Shown here: one piece after another, positions 1-38,679 of the stretch
Layout: every line of letters begins with the position of its first letter
Position numbering within the stretch: the first letter of the stretch is position 1
DNA from: a virus
Strand: one strand, 5' to 3'
IMG/VR virus record: IMGVR_UViG_3300046517_001636
Location: 1 to 38,679 of that record
DNA length: 38,679 nt
Notes under the pieces: generated by a model
Told to the model about the DNA's origin: nothing
What the model saw: only the letters and a program-made list of their open reading frames with translations
The model's database searches: none
Translations under genes and position numbers: made by a program

Positions 1-126
1 GGGGCGGATGCGGAGCAAATCGCGTCTGTGGAGCGGATGATAGCGCGTTTGTGGGAATGGCGCGTGGCCAACCCAGACCGGCTAAAGGTGCCGGACGCCA
101 AAGGCGAAAAGCTGGCTTATGATTAA
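1..126 (+). CDS. C-terminal fragment of an unknown protein
   Basis: An open frame enters from the left edge and stops with TAA at 124-126, giving 41 residues that end in KGEKLAYD. The fragment is hydrophilic and probably helical (EQIASVERMIARLWEWR). I recognise no family. It lies on the same strand as, and 52 nt before, the next gene, so the two may be cotranscribed. The start and most of the protein lie outside the window. Confidence 0.5.
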   Translation, partial: GADAEQIASVERMIARLWEWRVANPDRLKVPDAKGEKLAYD

Positions 127-178
127 AGATGCCGCCCTTGAGCAGAAATCCCCATGATCCACGTCACAAGGAGGAAGC

Positions 179-832
179 ATGACCATCGAGCAAGAGCACG
201 ACCGCGGCCGCCCGCTGAAAATCCGCGACCAAGCCCAGGAAGTCGGCGAGCACGGGAAAAACGACGCGCCGCCTCGAGCTCGTGACCCGCTGGCGCTCGC
301 CGGCGTCACCGTCCAGGCCGTTGACCAGATCGGTGAGTCAGCCGCGCACGAGATCGAGCAGGCCGCGGCGGCGGTCGAGGAGGGCGCGGCGGAACTACGA
401 CGGAGAAGAGGCATGAACTCAGACGACATCGTGAAGCTGGGCGAGGATCTGGCCAAGGCCATCGTGCAGGCCGCGCAGGATCAGTTGACCAAGGCGCAGG
501 CCGAGCTCGACCGGGCCAAGTCGGTGGCCGACATCGTCCTGGCCCAGGCCAACGACGAGGCCCGCCGGATCGACGAGGGTATCGCCAGCCGCAAGGCCGC
601 CACCGAGAAGATTCTGGAGGGTTACACCATTCTCGAAGGGCAGACGGCGGACGATCCCCGGCAGCCGGGGCCACCTCCCGGCGTCTACAACGACAGGGAC
701 GACGCGACCGGCCAGGCCTATCGAGATGAACTGAAGCACAAGACCGAGGGCCAATTCTTTAGCGACGAACTCAGCAAGCTTAATTCCCGCTACCCGTCTT
801 TGGTCGGTGCCGGCCAGACCAGCCAGCCGTAG
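179..832 (+). CDS. Hypothetical coiled-coil protein
   Basis: 217 aa, family not recognised. An AGGAGG Shine-Dalgarno at about 169-174 supports the ATG at 179. The N-terminal 75 residues are charged and rich in Ala and Glu. Residues 80-150 (DLAKAIVQAAQDQLTKAQ and onwards) look like a long amphipathic helix or coiled coil. The C-terminus is Pro-rich and then hydrophilic. There is no signal peptide or membrane segment. An in-frame ATG at 413 (residue 79) has its own GGAG-like site, so a shorter 139-aa product is possible. It sits upstream of the phage methyltransferase and is probably an accessory phage protein. Confidence 0.7.
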   Translation: MTIEQEHDRGRPLKIRDQAQEVGEHGKNDAPPRARDPLALAGVTVQAVDQIGESAAHEIEQAAAAVEEGAAELRRRRGMNSDDIVKLGEDLAKAIVQAAQDQLTKAQAELDRAKSVADIVLAQANDEARRIDEGIASRKAATEKILEGYTILEGQTADDPRQPGPPPGVYNDRDDATGQAYRDELKHKTEGQFFSDELSKLNSRYPSLVGAGQTSQP

Positions 833-888
833 CCTGGATCGAGTGACGGCGCACTCGGGAATAGTGGAAACCAGATGAAGGAGATGAT

Positions 889-1440
889 GTGGCTGGATTT
901 TCTGGGAGGTTTGACTCTGCAAAGCAGGATTGGGAAACTCCAATGGAGATTTTCTCGCCGCTTCACGCTGAGTTCGGCTTTACGCTAGACGCCGCCGCCT
1001 CATTCGAGAACAGGAAGGTACAGGAGTTTTTCGACGCGGCGGCTGACGGGCTTGCGCAGGATTGGGGCGCCGAAACCGTTTGGCTCAACCCGCCTTATGG
1101 CGACGGGGCGGCGAAGATGTCGGATTGGGTCAGGAAGGCATATCAGGCGAGCCGGAAGGGCGCGACCGTTGTAATTCTGATCCCGGCTAGGACAAATACG
1201 GTCTGGTTCCAAGACATCTGCCTTCGCCACGCAGAGGTCAGGTTCATCCGAGGAAGGCCGCGTTTTGGCGGCGCCGATCATGGTCTCCCCCAGCCCCTTT
1301 GCATCGTCGTATTCCGCCCAGGTGCCCGTGAGGGTTCCGTGTCGGGATTTAAGTTGCCAAGGACAGGGGTGGCGGTCGCTTCGCAAGCTGAATTGTTCGA
1401 GCAGTGCGCAGACGAGAGTTGTGGGCACCAGAGGGGATGA
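889..1440 (+). CDS. Phage DNA N6-adenine methyltransferase (Dam family)
   Basis: 183 aa, resembling the compact phage Dam-type N6-adenine methyltransferases (PF05869-like), which use S-adenosylmethionine to methylate adenine in DNA. Visible motifs are DWETP (14-18), FTLDAAAS (31-38) and the catalytic NPPY (67-70) in VWLNPPYGDG. These match the family order. The length is typical. The start is GTG at 889 with AAGGAG five bases upstream; the next ATG (943) would remove the conserved N-terminal DWETP block. The C-terminal 35 residues look unconserved. Likely roles are protection from host restriction or regulation of phage DNA; the recognition sequence cannot be read from the protein. Confidence 0.88.
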   Translation: MAGFSGRFDSAKQDWETPMEIFSPLHAEFGFTLDAAASFENRKVQEFFDAAADGLAQDWGAETVWLNPPYGDGAAKMSDWVRKAYQASRKGATVVILIPARTNTVWFQDICLRHAEVRFIRGRPRFGGADHGLPQPLCIVVFRPGAREGSVSGFKLPRTGVAVASQAELFEQCADESCGHQRG

Positions 1441-1442
1441 GG

Positions 1443-1577
1443 ATGACGCAAACGCCAGAGATCATCTGCAAATTTGCGGCCGGCGATGTTCGATCACCAC
1501 TGTCTTGTGGATGTCCTAAATGTTGCCCGGACTGGCGGGCCTGGAGGAGAAATCCCCATGAACCAGCCAGGCTATAG
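1443..1577 (+). CDS. Tiny Cys-rich protein (44 aa), candidate
   Basis: A 44-codon frame starts 2 nt after the methyltransferase stop and has a purine-rich GAGGGGATGAGG stretch just upstream. The product has Cys at 9, 22, 24, 27 and 28 (SCGCPKCCPDW), which suggests a small metal-binding knuckle, and ends in RRNPHEPARL. It overlaps the end of the convergent small membrane gene by 6 nt. The family is not recognised. Support is position, ribosome site and Cys spacing only; it could be a chance frame. Confidence 0.45.
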   Translation: MTQTPEIICKFAAGDVRSPLSCGCPKCCPDWRAWRRNPHEPARL

Positions 1578-1772
1578 AAACGTCTTGAACAGGATTGCGA
1601 TCGTCATGGCCAGATTGGTCGCGACCATCCATTTCAGGACGGTCAAGTCGGTGTCGATCCGCGCGGCTCTGTTCTCGTATGCTGCGGCCTCTTCGGCAGC
1701 GGCCCGCGCCTTGTCGTCGGGCACGTTGCCGGCCCGCAGGGCGTCGTAGAGCTTCGCCATCATGATAGCCAT
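1572..1772 (-). CDS. Small tail-anchored membrane protein beside integrase
   Basis: 66 aa starting at MAIMMAKLYDAL. The N-terminal two thirds is a charged Ala/Glu/Arg helix (KARAAAEEAAAYENRAARID). The C-terminus is one hydrophobic segment (MVATNLAMTIAILFKTFL), so it probably sits in the inner membrane with its helix in the cytoplasm. It resembles small coiled-coil plus transmembrane proteins common beside alphaproteobacterial prophage integrases, but I cannot name a family firmly. The start at 1772 lies 3 nt after the integrase stop with GGAG about 8 nt upstream, so it is almost certainly cotranscribed with the integrase. A longer upstream start would overlap the integrase and lacks support. 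Confidence 0.7.
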   Translation of the reverse strand: MAIMMAKLYDALRAGNVPDDKARAAAEEAAAYENRAARIDTDLTVLKWMVATNLAMTIAILFKTFL

Positions 1773-1774
1773 TT

Positions 1775-3016
1775 TCAAACTCCGGTGGTGAGCGCGACGA
1801 CGTTGTCCGCGAGCGCCGCGCGGCGCGGCCGCCCAATTCGGTTGCCGGCGAGCTGCATGACGTGCGCGGCCCACCGCTCGAGCGCGGCGCGGCGTTGGTC
1901 GAGATAGAGGGCCTTATTGTAAACGCCACCCACGCCGCTCTTGTGGCCGCCGACGTGGCCGAGGATCGTCTCCACGATATGGGGTGGCACGTCGAAGCGC
2001 TCGTGCAAGGCGGTCGATATCGAGCGCCGGAAGTCGTGCAGGCGCCAGGGCGCGACCGCAGAGCCGAGTTTCTTATCGAGCTCTTTTTTCGCCTTGGCGA
2101 AACCAGAGAACGGGCCTTCACCGTAGCCAAAGACCAGATCCCGATCGGGCCGGTGCTGCAGCCGGGCCGCGAGGATGGCGCGCGCAGGCGCCGAGAGCGG
2201 GATGACATGCTCGCGGCTGTTCTTGACGCGGGCCGGCGGCAGGGTGATCAGCGCCGCCCCGATATCGATCTCGCCGCGCCGCAGGCTGGTGATCTCATCG
2301 CGCCGGGCACCGGTGAGGATCAGAAGCCGGACGATGGCCGCATAGTCGTCGTCCACGTCCTCGCCGTCGAGCGCGCGCCAAATGGCGCCGAGCTCGGGAT
2401 CGCTCACGGCGCGGTCGCGGACGACGGGTTCGCACGGCATGTTGGTGAAGGCAACCGGGTTGCTCTCGATCAGTCCCTCGCGGCAGGCCCACATGAAGAA
2501 CGCGGACCAGGAGGCGCGCGCTCGGGTGGCCTCGCCCGCGCCGTTGGACGCGCTGAGCTCGGTGAGGCGCCGGGCGATCATGGCGCGGCTCACGGCGGTG
2601 ATCGGTTCGCGGTGCAGCGGGAGCAGACATTTATTGAGGTGGCGGGTGGTCTCGCGCACGGTCTTCGGCTTAAGCCGCGGCGATTTCCAAACGAGATACC
2701 GCGGCAGCAGGGCACCGATCGTCGTGGCCGCCGCGGCGCGGGTGCTGGTCTTGTCGCCGGCCGGATCGCCGCCGAGCCGCCGGGCCGCCATGATGTCCTT
2801 GGCCTTGGCGCGCGCCGCGGCCGCGGGAACGATCGCCGGCGAGCCGAGCGATATCTTCCGGGCACGGCCATCGACCTCGTACATGACGGTCCAGGTCCGG
2901 GCGCCGCTGGCGCGGACGCGCAGCCCGAAGCCAGGGATGTCCTCATCCCAAAACGTTGTGTCGGCCTTGCCGGCCGGGCAGGCCAGGGTGCGGATCGTCT
3001 TGTCGGAGAGCTTCAT
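1775..3016 (-). CDS. int: Tyrosine-type site-specific integrase
   Basis: 413 aa from MKLSDKTIRTL. It catalyses integration and excision of the phage by strand exchange at att sites. The N-terminal part (about 1-95) is an arm-DNA-binding domain of the DUF4102-like type (DIPGFGLRVRASGARTW). A SAM-like core-binding domain spans about 100-190 and the catalytic domain about 200-385. Expected active-site residues are visible: Arg238 in TGARRDEI, Lys265 in VKNSREHV, His327 and Arg330 in LHDFRRS, His354 in LGHVGG, and nucleophile Tyr366 in GVYNKA. The frame is open to 3157, but that stretch runs through the repeat-bearing leader, so I chose the ATG at 3016. It is intact. Confidence 0.95.
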   Translation of the reverse strand: MKLSDKTIRTLACPAGKADTTFWDEDIPGFGLRVRASGARTWTVMYEVDGRARKISLGSPAIVPAAAARAKAKDIMAARRLGGDPAGDKTSTRAAAATTIGALLPRYLVWKSPRLKPKTVRETTRHLNKCLLPLHREPITAVSRAMIARRLTELSASNGAGEATRARASWSAFFMWACREGLIESNPVAFTNMPCEPVVRDRAVSDPELGAIWRALDGEDVDDDYAAIVRLLILTGARRDEITSLRRGEIDIGAALITLPPARVKNSREHVIPLSAPARAILAARLQHRPDRDLVFGYGEGPFSGFAKAKKELDKKLGSAVAPWRLHDFRRSISTALHERFDVPPHIVETILGHVGGHKSGVGGVYNKALYLDQRRAALERWAAHVMQLAGNRIGRPRRAALADNVVALTTGV

Positions 3017-3038
3017 TCGTAAGAGCCTTTGTGTGTTT

Positions 3039-3064
3039 CTGGGTAGGGCCTGGGTAGGGTTTTG
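3039..3064 (+). repeat. 26-bp direct repeat, copy 1 (candidate att/arm site)
   Basis: 26 bp identical to 3291-3316. Each copy contains two CTGGGTAGGG units in tandem followed by TTTTG. This copy lies 23 bp upstream of the integrase start. Repeated sites beside an integrase are commonly arm-type integrase or excision-factor sites, or part of attP. That function is inferred. Confidence 0.6.
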
Positions 3065-3271
3065 GTCGGATATTGGCTTCCACGCATTTCCACGGGTTGC
3101 CACGCTGGTGTGAGAGTTATCATTGATACATCGGCCTTTCTTGCATTTCGTTTCCATTCATAGCAGTTCCTCGCCATGCATTGCAAGCGTCATATTCCCA
3201 GAAGCTATGTGCGTGTTCGCGGCTGAGATATGTCTAATATAGACAATATCTCATATACTTAGCCATTAACT

Positions 3272-3316
3272 CCCTACCCAGGAAAGGCGCCTGGGTAGGG
3301 CCTGGGTAGGGTTTTG
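3272..3316 (+). repeat. 26-bp direct repeat copy 2 with an 11-bp inverted repeat
   Basis: 3291-3316 repeats 3039-3064 exactly. Just before it, CCCTACCCAGG (3272-3282) is the exact inverse of CCTGGGTAGGG (3290-3300), with a 7-nt centre, and CCTGGGTAGGG recurs at 3301-3311. The motif is therefore present in both orientations. The region is non-coding, in the roughly 500-bp stretch between integrase and repressor. Candidate roles are attP with arm sites, or an operator controlling integrase. Confidence 0.6.
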
Positions 3317-3340
3317 CGCTGACAGCCGCCGATTTGCCAA

Positions 3341-3391
3341 TTGGACAATTTGGACAATTTGGACAATTTGGACAATTTGGACAATTTGGAC
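3341..3391 (+). repeat. Tandem 9-bp repeat TTGGACAAT
   Basis: Five perfect tandem copies of TTGGACAAT (3341-3385) are followed by a partial TTGGAC (3386-3391). There are no spacers, so this is not a CRISPR. It lies in the non-coding stretch 3017-3510 near the integrase promoter side. It may be an iteron-like protein-binding array or a slippage-prone simple repeat. The core GGACAAT recurs as CGGGACAAT at 37704-37712. Confidence 0.7.
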
Positions 3392-3510
3392 GCCTACCCC
3401 GAGCCCCACAAGCGGCCACCCGTGCACCACGGGCCAGCCTTGAGCCTCGGGCAAACGCCGCTGCGAAGGGTGGCCGGACACATGTCCGCAGCCGGCCACC
3501 CCATCAATCC

Positions 3511-3687
3511 CTAGGTTTCCTCGTCCTCAGCCAGGACCGCCACCGCGATGACATCCGCGATGAGGCAGCGGCAAACGCGGGCGGCGCACCGATAGCGGCA
3601 CACCCCGTCGCCGGCGTGCGGGCAGCGCAGGCGCGGAGCGCCGTCGGCGGGCTCAGCTCCGGTCGTCGGGTGGTCGCGCTGTTGCAT
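3511..3687 (-). CDS. Small Cys-rich protein downstream of repressor, candidate
   Basis: 58 aa from the ATG at 3687, overlapping the repressor 3' end by 35 nt in another frame. The second half has a Cys pattern (RCPHAGDGVCRYRCAARVC, then RC) followed by a hydrophobic stretch IADVIAVAVLAEDEET. This looks like a small metal-binding fold rather than noise, but I recognise no family. The ribosome site is weak (a G-run 8-12 nt upstream). It would be cotranscribed with the repressor. Confidence 0.4.
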   Translation of the reverse strand: MQQRDHPTTGAEPADGAPRLRCPHAGDGVCRYRCAARVCRCLIADVIAVAVLAEDEET

Positions 3688-3976
3688 TGGTTTGCCCCCA
3701 CAGCTTCGGCCGGATGCGCGGCGCGGCCCGCACACGCGGCGGCCCCGCCTCTGCCGGGTCCATGCGCATGTCTTTCATTTTGCAGTGCAGCGCGCGCGCC
3801 ATATGCTCGAGCGCCTCGACGGTGATCCGCCGGTGGCCGTTCTCAAAATGATAAATGGCGTGCTTCGAGACCCCGATCGCCTGGCCGAGCGCAGCCTGCG
3901 TCATGAGCCGGTGCTCGCGGATCTGCGCGATCCGCTTGCCGATGACCGCATCTCTCTTGCTGATAACCTGGTCCAT
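3653..3976 (-). CDS. XRE/Cro-CI-type HTH repressor
   Basis: 107 aa from MDQVISKRDAVIGKRIAQIR, with AGGAG 8 nt before the ATG. Residues 13-67 form a typical helix-turn-helix of the XRE family: IGKRIAQIREHRLMTQ, then AALGQAIGVSKHAIYHFENG and the closing RITVEALEHMARAL. The C-terminal 30 residues are Pro/Arg-rich with no peptidase domain, so RecA-driven self-cleavage is not expected. It sits between the integrase and the divergent LuxR-type gene, as expected for the lysogeny regulator. An upstream in-frame extension to 4057 lacks a good ribosome site. Confidence 0.88.
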   Translation of the reverse strand: MDQVISKRDAVIGKRIAQIREHRLMTQAALGQAIGVSKHAIYHFENGHRRITVEALEHMARALHCKMKDMRMDPAEAGPPRVRAAPRIRPKLWGQTNATARPPDDRS

Positions 3977-4241
3977 CACCGTCGCTCCTCTTGCGTTAAG
4001 TTGCGTGTGATTGATCCCCGGTATTTTTCTCCAGCCGTCGTTACCGCCCCGATCCAATATGAAGCCAGGATGACACGCATTGCCACCAAAACGTGTAGCT
4101 ATATGACTCCCATTTCCTCTTATAGCCGCCGCCGCTAGCGGCTCGGCCGGCGCCCGCCATCCATGGGTTGTGTCAATTATGATTCCTTTGCGCGAATTTC
4201 ACGTTAAATTGACCCCTAATTTCTTAGGGGCGCATACCAGA
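3977..4241. promoter_or_regulatory. Divergent control region between two regulators
   Basis: Intergenic DNA between the XRE gene (-) and the LuxR-type gene (+), more AT-rich than its neighbours. It contains a perfect 12-bp palindrome GCCGCTAGCGGC (4131-4142) and an inverted repeat CCCCTAA/TTAGGGG with a 4-nt centre (4213-4230). A TTGACC hexamer at 4209-4214 could be a -35 element for rightward transcription, but the matching -10 (GCATAC) is poor. Both palindromes are plausible operators for the flanking regulators. Confidence 0.45.
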
Positions 4242-4514
4242 ATGATCCAGCACTACGATGGGGTTGCCATGCCCCATAGACCGAAGCGCGCACGCCCTCC
4301 TTCGATGAAACTGACAGCACGCCAACGGCGTGTCCTGTGCCTCATCGCGGACGGCAAAACGGCCAAGACCATCGCGCGCGAGATCGGCAAGAGCGAAACC
4401 ACGGTCCTCGATTATATCGAGCGCATTAAAACCAATCTCGGCGCCACCAATCGCACCAACGCCGCCGTCATCGCCGTGCGGAAGGGATTGCTGAACAACA
4501 AGCCGAAGAAATAA
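4242..4514 (+). CDS. LuxR-type (GerE) DNA-binding protein without sensor domain
   Basis: About 90 aa consisting almost only of a LuxR/GerE helix-turn-helix: KLTARQRRVLCLIADGKTAK, then TIAREIGKSETTVLDYIERI and KTNLGATNRTNAAVIAVRKG. No receiver or autoinducer domain precedes it, so its activity must be controlled by expression or a partner. The start is uncertain. ATG 4242 is given. ATG 4269 (81 aa) has the better ribosome site (GATGGGG). A GTG at 4170 would read through the 4213-4230 palindrome. It diverges from the XRE repressor, suggesting a paired switch. Confidence 0.75.
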   Translation: MIQHYDGVAMPHRPKRARPPSMKLTARQRRVLCLIADGKTAKTIAREIGKSETTVLDYIERIKTNLGATNRTNAAVIAVRKGLLNNKPKK

Positions 4515-4537
4515 AAAAAGCCCCGCAAGGCGGGGCC
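4513..4537 (-). terminator. Rho-independent terminator after the lysis genes
   Basis: On the minus strand a perfect 7-bp GC stem (GCCCCGC/GCGGGGC, 3-nt loop, + positions 4520-4536) is followed by seven T (complement of 4513-4519). It lies 22 nt past the endolysin stop. On the plus strand the same stem follows the LuxR-type stop codon directly, so it may act in both directions, although the T-run is only on the minus side. Confidence 0.85.
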
Positions 4538-4558
4538 AAGTCATGGGGGGCAACGCCT

Positions 4559-5512
4559 TCACCTTATCGACAATTTCTCGTAAGGGAAAATGACTTCGAC
4601 CTCGTCGTCCGTCTGAATGCCGAGCGATTCCATCAAGCCGGGGCTGATGTCGGCGACGCGGCCGGTACTCTCGTGCGGCCCCCAATCCGCCGGGAAGGCG
4701 GTGAGCGACCGGCCGGTGGGCAGCGCGCGCACGAGCGCGACTTGCTCGAGCAGCATAGCCCGCGGCGTCACGTCGTAGTCCCATCGGCAAGCGATATAGT
4801 GGGCGTGGGGATCCAATCGACGCGCGAGGCCCGTAGTTTGCGGAGGCTGTCGAGGAAGAAAAAGATGCGGTGCATCCTCGACCTCATCAATAAAAGCCAA
4901 TCCCTCATCTGATGCCACTCCCTTGTCATTCGGGCCGCCGAACCATGAAACCTTGCCGCACACCGACGATGCTTCCGGCGCTTGCACACCCTCGCCGCCG
5001 GCCAGGACACCGGCGATGGCGCGGCAGATATCATCGAATTCCGCATTGTAGATCATCGCGTCGGTCTCGCTGTCCACAAAGCACGTCTCGATCAGGATCG
5101 CCGGCATAGCGGTGTTGTTGAGGAAATAAAGGTCGGTGCGCTTCTTCGGACCGCGGTTGGTGAAGCCGCACGAGGCGATCGCCGCCGACACCTGGCCGGC
5201 GAGCGCGTTCTGCGTGACGTACAGAACCTCGGTCCCCATCGGCTTTGCCGTCTCGACATAGGCGTTGAAATGCACCGAGATGTCGAGGTCGCGCTGCTGC
5301 GCATTGTGCGCCTCGACGATGGTCTTGAGGTTTTCGTCCTGCGATCTGGACGTGTCGTCGTGGAATATTTTCACGTTCACGCCGTGGTCGCGCAGCCGGT
5401 CGGCGAGTCGATTGACCACGTTGCGGGCCTCCTCGACCTCGTCGAGCAGCCCGCTCGCGCCGCGCACGTATTTGCCGTGGCCGGATGAGATGACGATGCG
5501 TCCATATGCCAT
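4559..5512 (-). CDS. N-acetylmuramoyl-L-alanine amidase (endolysin)
   Basis: 317 aa. The N-terminal half (1-172) is an Amidase_3-type zinc amidase that cuts the bond between N-acetylmuramic acid and the peptide stem. Visible ligands are His12 in ISSGHGK, an acidic residue near 25-28 (DEVEEA), His81 in ISVHFNA and the catalytic Glu142 in LIETCFVD. The C-terminal half (about 240-310) looks like a double-psi beta-barrel fold (DWGPHESTGRVADISPGL, then LGIQTDDEVEVIFP), perhaps for wall binding. There is no signal peptide, so export probably needs a holin; the candidate lies 14 nt upstream. Confidence 0.9.
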   Translation of the reverse strand: MAYGRIVISSGHGKYVRGASGLLDEVEEARNVVNRLADRLRDHGVNVKIFHDDTSRSQDENLKTIVEAHNAQQRDLDISVHFNAYVETAKPMGTEVLYVTQNALAGQVSAAIASCGFTNRGPKKRTDLYFLNNTAMPAILIETCFVDSETDAMIYNAEFDDICRAIAGVLAGGEGVQAPEASSVCGKVSWFGGPNDKGVASDEGLAFIDEVEDAPHLFLPRQPPQTTGLARRLDPHAHYIACRWDYDVTPRAMLLEQVALVRALPTGRSLTAFPADWGPHESTGRVADISPGLMESLGIQTDDEVEVIFPYEKLSIR

Positions 5513-5525
5513 AGGTGGATCCCTC

Positions 5526-5816
5526 TCAAGGTTTCTTGCCGAGCTCGCGCGTCATGATATCGACGACCTTGTCCAGCCGATCCTTGTTCGCCTGCGTCTC
5601 TTTCTCGGTGACAGTCAGGCGATTGTTGATCTCCGCGAGGTGCGGCGAGCCACGCACTTCGAGAATGTTCACCCGCGCCTCCAGCTCGACCATATAGGCA
5701 GTAATCGAGAGCACGGCCGCGCCGATGGCAACGCCTTGCGCCACCAGGAAGTAGACCAGAGCCTGGTTATCGTGGAACCACGATTTGACGGAAGTCATCA
5801 TGGATCTCGGTTCCAT
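5526..5816 (-). CDS. Small membrane/coiled-coil protein, candidate holin
   Basis: 96 aa. One hydrophobic segment at about 20-42 (LVYFLVAQGVAIGAAVLSIT) is followed by a charged coiled coil (LEARVNILE, then EINNRLTVTEKETQANKDRL). It is directly upstream of the endolysin on the same strand, the usual place of a holin. A single-pass helix plus coiled coil fits some class III holins or lysis regulators. Function is inferred from position. Starts at residue 1 or residue 6/7 are both possible. Confidence 0.7.
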   Translation of the reverse strand: MEPRSMMTSVKSWFHDNQALVYFLVAQGVAIGAAVLSITAYMVELEARVNILEVRGSPHLAEINNRLTVTEKETQANKDRLDKVVDIMTRELGKKP

Positions 5817-6020
5817 CCGGAGCCTTGAACGCCGGCCACATAACCGCTAGATTTCGGAGTAAGCGGGGAATGGCCGCAGCCACCCCCCGCCGCCGCTAGA
5901 TCAGGAAGCTAACCCAAAACCGGAAGCACCAGCCGGTTCTAGTTTTCCTAATCGTCACGGCAATCGCGATGGGTAGAGCCATTGCGATTCCTCCGTTCAA
6001 GGCAAGCGAGGCTTTCGCTC

Positions 6021-6048
6021 AAAGCCGGGAGAGCCCAACTCTCCCGGC
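6021..6048 (-). terminator. Strong hairpin after the RHH gene, likely terminator
   Basis: Perfect 10-bp stem GCCGGGAGAG/CTCTCCCGGC with a 5-nt loop (6024-6048). On the minus strand it is followed by TTTGAG, a poor T-tract. It lies 50 nt past the RHH stop. I see no gene in the rest of 5817-6097, only a weaker AACCGG/CCGGTT inverted repeat near 5920-5940. Confidence 0.6.
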
Positions 6049-6097
6049 AGCGCCGCTGGCCCGACGCCCCGCTTTCGCCCGCCTCAAAGCCTGTCCG

Positions 6098-6313
6098 CTA
6101 GTCCTTTCTGGGCCGCCGGCATCGCCCGGACAGCGCCTGCACAAGCAGCCGCCGGATCGCCTCGGGGCGGGAGGGGGCCACCGGTTGCCAAGCCCGCCAG
6201 CCGTCCAGTTTTGCCAGCAAATCGGCCTGCAGCCGTGTCATGACCGGCGTCCCTATCTCTTTGGGACGACGACGTTTCTCATATTTCGTGATTTCACGAC
6301 TTGACGTGGCCAT
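6098..6313 (-). CDS. Ribbon-helix-helix DNA-binding regulator
   Basis: 71 aa. Residues 21-62 match the ribbon-helix-helix pattern: a beta strand (TPVMTRLQ), helix A (ADLLAKLDGWRAWQ) and helix B (SRPEAIRRLLVQALSG). The N-terminus is basic (EKRRRPKE). These proteins bind palindromes as dimers and often repress themselves. Two related palindromes lie at its start (6286-6299 and 6317-6332), the second only 3 nt before the ATG where a ribosome site would be. It diverges from the recombination operon, which it probably controls. The start is not certain because no clear Shine-Dalgarno is seen. Confidence 0.8.
   Translation of the reverse strand: MATSSREITKYEKRRRPKEIGTPVMTRLQADLLAKLDGWRAWQPVAPSRPEAIRRLLVQALSGRCRRPRKD
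6286..6299. promoter_or_regulatory. Operator-like palindrome 1
   Basis: TCGTGA-TT-TCACGA, a perfect inverted repeat inside the first codons of the RHH gene. It shares the TCGTG/CACGA half-sites with the palindrome at 6317-6332, so both may bind the same dimeric regulator. Confidence 0.55.
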
Positions 6314-6316
6314 GTG

Positions 6317-6332
6317 TTCGTGGTACCACGAA
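6317..6332. promoter_or_regulatory. Operator-like palindrome 2
   Basis: TTCGTGGTACCACGAA, a perfect 16-bp palindrome 3 nt upstream of the RHH start and about 70 nt upstream of the rightward recombination operon. It is a likely autoregulatory operator for the RHH dimer or tetramer; binding is inferred. Confidence 0.65.
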
Positions 6333-6338
6333 ACAGTC

Positions 6339-6373
6339 GGGTCGGCAAGGTGCTTGTAACACCCCGCCGACCC
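6339..6373 (+). promoter_or_regulatory. Leader stem-loop of the recombination operon
   Basis: The arms GGGTCGGC (6339-6346) and GCCGACCC (6366-6373) enclose a second stem GGTG/CACC with a 7-nt loop. It ends 16 nt before the GGAGG ribosome site at 6390-6394 of the next gene, so in the transcript it would form in the 5' leader. It could be an attenuator, a stability element or a protein site. Confidence 0.5.
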
Positions 6374-6400
6374 TAACCCGAGAGCCGATGGAGGTTACCC

Positions 6401-6799
6401 ATGGCACCCCAGGCTATCCCTGGCCTTACTACGATTCCGCCCGCCCCGTCAGTCGGGATGCCCGCCCGTCCCCAGCTTCAGCCGATCGAGATCGCCCATG
6501 CCGCGATGCTCGCCGGGCTCGCCCGGCTCGTCGTCCCGGTCATTCCCGCGGACAACGAGCCGGTGCATTTCGACGCCCTGGGCCAGCACATGCTGGACGT
6601 CGCCGAGGTCGTCGACGACTACATGACCGCGATCGGCGACCACGTGGCCGAGAATGCCACGACCAAGATCGACCTGAGCCTGTTCGCGGCCCCGCTGCTC
6701 GCGACCATCGAAGGCAATGCATTTTTCGAGATCGAGAACGCGGCCGCGGCGCTGCGCGAGGAGATCCGCGATCATTACGCGCCGAGGAGGTTCGCCTGA
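6401..6799 (+). CDS. Hypothetical protein of the recombination operon
   Basis: 132 aa, start fixed by GGAGG 6 nt before the ATG. A Pro-rich head (1-28) is followed by a mostly helical acidic body (HFDALGQHMLDVAEVVDDYM, then AAAALREEIRDHYAPRRFA). There are no motifs I recognise. The stop overlaps the exonuclease start (TGATG), so it is translationally coupled to it and may be a small partner of the recombination proteins. Confidence 0.75.
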   Translation: MAPQAIPGLTTIPPAPSVGMPARPQLQPIEIAHAAMLAGLARLVVPVIPADNEPVHFDALGQHMLDVAEVVDDYMTAIGDHVAENATTKIDLSLFAAPLLATIEGNAFFEIENAAAALREEIRDHYAPRRFA

Positions 6800-7593
6800 T
6801 GCTGAGCCCCCTCCAGCTCGCGGCCCGCGAGGGCTGCCTGACCGCCTCGTTTCTCCCTAAACTCATGATCTGGAACGAGTCGGAAATCCTGCGCGAATGG
6901 CAGCGCCTCGTCGGCGATCCGGCCTGGGAGCCGGAAGACCTCGACGACAAATGGGCGGTGCAATTCGGCTCGTGGATCGAGCCGTTCGCACTCGATTGGC
7001 ACGAACGCAAAACCGGCCGCGCGCTCTCGCACCGCGGCGACGTGGTGCACCATCCCGAGCGGCCGTACTTTTGTTGCACGCTCGATGCGTTCCGCGCCGA
7101 CGACGCCACCGTGATCGACTGCAAGGCGCCGGGACCGTGGCGCAAGCTCGACGAGGTCGAGGCCTATTACACGCCACAGCTCATCGGCCAGCGGGCCTGC
7201 CTGGGAGCGGACCGGGCCGCGCTCTTGATCGTGCACGGCGGGCAGGAGCCGGTCGAGCATGCGGTCGAATGGGAAGCCGATTACGAACGCGCGCTGTGGG
7301 AGCGGGTCGACAAATTCTGGCATTGCGTCGAGACGCTAACCGAGCCGGTAGCACAAGCGCCGGTCACTCCACCGGTCAAGCCCGTAAAGACCTACGACAT
7401 GACCGGCGACAACCTCTGGGCGTCGGAGGCGGTCACGTGGCTCGACAACCGCGTTGCCGCCCGCAAGGCAGCGGCCGCCGAAAAGGATCTCAAGGGCCTC
7501 GTCCCGCTCGACGCCGTGCGCTGCCACGGCCACGGCATCGAAATCAGGCGCGACCGCGCCGGGCGCCTCTCACTCAAGGAACAACGAGCATGA
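6799..7593 (+). CDS. YqaJ-type viral recombinase / lambda-exonuclease-like nuclease
   Basis: 264 aa from MLSPLQLAAREGCLTAS, with GAGGAGG 9 nt upstream. It resembles the YqaJ family (PD-D/ExK nucleases related to lambda exonuclease), which resect double-stranded ends to feed a single-strand annealing protein. Visible signatures are GSWIEPFALDWHERKTGR (the conserved G-x3-E helix), CTLDAF with the active-site Asp, and the VIDCKAPG strand corresponding to D-x-K. The tail (after about 200) is unconserved. Stop and next start overlap (ATGA), pairing it with the annealing protein. The frame stays open far upstream, but that extension has no start support. Confidence 0.85.
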   Translation: MLSPLQLAAREGCLTASFLPKLMIWNESEILREWQRLVGDPAWEPEDLDDKWAVQFGSWIEPFALDWHERKTGRALSHRGDVVHHPERPYFCCTLDAFRADDATVIDCKAPGPWRKLDEVEAYYTPQLIGQRACLGADRAALLIVHGGQEPVEHAVEWEADYERALWERVDKFWHCVETLTEPVAQAPVTPPVKPVKTYDMTGDNLWASEAVTWLDNRVAARKAAAAEKDLKGLVPLDAVRCHGHGIEIRRDRAGRLSLKEQRA

Positions 7594-8399
7594 AAACGGT
7601 CATCACAACCGGCGCGCCGGACAGCGGCCGCGAGATCATCGAGGCGGTCATCACCAAGGGCAATCTGGCGCAACTCACGCCGCAGGAGCGCACGCGCTTC
7701 TATGTGGAAGTCTGCAAAAGCGTCGGCCTCAATGCGCTGACCAAGCCGTTCGAGTTCATCGAGCTGAACGGCAAGCTCACGCTTTACGCCTTGCGCAGCT
7801 GCACCGAGCAACTGCGGACCATCCACGGCGTTTCGGTCGACGAGATGAGCGAGAGCGAGCGTGACGGGGTGTTCATCGTCACGACCAAAGTGAGAAACAA
7901 GCACGGCCGCACCGATGTCGCCAAGGGTGCCGTCAGCATTGCCAATCTCAAAGGCGACGCGCTCGCCAATGCCATGATGAAGGCCGAGACAAAAAGCAAG
8001 CGCCGCGCAACACTTTCACTGTGCGGCCTGGGTTTCCTGGACGAAAGCGAGGCCGAAACGATCCCGGCTGCGGCCGTCCGCATCGATCCTGCGCCGTCCC
8101 CGCCGGCGGTCACCATCAAGGCGGCGGGGGTCGAGCCGCCGCACCATCCGAAGACCGGCGAAACCAGCCCGCACGCCATCGCAGCACCCAAGGCCGACAC
8201 CCAATGGCGGCGATACGTGCAATGGGGTAGCAGCTACATCGCGGCCATCGGCTCGGCCAAGACGGCCGGCGAAATCGACCAGTGGCAAAAGCTCAACGAC
8301 CCCACGCTGGCCGATATCAAGGCAAACGCGGCGAAAATCCATACCCGGATCGAGGCGAACGTCGCAGCCGCGCGCAAGCGGCTTGCAGCATCGGATTAA
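7590..8399 (+). CDS. Phage single-strand annealing protein (RecT-like)
   Basis: 269 aa. The N-terminal 150 residues match a phage recombinase group seen next to YqaJ nucleases: FYVEVCKSVGLNALTKPFEF, then NGKLTLYALRSCTEQLR and the helix KAETKSKRRATLSLCGLGFL. Such proteins coat and anneal single-stranded DNA during phage recombination and replication. The middle (about 150-200) is a Pro/Ala linker, and the C-terminal 70 residues are helical and may recruit host SSB or the nuclease. Its start overlaps the exonuclease stop by 4 nt. The exact superfamily (RecT, Erf or Rad52) cannot be settled by eye. Confidence 0.78.
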   Translation: MKTVITTGAPDSGREIIEAVITKGNLAQLTPQERTRFYVEVCKSVGLNALTKPFEFIELNGKLTLYALRSCTEQLRTIHGVSVDEMSESERDGVFIVTTKVRNKHGRTDVAKGAVSIANLKGDALANAMMKAETKSKRRATLSLCGLGFLDESEAETIPAAAVRIDPAPSPPAVTIKAAGVEPPHHPKTGETSPHAIAAPKADTQWRRYVQWGSSYIAAIGSAKTAGEIDQWQKLNDPTLADIKANAAKIHTRIEANVAAARKRLAASD

Positions 8400-8484
8400 C
8401 AATGGCGCCAAGGAGCAAATCTTTGGCCGCGATGAGCAAGCCAGCAGCGACGGTTATACGAGATGATGAGCACGGAGAGAAAAA

Positions 8485-8838
8485 ATGAAGCTCAAGACAA
8501 TCGTAACCATCTACTTTGCATTACTGACAACCGCGGCCGTGGCCGCGGCCGAGCCGGACGCAGCGGGGCAGGCCGCTCGCCACCGGACGGCACAAGAGTT
8601 GGCATATCGAGTTCAAGCCATACGCGACATGATAGGCGTTCAGTGCCAGCGGTTGGCGTTGCCAGATATCGCAAAATGCGAAACACGCGACTATAACTCC
8701 TATTATAAGATACTTGATGGCATTAAGCGCGCTGAAAGCAGTAACGAGGCGATGATCGCCGTTTCGAATATTATAAGTCAGCTTGAAGCGAAGATCGCTG
8801 TAACCCTTGAAGACTTAGAGAGCTCAGCGGTTCGCTAA
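8485..8838 (+). CDS. Small exported protein of unknown function
   Basis: 117 aa with a clear Sec signal peptide: MKLKT, a hydrophobic core to about 20 and a cleavage site near AVAAAEP. The mature part is helical with two Cys (VQCQRLALPDIAKCE) that could form a disulfide in the periplasm. GGAGAG lies 7 nt before the ATG. It follows the recombination genes by about 85 nt and converges with the late operon, overlapping the Cys-cluster gene by 15 nt. It is possibly a spanin-like, superinfection-exclusion or lysogenic-conversion gene; none of these is shown. Confidence 0.7.
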   Translation: MKLKTIVTIYFALLTTAAVAAAEPDAAGQAARHRTAQELAYRVQAIRDMIGVQCQRLALPDIAKCETRDYNSYYKILDGIKRAESSNEAMIAVSNIISQLEAKIAVTLEDLESSAVR

Positions 8839-9387
8839 GACGGCAACCCGCGTGGCCGCCTGCTCCTGAGTGTCGTACAGCTCGACCTCCCATTCCCCCT
8901 GGTCGGCCAATTTCAGGATGTACGAGCACCTGGTGATCTCGACGTCGCGATCGGGCAGGACCAGCCACACCCGGTTGTCGACCCGCACCTGCACGATGTA
9001 GATCTTCTCCGGGTCGTCGACCTTCAAGCCGCCACGCGCCATGCGGACCAGCTGCTGGTGATATTTCGGCTCGCGCCAGGTCAGCGGGTAGTGCCCGTCC
9101 ACCGTCACCGTGACCATTTGCACGCCGTCGATCCGACCGATCGACAGGACCATATGGCAGGTCAGCGGGTACCACTCATCGCCGACGCGATCCGACAGCA
9201 TCCAGCCGCAATAGTAGCCGCGGCATATTTGCGGGCGGCTGTCGTAAATGGCGCAGCCGCCGTGACCGGGCTTGCAATGGCCGCACCACTCGTTCGCCGG
9301 TTTGTCCAGCTCGAGCACGCGCAGCAGCTTGCAGCACAGGGAGCACGACCCGCAGGACCGTCCGGGAGCGGTCTGGCGCTCTTCCAT
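8824..9387 (-). CDS. YkgJ-like Cys-cluster protein, last gene of the late operon
   Basis: 187 aa. The N-terminal 60 residues hold nine Cys: CGSCSLCC (12-19), then CGHC (35-38), Cys45, Cys55 and Cys60 (QICRGYYCGW). This matches the YkgJ/PF03692 metal-binding cluster family, whose cellular members are thought to chelate zinc or iron. The rest is beta-rich (YIVQVRVDNRVWLVLPDRD). Its position behind the tail fibre genes, 3 nt from the previous stop, suggests a tail-assembly or tip-modifying role, by inference. Confidence 0.75.
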   Translation of the reverse strand: MEERQTAPGRSCGSCSLCCKLLRVLELDKPANEWCGHCKPGHGGCAIYDSRPQICRGYYCGWMLSDRVGDEWYPLTCHMVLSIGRIDGVQMVTVTVDGHYPLTWREPKYHQQLVRMARGGLKVDDPEKIYIVQVRVDNRVWLVLPDRDVEITRCSYILKLADQGEWEVELYDTQEQAATRVAVLANR

Positions 9388-9390
9388 GCA

Positions 9391-11241
9391 TCAACTCAAA
9401 ACGATCTTCGGATCGAAGTAATAGGTCGCGGATGGCTTGGCGGCACGCACGCGAGCGTGCAGATAACCCGCCATGCCGGGCTGCGGAGCGGACAGCGTGG
9501 CGGTGAGCTTGAACGGGGACCAGCCCGCTCCTGATCCACCGCCGTTCCAGGTCGAGCCATCCGACGCGACCGCAGCGTTCGCCGTCAGCAGATTGGCCTT
9601 GGTCGTGGTGACGATCGTCCCCAGCGGACTTCCAGACGACCCCAAATACTCGACCTCCAGCCAGATGTCGTCGTTGTTCGGCAGTGCCCCCGCGTTGACC
9701 GTCCCGCACACCGTCACCGTGACGTTAGCACCGGTGGTCGGGTTCCAGATCGCATAAGGCTCGGCCTTGAACGGCCGCAGCCATTGCGAGTTGGCGGTGG
9801 TGACGATCTTGCGCGACTGCGCCTGACCGGTCGGATCAGCAGCACCACCGACCCGGGTGATCGATGCCTCGGTCGTCTCGGTACCCTCATACTGATAGCG
9901 AGTGGACTTGTAGCCCGTAGCACCGCTGTCAGAGCGCACGAGTTGAACGGTCAGCCCGGTGTTCACTGGCGTCGAAACCGTAGCGGATGCATGTAATTTG
10001 CAGTCCTTGATGGTCAAATTTCCGAAAGCAAGAATACTGGCATTCGATGTGTAGATAGCACCAGAGAACATGCTTAAGTCCAACGCTTCAAGCACGATTA
10101 TACTGGTGCCGCTTGGAGCTGCCTCGTCAAATAGTCTCGTTGGCACAGATGAACCAGACACAAGAGCTGGGCTCGTGTTCTGCCAAATGAAAACATTGTT
10201 AACCGGTACAATAAACTCACCCGTGCTGGCGAACTTTACTGAGGTGTTGTTGAAGATGACCACGCTGCCGGCATTGGACGAGCCGTTTCCAAGTAACAGC
10301 TGCCCACCCGCCCCTGCCGCCGTGTTTGCCAACCAAAACGAACAATTGTCGAAGTAGTACGAATTTTGCAGTGATGTCACTGCACCCGAGGTTCCTATCG
10401 TTAGACTGGTCTGTCCAGAACTCAGACCAACACCGACCTTGAAGGTCATCCCATAAACATAGAACGCGCCTGCATTCGTTCCAAACAAGGTCACAGCTGC
10501 TGCGCCAGTACACGAGATTGTCGCTCCGGTCGTCAGATCGCTCGATGCCGGCGGATAGCTACCGGAATGATTGTGACAAAGTATCTTTCCGATGAGAGTA
10601 GCACTGCCAATAGGAGAGAACGTGATCGCCGTCGCCTGCGACTCGGCGTGGTTGTCGCCGACATAGACCGTGTTACCGGCTGCGAACCAGTTTACGGTGC
10701 AGGCGTTGGGGATGCGGGCGTGCGGGGCCTGACCGCCGGTGAAATTGCCGACCACACCGAGCGAGGTCCATACCGTCGTTCCGGCAGTCTCGGTCGTCGT
10801 CACACCGGCCGTGTCGCTGAACGCTGGCTCGGACGATCCCAACGTGCCAGCCGTCGTGCATATCTGATAGCTCGCGCCATTGTTGCGCTTGATGATCGCG
10901 CCCAGTGTCGGCACACCGGCCGCCTTCGCCGCTGTCCAATTCGTAGTATTGGTCAGATCGCCGTTGACCGCAGACGCGCCCGTGCATTCCTGCCACGTGA
11001 CCGTGTTGTCCGTCGTCTTCGCCCCACGGGTTAAAACCCAGGTCGGCTCGGTCGTAGCATTGGTGGTGCCAGCGACGATACAAACAAACACGCGCTCGCT
11101 GCCGACTGCAGGAGCCGTATTTTGTCGCCGCAAGGCGCCAGCGGCGATAGTCGCGCCTGTCGCCCATTTCGTGACGGCATAATAACCGGTGGTCGATTGA
11201 TCCCCGGCGTTGCAATACCAATTGGTGTCATAGAAGGCCAT
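9391..11241 (-). CDS. Tail fibre/spike-like beta-rich protein
   Basis: 616 aa, low in charge, rich in Thr, Ser, Gly and Asn. The N-terminal 180 residues contain repeated short modules (KWATGATIAAGALRR, VPTLGAIIKRNNGASYQ) like those of tail proteins. The middle (about 230-430) has the alternating pattern of a right-handed beta-helix (FYVYGMTFKVGVG, then LTIKDCKLHASATV). The C-terminus looks like a beta-sandwich (WLEVEYLGSSGSP, then GYLHARVRAAKPSATYYF). It is likely a receptor-binding or polysaccharide-contact protein at the tail tip. There are no catalytic residues I can name. Confidence 0.72.
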   Translation of the reverse strand: MAFYDTNWYCNAGDQSTTGYYAVTKWATGATIAAGALRRQNTAPAVGSERVFVCIVAGTTNATTEPTWVLTRGAKTTDNTVTWQECTGASAVNGDLTNTTNWTAAKAAGVPTLGAIIKRNNGASYQICTTAGTLGSSEPAFSDTAGVTTTETAGTTVWTSLGVVGNFTGGQAPHARIPNACTVNWFAAGNTVYVGDNHAESQATAITFSPIGSATLIGKILCHNHSGSYPPASSDLTTGATISCTGAAAVTLFGTNAGAFYVYGMTFKVGVGLSSGQTSLTIGTSGAVTSLQNSYYFDNCSFWLANTAAGAGGQLLLGNGSSNAGSVVIFNNTSVKFASTGEFIVPVNNVFIWQNTSPALVSGSSVPTRLFDEAAPSGTSIIVLEALDLSMFSGAIYTSNASILAFGNLTIKDCKLHASATVSTPVNTGLTVQLVRSDSGATGYKSTRYQYEGTETTEASITRVGGAADPTGQAQSRKIVTTANSQWLRPFKAEPYAIWNPTTGANVTVTVCGTVNAGALPNNDDIWLEVEYLGSSGSPLGTIVTTTKANLLTANAAVASDGSTWNGGGSGAGWSPFKLTATLSAPQPGMAGYLHARVRAAKPSATYYFDPKIVLS

Positions 11242-11246
11242 CAGGT

Positions 11247-12512
11247 CTAACCTTCGATGTAAATCACGGTCGGCTGCGGGGTCGCAGGCATGATGGGACC
11301 GTCCAGAGCCAATGTACCGTCAAAGCTAGAGAGCTGACTAACACTCGGAGCCGGGAATGTGTCACCGTCAATGAACCAATTGGGAGACACAGCCTGGTCG
11401 AAGATAAGATACGGGGTAAAGAAATTGTCGGTGGCAATGAAGAGCGCTGGCGAAAGCGTTGGGGGCAGCACCGGAACGTAGAACGCATCGATATCGACGA
11501 AAACCGCGGGCACCAATGCCTGGCCGAGAATGACGGCCGGGATCGACATGATGACATCGATGTCCGGCCAGAAATGCGGTGCCAGACTTTGGTTGATATC
11601 GATATCCGGGACATAGAAGGTGTCGGCGAAGTCTATGACCGAGTCGAATGGGTATATGGCAGGGTTGGAGGCGATGACGTGCGTGAAGAAGGCATCATCG
11701 GCAGCCCCAAACGGTGCCGCCAATGGTGCCAACCCGACACCCGGCATCAAGAAAACGTCGATGTCCACAAACAAATCAATCCGCCCTGGGGTCCGCATGT
11801 TTGGACCAACGAAGACGTCGGAGTCCAGAATACGCTGCGGATTTAGTTGATTGAATACGAAGGGCGCAAAGAGCGTATCGCCTGTATTGAATAAGGTCGG
11901 CAGCAAGAAAGCCGCTTGGCCCGCCGGGTAGACTAGATCGCCATCGGGGAAGTGCTCGTTGACAACGCCGGGCAGCAGTGCCGCCGCCATTGTAGCTGCG
12001 AAGGTCGTGTCGGCGTCGTTGAAGACCTCAGTCAGCAGAAGGAACGGATCGCCGTCGCGGCGAATGAGTTGCCGCCGAATGAGATCGCCCTCGACGACGA
12101 GACTGAGCGTGATGTGCGCCCCGAACGCGGGCGCATAGATAATGTCAGGATCGGCATACACCGCTGTCGGGTGTATCGCCACGACGTCAAGCTTTGCCGA
12201 GTAGAAAAAATCGGAGTCCTTGAAGAACGCCGACACCAGCACCGGGTCGAATCTCTGGGTGAAGTCGTAAAATCGCTCGGGCACAGTGTCGTCGAACAGA
12301 TAGGGGAAGATACCATCATAGTCTTGGGTGATATAGGTATAGCCAAAACCCTCGGCGCCGTTGGCCGTTTCGTCGACCGGATCGAGCGGTGAGCCAAAAC
12401 CGATCTCGAATATTCTGTCCTGAAGAAACTTGTCGAGCTCAAACGGAACAACACTCGTCCCCCTGATGACGAGCGGGTTCAGCAACTCCTCTGCGACGAC
12501 GCCGTCAAGCAT
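11247..12512 (-). CDS. Asp-rich repeat protein of the tail module
   Basis: 421 aa built from degenerate 20-25-residue repeats with the consensus P-x2-F-x-D-x-D-x-F-Y-x-P, for example PAVFVDIDAFYVPVL, PALFIATDNFFTPYL and PNWFIDGDTFPAPSV. It is very acidic and nearly Cys-free. Regular hydrophobic/Asp spacing suggests a beta-solenoid or bead-like fibre shaft, and the DxD pairs could bind calcium. A second protein with related repeats is encoded at 23129-24349. It lies between two fibre-like genes. The repeat type occurs in rhizobial phage proteins of unknown function; no activity can be assigned. Confidence 0.65.
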   Translation of the reverse strand: MLDGVVAEELLNPLVIRGTSVVPFELDKFLQDRIFEIGFGSPLDPVDETANGAEGFGYTYITQDYDGIFPYLFDDTVPERFYDFTQRFDPVLVSAFFKDSDFFYSAKLDVVAIHPTAVYADPDIIYAPAFGAHITLSLVVEGDLIRRQLIRRDGDPFLLLTEVFNDADTTFAATMAAALLPGVVNEHFPDGDLVYPAGQAAFLLPTLFNTGDTLFAPFVFNQLNPQRILDSDVFVGPNMRTPGRIDLFVDIDVFLMPGVGLAPLAAPFGAADDAFFTHVIASNPAIYPFDSVIDFADTFYVPDIDINQSLAPHFWPDIDVIMSIPAVILGQALVPAVFVDIDAFYVPVLPPTLSPALFIATDNFFTPYLIFDQAVSPNWFIDGDTFPAPSVSQLSSFDGTLALDGPIMPATPQPTVIYIEG

Positions 12513-12531
12513 CAGTGTTCCTTAGTGACTT

Positions 12532-14307
12532 TCATTTTCCCAACTGAGGATCGGGCCTGAACCTCTCAATCTTGGCGATCGTTTGAAACTGCCCAACGGG
12601 ACTCACATTGCCCTTGGCGTCGACGCCCGTTGATCCGGTATTCCTCCCAGACTTCCAGTTCGACGAGCCGTGCAGCAGGACGTGAGGCTTGCCCAGGATC
12701 TTCTCAGCCTCCTTGGGAGGCACGGGCTTGCCGTCCTTGTCAACGAACAGGCGGCGGTTTTCCTCGATCCCGGTGTCGAGCGTCTGGTTGATCCAGATCT
12801 GTAGTTCGGCCATCTCCAGGCCGGTGTTGTGATCTAGATGATGCGCCGAAGCGGGAATGCCGATGGAATACCCGGAGCACGGAATGTTGAACGGTCCACC
12901 TTCGTAGGTCGGCACATCAAAAGTCGCGGGATCTGGTGAGCTTGGCCTTGGCGGGTCGAGCTCTCCTTTCCAGTCACCGGCGTGGTAGAGCGTCCAAATG
13001 CTGCCGGTCCATTGGAAAAAGTTGTAGTCGCCTTTTTGGATGAACGCGGTGGAATCCTGGTTCCATGTCCCAGCAGTGGAGGCAAACCGTTTCAGACCAT
13101 CTTTCGGACTGCCCCTGAATGGAAGAATCCAACAGTTTCTCGGCATAATGTCATTGCCGCCTATTAATCCGGAATTGGCGCGTGTCGCGGACGTGACAGG
13201 CCCGAACCCTACAGAGTCGGTCCCCATTCCCGGCAACAATGGCAACTGGAATCCATCATGCATCGCAAACCGATGTTGCAGCGCCCCGCCGGAATAATTC
13301 TTGCCATCCAGCGCCAGCCATGCCTTGCATTCAGTGCTGACAATAGTCGGCGGCCGAGCGCCTCCAGGCAGAATCGACGGTATCGACACTTGCACGCTTC
13401 CGGAAATATCAAACGAGAACAGAAGATGGTGCCAAGCTCCGTCATTGACCGCCGGAATCGATACAAAGTCAAAGGCTCCTGGCGGACCACCAATGACAAA
13501 CGTCTCGGGCTGGGCACCCATCACCTTGTCGGAAATGTCGGTGTACCAGAACTCATAGCCGTCCCAATACCCCTTCACCTTGACCCAATGACCACTCTCC
13601 AAGTGGCCAACAGGAGCATCGAAATAGCTTTGCGTCGCCCATATTTCCGTAACCTTATCGAGCTGGAAGGCGTAGCCTTTATATTTTGCCTTGGTGTCGG
13701 TCTGTAGACAGATTGTCAGATATCCATTCTTGTCCACGCCGATAAAGGATTGCGGAACATAGCCGGGCTTGAGCACGGGGGCGTCCCCGAGCGTCATGGT
13801 TGTCACCGTGAACTTGCCGTACTTGAAAATCCACGGCGCGTAGGGCGGCGGCCACGACGGGACGGACCACTGCGGGCCTGAGATAATCATCGGAACGTAT
13901 TGCACCGCCTCTATCACATTCGGAAATTTTACTTGCCACGGGTAATACTCATAAGACTGGTCTGGATTGCCGAAGGTCAGCAGCGTGTGCATCTGGTCGA
14001 TAACAAAGGGAGGCGGCGTCGCCATCATCACCGCTGCCGGCCCAAGGAGAGGCAGCGTGATGCCTCCGCCCGTGATGTATTGACCATACGAGTTCCAGTA
14101 AAAAATGTTCTGCTTGTAACCGTCCGCTTTAGCGACTTGGAATATATCCGGAGGCACCATCGAGTTAGTGCCCGCCGACCAGACGCCGGAAGGCCAGTCC
14201 GGCTCAGGTGGAGGTGCTGGATTTTGTCTGGCATCGCGGAACCAGATCGAGATGATCCCGCTGCTCATGTCTGGCAGCGGGGCGTTGCTCATCTCCAGGT
14301 AGCTCAA
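12532..14307 (-). CDS. LamG-like tail protein
   Basis: 591 aa starting at a TTG codon with a perfect AAGGAGG 7 nt upstream; the TTG overlaps the previous TGA. A concanavalin/LamG-type lectin fold is suggested by NDGAWHHLLFSFDISGSVQV, then KAWLALDGKNYSGG and the closing GLEMAELQIWINQTLD. This pattern is common in phage tail and adhesion proteins that bind sugars. The N-terminal 200 residues are rich in Pro, Trp and Tyr. It probably contacts host surface glycans. Confidence 0.68.
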   Translation of the reverse strand: MSYLEMSNAPLPDMSSGIISIWFRDARQNPAPPPEPDWPSGVWSAGTNSMVPPDIFQVAKADGYKQNIFYWNSYGQYITGGGITLPLLGPAAVMMATPPPFVIDQMHTLLTFGNPDQSYEYYPWQVKFPNVIEAVQYVPMIISGPQWSVPSWPPPYAPWIFKYGKFTVTTMTLGDAPVLKPGYVPQSFIGVDKNGYLTICLQTDTKAKYKGYAFQLDKVTEIWATQSYFDAPVGHLESGHWVKVKGYWDGYEFWYTDISDKVMGAQPETFVIGGPPGAFDFVSIPAVNDGAWHHLLFSFDISGSVQVSIPSILPGGARPPTIVSTECKAWLALDGKNYSGGALQHRFAMHDGFQLPLLPGMGTDSVGFGPVTSATRANSGLIGGNDIMPRNCWILPFRGSPKDGLKRFASTAGTWNQDSTAFIQKGDYNFFQWTGSIWTLYHAGDWKGELDPPRPSSPDPATFDVPTYEGGPFNIPCSGYSIGIPASAHHLDHNTGLEMAELQIWINQTLDTGIEENRRLFVDKDGKPVPPKEAEKILGKPHVLLHGSSNWKSGRNTGSTGVDAKGNVSPVGQFQTIAKIERFRPDPQLGK

Positions 14308-14462
14308 CTGCTGCCTCCTTGCTGTGACGAATCTTGGACCTGCGACGGATCCTGCTTAGGCGCGTCTTCGTCCTTTGAACCGAATATCACGGCGAGCCCG
14401 CCCCAATTGATGTTGACGATATTCTGCAATGGGTCCAAACGCCATGGAGGATCGGCCGCCAT
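14304..14462 (-). CDS. Small tail-module protein (52 aa)
   Basis: 52 aa (ATG 14462, TGA 14304-14306). Its stop overlaps the TTG start of the LamG-like gene and its 3' end carries that gene's AAGGAGG, so the two are coupled. It starts 11 nt after the previous stop. The product has a hydrophobic centre (INWGGLAVIFGSKDEDAP) and a Gln/Ser-rich tail. Family unknown. Tight packing is the main support. Confidence 0.55.
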   Translation of the reverse strand: MAADPPWRLDPLQNIVNINWGGLAVIFGSKDEDAPKQDPSQVQDSSQQGGSS

Positions 14463-14472
14463 CGCCCACTCA

Positions 14473-15168
14473 CTATTTGGAAGGTTTCATCGGGAAATAG
14501 TCACCACCAGATTCACCAGATTCGGATTTCAAGGGATCGGCCAATAAAGAATCTGAGTCGGAACCGAGCGACCAGGTCCATTTTCGCCAGGTGTAGCCAC
14601 TCCCAGTCGTGGTGATCAATTCATCGATGACCTCGACATCGATGAAATTAGAATCGTCCAATGATTTGGCATCAAGCGCGTCGAAATACTCTTTTGGGTC
14701 CGTCGGCGGCTGACCTTTCTCGGCGAGGCTGTCCTTCGGAATGTCGTAGTGTTTCACCCGCCGTTTATGCACCTTGCGTGTGGTGCCGGTATCATCACCT
14801 GAGCCGTTTTTGTGGGTGTACGTGGTCTTTTGATATTGGATGTCTCTCCCACCTTCCATCGTGACGGCCTTGCGAACCGGAACCTTGATGTAATCCCTAT
14901 CATCGGTAGGGGGCGACGTCGAGATGCCGGCCGATGAACCAGACGAGTCGGCATCATTGGTGATATATTTATACTCGACAGTGTCGGTATCTTTCGGATC
15001 GAAGCTGTTCCAATCATACTCATAGTACCACTTGTGATAATCCTTGCCTCGACCAATCTCAAATGTGAGAGCATCGATGCGCTCAATGTCCACCCATACG
15101 TCGGATGAGGAATCGTCGTCCTGATAGATCCGAAAAATATGGGCCTTGCGTTTGTCCTTGTCATCCAT
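14473..15168 (-). CDS. Hypothetical tail-module protein
   Basis: 231 aa, very hydrophilic and rich in Asp, Lys, Tyr and Ser. The N-terminus (HIFRIYQDDDSSSDVWVDIE) looks beta-stranded. The middle is charged and repetitive in character (KTTYTHKNGSGDDTGT), and the C-terminus ends in YFPMKPSK. I recognise no family. It begins 1 nt after the preceding stop, within the run of tail genes. Base composition here is lower in GC than the rest, which suggests separate ancestry of the tip genes. Confidence 0.68.
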   Translation of the reverse strand: MDDKDKRKAHIFRIYQDDDSSSDVWVDIERIDALTFEIGRGKDYHKWYYEYDWNSFDPKDTDTVEYKYITNDADSSGSSAGISTSPPTDDRDYIKVPVRKAVTMEGGRDIQYQKTTYTHKNGSGDDTGTTRKVHKRRVKHYDIPKDSLAEKGQPPTDPKEYFDALDAKSLDDSNFIDVEVIDELITTTGSGYTWRKWTWSLGSDSDSLLADPLKSESGESGGDYFPMKPSK

Positions 15169-15169
15169 T

Positions 15170-16003
15170 TCACACGCCCAACAACCCGAAGATGTCCCAA
15201 CTATTCGGAGCGACCTTTTTTGCAGTCAGCACCGCACCGATGCGTCCACTCAATATCGAACCATCGGTCTGCAAGAACCCTGCAATCGTATTGAATATGA
15301 CACCGGTATCTGGACGTAATTTCACGAGCGCGGCTGTACATTGCCGAAACGAAATTTCTGTCGACAGTGGAAAATTAAGATTTATGTCGCTGGGAACAAC
15401 AATTGTGCATCCCGACGCGCTGACGCATCGAACGTAGCTTGCGATATTGTCTAATGTCAAAACATAGGCGGTTCCGGCAGCTTCCCGCAACGCCTGTGCT
15501 GGGAATACGGTCGGTGTCTGCCAGCCAACCTCATAATCAAGGTCGGAAGTCTTGAACAAATACTGTCCTTGCAACCCGCCAACCGGCAGGACATTGGCGG
15601 GATTAGTCAACAACAAACCGTAATAAGGATGCCCCGCACCGTCATTGGCACCAGGGTCAAATGATGGACCGCTGAGATGGTTGAACAGCACCATATAGGT
15701 GCCGCCATTGAAGGTCACGACGTCATTGACGTTGTAGTGGGTGCTCGGAAGCCATCCGCCGCGGAAGTACCACTGGACCATCGGCAATGCGAACGGCCCC
15801 TGAATGGTGCCGTCGGTCATGTGGATGTAGAAGGAGCTCCCGGAGACCTCGAAAAACGAGATCGACACCAGCTCCGGTATCGTCTCCTCGGTCACCGTCA
15901 ACCGGTTATTCAAATCGTAAAAATTACCGTCGACCTCGCCGGCAACCAGGTTCGCACCCTTGCCCGCGCCCCACGGTCCTGCAGTTCTATAAATGATGGC
16001 CAT
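15170..16003 (-). CDS. Tail tip protein with carbohydrate-binding-like module
   Basis: 277 aa. Residues 30-60 give a phage-typical head (NNRLTVTEETIPELVSISF). Residues 78-110 (WYFRGGWLPSTHYNVNDVV, then FNGGTYMVLFNHLSG) resemble the aromatic CBM5/12 chitin-binding type module often seen in tail fibres. The C-terminal 120 residues are beta-rich (SGCTIVVPSDINLNFPLSTE) and resemble a trimeric fibre-tip domain. A role in receptor binding is likely but inferred. Confidence 0.7.
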   Translation of the reverse strand: MAIIYRTAGPWGAGKGANLVAGEVDGNFYDLNNRLTVTEETIPELVSISFFEVSGSSFYIHMTDGTIQGPFALPMVQWYFRGGWLPSTHYNVNDVVTFNGGTYMVLFNHLSGPSFDPGANDGAGHPYYGLLLTNPANVLPVGGLQGQYLFKTSDLDYEVGWQTPTVFPAQALREAAGTAYVLTLDNIASYVRCVSASGCTIVVPSDINLNFPLSTEISFRQCTAALVKLRPDTGVIFNTIAGFLQTDGSILSGRIGAVLTAKKVAPNSWDIFGLLGV

Positions 16004-16049
16004 TCTGGTTCAACGGTTCAATTATGATCTGATGTGACTGCCAAGCCCG

Positions 16050-16268
16050 TTACGGAGATTTTGTTGTCTCCTTTTGCTTGCCGTCCATATAGTCGGTGAA
16101 CGAGGTGGACCAACTGGTCGTCAATAGCTTGGCCGCTCCACCATACCCAATCCGCATGACGATATTCGGCTGCGGCGCAGCAGACGTGCCCGACGACGGC
16201 GGCACGGAGACACCAGGCGTGGTATCGACCACGACAAATGGTCTGACGATTTGCTCAAGACTAGGCAC
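16050..16268 (-). CDS. Small hypothetical tail protein
   Basis: 72 aa, overlapping the end of the tail hub gene by 8 nt. The sequence (VRPFVVVDTTPGVSVPPSSG, then IGYGGAAKLLTTSWSTSF) is beta-like with low charge. No family is recognised. Its position between the hub and the tip proteins suggests a structural or assembly part. Confidence 0.65.
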   Translation of the reverse strand: MPSLEQIVRPFVVVDTTPGVSVPPSSGTSAAPQPNIVMRIGYGGAAKLLTTSWSTSFTDYMDGKQKETTKSP

Positions 16269-18180
16269 TTGGCGCCTCCAAATTTATCATCCGTGGAATG
16301 ACCAGCGTCCCAACCTGGATCGGGTATTCCGCTGCGTAATCAAACCCGGCAACCGGGGCCAGTTCGAGGTCCAGCCATACCGGGTTGTTTTTCACCATGT
16401 CCTGCACCTGATTTTCCAGGATCTTCTGGGTGTCCTGCGCCGACTGCACCTGTTGCTCGGCAGCCAACATGGCATCGACGGACACGCTCGGTGGGGTCGC
16501 GACGTTTTTTGCGATATCCTCTGCGGTTAGGCCATGCATAATCTGATACCTAACGACGGCATCTTTTCCGGTCGGCGGCCCGACACCCGCGCCACCCGGC
16601 ACCGTGAACGCGAGGTCATAGGTCGGCAAGATCACGGTGCCGCCTTCGTACAACTGATAACCGACCGCAACATAGCCATCATCTGCGTAGACCGGCGTAC
16701 CTTCAACGACCGTGACCGATCCACCAGCGCCGATGGTGCTCTCGAGTTGAACGGTTCCGATCAACTGACCTTGGTCGCCGCTGCCCTTGATATGATATTC
16801 GGTGATTTTACCAAGCGCCTGTCCACCCGGCAGTCTGTAATCGTGCAACAATGCGTTCTTACGGCAGGACAGATTGATGGCGCGCTCGAATTGACAATCA
16901 AAACCGATCTTGACGGCCCGCGCGGATTGCAACAAATGCGCCCGTGCCACCAAAAGCGGATACTGCAACGCCTGGACGCCGCGGTCGGTCGGAAAGAACA
17001 TATTGCGACCCGCATCGCCGATCGGCACCGCGCCCTGCAAGATCACCCCGACGTCGGATCCTTGCATGGACAGCGCAATCGGATTTGCAGCCTCGTCATC
17101 GGGTGTGGTCACTATCGACTGCAATGCGCTATTCATCGTGAACGAGATTATTTCGGCACGCTTGCCATTCACGTTGTAGGCCAGCGATAGATTTCCCTTC
17201 AATGCATACAGCATCGGCTGAAGATAGGTTACGGTCTCCGACGCCGATGCGGCCGTGCCGGTGTCCGGGTCGCCTATGACACGGGTTCCGGTGTCGGATA
17301 TGACCAAGCTCGACTCCAGGAGATTGCCGGGCATCGCGATGGTCTGGTTGATGCTGACCGACATCGTGTCGCCATTTCTGTGTGTTGCCTCATGGTTTTG
17401 ATAGCTGCCGGTCACCTCATAGGTGTAGGCATGATCAGTCCCGAACAGGTCCACGAGCGTGGAATCGACAACACTCCAACCGCCTTGCAAGGAACTCCCC
17501 GGCTTTGGCCAATCACTGATCCATTTACCGCCATTGTAGAAAAGCGGTGTGCTAACGCTCGGCAGAGCGAAGCTGCCACCGGCGGTCTGGGTCCAGTTCA
17601 CCGACCCGCTGAATTGAACCTGGGTCTGCGGCGATTGCGCGAACGAAAGCGAGACGCTGTCGTAGAACGAATCCTCCGGTAGGAATTCCTCGGTGCCGTC
17701 CTCACCGAAAGTCATGTCGGATGTGGTGATCCTAAGTGTTGTGCGATCGACATGCCACGTCCTGGTATAGGGCTCGAGGATCGTGTCGGGGTCGTCCCAT
17801 TTGGTCTGGTCGATCCATATCGGGTCATAGTAGGGAGACACCTTGAGAGCCTCTGCGACCGCCTGCTTCTGTGCCAGGTAGTCGGTGGGCCGCGCCAGAA
17901 ACTTGAGTGTCACCACCTCGTTGAACACGTTGCTGGGCAGCGCCACCAGGCGCCCGTAGAACAACGGTGTGACTGTTCCGGTCTGCGATTGCCACGAAAA
18001 CCATACCCATTGCAGGCGACCAGGTGCCAGCAAACCGATCCGCGGATTCTTTATTTCGACATCCAGGGTCGGGATTTGCCCCTCGATATGCGCGAGATCG
18101 AACGACAGGACTGTCTCGTCCTCACGCATGTGGGTGGCGCTGAACGACTCTCCCGGACCGCACCAGGCAAAATAGAACAC
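16261..18180 (-). CDS. Tail hub / baseplate protein
   Basis: 639 aa starting at GTG with GAGGTG 8 nt upstream. The N-terminus (MFYFAWCGPGESFSATHMRE, then VLSFDLAHIEGQIPTLDVEI) and the following GRLVALP strand resemble the beta-barrel start of phage tail hub proteins. A helical segment near 560-610 (MLAAEQQVQSAQDTQKILEN) looks coiled-coil. Size and place directly after the tape measure and a 150-aa protein match the distal tail/hub slot of siphophages, where the protein closes the tube and anchors fibres. Confidence 0.72.
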   Translation of the reverse strand: MFYFAWCGPGESFSATHMREDETVLSFDLAHIEGQIPTLDVEIKNPRIGLLAPGRLQWVWFSWQSQTGTVTPLFYGRLVALPSNVFNEVVTLKFLARPTDYLAQKQAVAEALKVSPYYDPIWIDQTKWDDPDTILEPYTRTWHVDRTTLRITTSDMTFGEDGTEEFLPEDSFYDSVSLSFAQSPQTQVQFSGSVNWTQTAGGSFALPSVSTPLFYNGGKWISDWPKPGSSLQGGWSVVDSTLVDLFGTDHAYTYEVTGSYQNHEATHRNGDTMSVSINQTIAMPGNLLESSLVISDTGTRVIGDPDTGTAASASETVTYLQPMLYALKGNLSLAYNVNGKRAEIISFTMNSALQSIVTTPDDEAANPIALSMQGSDVGVILQGAVPIGDAGRNMFFPTDRGVQALQYPLLVARAHLLQSARAVKIGFDCQFERAINLSCRKNALLHDYRLPGGQALGKITEYHIKGSGDQGQLIGTVQLESTIGAGGSVTVVEGTPVYADDGYVAVGYQLYEGGTVILPTYDLAFTVPGGAGVGPPTGKDAVVRYQIMHGLTAEDIAKNVATPPSVSVDAMLAAEQQVQSAQDTQKILENQVQDMVKNNPVWLDLELAPVAGFDYAAEYPIQVGTLVIPRMINLEAPSA

Positions 18181-18184
18181 GGCT

Positions 18185-18637
18185 TCACACCTCTTCCAGA
18201 TCTAGCTCCCACGGCACCGTGCCCATCCACTCGTCCACCTGCAATGTGCTGGAGGTCACCAACATGGTCAGGCGCGGGCGGTAGAAAACGAAACTGCCCT
18301 CGGTGAATTGACTGCCGGATATCACTAACCGCTGCGGCGATCCTCCTGCCGGGTAACACAGGTATGCGACGCAATCGACCGTGACCGTCAGTCCCGGCCA
18401 GATCCCGTCGAGTGACGGAGTGCGGGCATCGGCGCAAGTGATCTTCGACTTGTACTTGTGAAACTGCGGATGATTAACGTCGAGCAAGAGACCATTGATC
18501 GACCGGCGTATGTTCTTCGACGCGTCGATCGGCTCCAGCGTCTGCGACAGATTGCGGGCGGAATACAACGGCACGCCCATGACGCTGATCTGCAGCAGGG
18601 TTTGAGCGTCGGGCGGTGCGTTGAGATATGACGGCAT
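18185..18637 (-). CDS. Distal-tail-type protein, hypothetical
   Basis: 150 aa. Contains SVMGVPLYSARNLSQTLEPI, then INGLLLDVNHPQFHKYKSKI and a closing WELDLEEV. It is beta-rich with two conserved-looking Cys (ITCADART, VDCVAYLCYP). It lies between tape measure and hub, where siphophages encode the distal tail protein or an assembly factor. The function is assigned by position. Confidence 0.65.
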   Translation of the reverse strand: MPSYLNAPPDAQTLLQISVMGVPLYSARNLSQTLEPIDASKNIRRSINGLLLDVNHPQFHKYKSKITCADARTPSLDGIWPGLTVTVDCVAYLCYPAGGSPQRLVISGSQFTEGSFVFYRPRLTMLVTSSTLQVDEWMGTVPWELDLEEV

Positions 18638-18640
18638 CGA

Positions 18641-20083
18641 TCACTTTCGCCATGACTGCTTGCGGCCGACGCTGGCGATTTGGCTATGCACCGCAAAACG
18701 TTCCAGCGCGCCGGCGACGCCCTCCTGCATGGTCATCGGCCCGAACGAGCGGCCCTCGATGGTGAGGTGAAGCGCGCGCGAGGAGGAGCCTCCGACCGCC
18801 GCTGCCCCCACGATGGAAGGCCGCATGCCCGTGTTCAACCCACCCAAAGCAAAGCGCGGAACAATCTGCATCGCGTTGATCGCGTGCAGGAACGGCAGCC
18901 CGACCCGTTGCACCGCCGCGACGTTGAGCACGAACTCGCCGCGCGACAGCAAGGCAAGATTGCGATCGACACCGGGCGCACCGCCAACCTCGCCGCCCGC
19001 CGCCATGCCGGGCGCGCCACCCGGGGCCACCGACCCGCCGCCGCCGGTCAAGCCGGCCCACAATGCCTTCGCGGCGTTGACGAGACCCTGGATCCACCCG
19101 CCGATCGTGTCGATCACCGACTTGACCGGGCCAAGCACCGCATTGAAGGCGCCGACGATCGCATCCTTCACCTGTGCCATCGAAACATTGACGGCATCAA
19201 CCAAACGCTGGCCAAAGTCCGAGAAGAAAGCACCTGCGGCTTGCGCGGCGGATGTTATGGCATCCCCGAGCTTCCTGAACGCCGGCGCCCAATTTTCCCA
19301 ACTCGACGCTTCAGCTTCAAGCCTGGCTTGCTTGAGTGCGGCCGTGCCCTTTTCGATGCTGGCTATTTGTTCAGGCGTGAAGCCAAGACCCTTGAGCACT
19401 TTCTCGAAATCCAACTTTTCGATCGGCGACATCTTTTCGTAGAGCTTCGCGGCCTGCAGGCTGGCCTGGTAGGACGCATCGCCGATCTTCTTGGTGTCGG
19501 CGGCGACATCATCGACTGCTATCCCGGCATCCTTGAGCGCGGCGACGAACGCCTTTGCGCTATCAATAGCCTTCGGGAGGTCGTAGGCGGCCCCGCCAGT
19601 GAAAGGCATAGGCCCAGTGGGGGCGTTCTCCTTGGCGATCTTCGCAATGTTTCCCATCACTTCAATGGTCGCCTTCGCCTGATCTTCCCACTCCTTCATT
19701 TTGCCTTTGATGAACGAGAACGCTTCCGCCGCCGCGTACAGCGCGATGCCGATCGGCCCCAGCGCCGCCCCGATCTTTACAAACCCGGTGGCGACGCTGG
19801 CCGCCCCTGATTCACCGACGACGCGCATGACCGTGCCCATCGCCCGCATCTGTCGCGTGGTGACGACGGTCTTCTCCGCGACCTGATCCAATCCAGCGCC
19901 GAGCTTGGCCGCTCCGGTACCGACCTGGCCGGCCGCGGCCTGCACGCCCTGCAGCGACGACCCGGCGCTGCCGGCGGCCTGCTCCAACTTGTTGAACGAC
20001 GTCTGCGCGGTATCGCCGACCTTGGCGAGCGCCGTGTCGTCTACTTCAATAACTACTTTTTGGACGATGTCGTCTTCGGCCAT
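18641..20083 (-). CDS. Tail tape measure protein
   Basis: 480 aa. The N-terminal 100 residues are a helical Ala/Gly/Gln region. A hydrophobic helix at about 110-128 (IGIALYAAAEAFSFIKG) is followed by long amphipathic helices. The C-terminus has the phage tape-measure signature AAGGEVGGAPGVDRNLALLS, then RGEFVLNVAAVQRVG and PRFALGG. It sets tail length and helps DNA exit. At about 0.15 nm per residue it predicts a short tail near 70 nm, plainly shorter than lambda. It follows the chaperone pair in the standard siphophage order. Confidence 0.9.
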   Translation of the reverse strand: MAEDDIVQKVVIEVDDTALAKVGDTAQTSFNKLEQAAGSAGSSLQGVQAAAGQVGTGAAKLGAGLDQVAEKTVVTTRQMRAMGTVMRVVGESGAASVATGFVKIGAALGPIGIALYAAAEAFSFIKGKMKEWEDQAKATIEVMGNIAKIAKENAPTGPMPFTGGAAYDLPKAIDSAKAFVAALKDAGIAVDDVAADTKKIGDASYQASLQAAKLYEKMSPIEKLDFEKVLKGLGFTPEQIASIEKGTAALKQARLEAEASSWENWAPAFRKLGDAITSAAQAAGAFFSDFGQRLVDAVNVSMAQVKDAIVGAFNAVLGPVKSVIDTIGGWIQGLVNAAKALWAGLTGGGGSVAPGGAPGMAAGGEVGGAPGVDRNLALLSRGEFVLNVAAVQRVGLPFLHAINAMQIVPRFALGGLNTGMRPSIVGAAAVGGSSSRALHLTIEGRSFGPMTMQEGVAGALERFAVHSQIASVGRKQSWRK

Positions 20084-20098
20084 GTTATGCGCTCACCT

Positions 20099-20706
20099 TC
20101 ATTCAGTGTCAGTCAACAACTTTGCCAGATGTTGCTGCATGCCCTTGCTGTCGCCGTGGGCGTTGCACAGGTTGACGAACTCGTGGGCGAGGTTGATCTG
20201 GCGATTACGTTCGGACAGCTTTATCCAGGCCGCTAATTGACGCGGGGTGAGGCCCCACGCGCGATCCCAGGAGAGTCCGTCTGCAATGCCGCGTTGGATG
20301 GCGCGGGCGATGAGTTCCCCTGCGCGCTCGGCTGGCTCGGCGTATCCGGCACCATCAGCCGGGTGATCTGCTCGACGAAAGGGCCGAAGCCCTGCGGGAA
20401 CGACAGCCTCTGCACCGCCGACAGGATCGCCATTTGGTCGGCGGCCCCGAGCTCCTTCGCCTTTGCGATAATAGCTTCGTCATCCGGCGACCCGGTCGCA
20501 ATCGCGATTATCTTCGCAAACAGATCGGGCGCAAGCTCCAACATAGCCGAGTTGCTAGTACCCATCTGCGCGAGCGCCGGCTGCATATCGGGGAACTCGG
20601 AGAACAATTTGAACAGACTGGCAGCCGTCAATCCGCGCACCGTCAGTTTAACGCCACGGATGTCGACTTCTTCCGTTAATGGACCGAGGTCAAGCAGGCT
20701 GTTCAT
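20099..20706 (-). CDS. Tail assembly chaperone G-T product (predicted -1 frameshift)
   Basis: A second frame covers 20099-20317 and ends in TGA at 20099-20101. Its product reads like a real helical protein (ELIARAIQRGIADGLSWDRA, then WGLTPRQLAAWIKLSERNRQ and a C-terminus ending KLLTDTE) but has no ATG, GTG or TTG start. It is in the -1 frame of gene G. Slipping on GGGG (20317-20320) within CAG-GGG-AAC would join residue 131 of G to these 72 residues, giving about 203 aa. This matches the lambda gpG/gpGT arrangement just upstream of the tape measure, where both forms chaperone tail assembly. Confidence 0.75.
20233..20706 (-). CDS. Tail assembly chaperone G
   Basis: 157 aa, the normal-frame product. 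The N-terminus (LLDLGPLTEEVDIRGVKLTV) is beta and is followed by helices (LTAASLFKLFSEFPDMQPAL, then QMAILSAVQRLSFPQGF). This matches small phage tail chaperones lying between tail tube and tape measure. The last 26 residues (NSSPAPSNAALQ onwards) are low-complexity, as expected for sequence that simply overlaps the functional T frame. Confidence 0.8.
   Translation of the reverse strand: MNSLLDLGPLTEEVDIRGVKLTVRGLTAASLFKLFSEFPDMQPALAQMGTSNSAMLELAPDLFAKIIAIATGSPDDEAIIAKAKELGAADQMAILSAVQRLSFPQGFGPFVEQITRLMVPDTPSQPSAQGNSSPAPSNAALQTDSPGIARGASPRVN
20314..20322 (-). promoter_or_regulatory. Candidate ribosomal frameshift site
   Basis: Minus-strand codons CAG GGG AAC contain the run GGGG. A Gly tRNA on GGG can re-pair perfectly one base back (GGG), moving into the T frame, which then reads GAA CTC. 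It is not an ideal X-XXY-YYZ heptamer, so the exact slip point is a guess. Confidence 0.5.
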
Positions 20707-20729
20707 TTGGCCGGACTCCTTTGTTGAGC

Positions 20730-21581
20730 TTAGGTCGCCGCCGCCACCAGCGTATTGGTGCTGGTCGCTGGCGTGCTGCCGATCGGATTGACGCCGGTGA
20801 CTATCACCTTGAATGATTTGCCAACATCACCGGCGACCACCGTATAAGTCTTGCCGACCTGGGGTGGAGAGATCGGCACCCACGGGCCAGTCGTGCCGGT
20901 GACGCTCTGCCACGCATAAGTATAGCTATGCGCGCCTGTCCAGCCGCCGATGGTTGCGGTCAGCACATCTCCGACCTTGGGGGCGCCAGGTGAAGAAACG
21001 GAGGCGCCGCCCGTGATCGTCGGCAGCAGCACGTTCGACGGCGCTATGGTGTTCACTGGCGGCATCAGCGTCATAGTCCCAAACACGCCATCGATCGACT
21101 GCACCGATCCGCTAACCACCATCTTGACGAAGGCGTTGTCGATAATTGGCGAGAAGTCGCCCGAAGGCGTCAGGTTAACGCTGAGCAGATCAACATACCA
21201 ACGTGGTCCGACCTCATTGGTGGCGAAGAATTTCAACTCGCCGATGAATGAACTACGCGAAAAGATTTGCACCTGCGGATTTGGTGGCGTTCCGCCATCG
21301 TTGCCGACATCGCCCATTAGCAACATCGCGAGGTTCTGCGCGGTCAACTCTTCAAGGTCCATCTTCACCTCGCCCGACTTCTCGGTGATGATAGTCAAAT
21401 CCTTGATGCGCGAGCCCGCCATCGAACTATAATGATCGAGCGTCGTCACCTTCGGTGTGAACGTGAACGTCGGCACGTTGCCGACATGAAAGAAGCTGAG
21501 CTGGTCGATCGGCTTGAACAGGATGAAGCCCTTGCCGACTGCAAGGTTGCTGACATCCGGACTGCTGACACCGTAAGCCAT
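20730..21581 (-). CDS. Major tail tube protein with C-terminal Ig-like domain
   Basis: 283 aa. Residues 1-175 resemble phage tail tube proteins: VGKGFILFKPIDQLSFFHVG, then TTLDHYSSMAGSRIKDLTII and the Gly/Ser-rich turn regions. Residues 185-283 form an extra Ig-like/bacterial beta domain (ITGGASVSSPGAPKVGDVLT, then YAWQSVTGTTGPWVPISP), which in phages decorates the outer tail surface and may bind carbohydrate loosely. It is next to the chaperone genes, as in lambda (V-G-T-H). Confidence 0.82.
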   Translation of the reverse strand: MAYGVSSPDVSNLAVGKGFILFKPIDQLSFFHVGNVPTFTFTPKVTTLDHYSSMAGSRIKDLTIITEKSGEVKMDLEELTAQNLAMLLMGDVGNDGGTPPNPQVQIFSRSSFIGELKFFATNEVGPRWYVDLLSVNLTPSGDFSPIIDNAFVKMVVSGSVQSIDGVFGTMTLMPPVNTIAPSNVLLPTITGGASVSSPGAPKVGDVLTATIGGWTGAHSYTYAWQSVTGTTGPWVPISPPQVGKTYTVVAGDVGKSFKVIVTGVNPIGSTPATSTNTLVAAAT

Positions 21582-21601
21582 GGTTTGAGTCTCCTTCTCT
21601 T

Positions 21602-22075
21602 TCAGTTGAGATCGGCTGGATCGAGGACATAGGTCAGTTGGAAATATAGTTGCATTTGACCGACGACCGTTGATCCGGTCTGCAAATCCGAGACGTGGCC
21701 GGTGTGCATCAATTCGCCGTTCGCACCTAGCAGGGCGTTCAGTTCGTCATCCCAGGTGAAGGCATTGAGCACCCTCATCCGTAAGCCGGACAACTCTTCA
21801 CCGACGCCGGTATTCTCTATCGTGTCACGCGGCTTGAGAACGATGAACACCTGCGGCGTCAGTTCGAATATGCCAGGGGCGCGCGCACCACCGCGCGTGT
21901 GGACCGCCTGTGGGTTCTTGAGAACCTCCTTGCCGTCCAACAGAACAAGGGCCGGGAGTTTCTCCGACGGGATTTCGGCACGGTTGCGAAACACCGACAG
22001 GGTTTCCGGTCCGCCATTGACCGTCCCCAACAGCGTCAACAACCGCGACAGGATCATCTCGCGCTTGTCCTGCAT
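21602..22075 (-). CDS. Tail terminator-like / minor tail protein
   Basis: 157 aa from MQDKREMILSRLLTLLGTV. The alternating helix and strand layout (PSEKLPALVLLDGKEVLKNP, then GIFELTPQVFIVLKP and a helical middle) matches phage tail completion or terminator proteins of similar length. The start is set where the upstream stop TGA overlaps this ATG (TGATG). It lies directly before the tail tube gene, the usual place of the terminator that caps the tube and joins the head. Confidence 0.7.
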   Translation of the reverse strand: MQDKREMILSRLLTLLGTVNGGPETLSVFRNRAEIPSEKLPALVLLDGKEVLKNPQAVHTRGGARAPGIFELTPQVFIVLKPRDTIENTGVGEELSGLRMRVLNAFTWDDELNALLGANGELMHTGHVSDLQTGSTVVGQMQLYFQLTYVLDPADLN

Positions 22076-22416
22076 CAGCGCCTGACCTGCAGTTCCCAAT
22101 AAATCACGATATTCCCCGGCACCAATTTTCCGACAGGGGAGACGATGCGCAGGGTCTCGCTCTCGGCGCCGGTCACGGGATCCAAGGTCACTAGGCGATC
22201 CTGTTCACTATCCGGATCGAGGCCGAGACCGACTGGGGTCACCAGCGCCTTGCGGTCGGTCTGATTGACGAGCTTACCCATGCGTTCCTGCGGCGTGTAA
22301 TCCACGATGAAGGCGAAGCACGGACGATCGCCGCTATCACGCCGCAAGATTGCCGGCGCCCCGTACTTGCGGATCATGCTGTCGGAAATAGCGCGCTCTC
22401 TGCCATAGTCGATCAT
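22075..22416 (-). CDS. Head-tail joining protein, hypothetical
   Basis: 113 aa from MIDYGRERAISDSMIRKYG. N-terminal helix, then beta strands (PCFAFIVDYTPQERMGKLVN, then SETLRIVSPVGKLVPGNIVI). This resembles head-tail stopper proteins found between the DUF4054 connector and the tail terminator. Its start overlaps the previous stop by 4 nt (ATGA) and its stop overlaps the next start, so it is coupled on both sides. A longer reading upstream would overlap the connector gene and is rejected. Confidence 0.65.
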   Translation of the reverse strand: MIDYGRERAISDSMIRKYGAPAILRRDSGDRPCFAFIVDYTPQERMGKLVNQTDRKALVTPVGLGLDPDSEQDRLVTLDPVTGAESETLRIVSPVGKLVPGNIVIYWELQVRR

Positions 22417-23132
22417 ACGATGGCAATTCCCGGGCTGTTGCGCCGCATCACCGCGAGGAACATCAAGCCATAAGACGAGTTGGTCAACGACGGATAGGAC
22501 GACCCACCGGAAGCTGTGGAAGCCGCAGCGTACTGGACCGATATCTGTCCGATATGTTCCGAGGTGACCAATCGGCCGCTCCCGCCTGCCGACGCCTGGC
22601 CTTGCGCTACGAAGTGGGCCGCCAAATAAAAGGTCGCGGCTTGCGCATCCACTGGATCCCAATCATCCCCAATGAACAGCGCAGCCTCGTCCAAAGCCGT
22701 CTGCACCACACTGTCGTCCACCGCCATGAACTCCTGGAACATGGATTTGAAAGCGACGACATTGATCGGATTCGCGGTGTCGATCACCGTCATCGTTCCG
22801 ATGGTCGGCGTCGAGCGCCGGTTGTCGGCCAACGGATCGATGATGACGATCTCATAATAATAGTTGCCGGATAGAGCCATGGTATCGGCGGAAGCGAGCA
22901 GAACCGAGAAAGCATAAGACGGCGCATCCTCGACAACGATGCTCCCGTCGGATGTGGTCTTGATGACGACCGACGCAGTCTTGTCGGCAACCCCGCGCAC
23001 CTGCGGATAGGCGGTCCAGGTCATGTTTACCTGCGCCATGTCAAACGGCGGATCGGGCGGCGGCACGATGCCATAATCGACATCGGTGTCATCGCCCGCG
23101 ATCAGACTGAAGTTTTGCCGAAGCTCGGTCAT
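22413..23132 (-). CDS. Fusion: Ig-like baseplate-type domain plus DUF4054 head connector
   Basis: 239 aa. Residues 128-239 match phage head completion proteins of the DUF4054 type: FQEFMAVDDSVVQTALDEAA, then AATFYLAAHFVAQGQ and the closing YGLMFLAVMRRNSPG. Residues 1-120 form a separate beta domain (VEDAPSYAFSVLLASADTMA, then LSGNYYYEIVIIDPLADN) like the N-terminal part of BppU-type tail proteins. Stand-alone DUF4054 connectors are usually about half this length. The ATGA overlap on both ends shows the fusion is not a missed stop. Confidence 0.7.
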   Translation of the reverse strand: MTELRQNFSLIAGDDTDVDYGIVPPPDPPFDMAQVNMTWTAYPQVRGVADKTASVVIKTTSDGSIVVEDAPSYAFSVLLASADTMALSGNYYYEIVIIDPLADNRRSTPTIGTMTVIDTANPINVVAFKSMFQEFMAVDDSVVQTALDEAALFIGDDWDPVDAQAATFYLAAHFVAQGQASAGGSGRLVTSEHIGQISVQYAAASTASGGSSYPSLTNSSYGLMFLAVMRRNSPGIAIV

Positions 23133-24349
23133 GCTGCAGTATCAATCGAACCTTTGAGGGAATGCGTCTTCGTCCCACCGACCATATAGGCCGGGCCGGA
23201 CATCGAACCGACGAGCCGCGAACCTTGCGTCGAGTGGTAATGACCACCGCTGACACGAGCAGAGAAAAAGCGATCAAAGTCGATGTATCTCGGCATGGTG
23301 AAGATAGAAATCTGATTGAATGTCGCCCTGAAAACAACATCCAACACCTCGTAAGGATACGGTCCGATATTCGCATCGCCACGCATGCATACCGATGCGT
23401 ACAACAAATCGGTGTCCCCGAACCAATCGACCTGCATCCCGACCGGACCCGGAAGCATGGACGAGCCGCTGAACGCATCGTCATGCGTCGTGTCGGGATC
23501 CTGCCACAAAACATCACCAGGCAAAGCGACGACATCGTGGGATTGGTCGTCGTCGGTCACCAATGAGGCAATTAACGCGGCGCTCGCCTGCAGATCGGGC
23601 GGGTACTCGGCTTCCGGCGCAGCGATGAAACCCGCCGACAAACTCACAACACCAGGAACCAGGGTCGAGTCGGAAATGATGTCCGCGTCCATGATGCCCA
23701 GCTCCGGCATCAAATGGCCGAAGGCCGCAACCCCGTCAGGATCTAACGTGTCCTCGACATCGACATGGGTCATCGGCGTCAAGTACTGGACCATCAGCAG
23801 GACGGCCGATGACATGACCTGGTCGTCATCGATCACGGCTGCGGTGGTGGTGCCATATGACCCGACGATATCCGGCTCAATGACGGCTTCAAGATCACTG
23901 ACCAGCGATGGCGCCATCTGAACGGCACCGACACTCATGGATGGCTTGCAAATGAAATCGGTAGGACCGACAATCGGCGCAAAGACAATGAAGGTCGTTT
24001 GTATGTCATACGACCCACCAACAGAATCATCGTAAGATTCCGGCTGCAAGGTCGTCAGGCTGACAAGAGCCGCGCTGCCCACCCCATCATTGTCGATCCA
24101 ATCCTGCGGTGTAGCCCCGGCAGACCCCAACAGTACCGGCACCCAAAATACGTTCGTGTCATTGAACAGAGCGGGTAACTGAACATTGCCCGCACTAGCA
24201 ATCGGGGCAGGAAATACATCCCCGAGATCATGATAGATGGCATCGACCAGGACCACACTGATGCCATTCGGTGTGTGAAAGTCCTCGACATCCGTGACAA
24301 GAGACGGCGGACCGACAGTCTGCAATTTTGCCCTTAAGTCAACGTCCAT
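23129..24349 (-). CDS. Second Asp-rich repeat protein, in the head-tail region
   Basis: 406 aa from MDVDLRAKLQTVGPPSLV, with AGGA 7 nt before the ATG. The same type of repeat as in 11247-12512 is seen (PSLVTDVEDFHTP, PALFNDTNVFWVPVL, DWFGDTDLLYAS), acidic and degenerate. The last 65 residues differ (YIDFDRFFSARVSGGHYHST, then GTKTHSLKGSIDTAA). Its place between capsid-side genes and connector is odd for a fibre and suggests a decoration or neck-fibre role. No family with known function is recognised. Confidence 0.65.
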   Translation of the reverse strand: MDVDLRAKLQTVGPPSLVTDVEDFHTPNGISVVLVDAIYHDLGDVFPAPIASAGNVQLPALFNDTNVFWVPVLLGSAGATPQDWIDNDGVGSAALVSLTTLQPESYDDSVGGSYDIQTTFIVFAPIVGPTDFICKPSMSVGAVQMAPSLVSDLEAVIEPDIVGSYGTTTAAVIDDDQVMSSAVLLMVQYLTPMTHVDVEDTLDPDGVAAFGHLMPELGIMDADIISDSTLVPGVVSLSAGFIAAPEAEYPPDLQASAALIASLVTDDDQSHDVVALPGDVLWQDPDTTHDDAFSGSSMLPGPVGMQVDWFGDTDLLYASVCMRGDANIGPYPYEVLDVVFRATFNQISIFTMPRYIDFDRFFSARVSGGHYHSTQGSRLVGSMSGPAYMVGGTKTHSLKGSIDTAA

Positions 24350-24665
24350 TCGACTTCCTAGTCGCGTCCGGATCCATGACATAGGGCATGCGGAGAACCT
24401 GGGTGTGCGGGATCACCGTCCGCCGCCTGCCTGTGGTTGCGTCATAGTGATTGGCCAGCAACATTTGCTTGCCACGACCAAACAGCTCGTTAAATTTCTC
24501 TTCGGCATCTTTCATCACTACATAATTCTGCCGAATCGCATTGATCAGCATGTTGATGGCGGCGCCCATCACCGCCTCGACAGGCATGCCGGTCGAGGCG
24601 TGCGTGATCATGTCGAACAGCACCTTTTCGTGTCGCGGAAGGTGCTTGAGCGGGTCGTCAACCAT
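24339..24665 (-). CDS. Hypothetical head-region protein
   Basis: 108 aa from MVDDPLKHLPRHEKVLFDMI. Largely helical (VEAVMGAAINMLINAIRQNY, then KDAEEKFNELFGRGKQMLLA), ending in a basic tail (DATRKSNGR). It overlaps the genes on both sides by 8-11 nt, so is surely translated with them. Family not recognised; an assembly factor is plausible. Confidence 0.68.
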   Translation of the reverse strand: MVDDPLKHLPRHEKVLFDMITHASTGMPVEAVMGAAINMLINAIRQNYVVMKDAEEKFNELFGRGKQMLLANHYDATTGRRRTVIPHTQVLRMPYVMDPDATRKSNGR

Positions 24666-25287
24666 GCAGCGCGCGCTCCATGACCTTTGCATAGTCGACG
24701 GCCTGATACGCGCCGAGCCGACCGACGCAATCCGGGTATTGCTGCTCGGCCTCATGCGCCAGCACGCCGACCGCCGGCACGTGCGAGCGGCGGTAGCTGT
24801 AGCGGTACAGCGGCAACCCATCCGGCAACTCGCCGATGCGGATGATGTCTTCCTTCGCCGCAGCGTCGCTCAGCGTGAATATCCCGGAGGCGTTCCAGGT
24901 AATCACGATGTTGCCGCCGTTTGGCGTGACCGGCAGGCCTGTGACCGAGGTGTCCTCGAACAGCGTCAACCGCCACGTGGTATTCGCGCCGGCGTTCTGC
25001 CGGTAGATCACGATCGCGCCGACCACCGTGCCCGAGACGGCCGTGAAGGTGACGTCGTCGCCGTCGAACGTGCCATTGACCACCGTCGGCGTGGTGATCG
25101 GTTGCGGCGTTCCGACGATGTTCGACAGCGACGAATAGAACTGATGCGCTGCCGAGTAGGTGTAGCCGGACGAGGTCGTGATCAAGGCCGCGTAGGGCGC
25201 ATTACTTCCGGTCTGGTTGAGCGACTTGTTGGCGTCGGCTTCAGTAAGAAGCGACTGCTTGAAAAGGGGGTACACGGCGTTAGCCAT
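24658..25287 (-). CDS. Head-region structural protein with S74-like chaperone C-terminus
   Basis: 209 aa, AGGAGG before the ATG. Residues 1-138 match a common phage structural protein: YSAAHQFYSSLSNIVGTPQP, then GTFDGDDVTFTAVSG and GLPVTPNGGNIVITWNASGI. From 140 on the protein looks like a short S74-type intramolecular chaperone: SDAAAKEDIIRIGELPDGLP, then VGVLAHEAEQQYPDCV and AYQAVDYAKVMERAL. The S74 catalytic pair Ser-x4-Lys is present as Ser140 and Lys145. In S74 proteins this tail helps trimers fold and is then cut off; here it would act on a non-fibre protein. Confidence 0.72.
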   Translation of the reverse strand: MANAVYPLFKQSLLTEADANKSLNQTGSNAPYAALITTSSGYTYSAAHQFYSSLSNIVGTPQPITTPTVVNGTFDGDDVTFTAVSGTVVGAIVIYRQNAGANTTWRLTLFEDTSVTGLPVTPNGGNIVITWNASGIFTLSDAAAKEDIIRIGELPDGLPLYRYSYRRSHVPAVGVLAHEAEQQYPDCVGRLGAYQAVDYAKVMERALHG

Positions 25288-25367
25288 GACGCTGGCCTCC
25301 TATGACGATGTGAGGGGATAAGGAAAGACGGGGCGAGCGCAGCCACCCCAAAGCGAAACGCAGGCGC

Positions 25368-25826
25368 TTACTTCTTTTTGGCTGGCGCGTCCGGCGCCTC
25401 GGCGACCGTCTCGAGCGCATCCACGCCGCCGCGGCCCATGATGCCGATGCCGGTCTCGGCGGCGAGCTTCTGCCAATCCTTCTTGGCCATTTTCTCGCGC
25501 GCCTCCTTGCCGGCCTCCTGGCCTGCCTGCATCAGCTCGGTTTCCTTCTCGGCCAGTGCATGGCGTGACTTCTGCTCGTCCGGGGTCGCAGCCTCGACCT
25601 CGGATGGTTCTTCCTTCTCGGGCTCGTGGCCGGACACCGTGAGATGGCTGCCGCGCTTTGATGCTTCCTGCAGAATCTTGGCTTGCGGCTCCGCGACTTC
25701 GACCTCGGCCTCTTGGCCAGGGCCGATTACCTTTGCCTCCCCGCTGGCTGCATGCAGCACATGCGGGGCCTTGCCGGTGTTCTTGAGCTTGATCGTCTGC
25801 TTCGCGACTTCCTTGTGTTCGGTCAT
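25368..25826 (-). CDS. Hypothetical charged protein next to the capsid gene
   Basis: 152 aa from MTEHKEVAKQTIKLKNTG, GAGGAGA 8 nt upstream. The N-terminal 60 residues form a beta-like domain (GKAPHVLHAASGEAKVIGPG). The rest is a Glu/Lys/Ala coil (EEPSEVEAATPDEQKS, then EKETELMQAGQEAGKE) ending in KKK. It follows the major capsid gene by 11 nt. A head decoration or scaffold-like role is possible. Confidence 0.7.
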   Translation of the reverse strand: MTEHKEVAKQTIKLKNTGKAPHVLHAASGEAKVIGPGQEAEVEVAEPQAKILQEASKRGSHLTVSGHEPEKEEPSEVEAATPDEQKSRHALAEKETELMQAGQEAGKEAREKMAKKDWQKLAAETGIGIMGRGGVDALETVAEAPDAPAKKK

Positions 25827-25837
25827 AGAAGTTCTCC

Positions 25838-26791
25838 TCAAATGCCGTCTAGATATTGCATCGATTTCGGCCGCCGAACCTCGACGCCGCCGGTGCGGAA
25901 GATGCCGGGAACATCGAAGCGAAGCGTCGTGACCTGCATGGGCGGACGGAAGTTGAACGGCATCGGCAGATGCAGTTTGAGAATTTCCGGGGCGCGCCGA
26001 TAGGCGATGGCTCGGGCCACGCCGCCGGCGCCCGCCGTCTCGAGTCCGCGCACCGTGCGGATCGTCAGCGGATTGCCGGTCAATGCGGAGTAGGCATTGC
26101 CGGTCTGCACGAAATTGAGCCCGGTCACCGCCGTATTGGTGACCAGCGATTGGGCCAATACGGTGAACCGATCCGGCGGCAGCAGCAGAGTATCGGCGAT
26201 TTCGGTGGTGAGCGACCCAGTATAAACCCCGGACAGGATCAGGCCGACGTCGCGCGCCATCTGGTTGGCGGTCTTGGTCGACCACAAAGCGGACGAACCG
26301 GTGCCATCTGCCGGCGCGCCGGTGATGGTGACGTTCGGATCGTTGGTGAGGCCGGTCCAGCCCTTGGTGGTGTCGCCAAAGAAGGCGATGCGATCGATCA
26401 TTTCCTCGCTGGCGCGACGCGCAGCCTTGGCGCGTTCCATGACTCTGTTGATGGTAGGGCCGGAAATCATCGCTTGCTGCCCGGTCTCTTCCAAGGTCCA
26501 GTAGTAGCCGATCGCGGCCATTTCAATGCCCTGCTCAAACTTGTTAAGCATGACATCTGCGAACGGAACGTCTGCTGCGAGGTGATTGAACCAGCCTGCT
26601 TGGCCGACCTTGTCGCTCGACAAGAACGCGACCGATTTCATCCACTCGTTCCCTGACGAATCGATCGGCACCAGGTTTGGGTATTGAATCTCAGGGTAGG
26701 CCACCTCGTAGACTTGAGGCTCGATATATTGTGCCTGCTGCACCACGAAGCTGAGCGCTTGCTGAGCAGCATCGCCGAATTGGTAACTCAT
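25838..26791 (-). CDS. Major capsid protein (DUF2184 type)
   Basis: 317 aa. Matches the DUF2184 family of phage capsid proteins: VYEVAYPEIQYPNLVPIDSS, then EMAAIGYYWTLEETGQQAM and the terminal PGIFRTGGVEVRRPKSMQYL. It has the HK97-like helix ASEEMIDRIAFFGDTTKGW, the size is normal and there is no delta domain. It follows protease/scaffold and a small cement-like protein in the order expected for this capsid type. It forms the shell hexamers and pentamers. Confidence 0.88.
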   Translation of the reverse strand: MSYQFGDAAQQALSFVVQQAQYIEPQVYEVAYPEIQYPNLVPIDSSGNEWMKSVAFLSSDKVGQAGWFNHLAADVPFADVMLNKFEQGIEMAAIGYYWTLEETGQQAMISGPTINRVMERAKAARRASEEMIDRIAFFGDTTKGWTGLTNDPNVTITGAPADGTGSSALWSTKTANQMARDVGLILSGVYTGSLTTEIADTLLLPPDRFTVLAQSLVTNTAVTGLNFVQTGNAYSALTGNPLTIRTVRGLETAGAGGVARAIAYRRAPEILKLHLPMPFNFRPPMQVTTLRFDVPGIFRTGGVEVRRPKSMQYLDGI

Positions 26792-26815
26792 GTGTTGGTC
26801 TCCATCTTTGCTGGG

Positions 26816-27286
26816 TTACGCACCCGGAGCGGTTGCGGTGAGCCGCAGCAGTGCGAGCTGGCCGGCGCCGGCCGACGTGATGTAGCGCGAGGCCGGGATC
26901 GCGACGCCGGCGGTAGCCGGATTGAGCTGCCCGGTTGTGCTGTCGTAGGTGGCCGCCAAGCCGTGCGTGACGGCCGCAACCGGACGCACCCAGATATCGC
27001 CCTCATTCAACACCGCCATGCTATCGCGCTGCTGATACAGATCGACGGTCTGGCCGGATTTGATGATGAGCGTGGTATCGATGCAGCTGATGCCGATGAA
27101 CTTAGTGGCCCCACCGAGCACGGCGCCGCGGGCATTGGTGCCTTCCGACACCGCTCGCCCGAATGCGATGCCCGCCGCTGTTTCGCAGAGGCGAGTCTCG
27201 ACGTCATCATCGTCGAGCATGGTGGCGACCTGGCCTTCCAGACCAGGCTGGAGCGTCGCACTATAAGTGGTTTGAACAGCAGGCAT
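26816..27286 (-). CDS. Capsid cement/decoration protein
   Basis: 156 aa, GAGGAGG before the ATG. The N-terminus MPAVQTTYSATLQPGLEGQV, then AGIAFGRAVSEGTN and VDLYQQRDSMAVLNEGDIWV, matches structural cement proteins that accompany DUF2184 capsids. It is beta-rich with a Gly/Ala-rich C-terminus. It probably binds the outer shell and stabilises it. Confidence 0.78.
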   Translation of the reverse strand: MPAVQTTYSATLQPGLEGQVATMLDDDDVETRLCETAAGIAFGRAVSEGTNARGAVLGGATKFIGISCIDTTLIIKSGQTVDLYQQRDSMAVLNEGDIWVRPVAAVTHGLAATYDSTTGQLNPATAGVAIPASRYITSAGAGQLALLRLTATAPGA

Positions 27287-27319
27287 GTTCTACCCTCCTC
27301 TCATTGGTTGATATTTACG

Positions 27320-27880
27320 TTACGCGCTCTTGGCCTTGTAGGCGTTGTTTAGGCCGTCGACGTACTTTGCGTAGGCGGTCTGGGACGGCGTCAAGCTCGG
27401 GTTGGGCAGTGGCCGCGACCATGCATCGATCGTCCGCTGCAATCCGCCTTTCTTGACTTCCCGCGTCACGGCGCGGAATACGCCGTTGATGGCTTCGTCC
27501 GACATCGTCTTGGCGTCGTCGTCACCGATCTCGGCGGCCACAACCTCGCGCTTGATTTGAATGTCGGTCTTGCCGTCGGTCACGAGTTTGTCTCCGAGCA
27601 CGCAGCGCGCGCGGTCGAACACTTCCATGCTGTCGCGGATGGACTGGTCTCGCTTTTGCGGCGTCCATTCGGCGTCGGCCAGTTTCTTATTCAGGCCAAT
27701 GATCTCGCCGTCCTTGGTCTCGACGGTTTTGCCGAGTGCTACGACTTGCGCAGTCAGCTCACCGACCTTCTTTTCGTTGTCGGCCAGTTTGCTCTGCAGA
27801 CCGCCGAGGTAACGGTCGAGAATCTGACCGTCCTTGTCCTCCAACTCGATCTGCACACCATCAATCGTCTTTACACTCAT
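27320..27880 (-). CDS. Internal-start scaffold protein (predicted)
   Basis: 186 aa from MSVKTIDGVQIELEDKD, in frame inside the protease gene. An AAAGGAGAAGG element stands just upstream of the internal ATG (27878-27880), better than at many real starts in this operon. It parallels lambda C/Nu3, where scaffold is expressed alone in excess over the protease. No independent evidence for translation. Confidence 0.55.
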   Translation of the reverse strand: MSVKTIDGVQIELEDKDGQILDRYLGGLQSKLADNEKKVGELTAQVVALGKTVETKDGEIIGLNKKLADAEWTPQKRDQSIRDSMEVFDRARCVLGDKLVTDGKTDIQIKREVVAAEIGDDDAKTMSDEAINGVFRAVTREVKKGGLQRTIDAWSRPLPNPSLTPSQTAYAKYVDGLNNAYKAKSA

Positions 27881-28483
27881 GGCCTTCTCCTTTCGGGCGG
27901 TATCGCCCTTTTGCTTGGGAATGCGCTTGCGATCCCCGATTTTCAGCTTGTCGCCGCCGCGCGCCAGCTTGACGATGGCGACATGGTTGGCGCGAATGTC
28001 GGTCTGCACCGCGTGATAAGGCTCGCCGGCCGGCGTCACGCCATCGCCCCAAACGAGCTTCGCCCCATAGCCGACGCTCAACTGCGCATGGCCGTTCTGC
28101 ACCGCGGTGACTGCGTCGTGATCCATGAGCGCGAGCGGCACTTCGATATAGTCACCGTCGCGGGCGACCTTGCCGGTGACATACCCGACGGCAAGCTGCT
28201 TCCAGTTCTTCGCGGTGACTGCGTCGTCAGGATGATCGAGCGTGACCGGCCGCCAGGCCAGCGATGCCATTGCCGCCTTGTCGAACACCTGCTCGGCTGG
28301 CCGATAGACTCGCACCACCTCGAGGTCATCGCGGCCAACCTCGTGGCCGCTGTAAAGCTGGATGCCGGTGCGGGCGATGCGCGGCGACGCTACCAGATAG
28401 CCGTCTTCAGTAATCCGCATTTTGGCGCCGGCGTCGTTGAGGTCGCAGCGCTCCTCGACCTCGATCCTGTCGAGCATGTTCAT
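27320..28483 (-). CDS. Prohead protease (DUF2213) fused to scaffold
   Basis: 387 aa. Residues 1-180 match the DUF2213 protease type; likely active-site residues are His84 in LDHPDD and Ser136 in QLSVGYGA. Residues 202-387 are a helical, charged scaffold: DNEKKVGELTAQVVALGKTV, then LNKKLADAEWTPQKRDQSIR. Such fusions cut scaffold and capsid during maturation. Met202 (27880) has a strong AAGGAG ribosome site, so a scaffold-only protein is probably also made. Confidence 0.83.
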   Translation of the reverse strand: MNMLDRIEVEERCDLNDAGAKMRITEDGYLVASPRIARTGIQLYSGHEVGRDDLEVVRVYRPAEQVFDKAAMASLAWRPVTLDHPDDAVTAKNWKQLAVGYVTGKVARDGDYIEVPLALMDHDAVTAVQNGHAQLSVGYGAKLVWGDGVTPAGEPYHAVQTDIRANHVAIVKLARGGDKLKIGDRKRIPKQKGDTARKEKAMSVKTIDGVQIELEDKDGQILDRYLGGLQSKLADNEKKVGELTAQVVALGKTVETKDGEIIGLNKKLADAEWTPQKRDQSIRDSMEVFDRARCVLGDKLVTDGKTDIQIKREVVAAEIGDDDAKTMSDEAINGVFRAVTREVKKGGLQRTIDAWSRPLPNPSLTPSQTAYAKYVDGLNNAYKAKSA

Positions 28484-28495
28484 GGGCGTGACCTT

Positions 28496-28630
28496 TCAGT
28501 CGACTATGGCTGGTGGCGCGATCGGATTGCGGTCCCACGCGCCGCTGAAATAGCCGTAGGCCGCAAGCGCAAGCATCGCGGCCACGACCAGTACGAATAC
28601 GGAAAAGAAAAACAGCCGGTCGCTGGGCAT
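28496..28630 (-). CDS. Small single-pass membrane protein (44 aa)
   Basis: 44 aa: a short polar start (MPSDR), one transmembrane segment (LFFFSVFVLVVAAMLALAAY) and a hydrophilic tail (GYFSGAWDRNPIAPP). Its ATG overlaps the stop of the preceding membrane gene (TGATG), so the two are translated together. Candidate antiholin or lysis accessory; function unknown. Confidence 0.6.
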   Translation of the reverse strand: MPSDRLFFFSVFVLVVAAMLALAAYGYFSGAWDRNPIAPPAIVD

Positions 28631-28878
28631 CAGGTCAGCGCCAACGGCACCAGGCCCGCATGCGAGATGATGCGGATCGACGGGATGCCGAACGCCAACG
28701 CCACCAGCATGTAGAGCCCGATCAGCGCGACCACGGCGATGTAGAGCTTGCGCACCATGTCCGGAACGGCAAACCCGATCCAACTGCAGAACCATAGGAT
28801 GATCGCCCCGACCAACAGCAGGATGGCGATCACAATGGCGATGTTGATGATGCCCAGAATGAGTCCGCTCAAACTCAT
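28630..28878 (-). CDS. Two-pass membrane protein, second holin candidate
   Basis: 82 aa with GGGAGGG 8 nt upstream. Two hydrophobic segments: about 5-36 (GLILGIINIAIVIAILLLVG) and 44-66 (KLYIAVVALIGLYMLVALAF). Its size and topology match small two-pass (class II) holins. Together with the 44-aa protein it may form a membrane pair. It lies in the head genes, far from the endolysin, so a holin role is tentative. Confidence 0.65.
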   Translation of the reverse strand: MSLSGLILGIINIAIVIAILLLVGAIILWFCSWIGFAVPDMVRKLYIAVVALIGLYMLVALAFGIPSIRIISHAGLVPLALT

Positions 28879-28893
28879 GTGACTACCCTCCCG

Positions 28894-29445
28894 TTAGGAT
28901 TTGGTCATCTCAACCCGGTAGAGAGCGCCAAATGTCTTGGCTTCGGCGGTCACGATCTCCACCAGATGGAATTTCTTGGGAATACGGACGCTCTCGTGGC
29001 CGGAGTATTTGGGCTGCTTGTCATCAGCCGACATCAGCAGCGGCACGCCGCCGGACTTGCGATCGACACGAAACAGTCGCCCCGGATAGTCCTTCGCGCT
29101 GACGCCCAGTGCTTCAGTCGCAAAGCTCAACGGAATCCAAAGCAGCGGCTTTCCCTGGATGACGGCGCCGTCCTGGAACACCCGCCAGTACGGCACCGCT
29201 TCCCGGATCGTGATGGTGCGGATGGTACCTTCGCCGCTAACGTCAGACGTCAAGCCCTCGGTCGTCCAGCGCGAGCCGAAATTGCCGGCCGATGCAATGT
29301 CTTCACGGCCTTTTTCAACCATCGTCTCCGCGAGCTGATCGGTGGCCGCATCGATCGCGGTTTGGACCTTCAGGCGGTACTTTTCCAGATTGCGATCGAG
29401 TTGCGCATCGAACGTCGGACTAACAACGCGAATGCCAATCGCCAT
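28894..29445 (-). CDS. Head-tail joining protein, hypothetical (gp10-like)
   Basis: 183 aa. N-terminal helix (LDRNLEKYRLKVQTAIDAAT), then a basic and beta-rich body (IREAVPYWRVFQDGAVIQGK, then LLWIPLSFATEALG). The pattern of a long helix followed by a tyrosine/tryptophan beta domain resembles HK97 gp10-type neck or minor tail proteins. The start overlaps the stop of the 59-aa gene (TGATG). The exact family is uncertain. Confidence 0.6.
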   Translation of the reverse strand: MAIGIRVVSPTFDAQLDRNLEKYRLKVQTAIDAATDQLAETMVEKGREDIASAGNFGSRWTTEGLTSDVSGEGTIRTITIREAVPYWRVFQDGAVIQGKPLLWIPLSFATEALGVSAKDYPGRLFRVDRKSGGVPLLMSADDKQPKYSGHESVRIPKKFHLVEIVTAEAKTFGALYRVEMTKS

Positions 29446-29624
29446 CAGCCTTCCTCTGCCGCGGCAGGCGCCATCTCGCCCTTCTCAACCTTCAAAATCA
29501 GCTTGCGACCATCCGCAAGCGATGCCACGAGCAGCGTCGCATCGCGCTTGTCTACAGGCTCAAACATGGCGTTCACATAAGCCAGGATAGCCGGTTGTCC
29601 ATCAACAGTGCCTCGCTCGATCAT
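29445..29624 (-). CDS. Small protein directly behind the MuF protein (candidate immunity)
   Basis: 59 aa: ATG at 29624 overlaps the MuF stop (ATGA), and its own stop overlaps the next ATG. It reads MIERGTVDGQPAILAYVNAM, then LLVASLADGRKLILKVEKGE, an acidic alpha/beta sequence that looks like a real small fold. In MuF polymorphic toxin loci the gene just downstream often encodes immunity, which makes this the natural candidate. It is short for an immunity protein and could equally be a minor head part. Confidence 0.62.
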   Translation of the reverse strand: MIERGTVDGQPAILAYVNAMFEPVDKRDATLLVASLADGRKLILKVEKGEMAPAAAEEG

Positions 29625-31828
29625 CTAATCTTCTGCTTGTGAATGCGATCAACAGTCCGATAGAGATTGCGCCACAATGTGGTGCCCTTGGCCTCGCCTG
29701 CCGCTTTTGCCACATAACCTTCCGGCGTCTTAGCCACTGTCTTAAGACGCTCGCTGATCATCCGGCTATAACCAAGATGCTCCGGGAATTGGCCGTTCGT
29801 GTATTTGATACGCGCCATCTCGGCGAGAGTTTCGTGAAACGCAATATCGTGCGAAACATTGCTTTCATGATATCCCTTCCAGTATTCCGCGCTGTAATCC
29901 GACACACCGTCACCCTTGGCAAACTCCTCGGTAGGATGCTGATAGAGCGCATCGTGCATCGCCGTGTAGTTAGGATATTTTTTGTCGTAGGGTTCGCGCA
30001 GACCGCCGTCGGGTTTCATCATCGCGTCAGTACCGCCGCGCTTGCCCCACCAGTACGGATGATTCGGATCCGGGGCGGGACCCGGATCTTTCTGCATCGC
30101 ATCGGAATCACGACGATAGGCGTCGAGCGCACCCTGAAACTTTTCATGCTCGATCTCGTGCGCGGTCACACCGGCCACGCTTTCCGGCCGCAAATGATCC
30201 GCATACAACCGGATGCGCCCCTGCTCGCCCTTCGTGATCTCTGCGTCGCCGGCTGCAACATGCATCACGCCATTGACATCGAATTGCCGGGTGCCAGCAA
30301 CAACATCTACGCGCGAACTATCAAAACCGAGGTCCTTAGAAACTTTGTCAGCCGTGGCCCAAACTTGCTCGTGGCTCATCCCGCTGGCTTTTTCACCACT
30401 CTCCGGGCCACCAGCCGGGCCACCGCCAGTCCATTTGCCTGACGGATCGCGCGGTTGATCCGGGCTATAGTCAAGCAGCGGAGCGGCGTCCGAACCAACT
30501 CCAGGAAGTGAAAGCTGCGCAGGATCGGCGAGCGCCGGCACGAGCGCGCAGCGGCAATTGGGGTGCGCTGGAATCAGGTCGTCCGCCTCGTCGAGTGAAT
30601 ACGGCCCATCGGCTGCGAGCTCGTCGCATTCGTCACAGACACGATCGTCGCCCGCGGTCTGCACGTTCACTTCTTCGGCTTCCGCTTCTGGCGCAGGCTC
30701 TGGCGCAAGGGCTTGCTCGACCTCCGCTAAAACGCCTTGCTCGGCCTCGGCTGCAGCAGCCTGCTCGGCCTCCACCGCCGCAGCTTCTTCGGCGGCCGCC
30801 TGTGCAGCCTCCTGCTCGACGGCTTGCTCGGCCGCTTTCGCCGCATACTCGGCGGCGCGCGCCTCTTTCCTGGCAGCAAGGACTTTCTGCCACGCTGCCG
30901 CCGCCTCTTTTTCTCTCGCCGCCGTCGCGGCCTTCGCCGCCGCTACTTCCTCGCCGGCTCGAGCACGCGACGCCGCCAATCCCGCTTGAGCCTGCGCGCG
31001 GCTTAGTCCCACCATGGCGCCAGCCATATGGGCCTCAACCTCGGCCGCCACGCGCGCTTGTTCGGCTTCGAGCTCCGCTTGCGCCACCGCTTGCTCGGCT
31101 TCCCGCTGGCGTTGCTGGGCCGCAAACAACTCGTTGGCCGCCCGTTCTGTTCGTTCCTTTTGCGTCTCGCGATCGTGCAGACGATGATCGTGCCGCAAAT
31201 GATCCCGCTTCAAGAACCGCGAGGGCTTGCGCGGCTCCAGGCGTTCCGGCGTGATGCCGACACGCGTGATGCCGGCAGCGCGGAATTGGGCTATCCGACC
31301 GGAGTTGTGCAGCTTGACCGTCAGGGTGTTGGTCGCCATCCGCACGCGAGCGTCACCGACCTTGCGCAGCACCGGCAGAACCCGCCGATACATCGGCTGC
31401 GGCTTGCGCCGGCCGAGCGCGGCACCGGCGGCCTGCCGAGCCACCTGCTGCACAAGCGCAGCCGCGATGCCCGCGAACTCGCGACCGGCGAGCTCGCGGA
31501 ACACCGACGGCAGTGGCGCGGCACCGGGAGGCGTGTGTGTCAACGCACTGCCCGCCTTAAATCCGGAAGCGTAGGCACGCTCGAGAAAGCGTTCCCACCA
31601 GCGGCCACCGAGCAATTGGGCGTTAACCGTCTGCTCGAACCATTGCATGAACGCCGCCAGCCGATTACCCGGATGCGGCAGCAACTGCGCCAGCGGGTCG
31701 CCGCGTGCCGCCATCAGGTCGTGCTCGACCAGCATCGTATGCGTGAGCGAGCGCACCCGCGTCAGGCGGCGATTGCCCTCGGCCAGGAACGATCGCCGCA
31801 AGCCAGCCGTGCCGGTCGGATCGCTCAC
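29621..31828 (-). CDS. MuF-type minor head protein with C-terminal metallopeptidase-like domain
   Basis: 735 aa, GTG start (31828) overlapping the previous stop. Residues 1-225 are a portal-linked head domain. Residues 228-385 are a long Ala/Glu coiled coil (AEQAVAQAELEAEQARVAAE). Residues 394-430 hold the Mu gpF Cys motif: VCDECDELAADGPYSLDEAD, then IPAHPNCRCALVP. A linker with DYSPDQPRDPSGKWTGG (453-469) leads to a C-terminal domain with the zinc signature His557-Glu558-x2-His561 (VTAHEIEHEKFQ) and a possible third ligand near Glu666-Glu670 (FHETLAEMARI). This domain order matches MuF polymorphic toxins: injected or virion-borne enzymes. The enzyme's target is unknown. Confidence 0.8.
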   Translation of the reverse strand: MSDPTGTAGLRRSFLAEGNRRLTRVRSLTHTMLVEHDLMAARGDPLAQLLPHPGNRLAAFMQWFEQTVNAQLLGGRWWERFLERAYASGFKAGSALTHTPPGAAPLPSVFRELAGREFAGIAAALVQQVARQAAGAALGRRKPQPMYRRVLPVLRKVGDARVRMATNTLTVKLHNSGRIAQFRAAGITRVGITPERLEPRKPSRFLKRDHLRHDHRLHDRETQKERTERAANELFAAQQRQREAEQAVAQAELEAEQARVAAEVEAHMAGAMVGLSRAQAQAGLAASRARAGEEVAAAKAATAAREKEAAAAWQKVLAARKEARAAEYAAKAAEQAVEQEAAQAAAEEAAAVEAEQAAAAEAEQGVLAEVEQALAPEPAPEAEAEEVNVQTAGDDRVCDECDELAADGPYSLDEADDLIPAHPNCRCALVPALADPAQLSLPGVGSDAAPLLDYSPDQPRDPSGKWTGGGPAGGPESGEKASGMSHEQVWATADKVSKDLGFDSSRVDVVAGTRQFDVNGVMHVAAGDAEITKGEQGRIRLYADHLRPESVAGVTAHEIEHEKFQGALDAYRRDSDAMQKDPGPAPDPNHPYWWGKRGGTDAMMKPDGGLREPYDKKYPNYTAMHDALYQHPTEEFAKGDGVSDYSAEYWKGYHESNVSHDIAFHETLAEMARIKYTNGQFPEHLGYSRMISERLKTVAKTPEGYVAKAAGEAKGTTLWRNLYRTVDRIHKQKIR

Positions 31829-32196
31829 CGAACGGCGCCTCCCGCGGCGTCTGGTAGATCGATCGCCACCGCAAACTCACGCAGATCTTGCTGCGACACC
31901 GGCGCAGCGCGCGTGCCCGACCGGAACTTGATGAACGCAATGGCGCGCCCGACATCATGCGAGACGAGCACCGCCGCGCCTGGCACCACCACCGGCAATG
32001 TGAGCTCATGGCCGTCGAGCGTGAACAGATCGTTGTAGAACACACCGTCCGTGCTGATCTGAAACGTCAGCGGCGCGGCATCGGTCCAGGCACCCGGCAT
32101 GGTCAACCGCACCAATTCGCCGGCGCTGCAGTCGATGGCGTCCGACAACGATTCACCGGCTTGTATGAAAGGGCCGTTTAGAACCTGCAAGGTCAT
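31825..32196 (-). CDS. Small head-region protein, hypothetical
   Basis: 123 aa, beta-rich: AGELVRLTMPGAWTDAAPLT, then FQISTDGVFYNDLFTLDGHE and VLVSHDVGRAIAFIKFRSG. A similar small protein is common in alphaproteobacterial phage head modules, but no function is known. It overlaps the MuF start by 4 nt (GTGA), so it is coupled to the MuF protein. Confidence 0.68.
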   Translation of the reverse strand: MTLQVLNGPFIQAGESLSDAIDCSAGELVRLTMPGAWTDAAPLTFQISTDGVFYNDLFTLDGHELTLPVVVPGAAVLVSHDVGRAIAFIKFRSGTRAAPVSQQDLREFAVAIDLPDAAGGAVR

Positions 32197-32222
32197 CGTG
32201 TTACCTCTGCATCAAATTTGGT

Positions 32223-32257
32223 GGCCCACCGGAGAGACATGGTGCTCCCGGTGGGCC
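32223..32257. terminator. Long hairpin before the 123-aa gene (terminator or processing site)
   Basis: GGCCCACCGG (32223-32232) and CCGGTGGGCC (32248-32257) form a perfect 10-bp stem with a 15-nt loop. On the plus side it is followed by TTCC only, and on the minus side by ACC, so it has no classical T-tract. It lies downstream of the VPLPA gene and the small 48-aa frame, which would fit a partial terminator or RNA-processing site that lowers downstream expression. Confidence 0.5.
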
Positions 32258-32302
32258 TTCCTGCCTACTGAGCATTGATGGATGGATCAGCGGGGCGGGA
32301 CT

Positions 32303-32449
32303 CTATTTCTCTTTAGGCCTCAGGTTTGCGTTTCCGCGCTTGTAGCTATCAACTCGAATACGCTTTTTGACGCTGCCGTCCTTATTACGAATTACACGCC
32401 AGTAGGCGTGAACCTCGTGCCGCCGCTTCCTATGCTGATGCCGTGGCAT
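32303..32449 (-). CDS. Small basic protein (48 aa), candidate
   Basis: 48 aa starting at the ATG at 32449, overlapping the end of the VPLPA gene by 20 nt in another frame. GAGG is 2 nt before the ATG. The product is strongly basic with protein-like composition (HAYWRVIRNKDGSVKKRIRV, then DSYKRGNANLRPKEK). It may belong to the head module that flanks it. No family recognised. Confidence 0.5.
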   Translation of the reverse strand: MPRHQHRKRRHEVHAYWRVIRNKDGSVKKRIRVDSYKRGNANLRPKEK

Positions 32450-33212
32450 CGCCTCGGCACTGCCGGCGCAGCGACCGCGTCAGCCCGGCCAAGCCCAGCA
32501 AGCCGGCGGCGAAGAACGGCAAGCTTGCTGGCAACGGGGTCACCACTGCCGCCGGTGCGGCCTCAATGAAGAACGAGTCCGGCCCGTCGTTCAACCCAGA
32601 CATGAGCGCCACGAAGCCAATCGTATCACCCACATGCACATCGTTCAGGTTCAGCAGCGCCCCGGTGATGGAGTAATCCGGGAAGCCGGTGCCGTTGTTC
32701 TTCGATGGCACGTTGCCAGTCGTCCCACCAGTGAAGCTCGCCAGCACGGTATGCGTCGTGAAGTCGAGGAAGAAAAACGAGTTCAACGTCTGCGGCGAGT
32801 TGGTATCGTTGACATCGACGCCGATGCTGAAGCCCAAACTGGTGTCGCCGTTGAGCAACAAGAAAGCCAGAAAGGGACTACCGGCACCAACGGTGTAGCC
32901 CGTAGCGAACGTATTGTCGGCGAGCGTGTTGCGACCCCCATTGCCTTGATCGGAGAACGCAGTGATCGAAGACACGCTTCCGTTGTTGCTATAGTCGTTG
33001 TAGCCGAAGTTCGCCGGTTGCTGCGGCTGGTTGGCACCGCAGATGACGCACGGGGCATTCTGTGGCTGATTCCCGGCGGGCACCACGTTTCCGAGGCTCA
33101 GGCTGCCCGAGTTGGTGGTATCCCAAGTCACACCGCCTAGCGTGACGGTGCTGGCCGCGCCAGGACAGGTAAGCGCCGCCAGGATGGCGGTCGTAGCCAA
33201 AACTCTCTTCAT
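32430..33212 (-). CDS. Exported VPLPA-CTERM-like protein (cell-surface moron)
   Basis: 260 aa from MKRVLATTAILAALTCPGAA, a Sec signal peptide with cleavage near Ala19/Ala20. The mature part (25-215) is Asn/Gly/Thr-rich and beta-like (SSITAFSDQGNGGRNTLADN). The C-terminus shows the VPLPA-CTERM pattern: TPLPASLPFFAAGLLGLAGL (225-244), then Arg-rich TRSLRRQCR. In host bacteria this tripartite tail is a sorting signal for the exosortase/EPS system. The ATG lies only 4 nt after the portal stop with the GGAG in the portal's end. It is not a phage structural type, so it is a candidate lysogenic-conversion gene. Confidence 0.82.
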   Translation of the reverse strand: MKRVLATTAILAALTCPGAASTVTLGGVTWDTTNSGSLSLGNVVPAGNQPQNAPCVICGANQPQQPANFGYNDYSNNGSVSSITAFSDQGNGGRNTLADNTFATGYTVGAGSPFLAFLLLNGDTSLGFSIGVDVNDTNSPQTLNSFFFLDFTTHTVLASFTGGTTGNVPSKNNGTGFPDYSITGALLNLNDVHVGDTIGFVALMSGLNDGPDSFFIEAAPAAVVTPLPASLPFFAAGLLGLAGLTRSLRRQCRGDATASA

Positions 33213-33216
33213 AGGT

Positions 33217-34719
33217 TTATTCTCCGTTGGTTGAAGCGTTCGGTGCCGGCATCGGCGGCGGCAGTAAGGCAGCGTTTGGATCAGCCGGTGGCGCATTTGG
33301 ATCGGGCGGTTGTCCCGTGAAAGGCGCCAGTTGCGGCGGTGGCGGCGCGGGCGCGTTGTGTTCCTCGACCGTATCGCCCTCGGCCTCCGCATCCGCAAGC
33401 GCCTGCTCGAGCCCCGGATAGAACCCGTCCTCGATCAACTGATTGATGCGCGCGTGCGCCAGCGCGGTCGGCGGGATCTGGCCCTCGTCGGCGTCAATCT
33501 TGTAGGTCTGCGCCTTCTTGAGCGCCAAATCCGCCTTCTCGCCGTCGGTCTGCTGCCACAGCGAGTTCCATTCGTAATAGATTTCGTCCGGTCGATCGCC
33601 CAAGGACGAACGGATCAGCACCTCATCGAGGATGTTCATTGCCGGCGTCAGGTTGACCGACTGCTCGCTGGCTAGCCGATCGTAGTAATTCCGGAAATCT
33701 GCCTCACCAGTGGTGTTGAGGCCGCGATGCGGCAGACCCAGAAACCGCGAGGCTGGAATATCGGCGGCGCCCGACGTGATCTGCAGGTAGGCCGTCAGCA
33801 AGGCCTCGGCTCCCGCCAGGTTGGTCCCGATGCGCTGCCACTCCTCGCCGGAATCCAGCAGGATGGTGTTGATGATCGACTTGGCGACATTGGCGTTACT
33901 AAACCGGCTGATGATCTTCTGTGTGCCGGTGTCGGTCGACAACTCATCGCTCAGATTCGGCACCTTGATCACGTCGATCTTCATTTCCGACATGAGCGTC
34001 GCCAGCGATCCACTGATCAACCCGCACGCCTTGATCGCGTCGTTGATCGGCTGCAACACGCTGTCCCCGAACGATGACGTGCTCGAGGTGAGAATGTCGG
34101 GCGGCGGCAGTCCGACGAACCGCACGACCCGCGACGGATGCAACTTGACTTGCGAACCAGGCATCAGCGCGAGCGACGCGGAATTGGTCAGCACGGGGCG
34201 GCCAAATCGCTCGAACTGTGTCTGCAACTGATACCAACTGGGCTGCCCCCAGTATGGCGAGCTTATGTCCCAGACTGTTTCGCCCATCGACAAATAGTGC
34301 CACGGCACCACATGCAGGAACTTCAGATCGCCTTCGCCGACCGCTTCAGGGACGAGCTCCTCCTCCGGATTGCCGGATTCGACCCCGATGACGATGACCG
34401 AGCCGCCGTACAGCCGCGCCTTGACCAGCGCCTGCTGCACTTTCATCTGCACGAACAATTTTCGCTCGCACATCTCGAGTTTGGTGATTTGATCCTGCTC
34501 GGCCTGCCACGCCCGCCATTCCCGCGTCATGTCAAAGGCCGGAATATCGATGCACTTGCGCGCGATCCAGTCGCCGCGATAGGCGATCTCACATTCGGCC
34601 AGCGACATCGGCGCGAACGTGTACTGCTGCGACGCGAATTTGTCGCGGCCAGGCACACCGAGGCCGGCCAGGAGATTGGTGAAACCGTCACGTAAAGGTT
34701 TCAGGCTGATGACGCCCAT
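33217..34719 (-). CDS. Portal protein (DUF1073 type)
   Basis: 500 aa from MGVISLKPLRDGFTNLLAGL. Matches the DUF1073 portal family: CEIAYRGDWIARKCIDIPAF, then DMTREWRAW and LKFLHVVPWHYLSMGET. It has the acidic, Pro-rich C-terminus (AEAEGDTVEEHNAPAPPPPQ) seen in such portals. Proteins with this domain can carry an anti-CBASS Acb1 part, but no HxT/HxS pair typical of Acb1 is seen, so it is read as a plain portal, the ring for DNA entry. The frame runs upstream to 34935 without support. Confidence 0.87.
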   Translation of the reverse strand: MGVISLKPLRDGFTNLLAGLGVPGRDKFASQQYTFAPMSLAECEIAYRGDWIARKCIDIPAFDMTREWRAWQAEQDQITKLEMCERKLFVQMKVQQALVKARLYGGSVIVIGVESGNPEEELVPEAVGEGDLKFLHVVPWHYLSMGETVWDISSPYWGQPSWYQLQTQFERFGRPVLTNSASLALMPGSQVKLHPSRVVRFVGLPPPDILTSSTSSFGDSVLQPINDAIKACGLISGSLATLMSEMKIDVIKVPNLSDELSTDTGTQKIISRFSNANVAKSIINTILLDSGEEWQRIGTNLAGAEALLTAYLQITSGAADIPASRFLGLPHRGLNTTGEADFRNYYDRLASEQSVNLTPAMNILDEVLIRSSLGDRPDEIYYEWNSLWQQTDGEKADLALKKAQTYKIDADEGQIPPTALAHARINQLIEDGFYPGLEQALADAEAEGDTVEEHNAPAPPPPQLAPFTGQPPDPNAPPADPNAALLPPPMPAPNASTNGE

Positions 34720-34859
34720 TTGCGGTAATCCTGAAATCTGACCATAATCGGGACGGGCTTGACGATTGATCCGGTGACCGCGGACTAGATCATTCGAGAC
34801 ACATGAGGGAAAATTAAATGCGCCGGGGACACCCGGAGAGCCCAGGCCCTCGCCCAGCA

Positions 34860-36131
34860 TCAACTCGCCATGGCATCGAGATTGTAGCTGCGCTTCTTGC
34901 GCTCGAAGCACGCCCACGCCAGCGCAAGCGCGCACACGCAGTCGTCATGCTGCCCGGGTGGCGCCGAATAGCGCACGCCGAGCGCGGTGTAGGAATATTC
35001 GAACTCGGACAACTCGATGCTGATCGGCCCTTGCGGAAAGCGCACCTTGCGTTCGTGGATCGCCAGCGCCAGACCTTCCATCAGCATCTGCTTGGATGCG
35101 CTGGTGAACCGAAACCCTTCCAGCCGCGGGCACGACAATTCGTAGACGTCAGCGCCATTGCCGCTCTTGCTGTGATCCGGGCGCTTGATCGCCTCGACGA
35201 TCGGGTCACCGACGCCGGTCTCATCGATCAGCGCCGGCGTCCTGGCGACAAACTTCTTGATGATCTTGACTTGTTCCGACCACGGCTTCTGAAACCGCAG
35301 CGCAATGGCGACGCAGCCCTCGGCATCAAGCCCGATGCCCACCGTCCAGTCCTGCTTGCGCGCCAGATCCCAACCCCACGCAACCGCCGGCTTGCCGGAC
35401 AGCGGCGCGATGCAGGCGCGAATGTGATCGGCCCCGAATGGATTGCCTTCGTCGTCGCTCGGCTCGGCGAGGTAGAGCTCGCGGAACACATGGTCCGGTA
35501 GCATCGACTTGGCCGACTCGATCTCGGCATCGGCCAGCACACCCGCCGCCACCGCGTCATAGGCCGTGAGCTTGTGATATCCGAGTTCGGGAAAGCCCGC
35601 CTCGGCCTTGCGCGCGAGCTGATAGAACCAATTCTTGCGGCCCTTGACGTTGCCGATGATGCGGATCGGCCCGCGCGTCGCCGTCAGGGTCGAGCGGATG
35701 GCGTGCCAGCTTTCCTCTTTGAAGCGCGACGCCTCGTCGATCACCGCCGCATAGACGTCTTCGCCGTACAGCGAGTCCGAGTGATCGCCGCTGCGGAACG
35801 CAATCACTGCACCGCGGGCGTTGGTCAATGTGTGATCGCTGAGATTGACGGCGAAGATCGGCAACCCGTCCTGGTCGACGAAATGCTGGCGCATGCGGTT
35901 GAATGCGATGCGTGCCTGCAGGCTCACCGGCGCAACCCACCAGAAGTTCTGGCCGGGCGCGCCCTGCAACGCCTTCTCGTACAGCCAGATAATGCCGCTG
36001 ACGGTCTTGCCGCTCTTGCTGCTCGCCTCGATGACGGAGATGCGGCGCGGATCGAACATCGCCGCCATCTGCTTGGAATACAGCGGCGGCCGTTGATAGA
36101 TGATCTCTTGCGCCGCTTGGTCGAGCATCAC
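34860..36131 (-). CDS. terL: Terminase large subunit
   Basis: 423 aa. ATPase: Walker A ASSKSGKT (36-43) and Walker B VIDEAS with Asp132/Glu133; coupling region ATRGPIRIIGNVKG. RNase H-like nuclease: Asp255 in WGWDLARKQDW, Asp303/Glu304 in LIDETGVGD and Asp396/Asp397 in GQHDDCVCALALA. It packages phage DNA into the prohead. The start (36131 or the next Met at 36128) overlaps the small-subunit stop. The 140 bp to the portal start (34720-34859) hold no gene I can support. It contains TCGGGACGGG, like part of the element at 37597. Confidence 0.93.
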   Translation of the reverse strand: MMLDQAAQEIIYQRPPLYSKQMAAMFDPRRISVIEASSKSGKTVSGIIWLYEKALQGAPGQNFWWVAPVSLQARIAFNRMRQHFVDQDGLPIFAVNLSDHTLTNARGAVIAFRSGDHSDSLYGEDVYAAVIDEASRFKEESWHAIRSTLTATRGPIRIIGNVKGRKNWFYQLARKAEAGFPELGYHKLTAYDAVAAGVLADAEIESAKSMLPDHVFRELYLAEPSDDEGNPFGADHIRACIAPLSGKPAVAWGWDLARKQDWTVGIGLDAEGCVAIALRFQKPWSEQVKIIKKFVARTPALIDETGVGDPIVEAIKRPDHSKSGNGADVYELSCPRLEGFRFTSASKQMLMEGLALAIHERKVRFPQGPISIELSEFEYSYTALGVRYSAPPGQHDDCVCALALAWACFERKKRSYNLDAMAS

Positions 36132-36646
36132 GCCGCGGCCTCTTCATCACCGGCGCCAGCAGGTTGCTCCTCGACCGCCGTCGCATCGCCATCGATCACC
36201 GCGTCGCTGTACACCTTGCCGCCGCGCTCATCGAGGATCGTGCAATTGACGATGGTCCGCCGCTGCTCGCCCTGCGGCATCATCGCGATCGCCGCCAACC
36301 GCGGCGCCTCGTACGGCGTAATCGCCTCGAGGTATCGAAGCTGCAGCACGGCGAGCTCCATGAACATCTTGTAATCGCCGCCTGGCCGCGGTTGGCCGTC
36401 GGGTTGCCACGGTTGCTTGAGCGCCATCGCCGAGCCAAGGTACCGCGCGGTCTCGCGCAAGCTCGTCAGCGACAGCTTCTGCACGACCGGCGCGTTCGCC
36501 TTGGCCTTCTCGATCGCCGCGACGGTTCGCTTGTTCAGCGATCCGGCTGGACGGCCGCCCTTGCCGGGGTTGTTAGGGTCTTTTGCCCGCGACTTGCGTT
36601 TGGCGGATTTGGCGGGGCCACTGGGCTGGGAGAGATCTGAGAGCAT
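36128..36646 (-). CDS. terS: Terminase small subunit
   Basis: 172 aa. The N-terminus has a Lys/Arg/Gly DNA-binding region (NPGKGGRPAGSLNKRTVAAI). A helical middle (YKMFMELAVLQLRYLEAITP) is followed by an acidic tail (VEEQPAGAGDEEAAA). Its place directly before the large subunit, with overlapping stop and start, supports the assignment. It recognises the packaging site. The family is not sharply defined by motifs. Confidence 0.78.
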   Translation of the reverse strand: MLSDLSQPSGPAKSAKRKSRAKDPNNPGKGGRPAGSLNKRTVAAIEKAKANAPVVQKLSLTSLRETARYLGSAMALKQPWQPDGQPRPGGDYKMFMELAVLQLRYLEAITPYEAPRLAAIAMMPQGEQRRTIVNCTILDERGGKVYSDAVIDGDATAVEEQPAGAGDEEAAA

Positions 36647-36776
36647 CGTTATTCGAGCTTTGCCATCAGTATTTTACCCCGGTATTGCCTCAAATTGTGT
36701 GACTGCCCTGTACTTAGGGTCTATTTCGCGCGCGCCGGCTCGCTTGGCGCAAAACGCACCAGCGGCCATTTGTGGG

Positions 36777-36792
36777 CGTTTCACGTGAAACA
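36777..36792. promoter_or_regulatory. parS: parS-like ParB-binding site
   Basis: CGTTTCACGTGAAACA contains a perfect 14-bp palindrome GTTTCACGTGAAAC (36778-36791) and matches 15 of 16 bases of the bacterial consensus TGTTNCACGTGAAACA. It sits in 36647-36940, a non-coding stretch between the NusG-like gene and terminase where I see no other gene. No parA or parB gene is in the window, so it would rely on host ParB. Confidence 0.7.
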
Positions 36793-36940
36793 CAAATTCG
36801 GGGTTTATTTGGAAACGCGCGCCGCGCGGTCGAGGGACGTGATTTTCGGCCCTCAATAGATGCGAGGAATGGAAACCAACAATAATGTGAGGCAACCAAT
36901 GCACGCGACAAATGGAACTTTGATTGATCGCAGTTTTCGA

Positions 36941-37468
36941 TTAGTAGCTCTGATTGGCCGAAACCGCAATAGGTAGTCCAACCGATTCAATGAGATCGCC
37001 GGCGCCGAGCTCGATGCGGGTCTCGCGGCCGAACATCTCGAGCAGGACGATTTCGCGGTCGCGCGGGCTCATGCCCTGGTAGATCGCGGTGAAGCCGCAG
37101 AACGAGCCTGAGTTAATTCGCACGCTCTGGCCTGGCTTGAACGCCCGCGATTTCGGTGGTTTCGGTAGCCTTACCAAACCGTTGCGCATGGTTGCGCCCT
37201 TGATTTTATCGATTTCGGCGTCCGGGCAGCAGGCTGGATGGTCGCCGGCCATGATCAGGCCAAGCACGCCGATCGTTTTGGTTATGACCCGCCAGCGGTC
37301 GACGACCCGCACGAACAGGTAGCTGGGAAACAGCGCCACGATCCGCGGCGTACCGTTGAGGTGGATGCGGATGCGCGGGGCGAAGATCTCGAAGCCTTCC
37401 TCGGCGAGCCGGATGCCGGCGGAGGATTCCCGCTGCGAGACGGTTTGCGCCACGGCCCAAAAGGTCAT
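36941..37468 (-). CDS. NusG/RfaH-like transcription factor
   Basis: 175 aa from MTFWAVAQTVSQRESSAG. N-terminal NGN fold: FEIFAPRIRIHLNGTPRIVA, then LFPSYLFVRVVDRWRV, which are the RNA polymerase clamp-contact strands. C-terminal KOW domain: RAFKPGQSVRINSGSFCGFT, then AIYQGMSPRDREIVLLEMFG. The normal host NusG is an independent essential gene; this is a phage paralogue lying about 300 bp upstream of the late operon on the same strand. It probably acts as a processive antiterminator that lets polymerase run through it, by analogy with RfaH and other NusG paralogues. Confidence 0.85.
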   Translation of the reverse strand: MTFWAVAQTVSQRESSAGIRLAEEGFEIFAPRIRIHLNGTPRIVALFPSYLFVRVVDRWRVITKTIGVLGLIMAGDHPACCPDAEIDKIKGATMRNGLVRLPKPPKSRAFKPGQSVRINSGSFCGFTAIYQGMSPRDREIVLLEMFGRETRIELGAGDLIESVGLPIAVSANQSY

Positions 37469-37560
37469 GGCCATTGCCTTTAGCGCGGCGGCGGCAGGCG
37501 CGTCAAATTTTGGCTCGAAAGCTCGCTCGTTTTTCGATCCCGAATTCGAACCGAAAAATC

Positions 37561-37590
37561 CTCTGACTCAGAGTTCTTATATATAGGACT
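37561..37590. promoter_or_regulatory. Palindrome next to a TATATATA promoter-like element
   Basis: CTCTGA-C-TCAGAG (37561-37573), a perfect palindrome, is followed by TTATATATAGG (37577-37587), which offers a -10-like hexamer on either strand. No good -35 stands at the right distance. It is about 90 bp upstream of the NusG-like gene, so a regulated promoter for it is possible. Confidence 0.4.
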
Positions 37591-37596
37591 AGAGTA

Positions 37597-37795
37597 TGTC
37601 CCGTCCCGATTTCGCTCCCCTGCAGGGTATGGATTCCTGCGTGGGCGTCGGGACAGCATTTGTCCCGGCTTTTTTTGTTGTGTTTGCGGTGGTTAGTCGA
37701 TTTCGGGACAATCGGGACAAATGGCATTGTCCCGTGTGGCGAAATTGTGAATTCAACTGGTTGTCGATTTGCTTTCGGGACACCTACCTGTCCCG
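37597..37795. repeat. Array of eight CGGGACA / TGTCCCG heptamers
   Basis: CGGGACA starts at 37649, 37704, 37713 and 37776. Its inverse TGTCCCG starts at 37597, 37661, 37728 and 37789. Six of them form three inverted pairs (37649-37667, 37713-37734, 37776-37795) whose centres are about 62-66 bp apart. All lie in the non-coding stretch 37469-37808 between the ATPase gene and the NusG-like gene. It looks like a multi-operator control region. Confidence 0.65.
37647..37676 (+). terminator. Intrinsic-terminator-like hairpin, plus strand
   Basis: GTCGGGACA/TGTCCCGGC forms a 9-bp stem (one G-T pair) with a 5-nt loop, followed by seven T (37670-37676). It points rightward although both neighbouring genes read leftward. 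The stem coincides with one heptamer pair, so it may be an operator rather than a terminator. Confidence 0.5.
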
Positions 37796-37808
37796 GATTA
37801 AGGCAGCC

Positions 37809-38679
37809 TCAAAACAGGGCCTTTTGGCTGTCGGAATCCTTGCGCCGATTGAAGCGCAGGACGGCCTGCCGGGCGGCGTCTTTGCCTTCGTCGGTGAGCT
37901 GCCACTTGTTGCGGATCTTGGTGGTCAGCTTCGGCTTTTTCTTTTCCATGCCGGTGACCAGGCGCTCGACCTTCTTTTTGTAGGCTTCGCCGGTTTCTGA
38001 TGTCCAACCGAGATCGTTTGCCCAATTGGCGAACGAGCCGCCGTGGTCGGCCGGCACGTTGAGCATGGCGGCGAGCACGCGATCCTCGTCTTCCTCGGCC
38101 TTGTAGTCGTGCTGCTCTTCCTCGCGCTGGCTGATGGGGACGGCGCGTACCGTGCTGATCTGCCTACCTTTTTGGTCGAGCAGCTTGTCCGACTTGATGG
38201 GCTCGAGCTTGAACGACATGGCCTGGAAGCCTGGCCCGCGGATTTTGTTGTAATGCAGCTCGACAACGTCGTCGCTGGTGCGCCAGAGGGTCAGGTTGCC
38301 GTCCATTTCGGCGAGGTAGGCGCCGCCGCCGCGCGGCAGCAATTGGGAAGGATCGGTGACGTATTTGATGGGGTGGCAGAGCACGAGGACGCACGGCTTT
38401 CCGCTCAAGGTGGTGAGGCGGCGCAAGGTGCGCGCGTAGCCGCCCATCTGGGTATTGCTGAGCTCCTCGTTACCGAGAAAATAAGCCGCGCTGGTATCGA
38501 TGATGACCAAACTGGCTTCGCCGTTTGCCTTAACGTCGGCCTCGATCGTCGCCCACATCTGGGCGATGTCGAAGACGCCGGGGATGAACGTGATGTTGTC
38601 CTGGGTCGGGTCGTCCTTGCGGAAGCTGTCGCTGCCAATGACGCGCATGCGAACGTCGTCGGGGTTTTCGCCGACGAGG
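37809..38679 (-). CDS. RepA-like AAA/RecA-fold ATPase, C-terminal part (start outside window)
   Basis: The frame is open to the right edge; 289 residues are visible. The first residues read LVGENPDDVRMRVIGSDSF, a motif of RepA/AAA_25-type helicase-like ATPases. A Walker B strand follows (SLVIIDTSAAYFLGNEELSN), then LTTLSGKPCVLVLCHPIKYV and GGGAYLAEMDGNLTLWR. The C-terminal 100 residues look like a winged-helix part (LTTKIRNKWQLTDEGKDAAR). Walker A lies beyond the window. It probably unwinds or loads onto phage replication DNA. Confidence 0.8.
   Translation of the reverse strand, partial: LVGENPDDVRMRVIGSDSFRKDDPTQDNITFIPGVFDIAQMWATIEADVKANGEASLVIIDTSAAYFLGNEELSNTQMGGYARTLRRLTTLSGKPCVLVLCHPIKYVTDPSQLLPRGGGAYLAEMDGNLTLWRTSDDVVELHYNKIRGPGFQAMSFKLEPIKSDKLLDQKGRQISTVRAVPISQREEEQHDYKAEEDEDRVLAAMLNVPADHGGSFANWANDLGWTSETGEAYKKKVERLVTGMEKKKPKLTTKIRNKWQLTDEGKDAARQAVLRFNRRKDSDSQKALF

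Follow-up and report, generated by a model that had tools for sequence, protein, structure and literature searches.

An RHH repressor and a predicted antisense RNA in a putative phage immunity switch with the design of P22 immI

For the pairing of an RHH repressor with an antisense RNA, the textbook example has so far been the immI region of phage P22. In phage lambda, the repressor cI is made from a leaderless mRNA (PRM) divergent from the early promoter PR, and the operators overlap both promoters. The antisense RNA c4, which belongs to the immI system of phages P1 and P7, is transcribed from the strand that also encodes the operon it targets. P22 immI itself contains RHH genes (mnt and arc), and divergent overlapping promoters with operators; its antisense RNA, sar, is 70 nt long and has its promoter in the first codons of ant (PMC2629481, PMC13397905).

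Here, a phage DNA of 38,679 nucleotides (IMG/VR record IMGVR_UViG_3300046517_001636), which we refer to as the window, was analysed. It contains a control region of ~150 bases between a leftward RHH gene and a rightward operon. Based on sequence comparison, P22 immI appears to be the closest known system, the likeness being one of design, with no sequence homology shown. Both have RHH repression, overlapping divergent promoters with operators, and a two-hairpin antisense RNA (predicted in the window) over the ribosome site of its target, with a promoter in the first codons of that target. P22 sar folded with a z-score of -5.3 for the antisense and -2.2 for the sense strand and forms two hairpins, like the window RNA. 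However, P22 immI has two RHH genes and the window one, the window RNA ends beside an operator, its target is a 132-aa protein ahead of an exonuclease instead of ant, and the named relatives come, unlike P22, mostly from alphaproteobacterial hosts. No antirepressor could be recognised in the window operon using Pfam, PHROG and NCBIfam, and a search of P22 with our RNA model R2 gave its best match in sar at E=0.36, which does not establish RNA homology; comparison with Mnt and Arc did not establish homology of the proteins either. With lambda, the locus would share a leaderless repressor mRNA divergent from the early promoter and operators overlapping both, but it differs in the RHH instead of HTH fold, in having two operators and in the added antisense RNA over the early mRNA start. 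Like c4, the window RNA would be a small RNA controlling an early phage operon; c4, however, lies on the strand of its target operon, and the window RNA has no Rfam match. The features of the region are the following.

6098-6313, minus strand: RHH repressor gene (71 aa; phrog_4738 transcriptional repressor, E=2e-7), predicted leaderless mRNA
6285-6300, no strand: operator O2 (palindrome 6286-6299, TCGTGATTTCACGA), within RHH codons 5-9
6301-6306, plus strand: predicted PR -35 (TTGACG) of the rightward operon; TTGAC retained in 44 of 56 relatives
6317-6332, no strand: operator O1 (TTCGTGGTACCACGAA), adjoining the RHH ATG (6313) upstream and overlapping both -10 elements
6320-6325, minus strand: predicted PL -10 (TACCAC), on the opposite strand of O1, with +1 on the RHH ATG
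6324-6329, plus strand: predicted PR -10 (TACCAC), inside O1, with a 17-bp spacing read from the sequence
6327-6415, minus strand: predicted antisense RNA, 5'-AGCC...SL2'...GGUUA...SL1'...UUU (from MFE, strand comparison and a match to model R2, whose training set includes the window)
6339-6373, minus strand: SL1', 3' stem-loop of the antisense RNA, terminator-like (from compensatory changes and strand asymmetry)
6343-6348, minus strand: predicted PL -35 (TTGCCG) for RHH, in the hairpin arm, with AAG in the arm
6375-6415, minus strand: SL2', 5' stem-loop of the antisense RNA, in which AGCC pairs with GGUU
6390-6394, plus strand: ORF1 ribosome-binding site GGAGG (from the sequence), predicted antisense RNA target
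6401-6799, plus strand: ORF1 (132 aa), first gene of the rightward operon, without family match
6427-6428, minus strand: TA within the extended -10 predicted for the antisense RNA promoter, in ORF1 codons 9-10
6799-7593, plus strand: YqaJ/RecE-like exonuclease (Pfam YqaJ, 8.6e-6; phrog_434, 7.6e-24)
7590-8399, plus strand: 269-aa protein, candidate annealing protein by position only

The window RHH protein matched phrog_4738 only and had no Pfam match of its own; among 14 relatives tested, 12 matched phrog_4738 and 7 matched Pfam RHH_1. An AF2 monomer model placed helices at 30-42 and 49-64 with low confidence (pLDDT 71), and a Foldseek search with this model gave no fold match. A PDB sequence search yielded nothing useful, the best match being NikR (E=0.04). 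The protein has a tail with an AT-hook-like KRRRP, and in the relatives the N-terminal tail carries an AT-hook-like RGRP motif. Directly downstream of the gene, a 10-bp inverted repeat at 6024-6048 (GCCGGGAGAG-CCCAA-CTCTCCCGGC) is probably the RHH terminator.

A sequence-only reading of the region had pointed out two palindromes, one inside the start of the RHH gene and one just upstream of its ATG, with half-sites in common. Both are present (O2 and O1) and share the half-sites TCGTG/CACGA; exact TCGTG-N4-CACGA occurs 3 times in the window, whereas a shuffled window has 0.07 on average. With the RHH protein as query, ~90 loci were obtained from viral contigs and bacterial genomes, and in ~60 of 84 distinct loci, which are diverged relatives, the layout of O1 and O2 was retained. 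In these relatives O1 lies directly before the RHH start codon and O2 in RHH codons 3-9. The distance between the operator centres was 32 bp in 33-35 loci, 35 bp in 10-12 and 29 bp in 8-9, against a flat spread in shuffled controls. The operator sequence itself varies widely among phages (TTTCTGATAACAGAAA, TTTATGGCGCTATAAA, GGGATATCC and others). T/A tracts were seen on the outward flanks of the operators.

The third exact palindrome, which the earlier reading did not mention, is found in a different gene, at 5770-5783. As a general operator it was rejected, extra copies across the relatives being at chance level (2 observed, 2.04 expected); it is possibly a clade-specific operator. It lies in the first codons of a 96-aa ORF that precedes the endolysin, in a stretch with ~98% identity to two relatives (L002 and L003) and ~90% to a third (L004). 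All three contain one additional base near the start of this ORF (~5800-5805 in the window), so translation probably begins at the ATG pair that follows directly. Elsewhere in the window, three inverted repeats CGGGACA...TGTCCCG lie within 150 bases (37649-37667, 37713-37734 and 37776-37795), a possible separate operator or iteron set.

If the RHH protein recognises these palindromes, repressor and operator would be expected to vary together. Across 52 distinct pairs, repressors that were more alike in the five residues of the beta-strand also had more similar operators (Mantel r=0.35, p=2e-4, the p-values being approximate since the relatives have common ancestry), against r=0.02 for the RHH helices. 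The strongest strand residue was the second (M of VMTRL in the window; r=0.49), the L-Q at the end of the strand gave r=0.28, and the first and third residues showed no covariation with the operator in these pairs. At the second position, G goes with GATAAC/GTTATC operators, N with GGCGCC/GGCACC, H with GGTAC, M or L with GATATC/GGTACC and T with GACGTT. A column a few residues ahead of the strand gave 0.53. O2 encodes the tail, so the covariation seen there (r=0.40) was set aside; as O2 does not encode the strand, the covariation of the strand is independent of the coding overlap. In the sequences compared, this covariation suggests that alternating beta-strand residues read the DNA, which is the pattern that RHH recognition predicts. 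It forms strong indirect evidence that the RHH protein binds both O1 and O2. Together, the layout kept in ~60 relatives and the covariation argue for the earlier proposal that the protein acts through both palindromes on its own gene and on the divergent operon.

The operators coincide with predicted divergent promoters. The TTGAC of PR sits inside RHH codons and its -10 inside O1, with an expected start at ~6336. On the other strand, the arm AAG matching the PL -35 was present in 82 of 85 hairpins beside RHH against 2 of 14 hairpins without RHH, and we read the conserved AAG of the hairpin as the putative PL -35. The distance from the PL -10 to the RHH start was 6 in 31 and 7 in 9 of 56 relatives, and the RHH mRNA is predicted to be leaderless. 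This would explain why the normal ribosome site is missing before RHH, as the earlier reading had noticed: only 1 of 66 relatives has one, against 68 of 69 for ORF1.

That reading also contained a two-stem hairpin in the leader of the rightward mRNA. The hairpin does exist at 6339-6373, but the pairing supports the opposite strand. Compensatory changes were found in 9 of 9 pairs of its helices, and double-change covariation amounted to 102 cells against 31.8 after shuffling. On the rightward strand the mispairs of the outer helix were A-C in 28 cases and G-U in 2, so that the pairs are intact only in a leftward RNA. Between the ORF1 GCT codon and O1, all 97 relatives compared had the more stable fold on the antisense strand, with means of -41.1 kcal/mol for antisense and -27.9 kcal/mol for sense and a background difference of 0.13. 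In the window the antisense strand folded with an MFE of -51.6 (z -6.1), the sense strand with -33.6 (z -2.3). The hairpin as a sense leader was rejected on this strand asymmetry, and the supposed leader stem-loop is better read as the 3' hairpin (SL1') of a predicted antisense RNA.

This RNA of ~80-90 nt would run from 6415, within ORF1 codon 5, to ~6327 on the minus strand, spanning the ribosome site and start codon of ORF1. In the relatives the antisense strand folds into 5'-AGCC..GGUU- (SL2') followed by SL1', and pairing in the RNA accounts for the conserved GCT codon and CTAACC. The evidence for SL2' consists of per-sequence folds, a swap test and the AGCC/GGUU changes: the partner of AGCC is mostly GGUU or GGUC and that of AGCU variants AGUU or GGUU, while C4 of AGCC is never opposite A (p=2e-4) and its C-G pair is swapped to U-A or U-G. 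RNAalifold on the full antisense RNA recovered SL1' alone, because SL2' aligns poorly. Termination at SL1' is uncertain, since the U-tract is weak in the window (GACUGUUUCG). A general role of the hairpin as a strong terminator was not established, loci without RHH having no clear U-tract.

A promoter for this RNA is predicted in the first codons of ORF1. In 80 RHH loci these contain GCT (98%), 11 bases and TA (83%), and on the leftward strand GCT-N11-TA would be an extended -10 (GTGnTA) ~12 bases ahead of AGCC; the window has TAGTA where TGnTA is expected. The element appears to be conserved at the DNA level, because the bodies of ORF1 differ, some are tiny and in some the TA is out of frame. 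In 25 loci recruited by an RNA model that excludes the promoter, 23 had the TA and 13 had TGnTA, against backgrounds of 8.8% and 1.1%, a sample that is largely but not wholly independent, a few loci being the same as or similar to earlier ones.

ORF1 had no match in Pfam, PHROG or NCBIfam. Many ORF1 proteins (L011, L026, L031, L062 and others) have an N-terminal Tat-like SRRxFL with a hydrophobic stretch, and ORF1 bodies are exchanged behind a constant leader (L016 compared with L017). Behind ORF1, the exonuclease expected from the earlier reading was supported by its Pfam and PHROG matches. The annealing protein was not, the 269-aa product lacking a convincing match in Pfam, PHROG or NCBIfam. 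Both genes were seen in the clade of the window only, and relatives carry antirepressors or other genes: in a cluster of 19, the two members tested were ANT antirepressors with Bro-N or pRha, and further relatives have integrase or head genes nearby. The control region thus appears to be constant, with the genes behind it swapped.

Taken together, it is likely that the region is a two-layer phage immunity switch working like P22 immI, with RHH and its operators as one layer and an antisense RNA over ORF1 as the other. In the first layer, RHH would bind O1 and O2, overlapping the divergent promoters, and thereby silence the rightward operon (PR) and autoregulate its own leaderless mRNA (PL). 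In the second, the separate leftward promoter in ORF1 would give the two-hairpin RNA, which would pair with the 5' end of the PR mRNA, block the ribosome site and start codon of ORF1 and damp its leaky expression. The conservation of sites and promoters, the repressor-operator covariation and the structure and strand of the RNA were all obtained by computation; from these we infer that RHH binds its operators and that the antisense RNA is transcribed, ends at SL1' and represses translation, as well as the role of ORF1.

The leftward promoter in ORF1 could also be a second RHH promoter, like PRE of lambda, with a transcript that reads through SL1' into RHH and hairpins that give an mRNA for repressor establishment its structured leader or attenuator. 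The weak U-tract fits this. So does the position of RHH: 15 of the 25 model-recruited loci have the gene, and in most of these it follows downstream on the strand of the RNA. We nevertheless consider it improbable: RHH is without a ribosome site (1 of 66), so that a long-leader mRNA would be poorly translated, ~14 loci retain the RNA without an RHH gene, and in P22, sar is made as a short RNA of its own with a terminator.

It is far less probable that the hairpin acts as a 5' structure of the rightward mRNA affecting its stability or translation. Its location at the predicted PR start and its co-varying helices would suit such a role, but the A-C mispairs on the sense strand (28 against 2 G-U) and its lower stability in 97 of 97 relatives do not, and antisense pairing already explains the conservation of the GCT codon and CTAACC. 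There is marginally less to be said still for RHH autoregulation as the only function, with the RNA a by-product of overlapping promoter and coding constraints. The PL -35 does fix the AAG of the hairpin arm, but the covariation is far above shuffles, and where RHH is missing, the loci still have the RNA, the ATGGCT start and, for the most part, the promoter of the RNA. Their keeping it points to the RNA of the preferred two-layer switch as an independent module.

The RNA is single-copy per RHH locus, except in L025, in which two copies lie ~350 bases apart in one phage (5562-5993). With model R2 it was found in 43 of 299 sampled genomes of the phylum of Sphingomonas faeni, 35 of 199 of the order of Bradyrhizobium manausense and 8 of 99 of the Brevundimonas family; model R1 gave 36 of 149 genomes of the family of S. 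faeni, weak matches included. The cultured Komagataeibacter phage phiKX1 (L142:2897-3183) contains the antisense RNA and an RHH gene, the latter left unannotated in its record. Rfam 15 at gathering score returned only tRNA for 11 loci, with no family match to the antisense RNA, and a single chance-level match for the window region at E<=5. A literature search found no description of the present system.

It is likely that the RNA (5'-AGCC, SL2', GGUUA, SL1') represents an uncatalogued, widespread phage family and that the early-gene switches of alphaproteobacterial phages have it as their constant component. Its partner would be either an RHH protein whose operators and beta-strand have co-diversified into dozens of specificities, or no RHH at all, and the likeness to P22 immI would be one of convergence. 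We predict a second, far more widespread version of the P22 immI design, with an RNA that Rfam does not contain. For work on the RHH recognition code, the ~50 pairs of repressor and operator are a data set provided by nature, from which candidate orthogonal repressors could also be drawn. The antisense RNA may give access to the control of lysogeny in the prophages of Sphingomonas and Bradyrhizobium and in related prophages.
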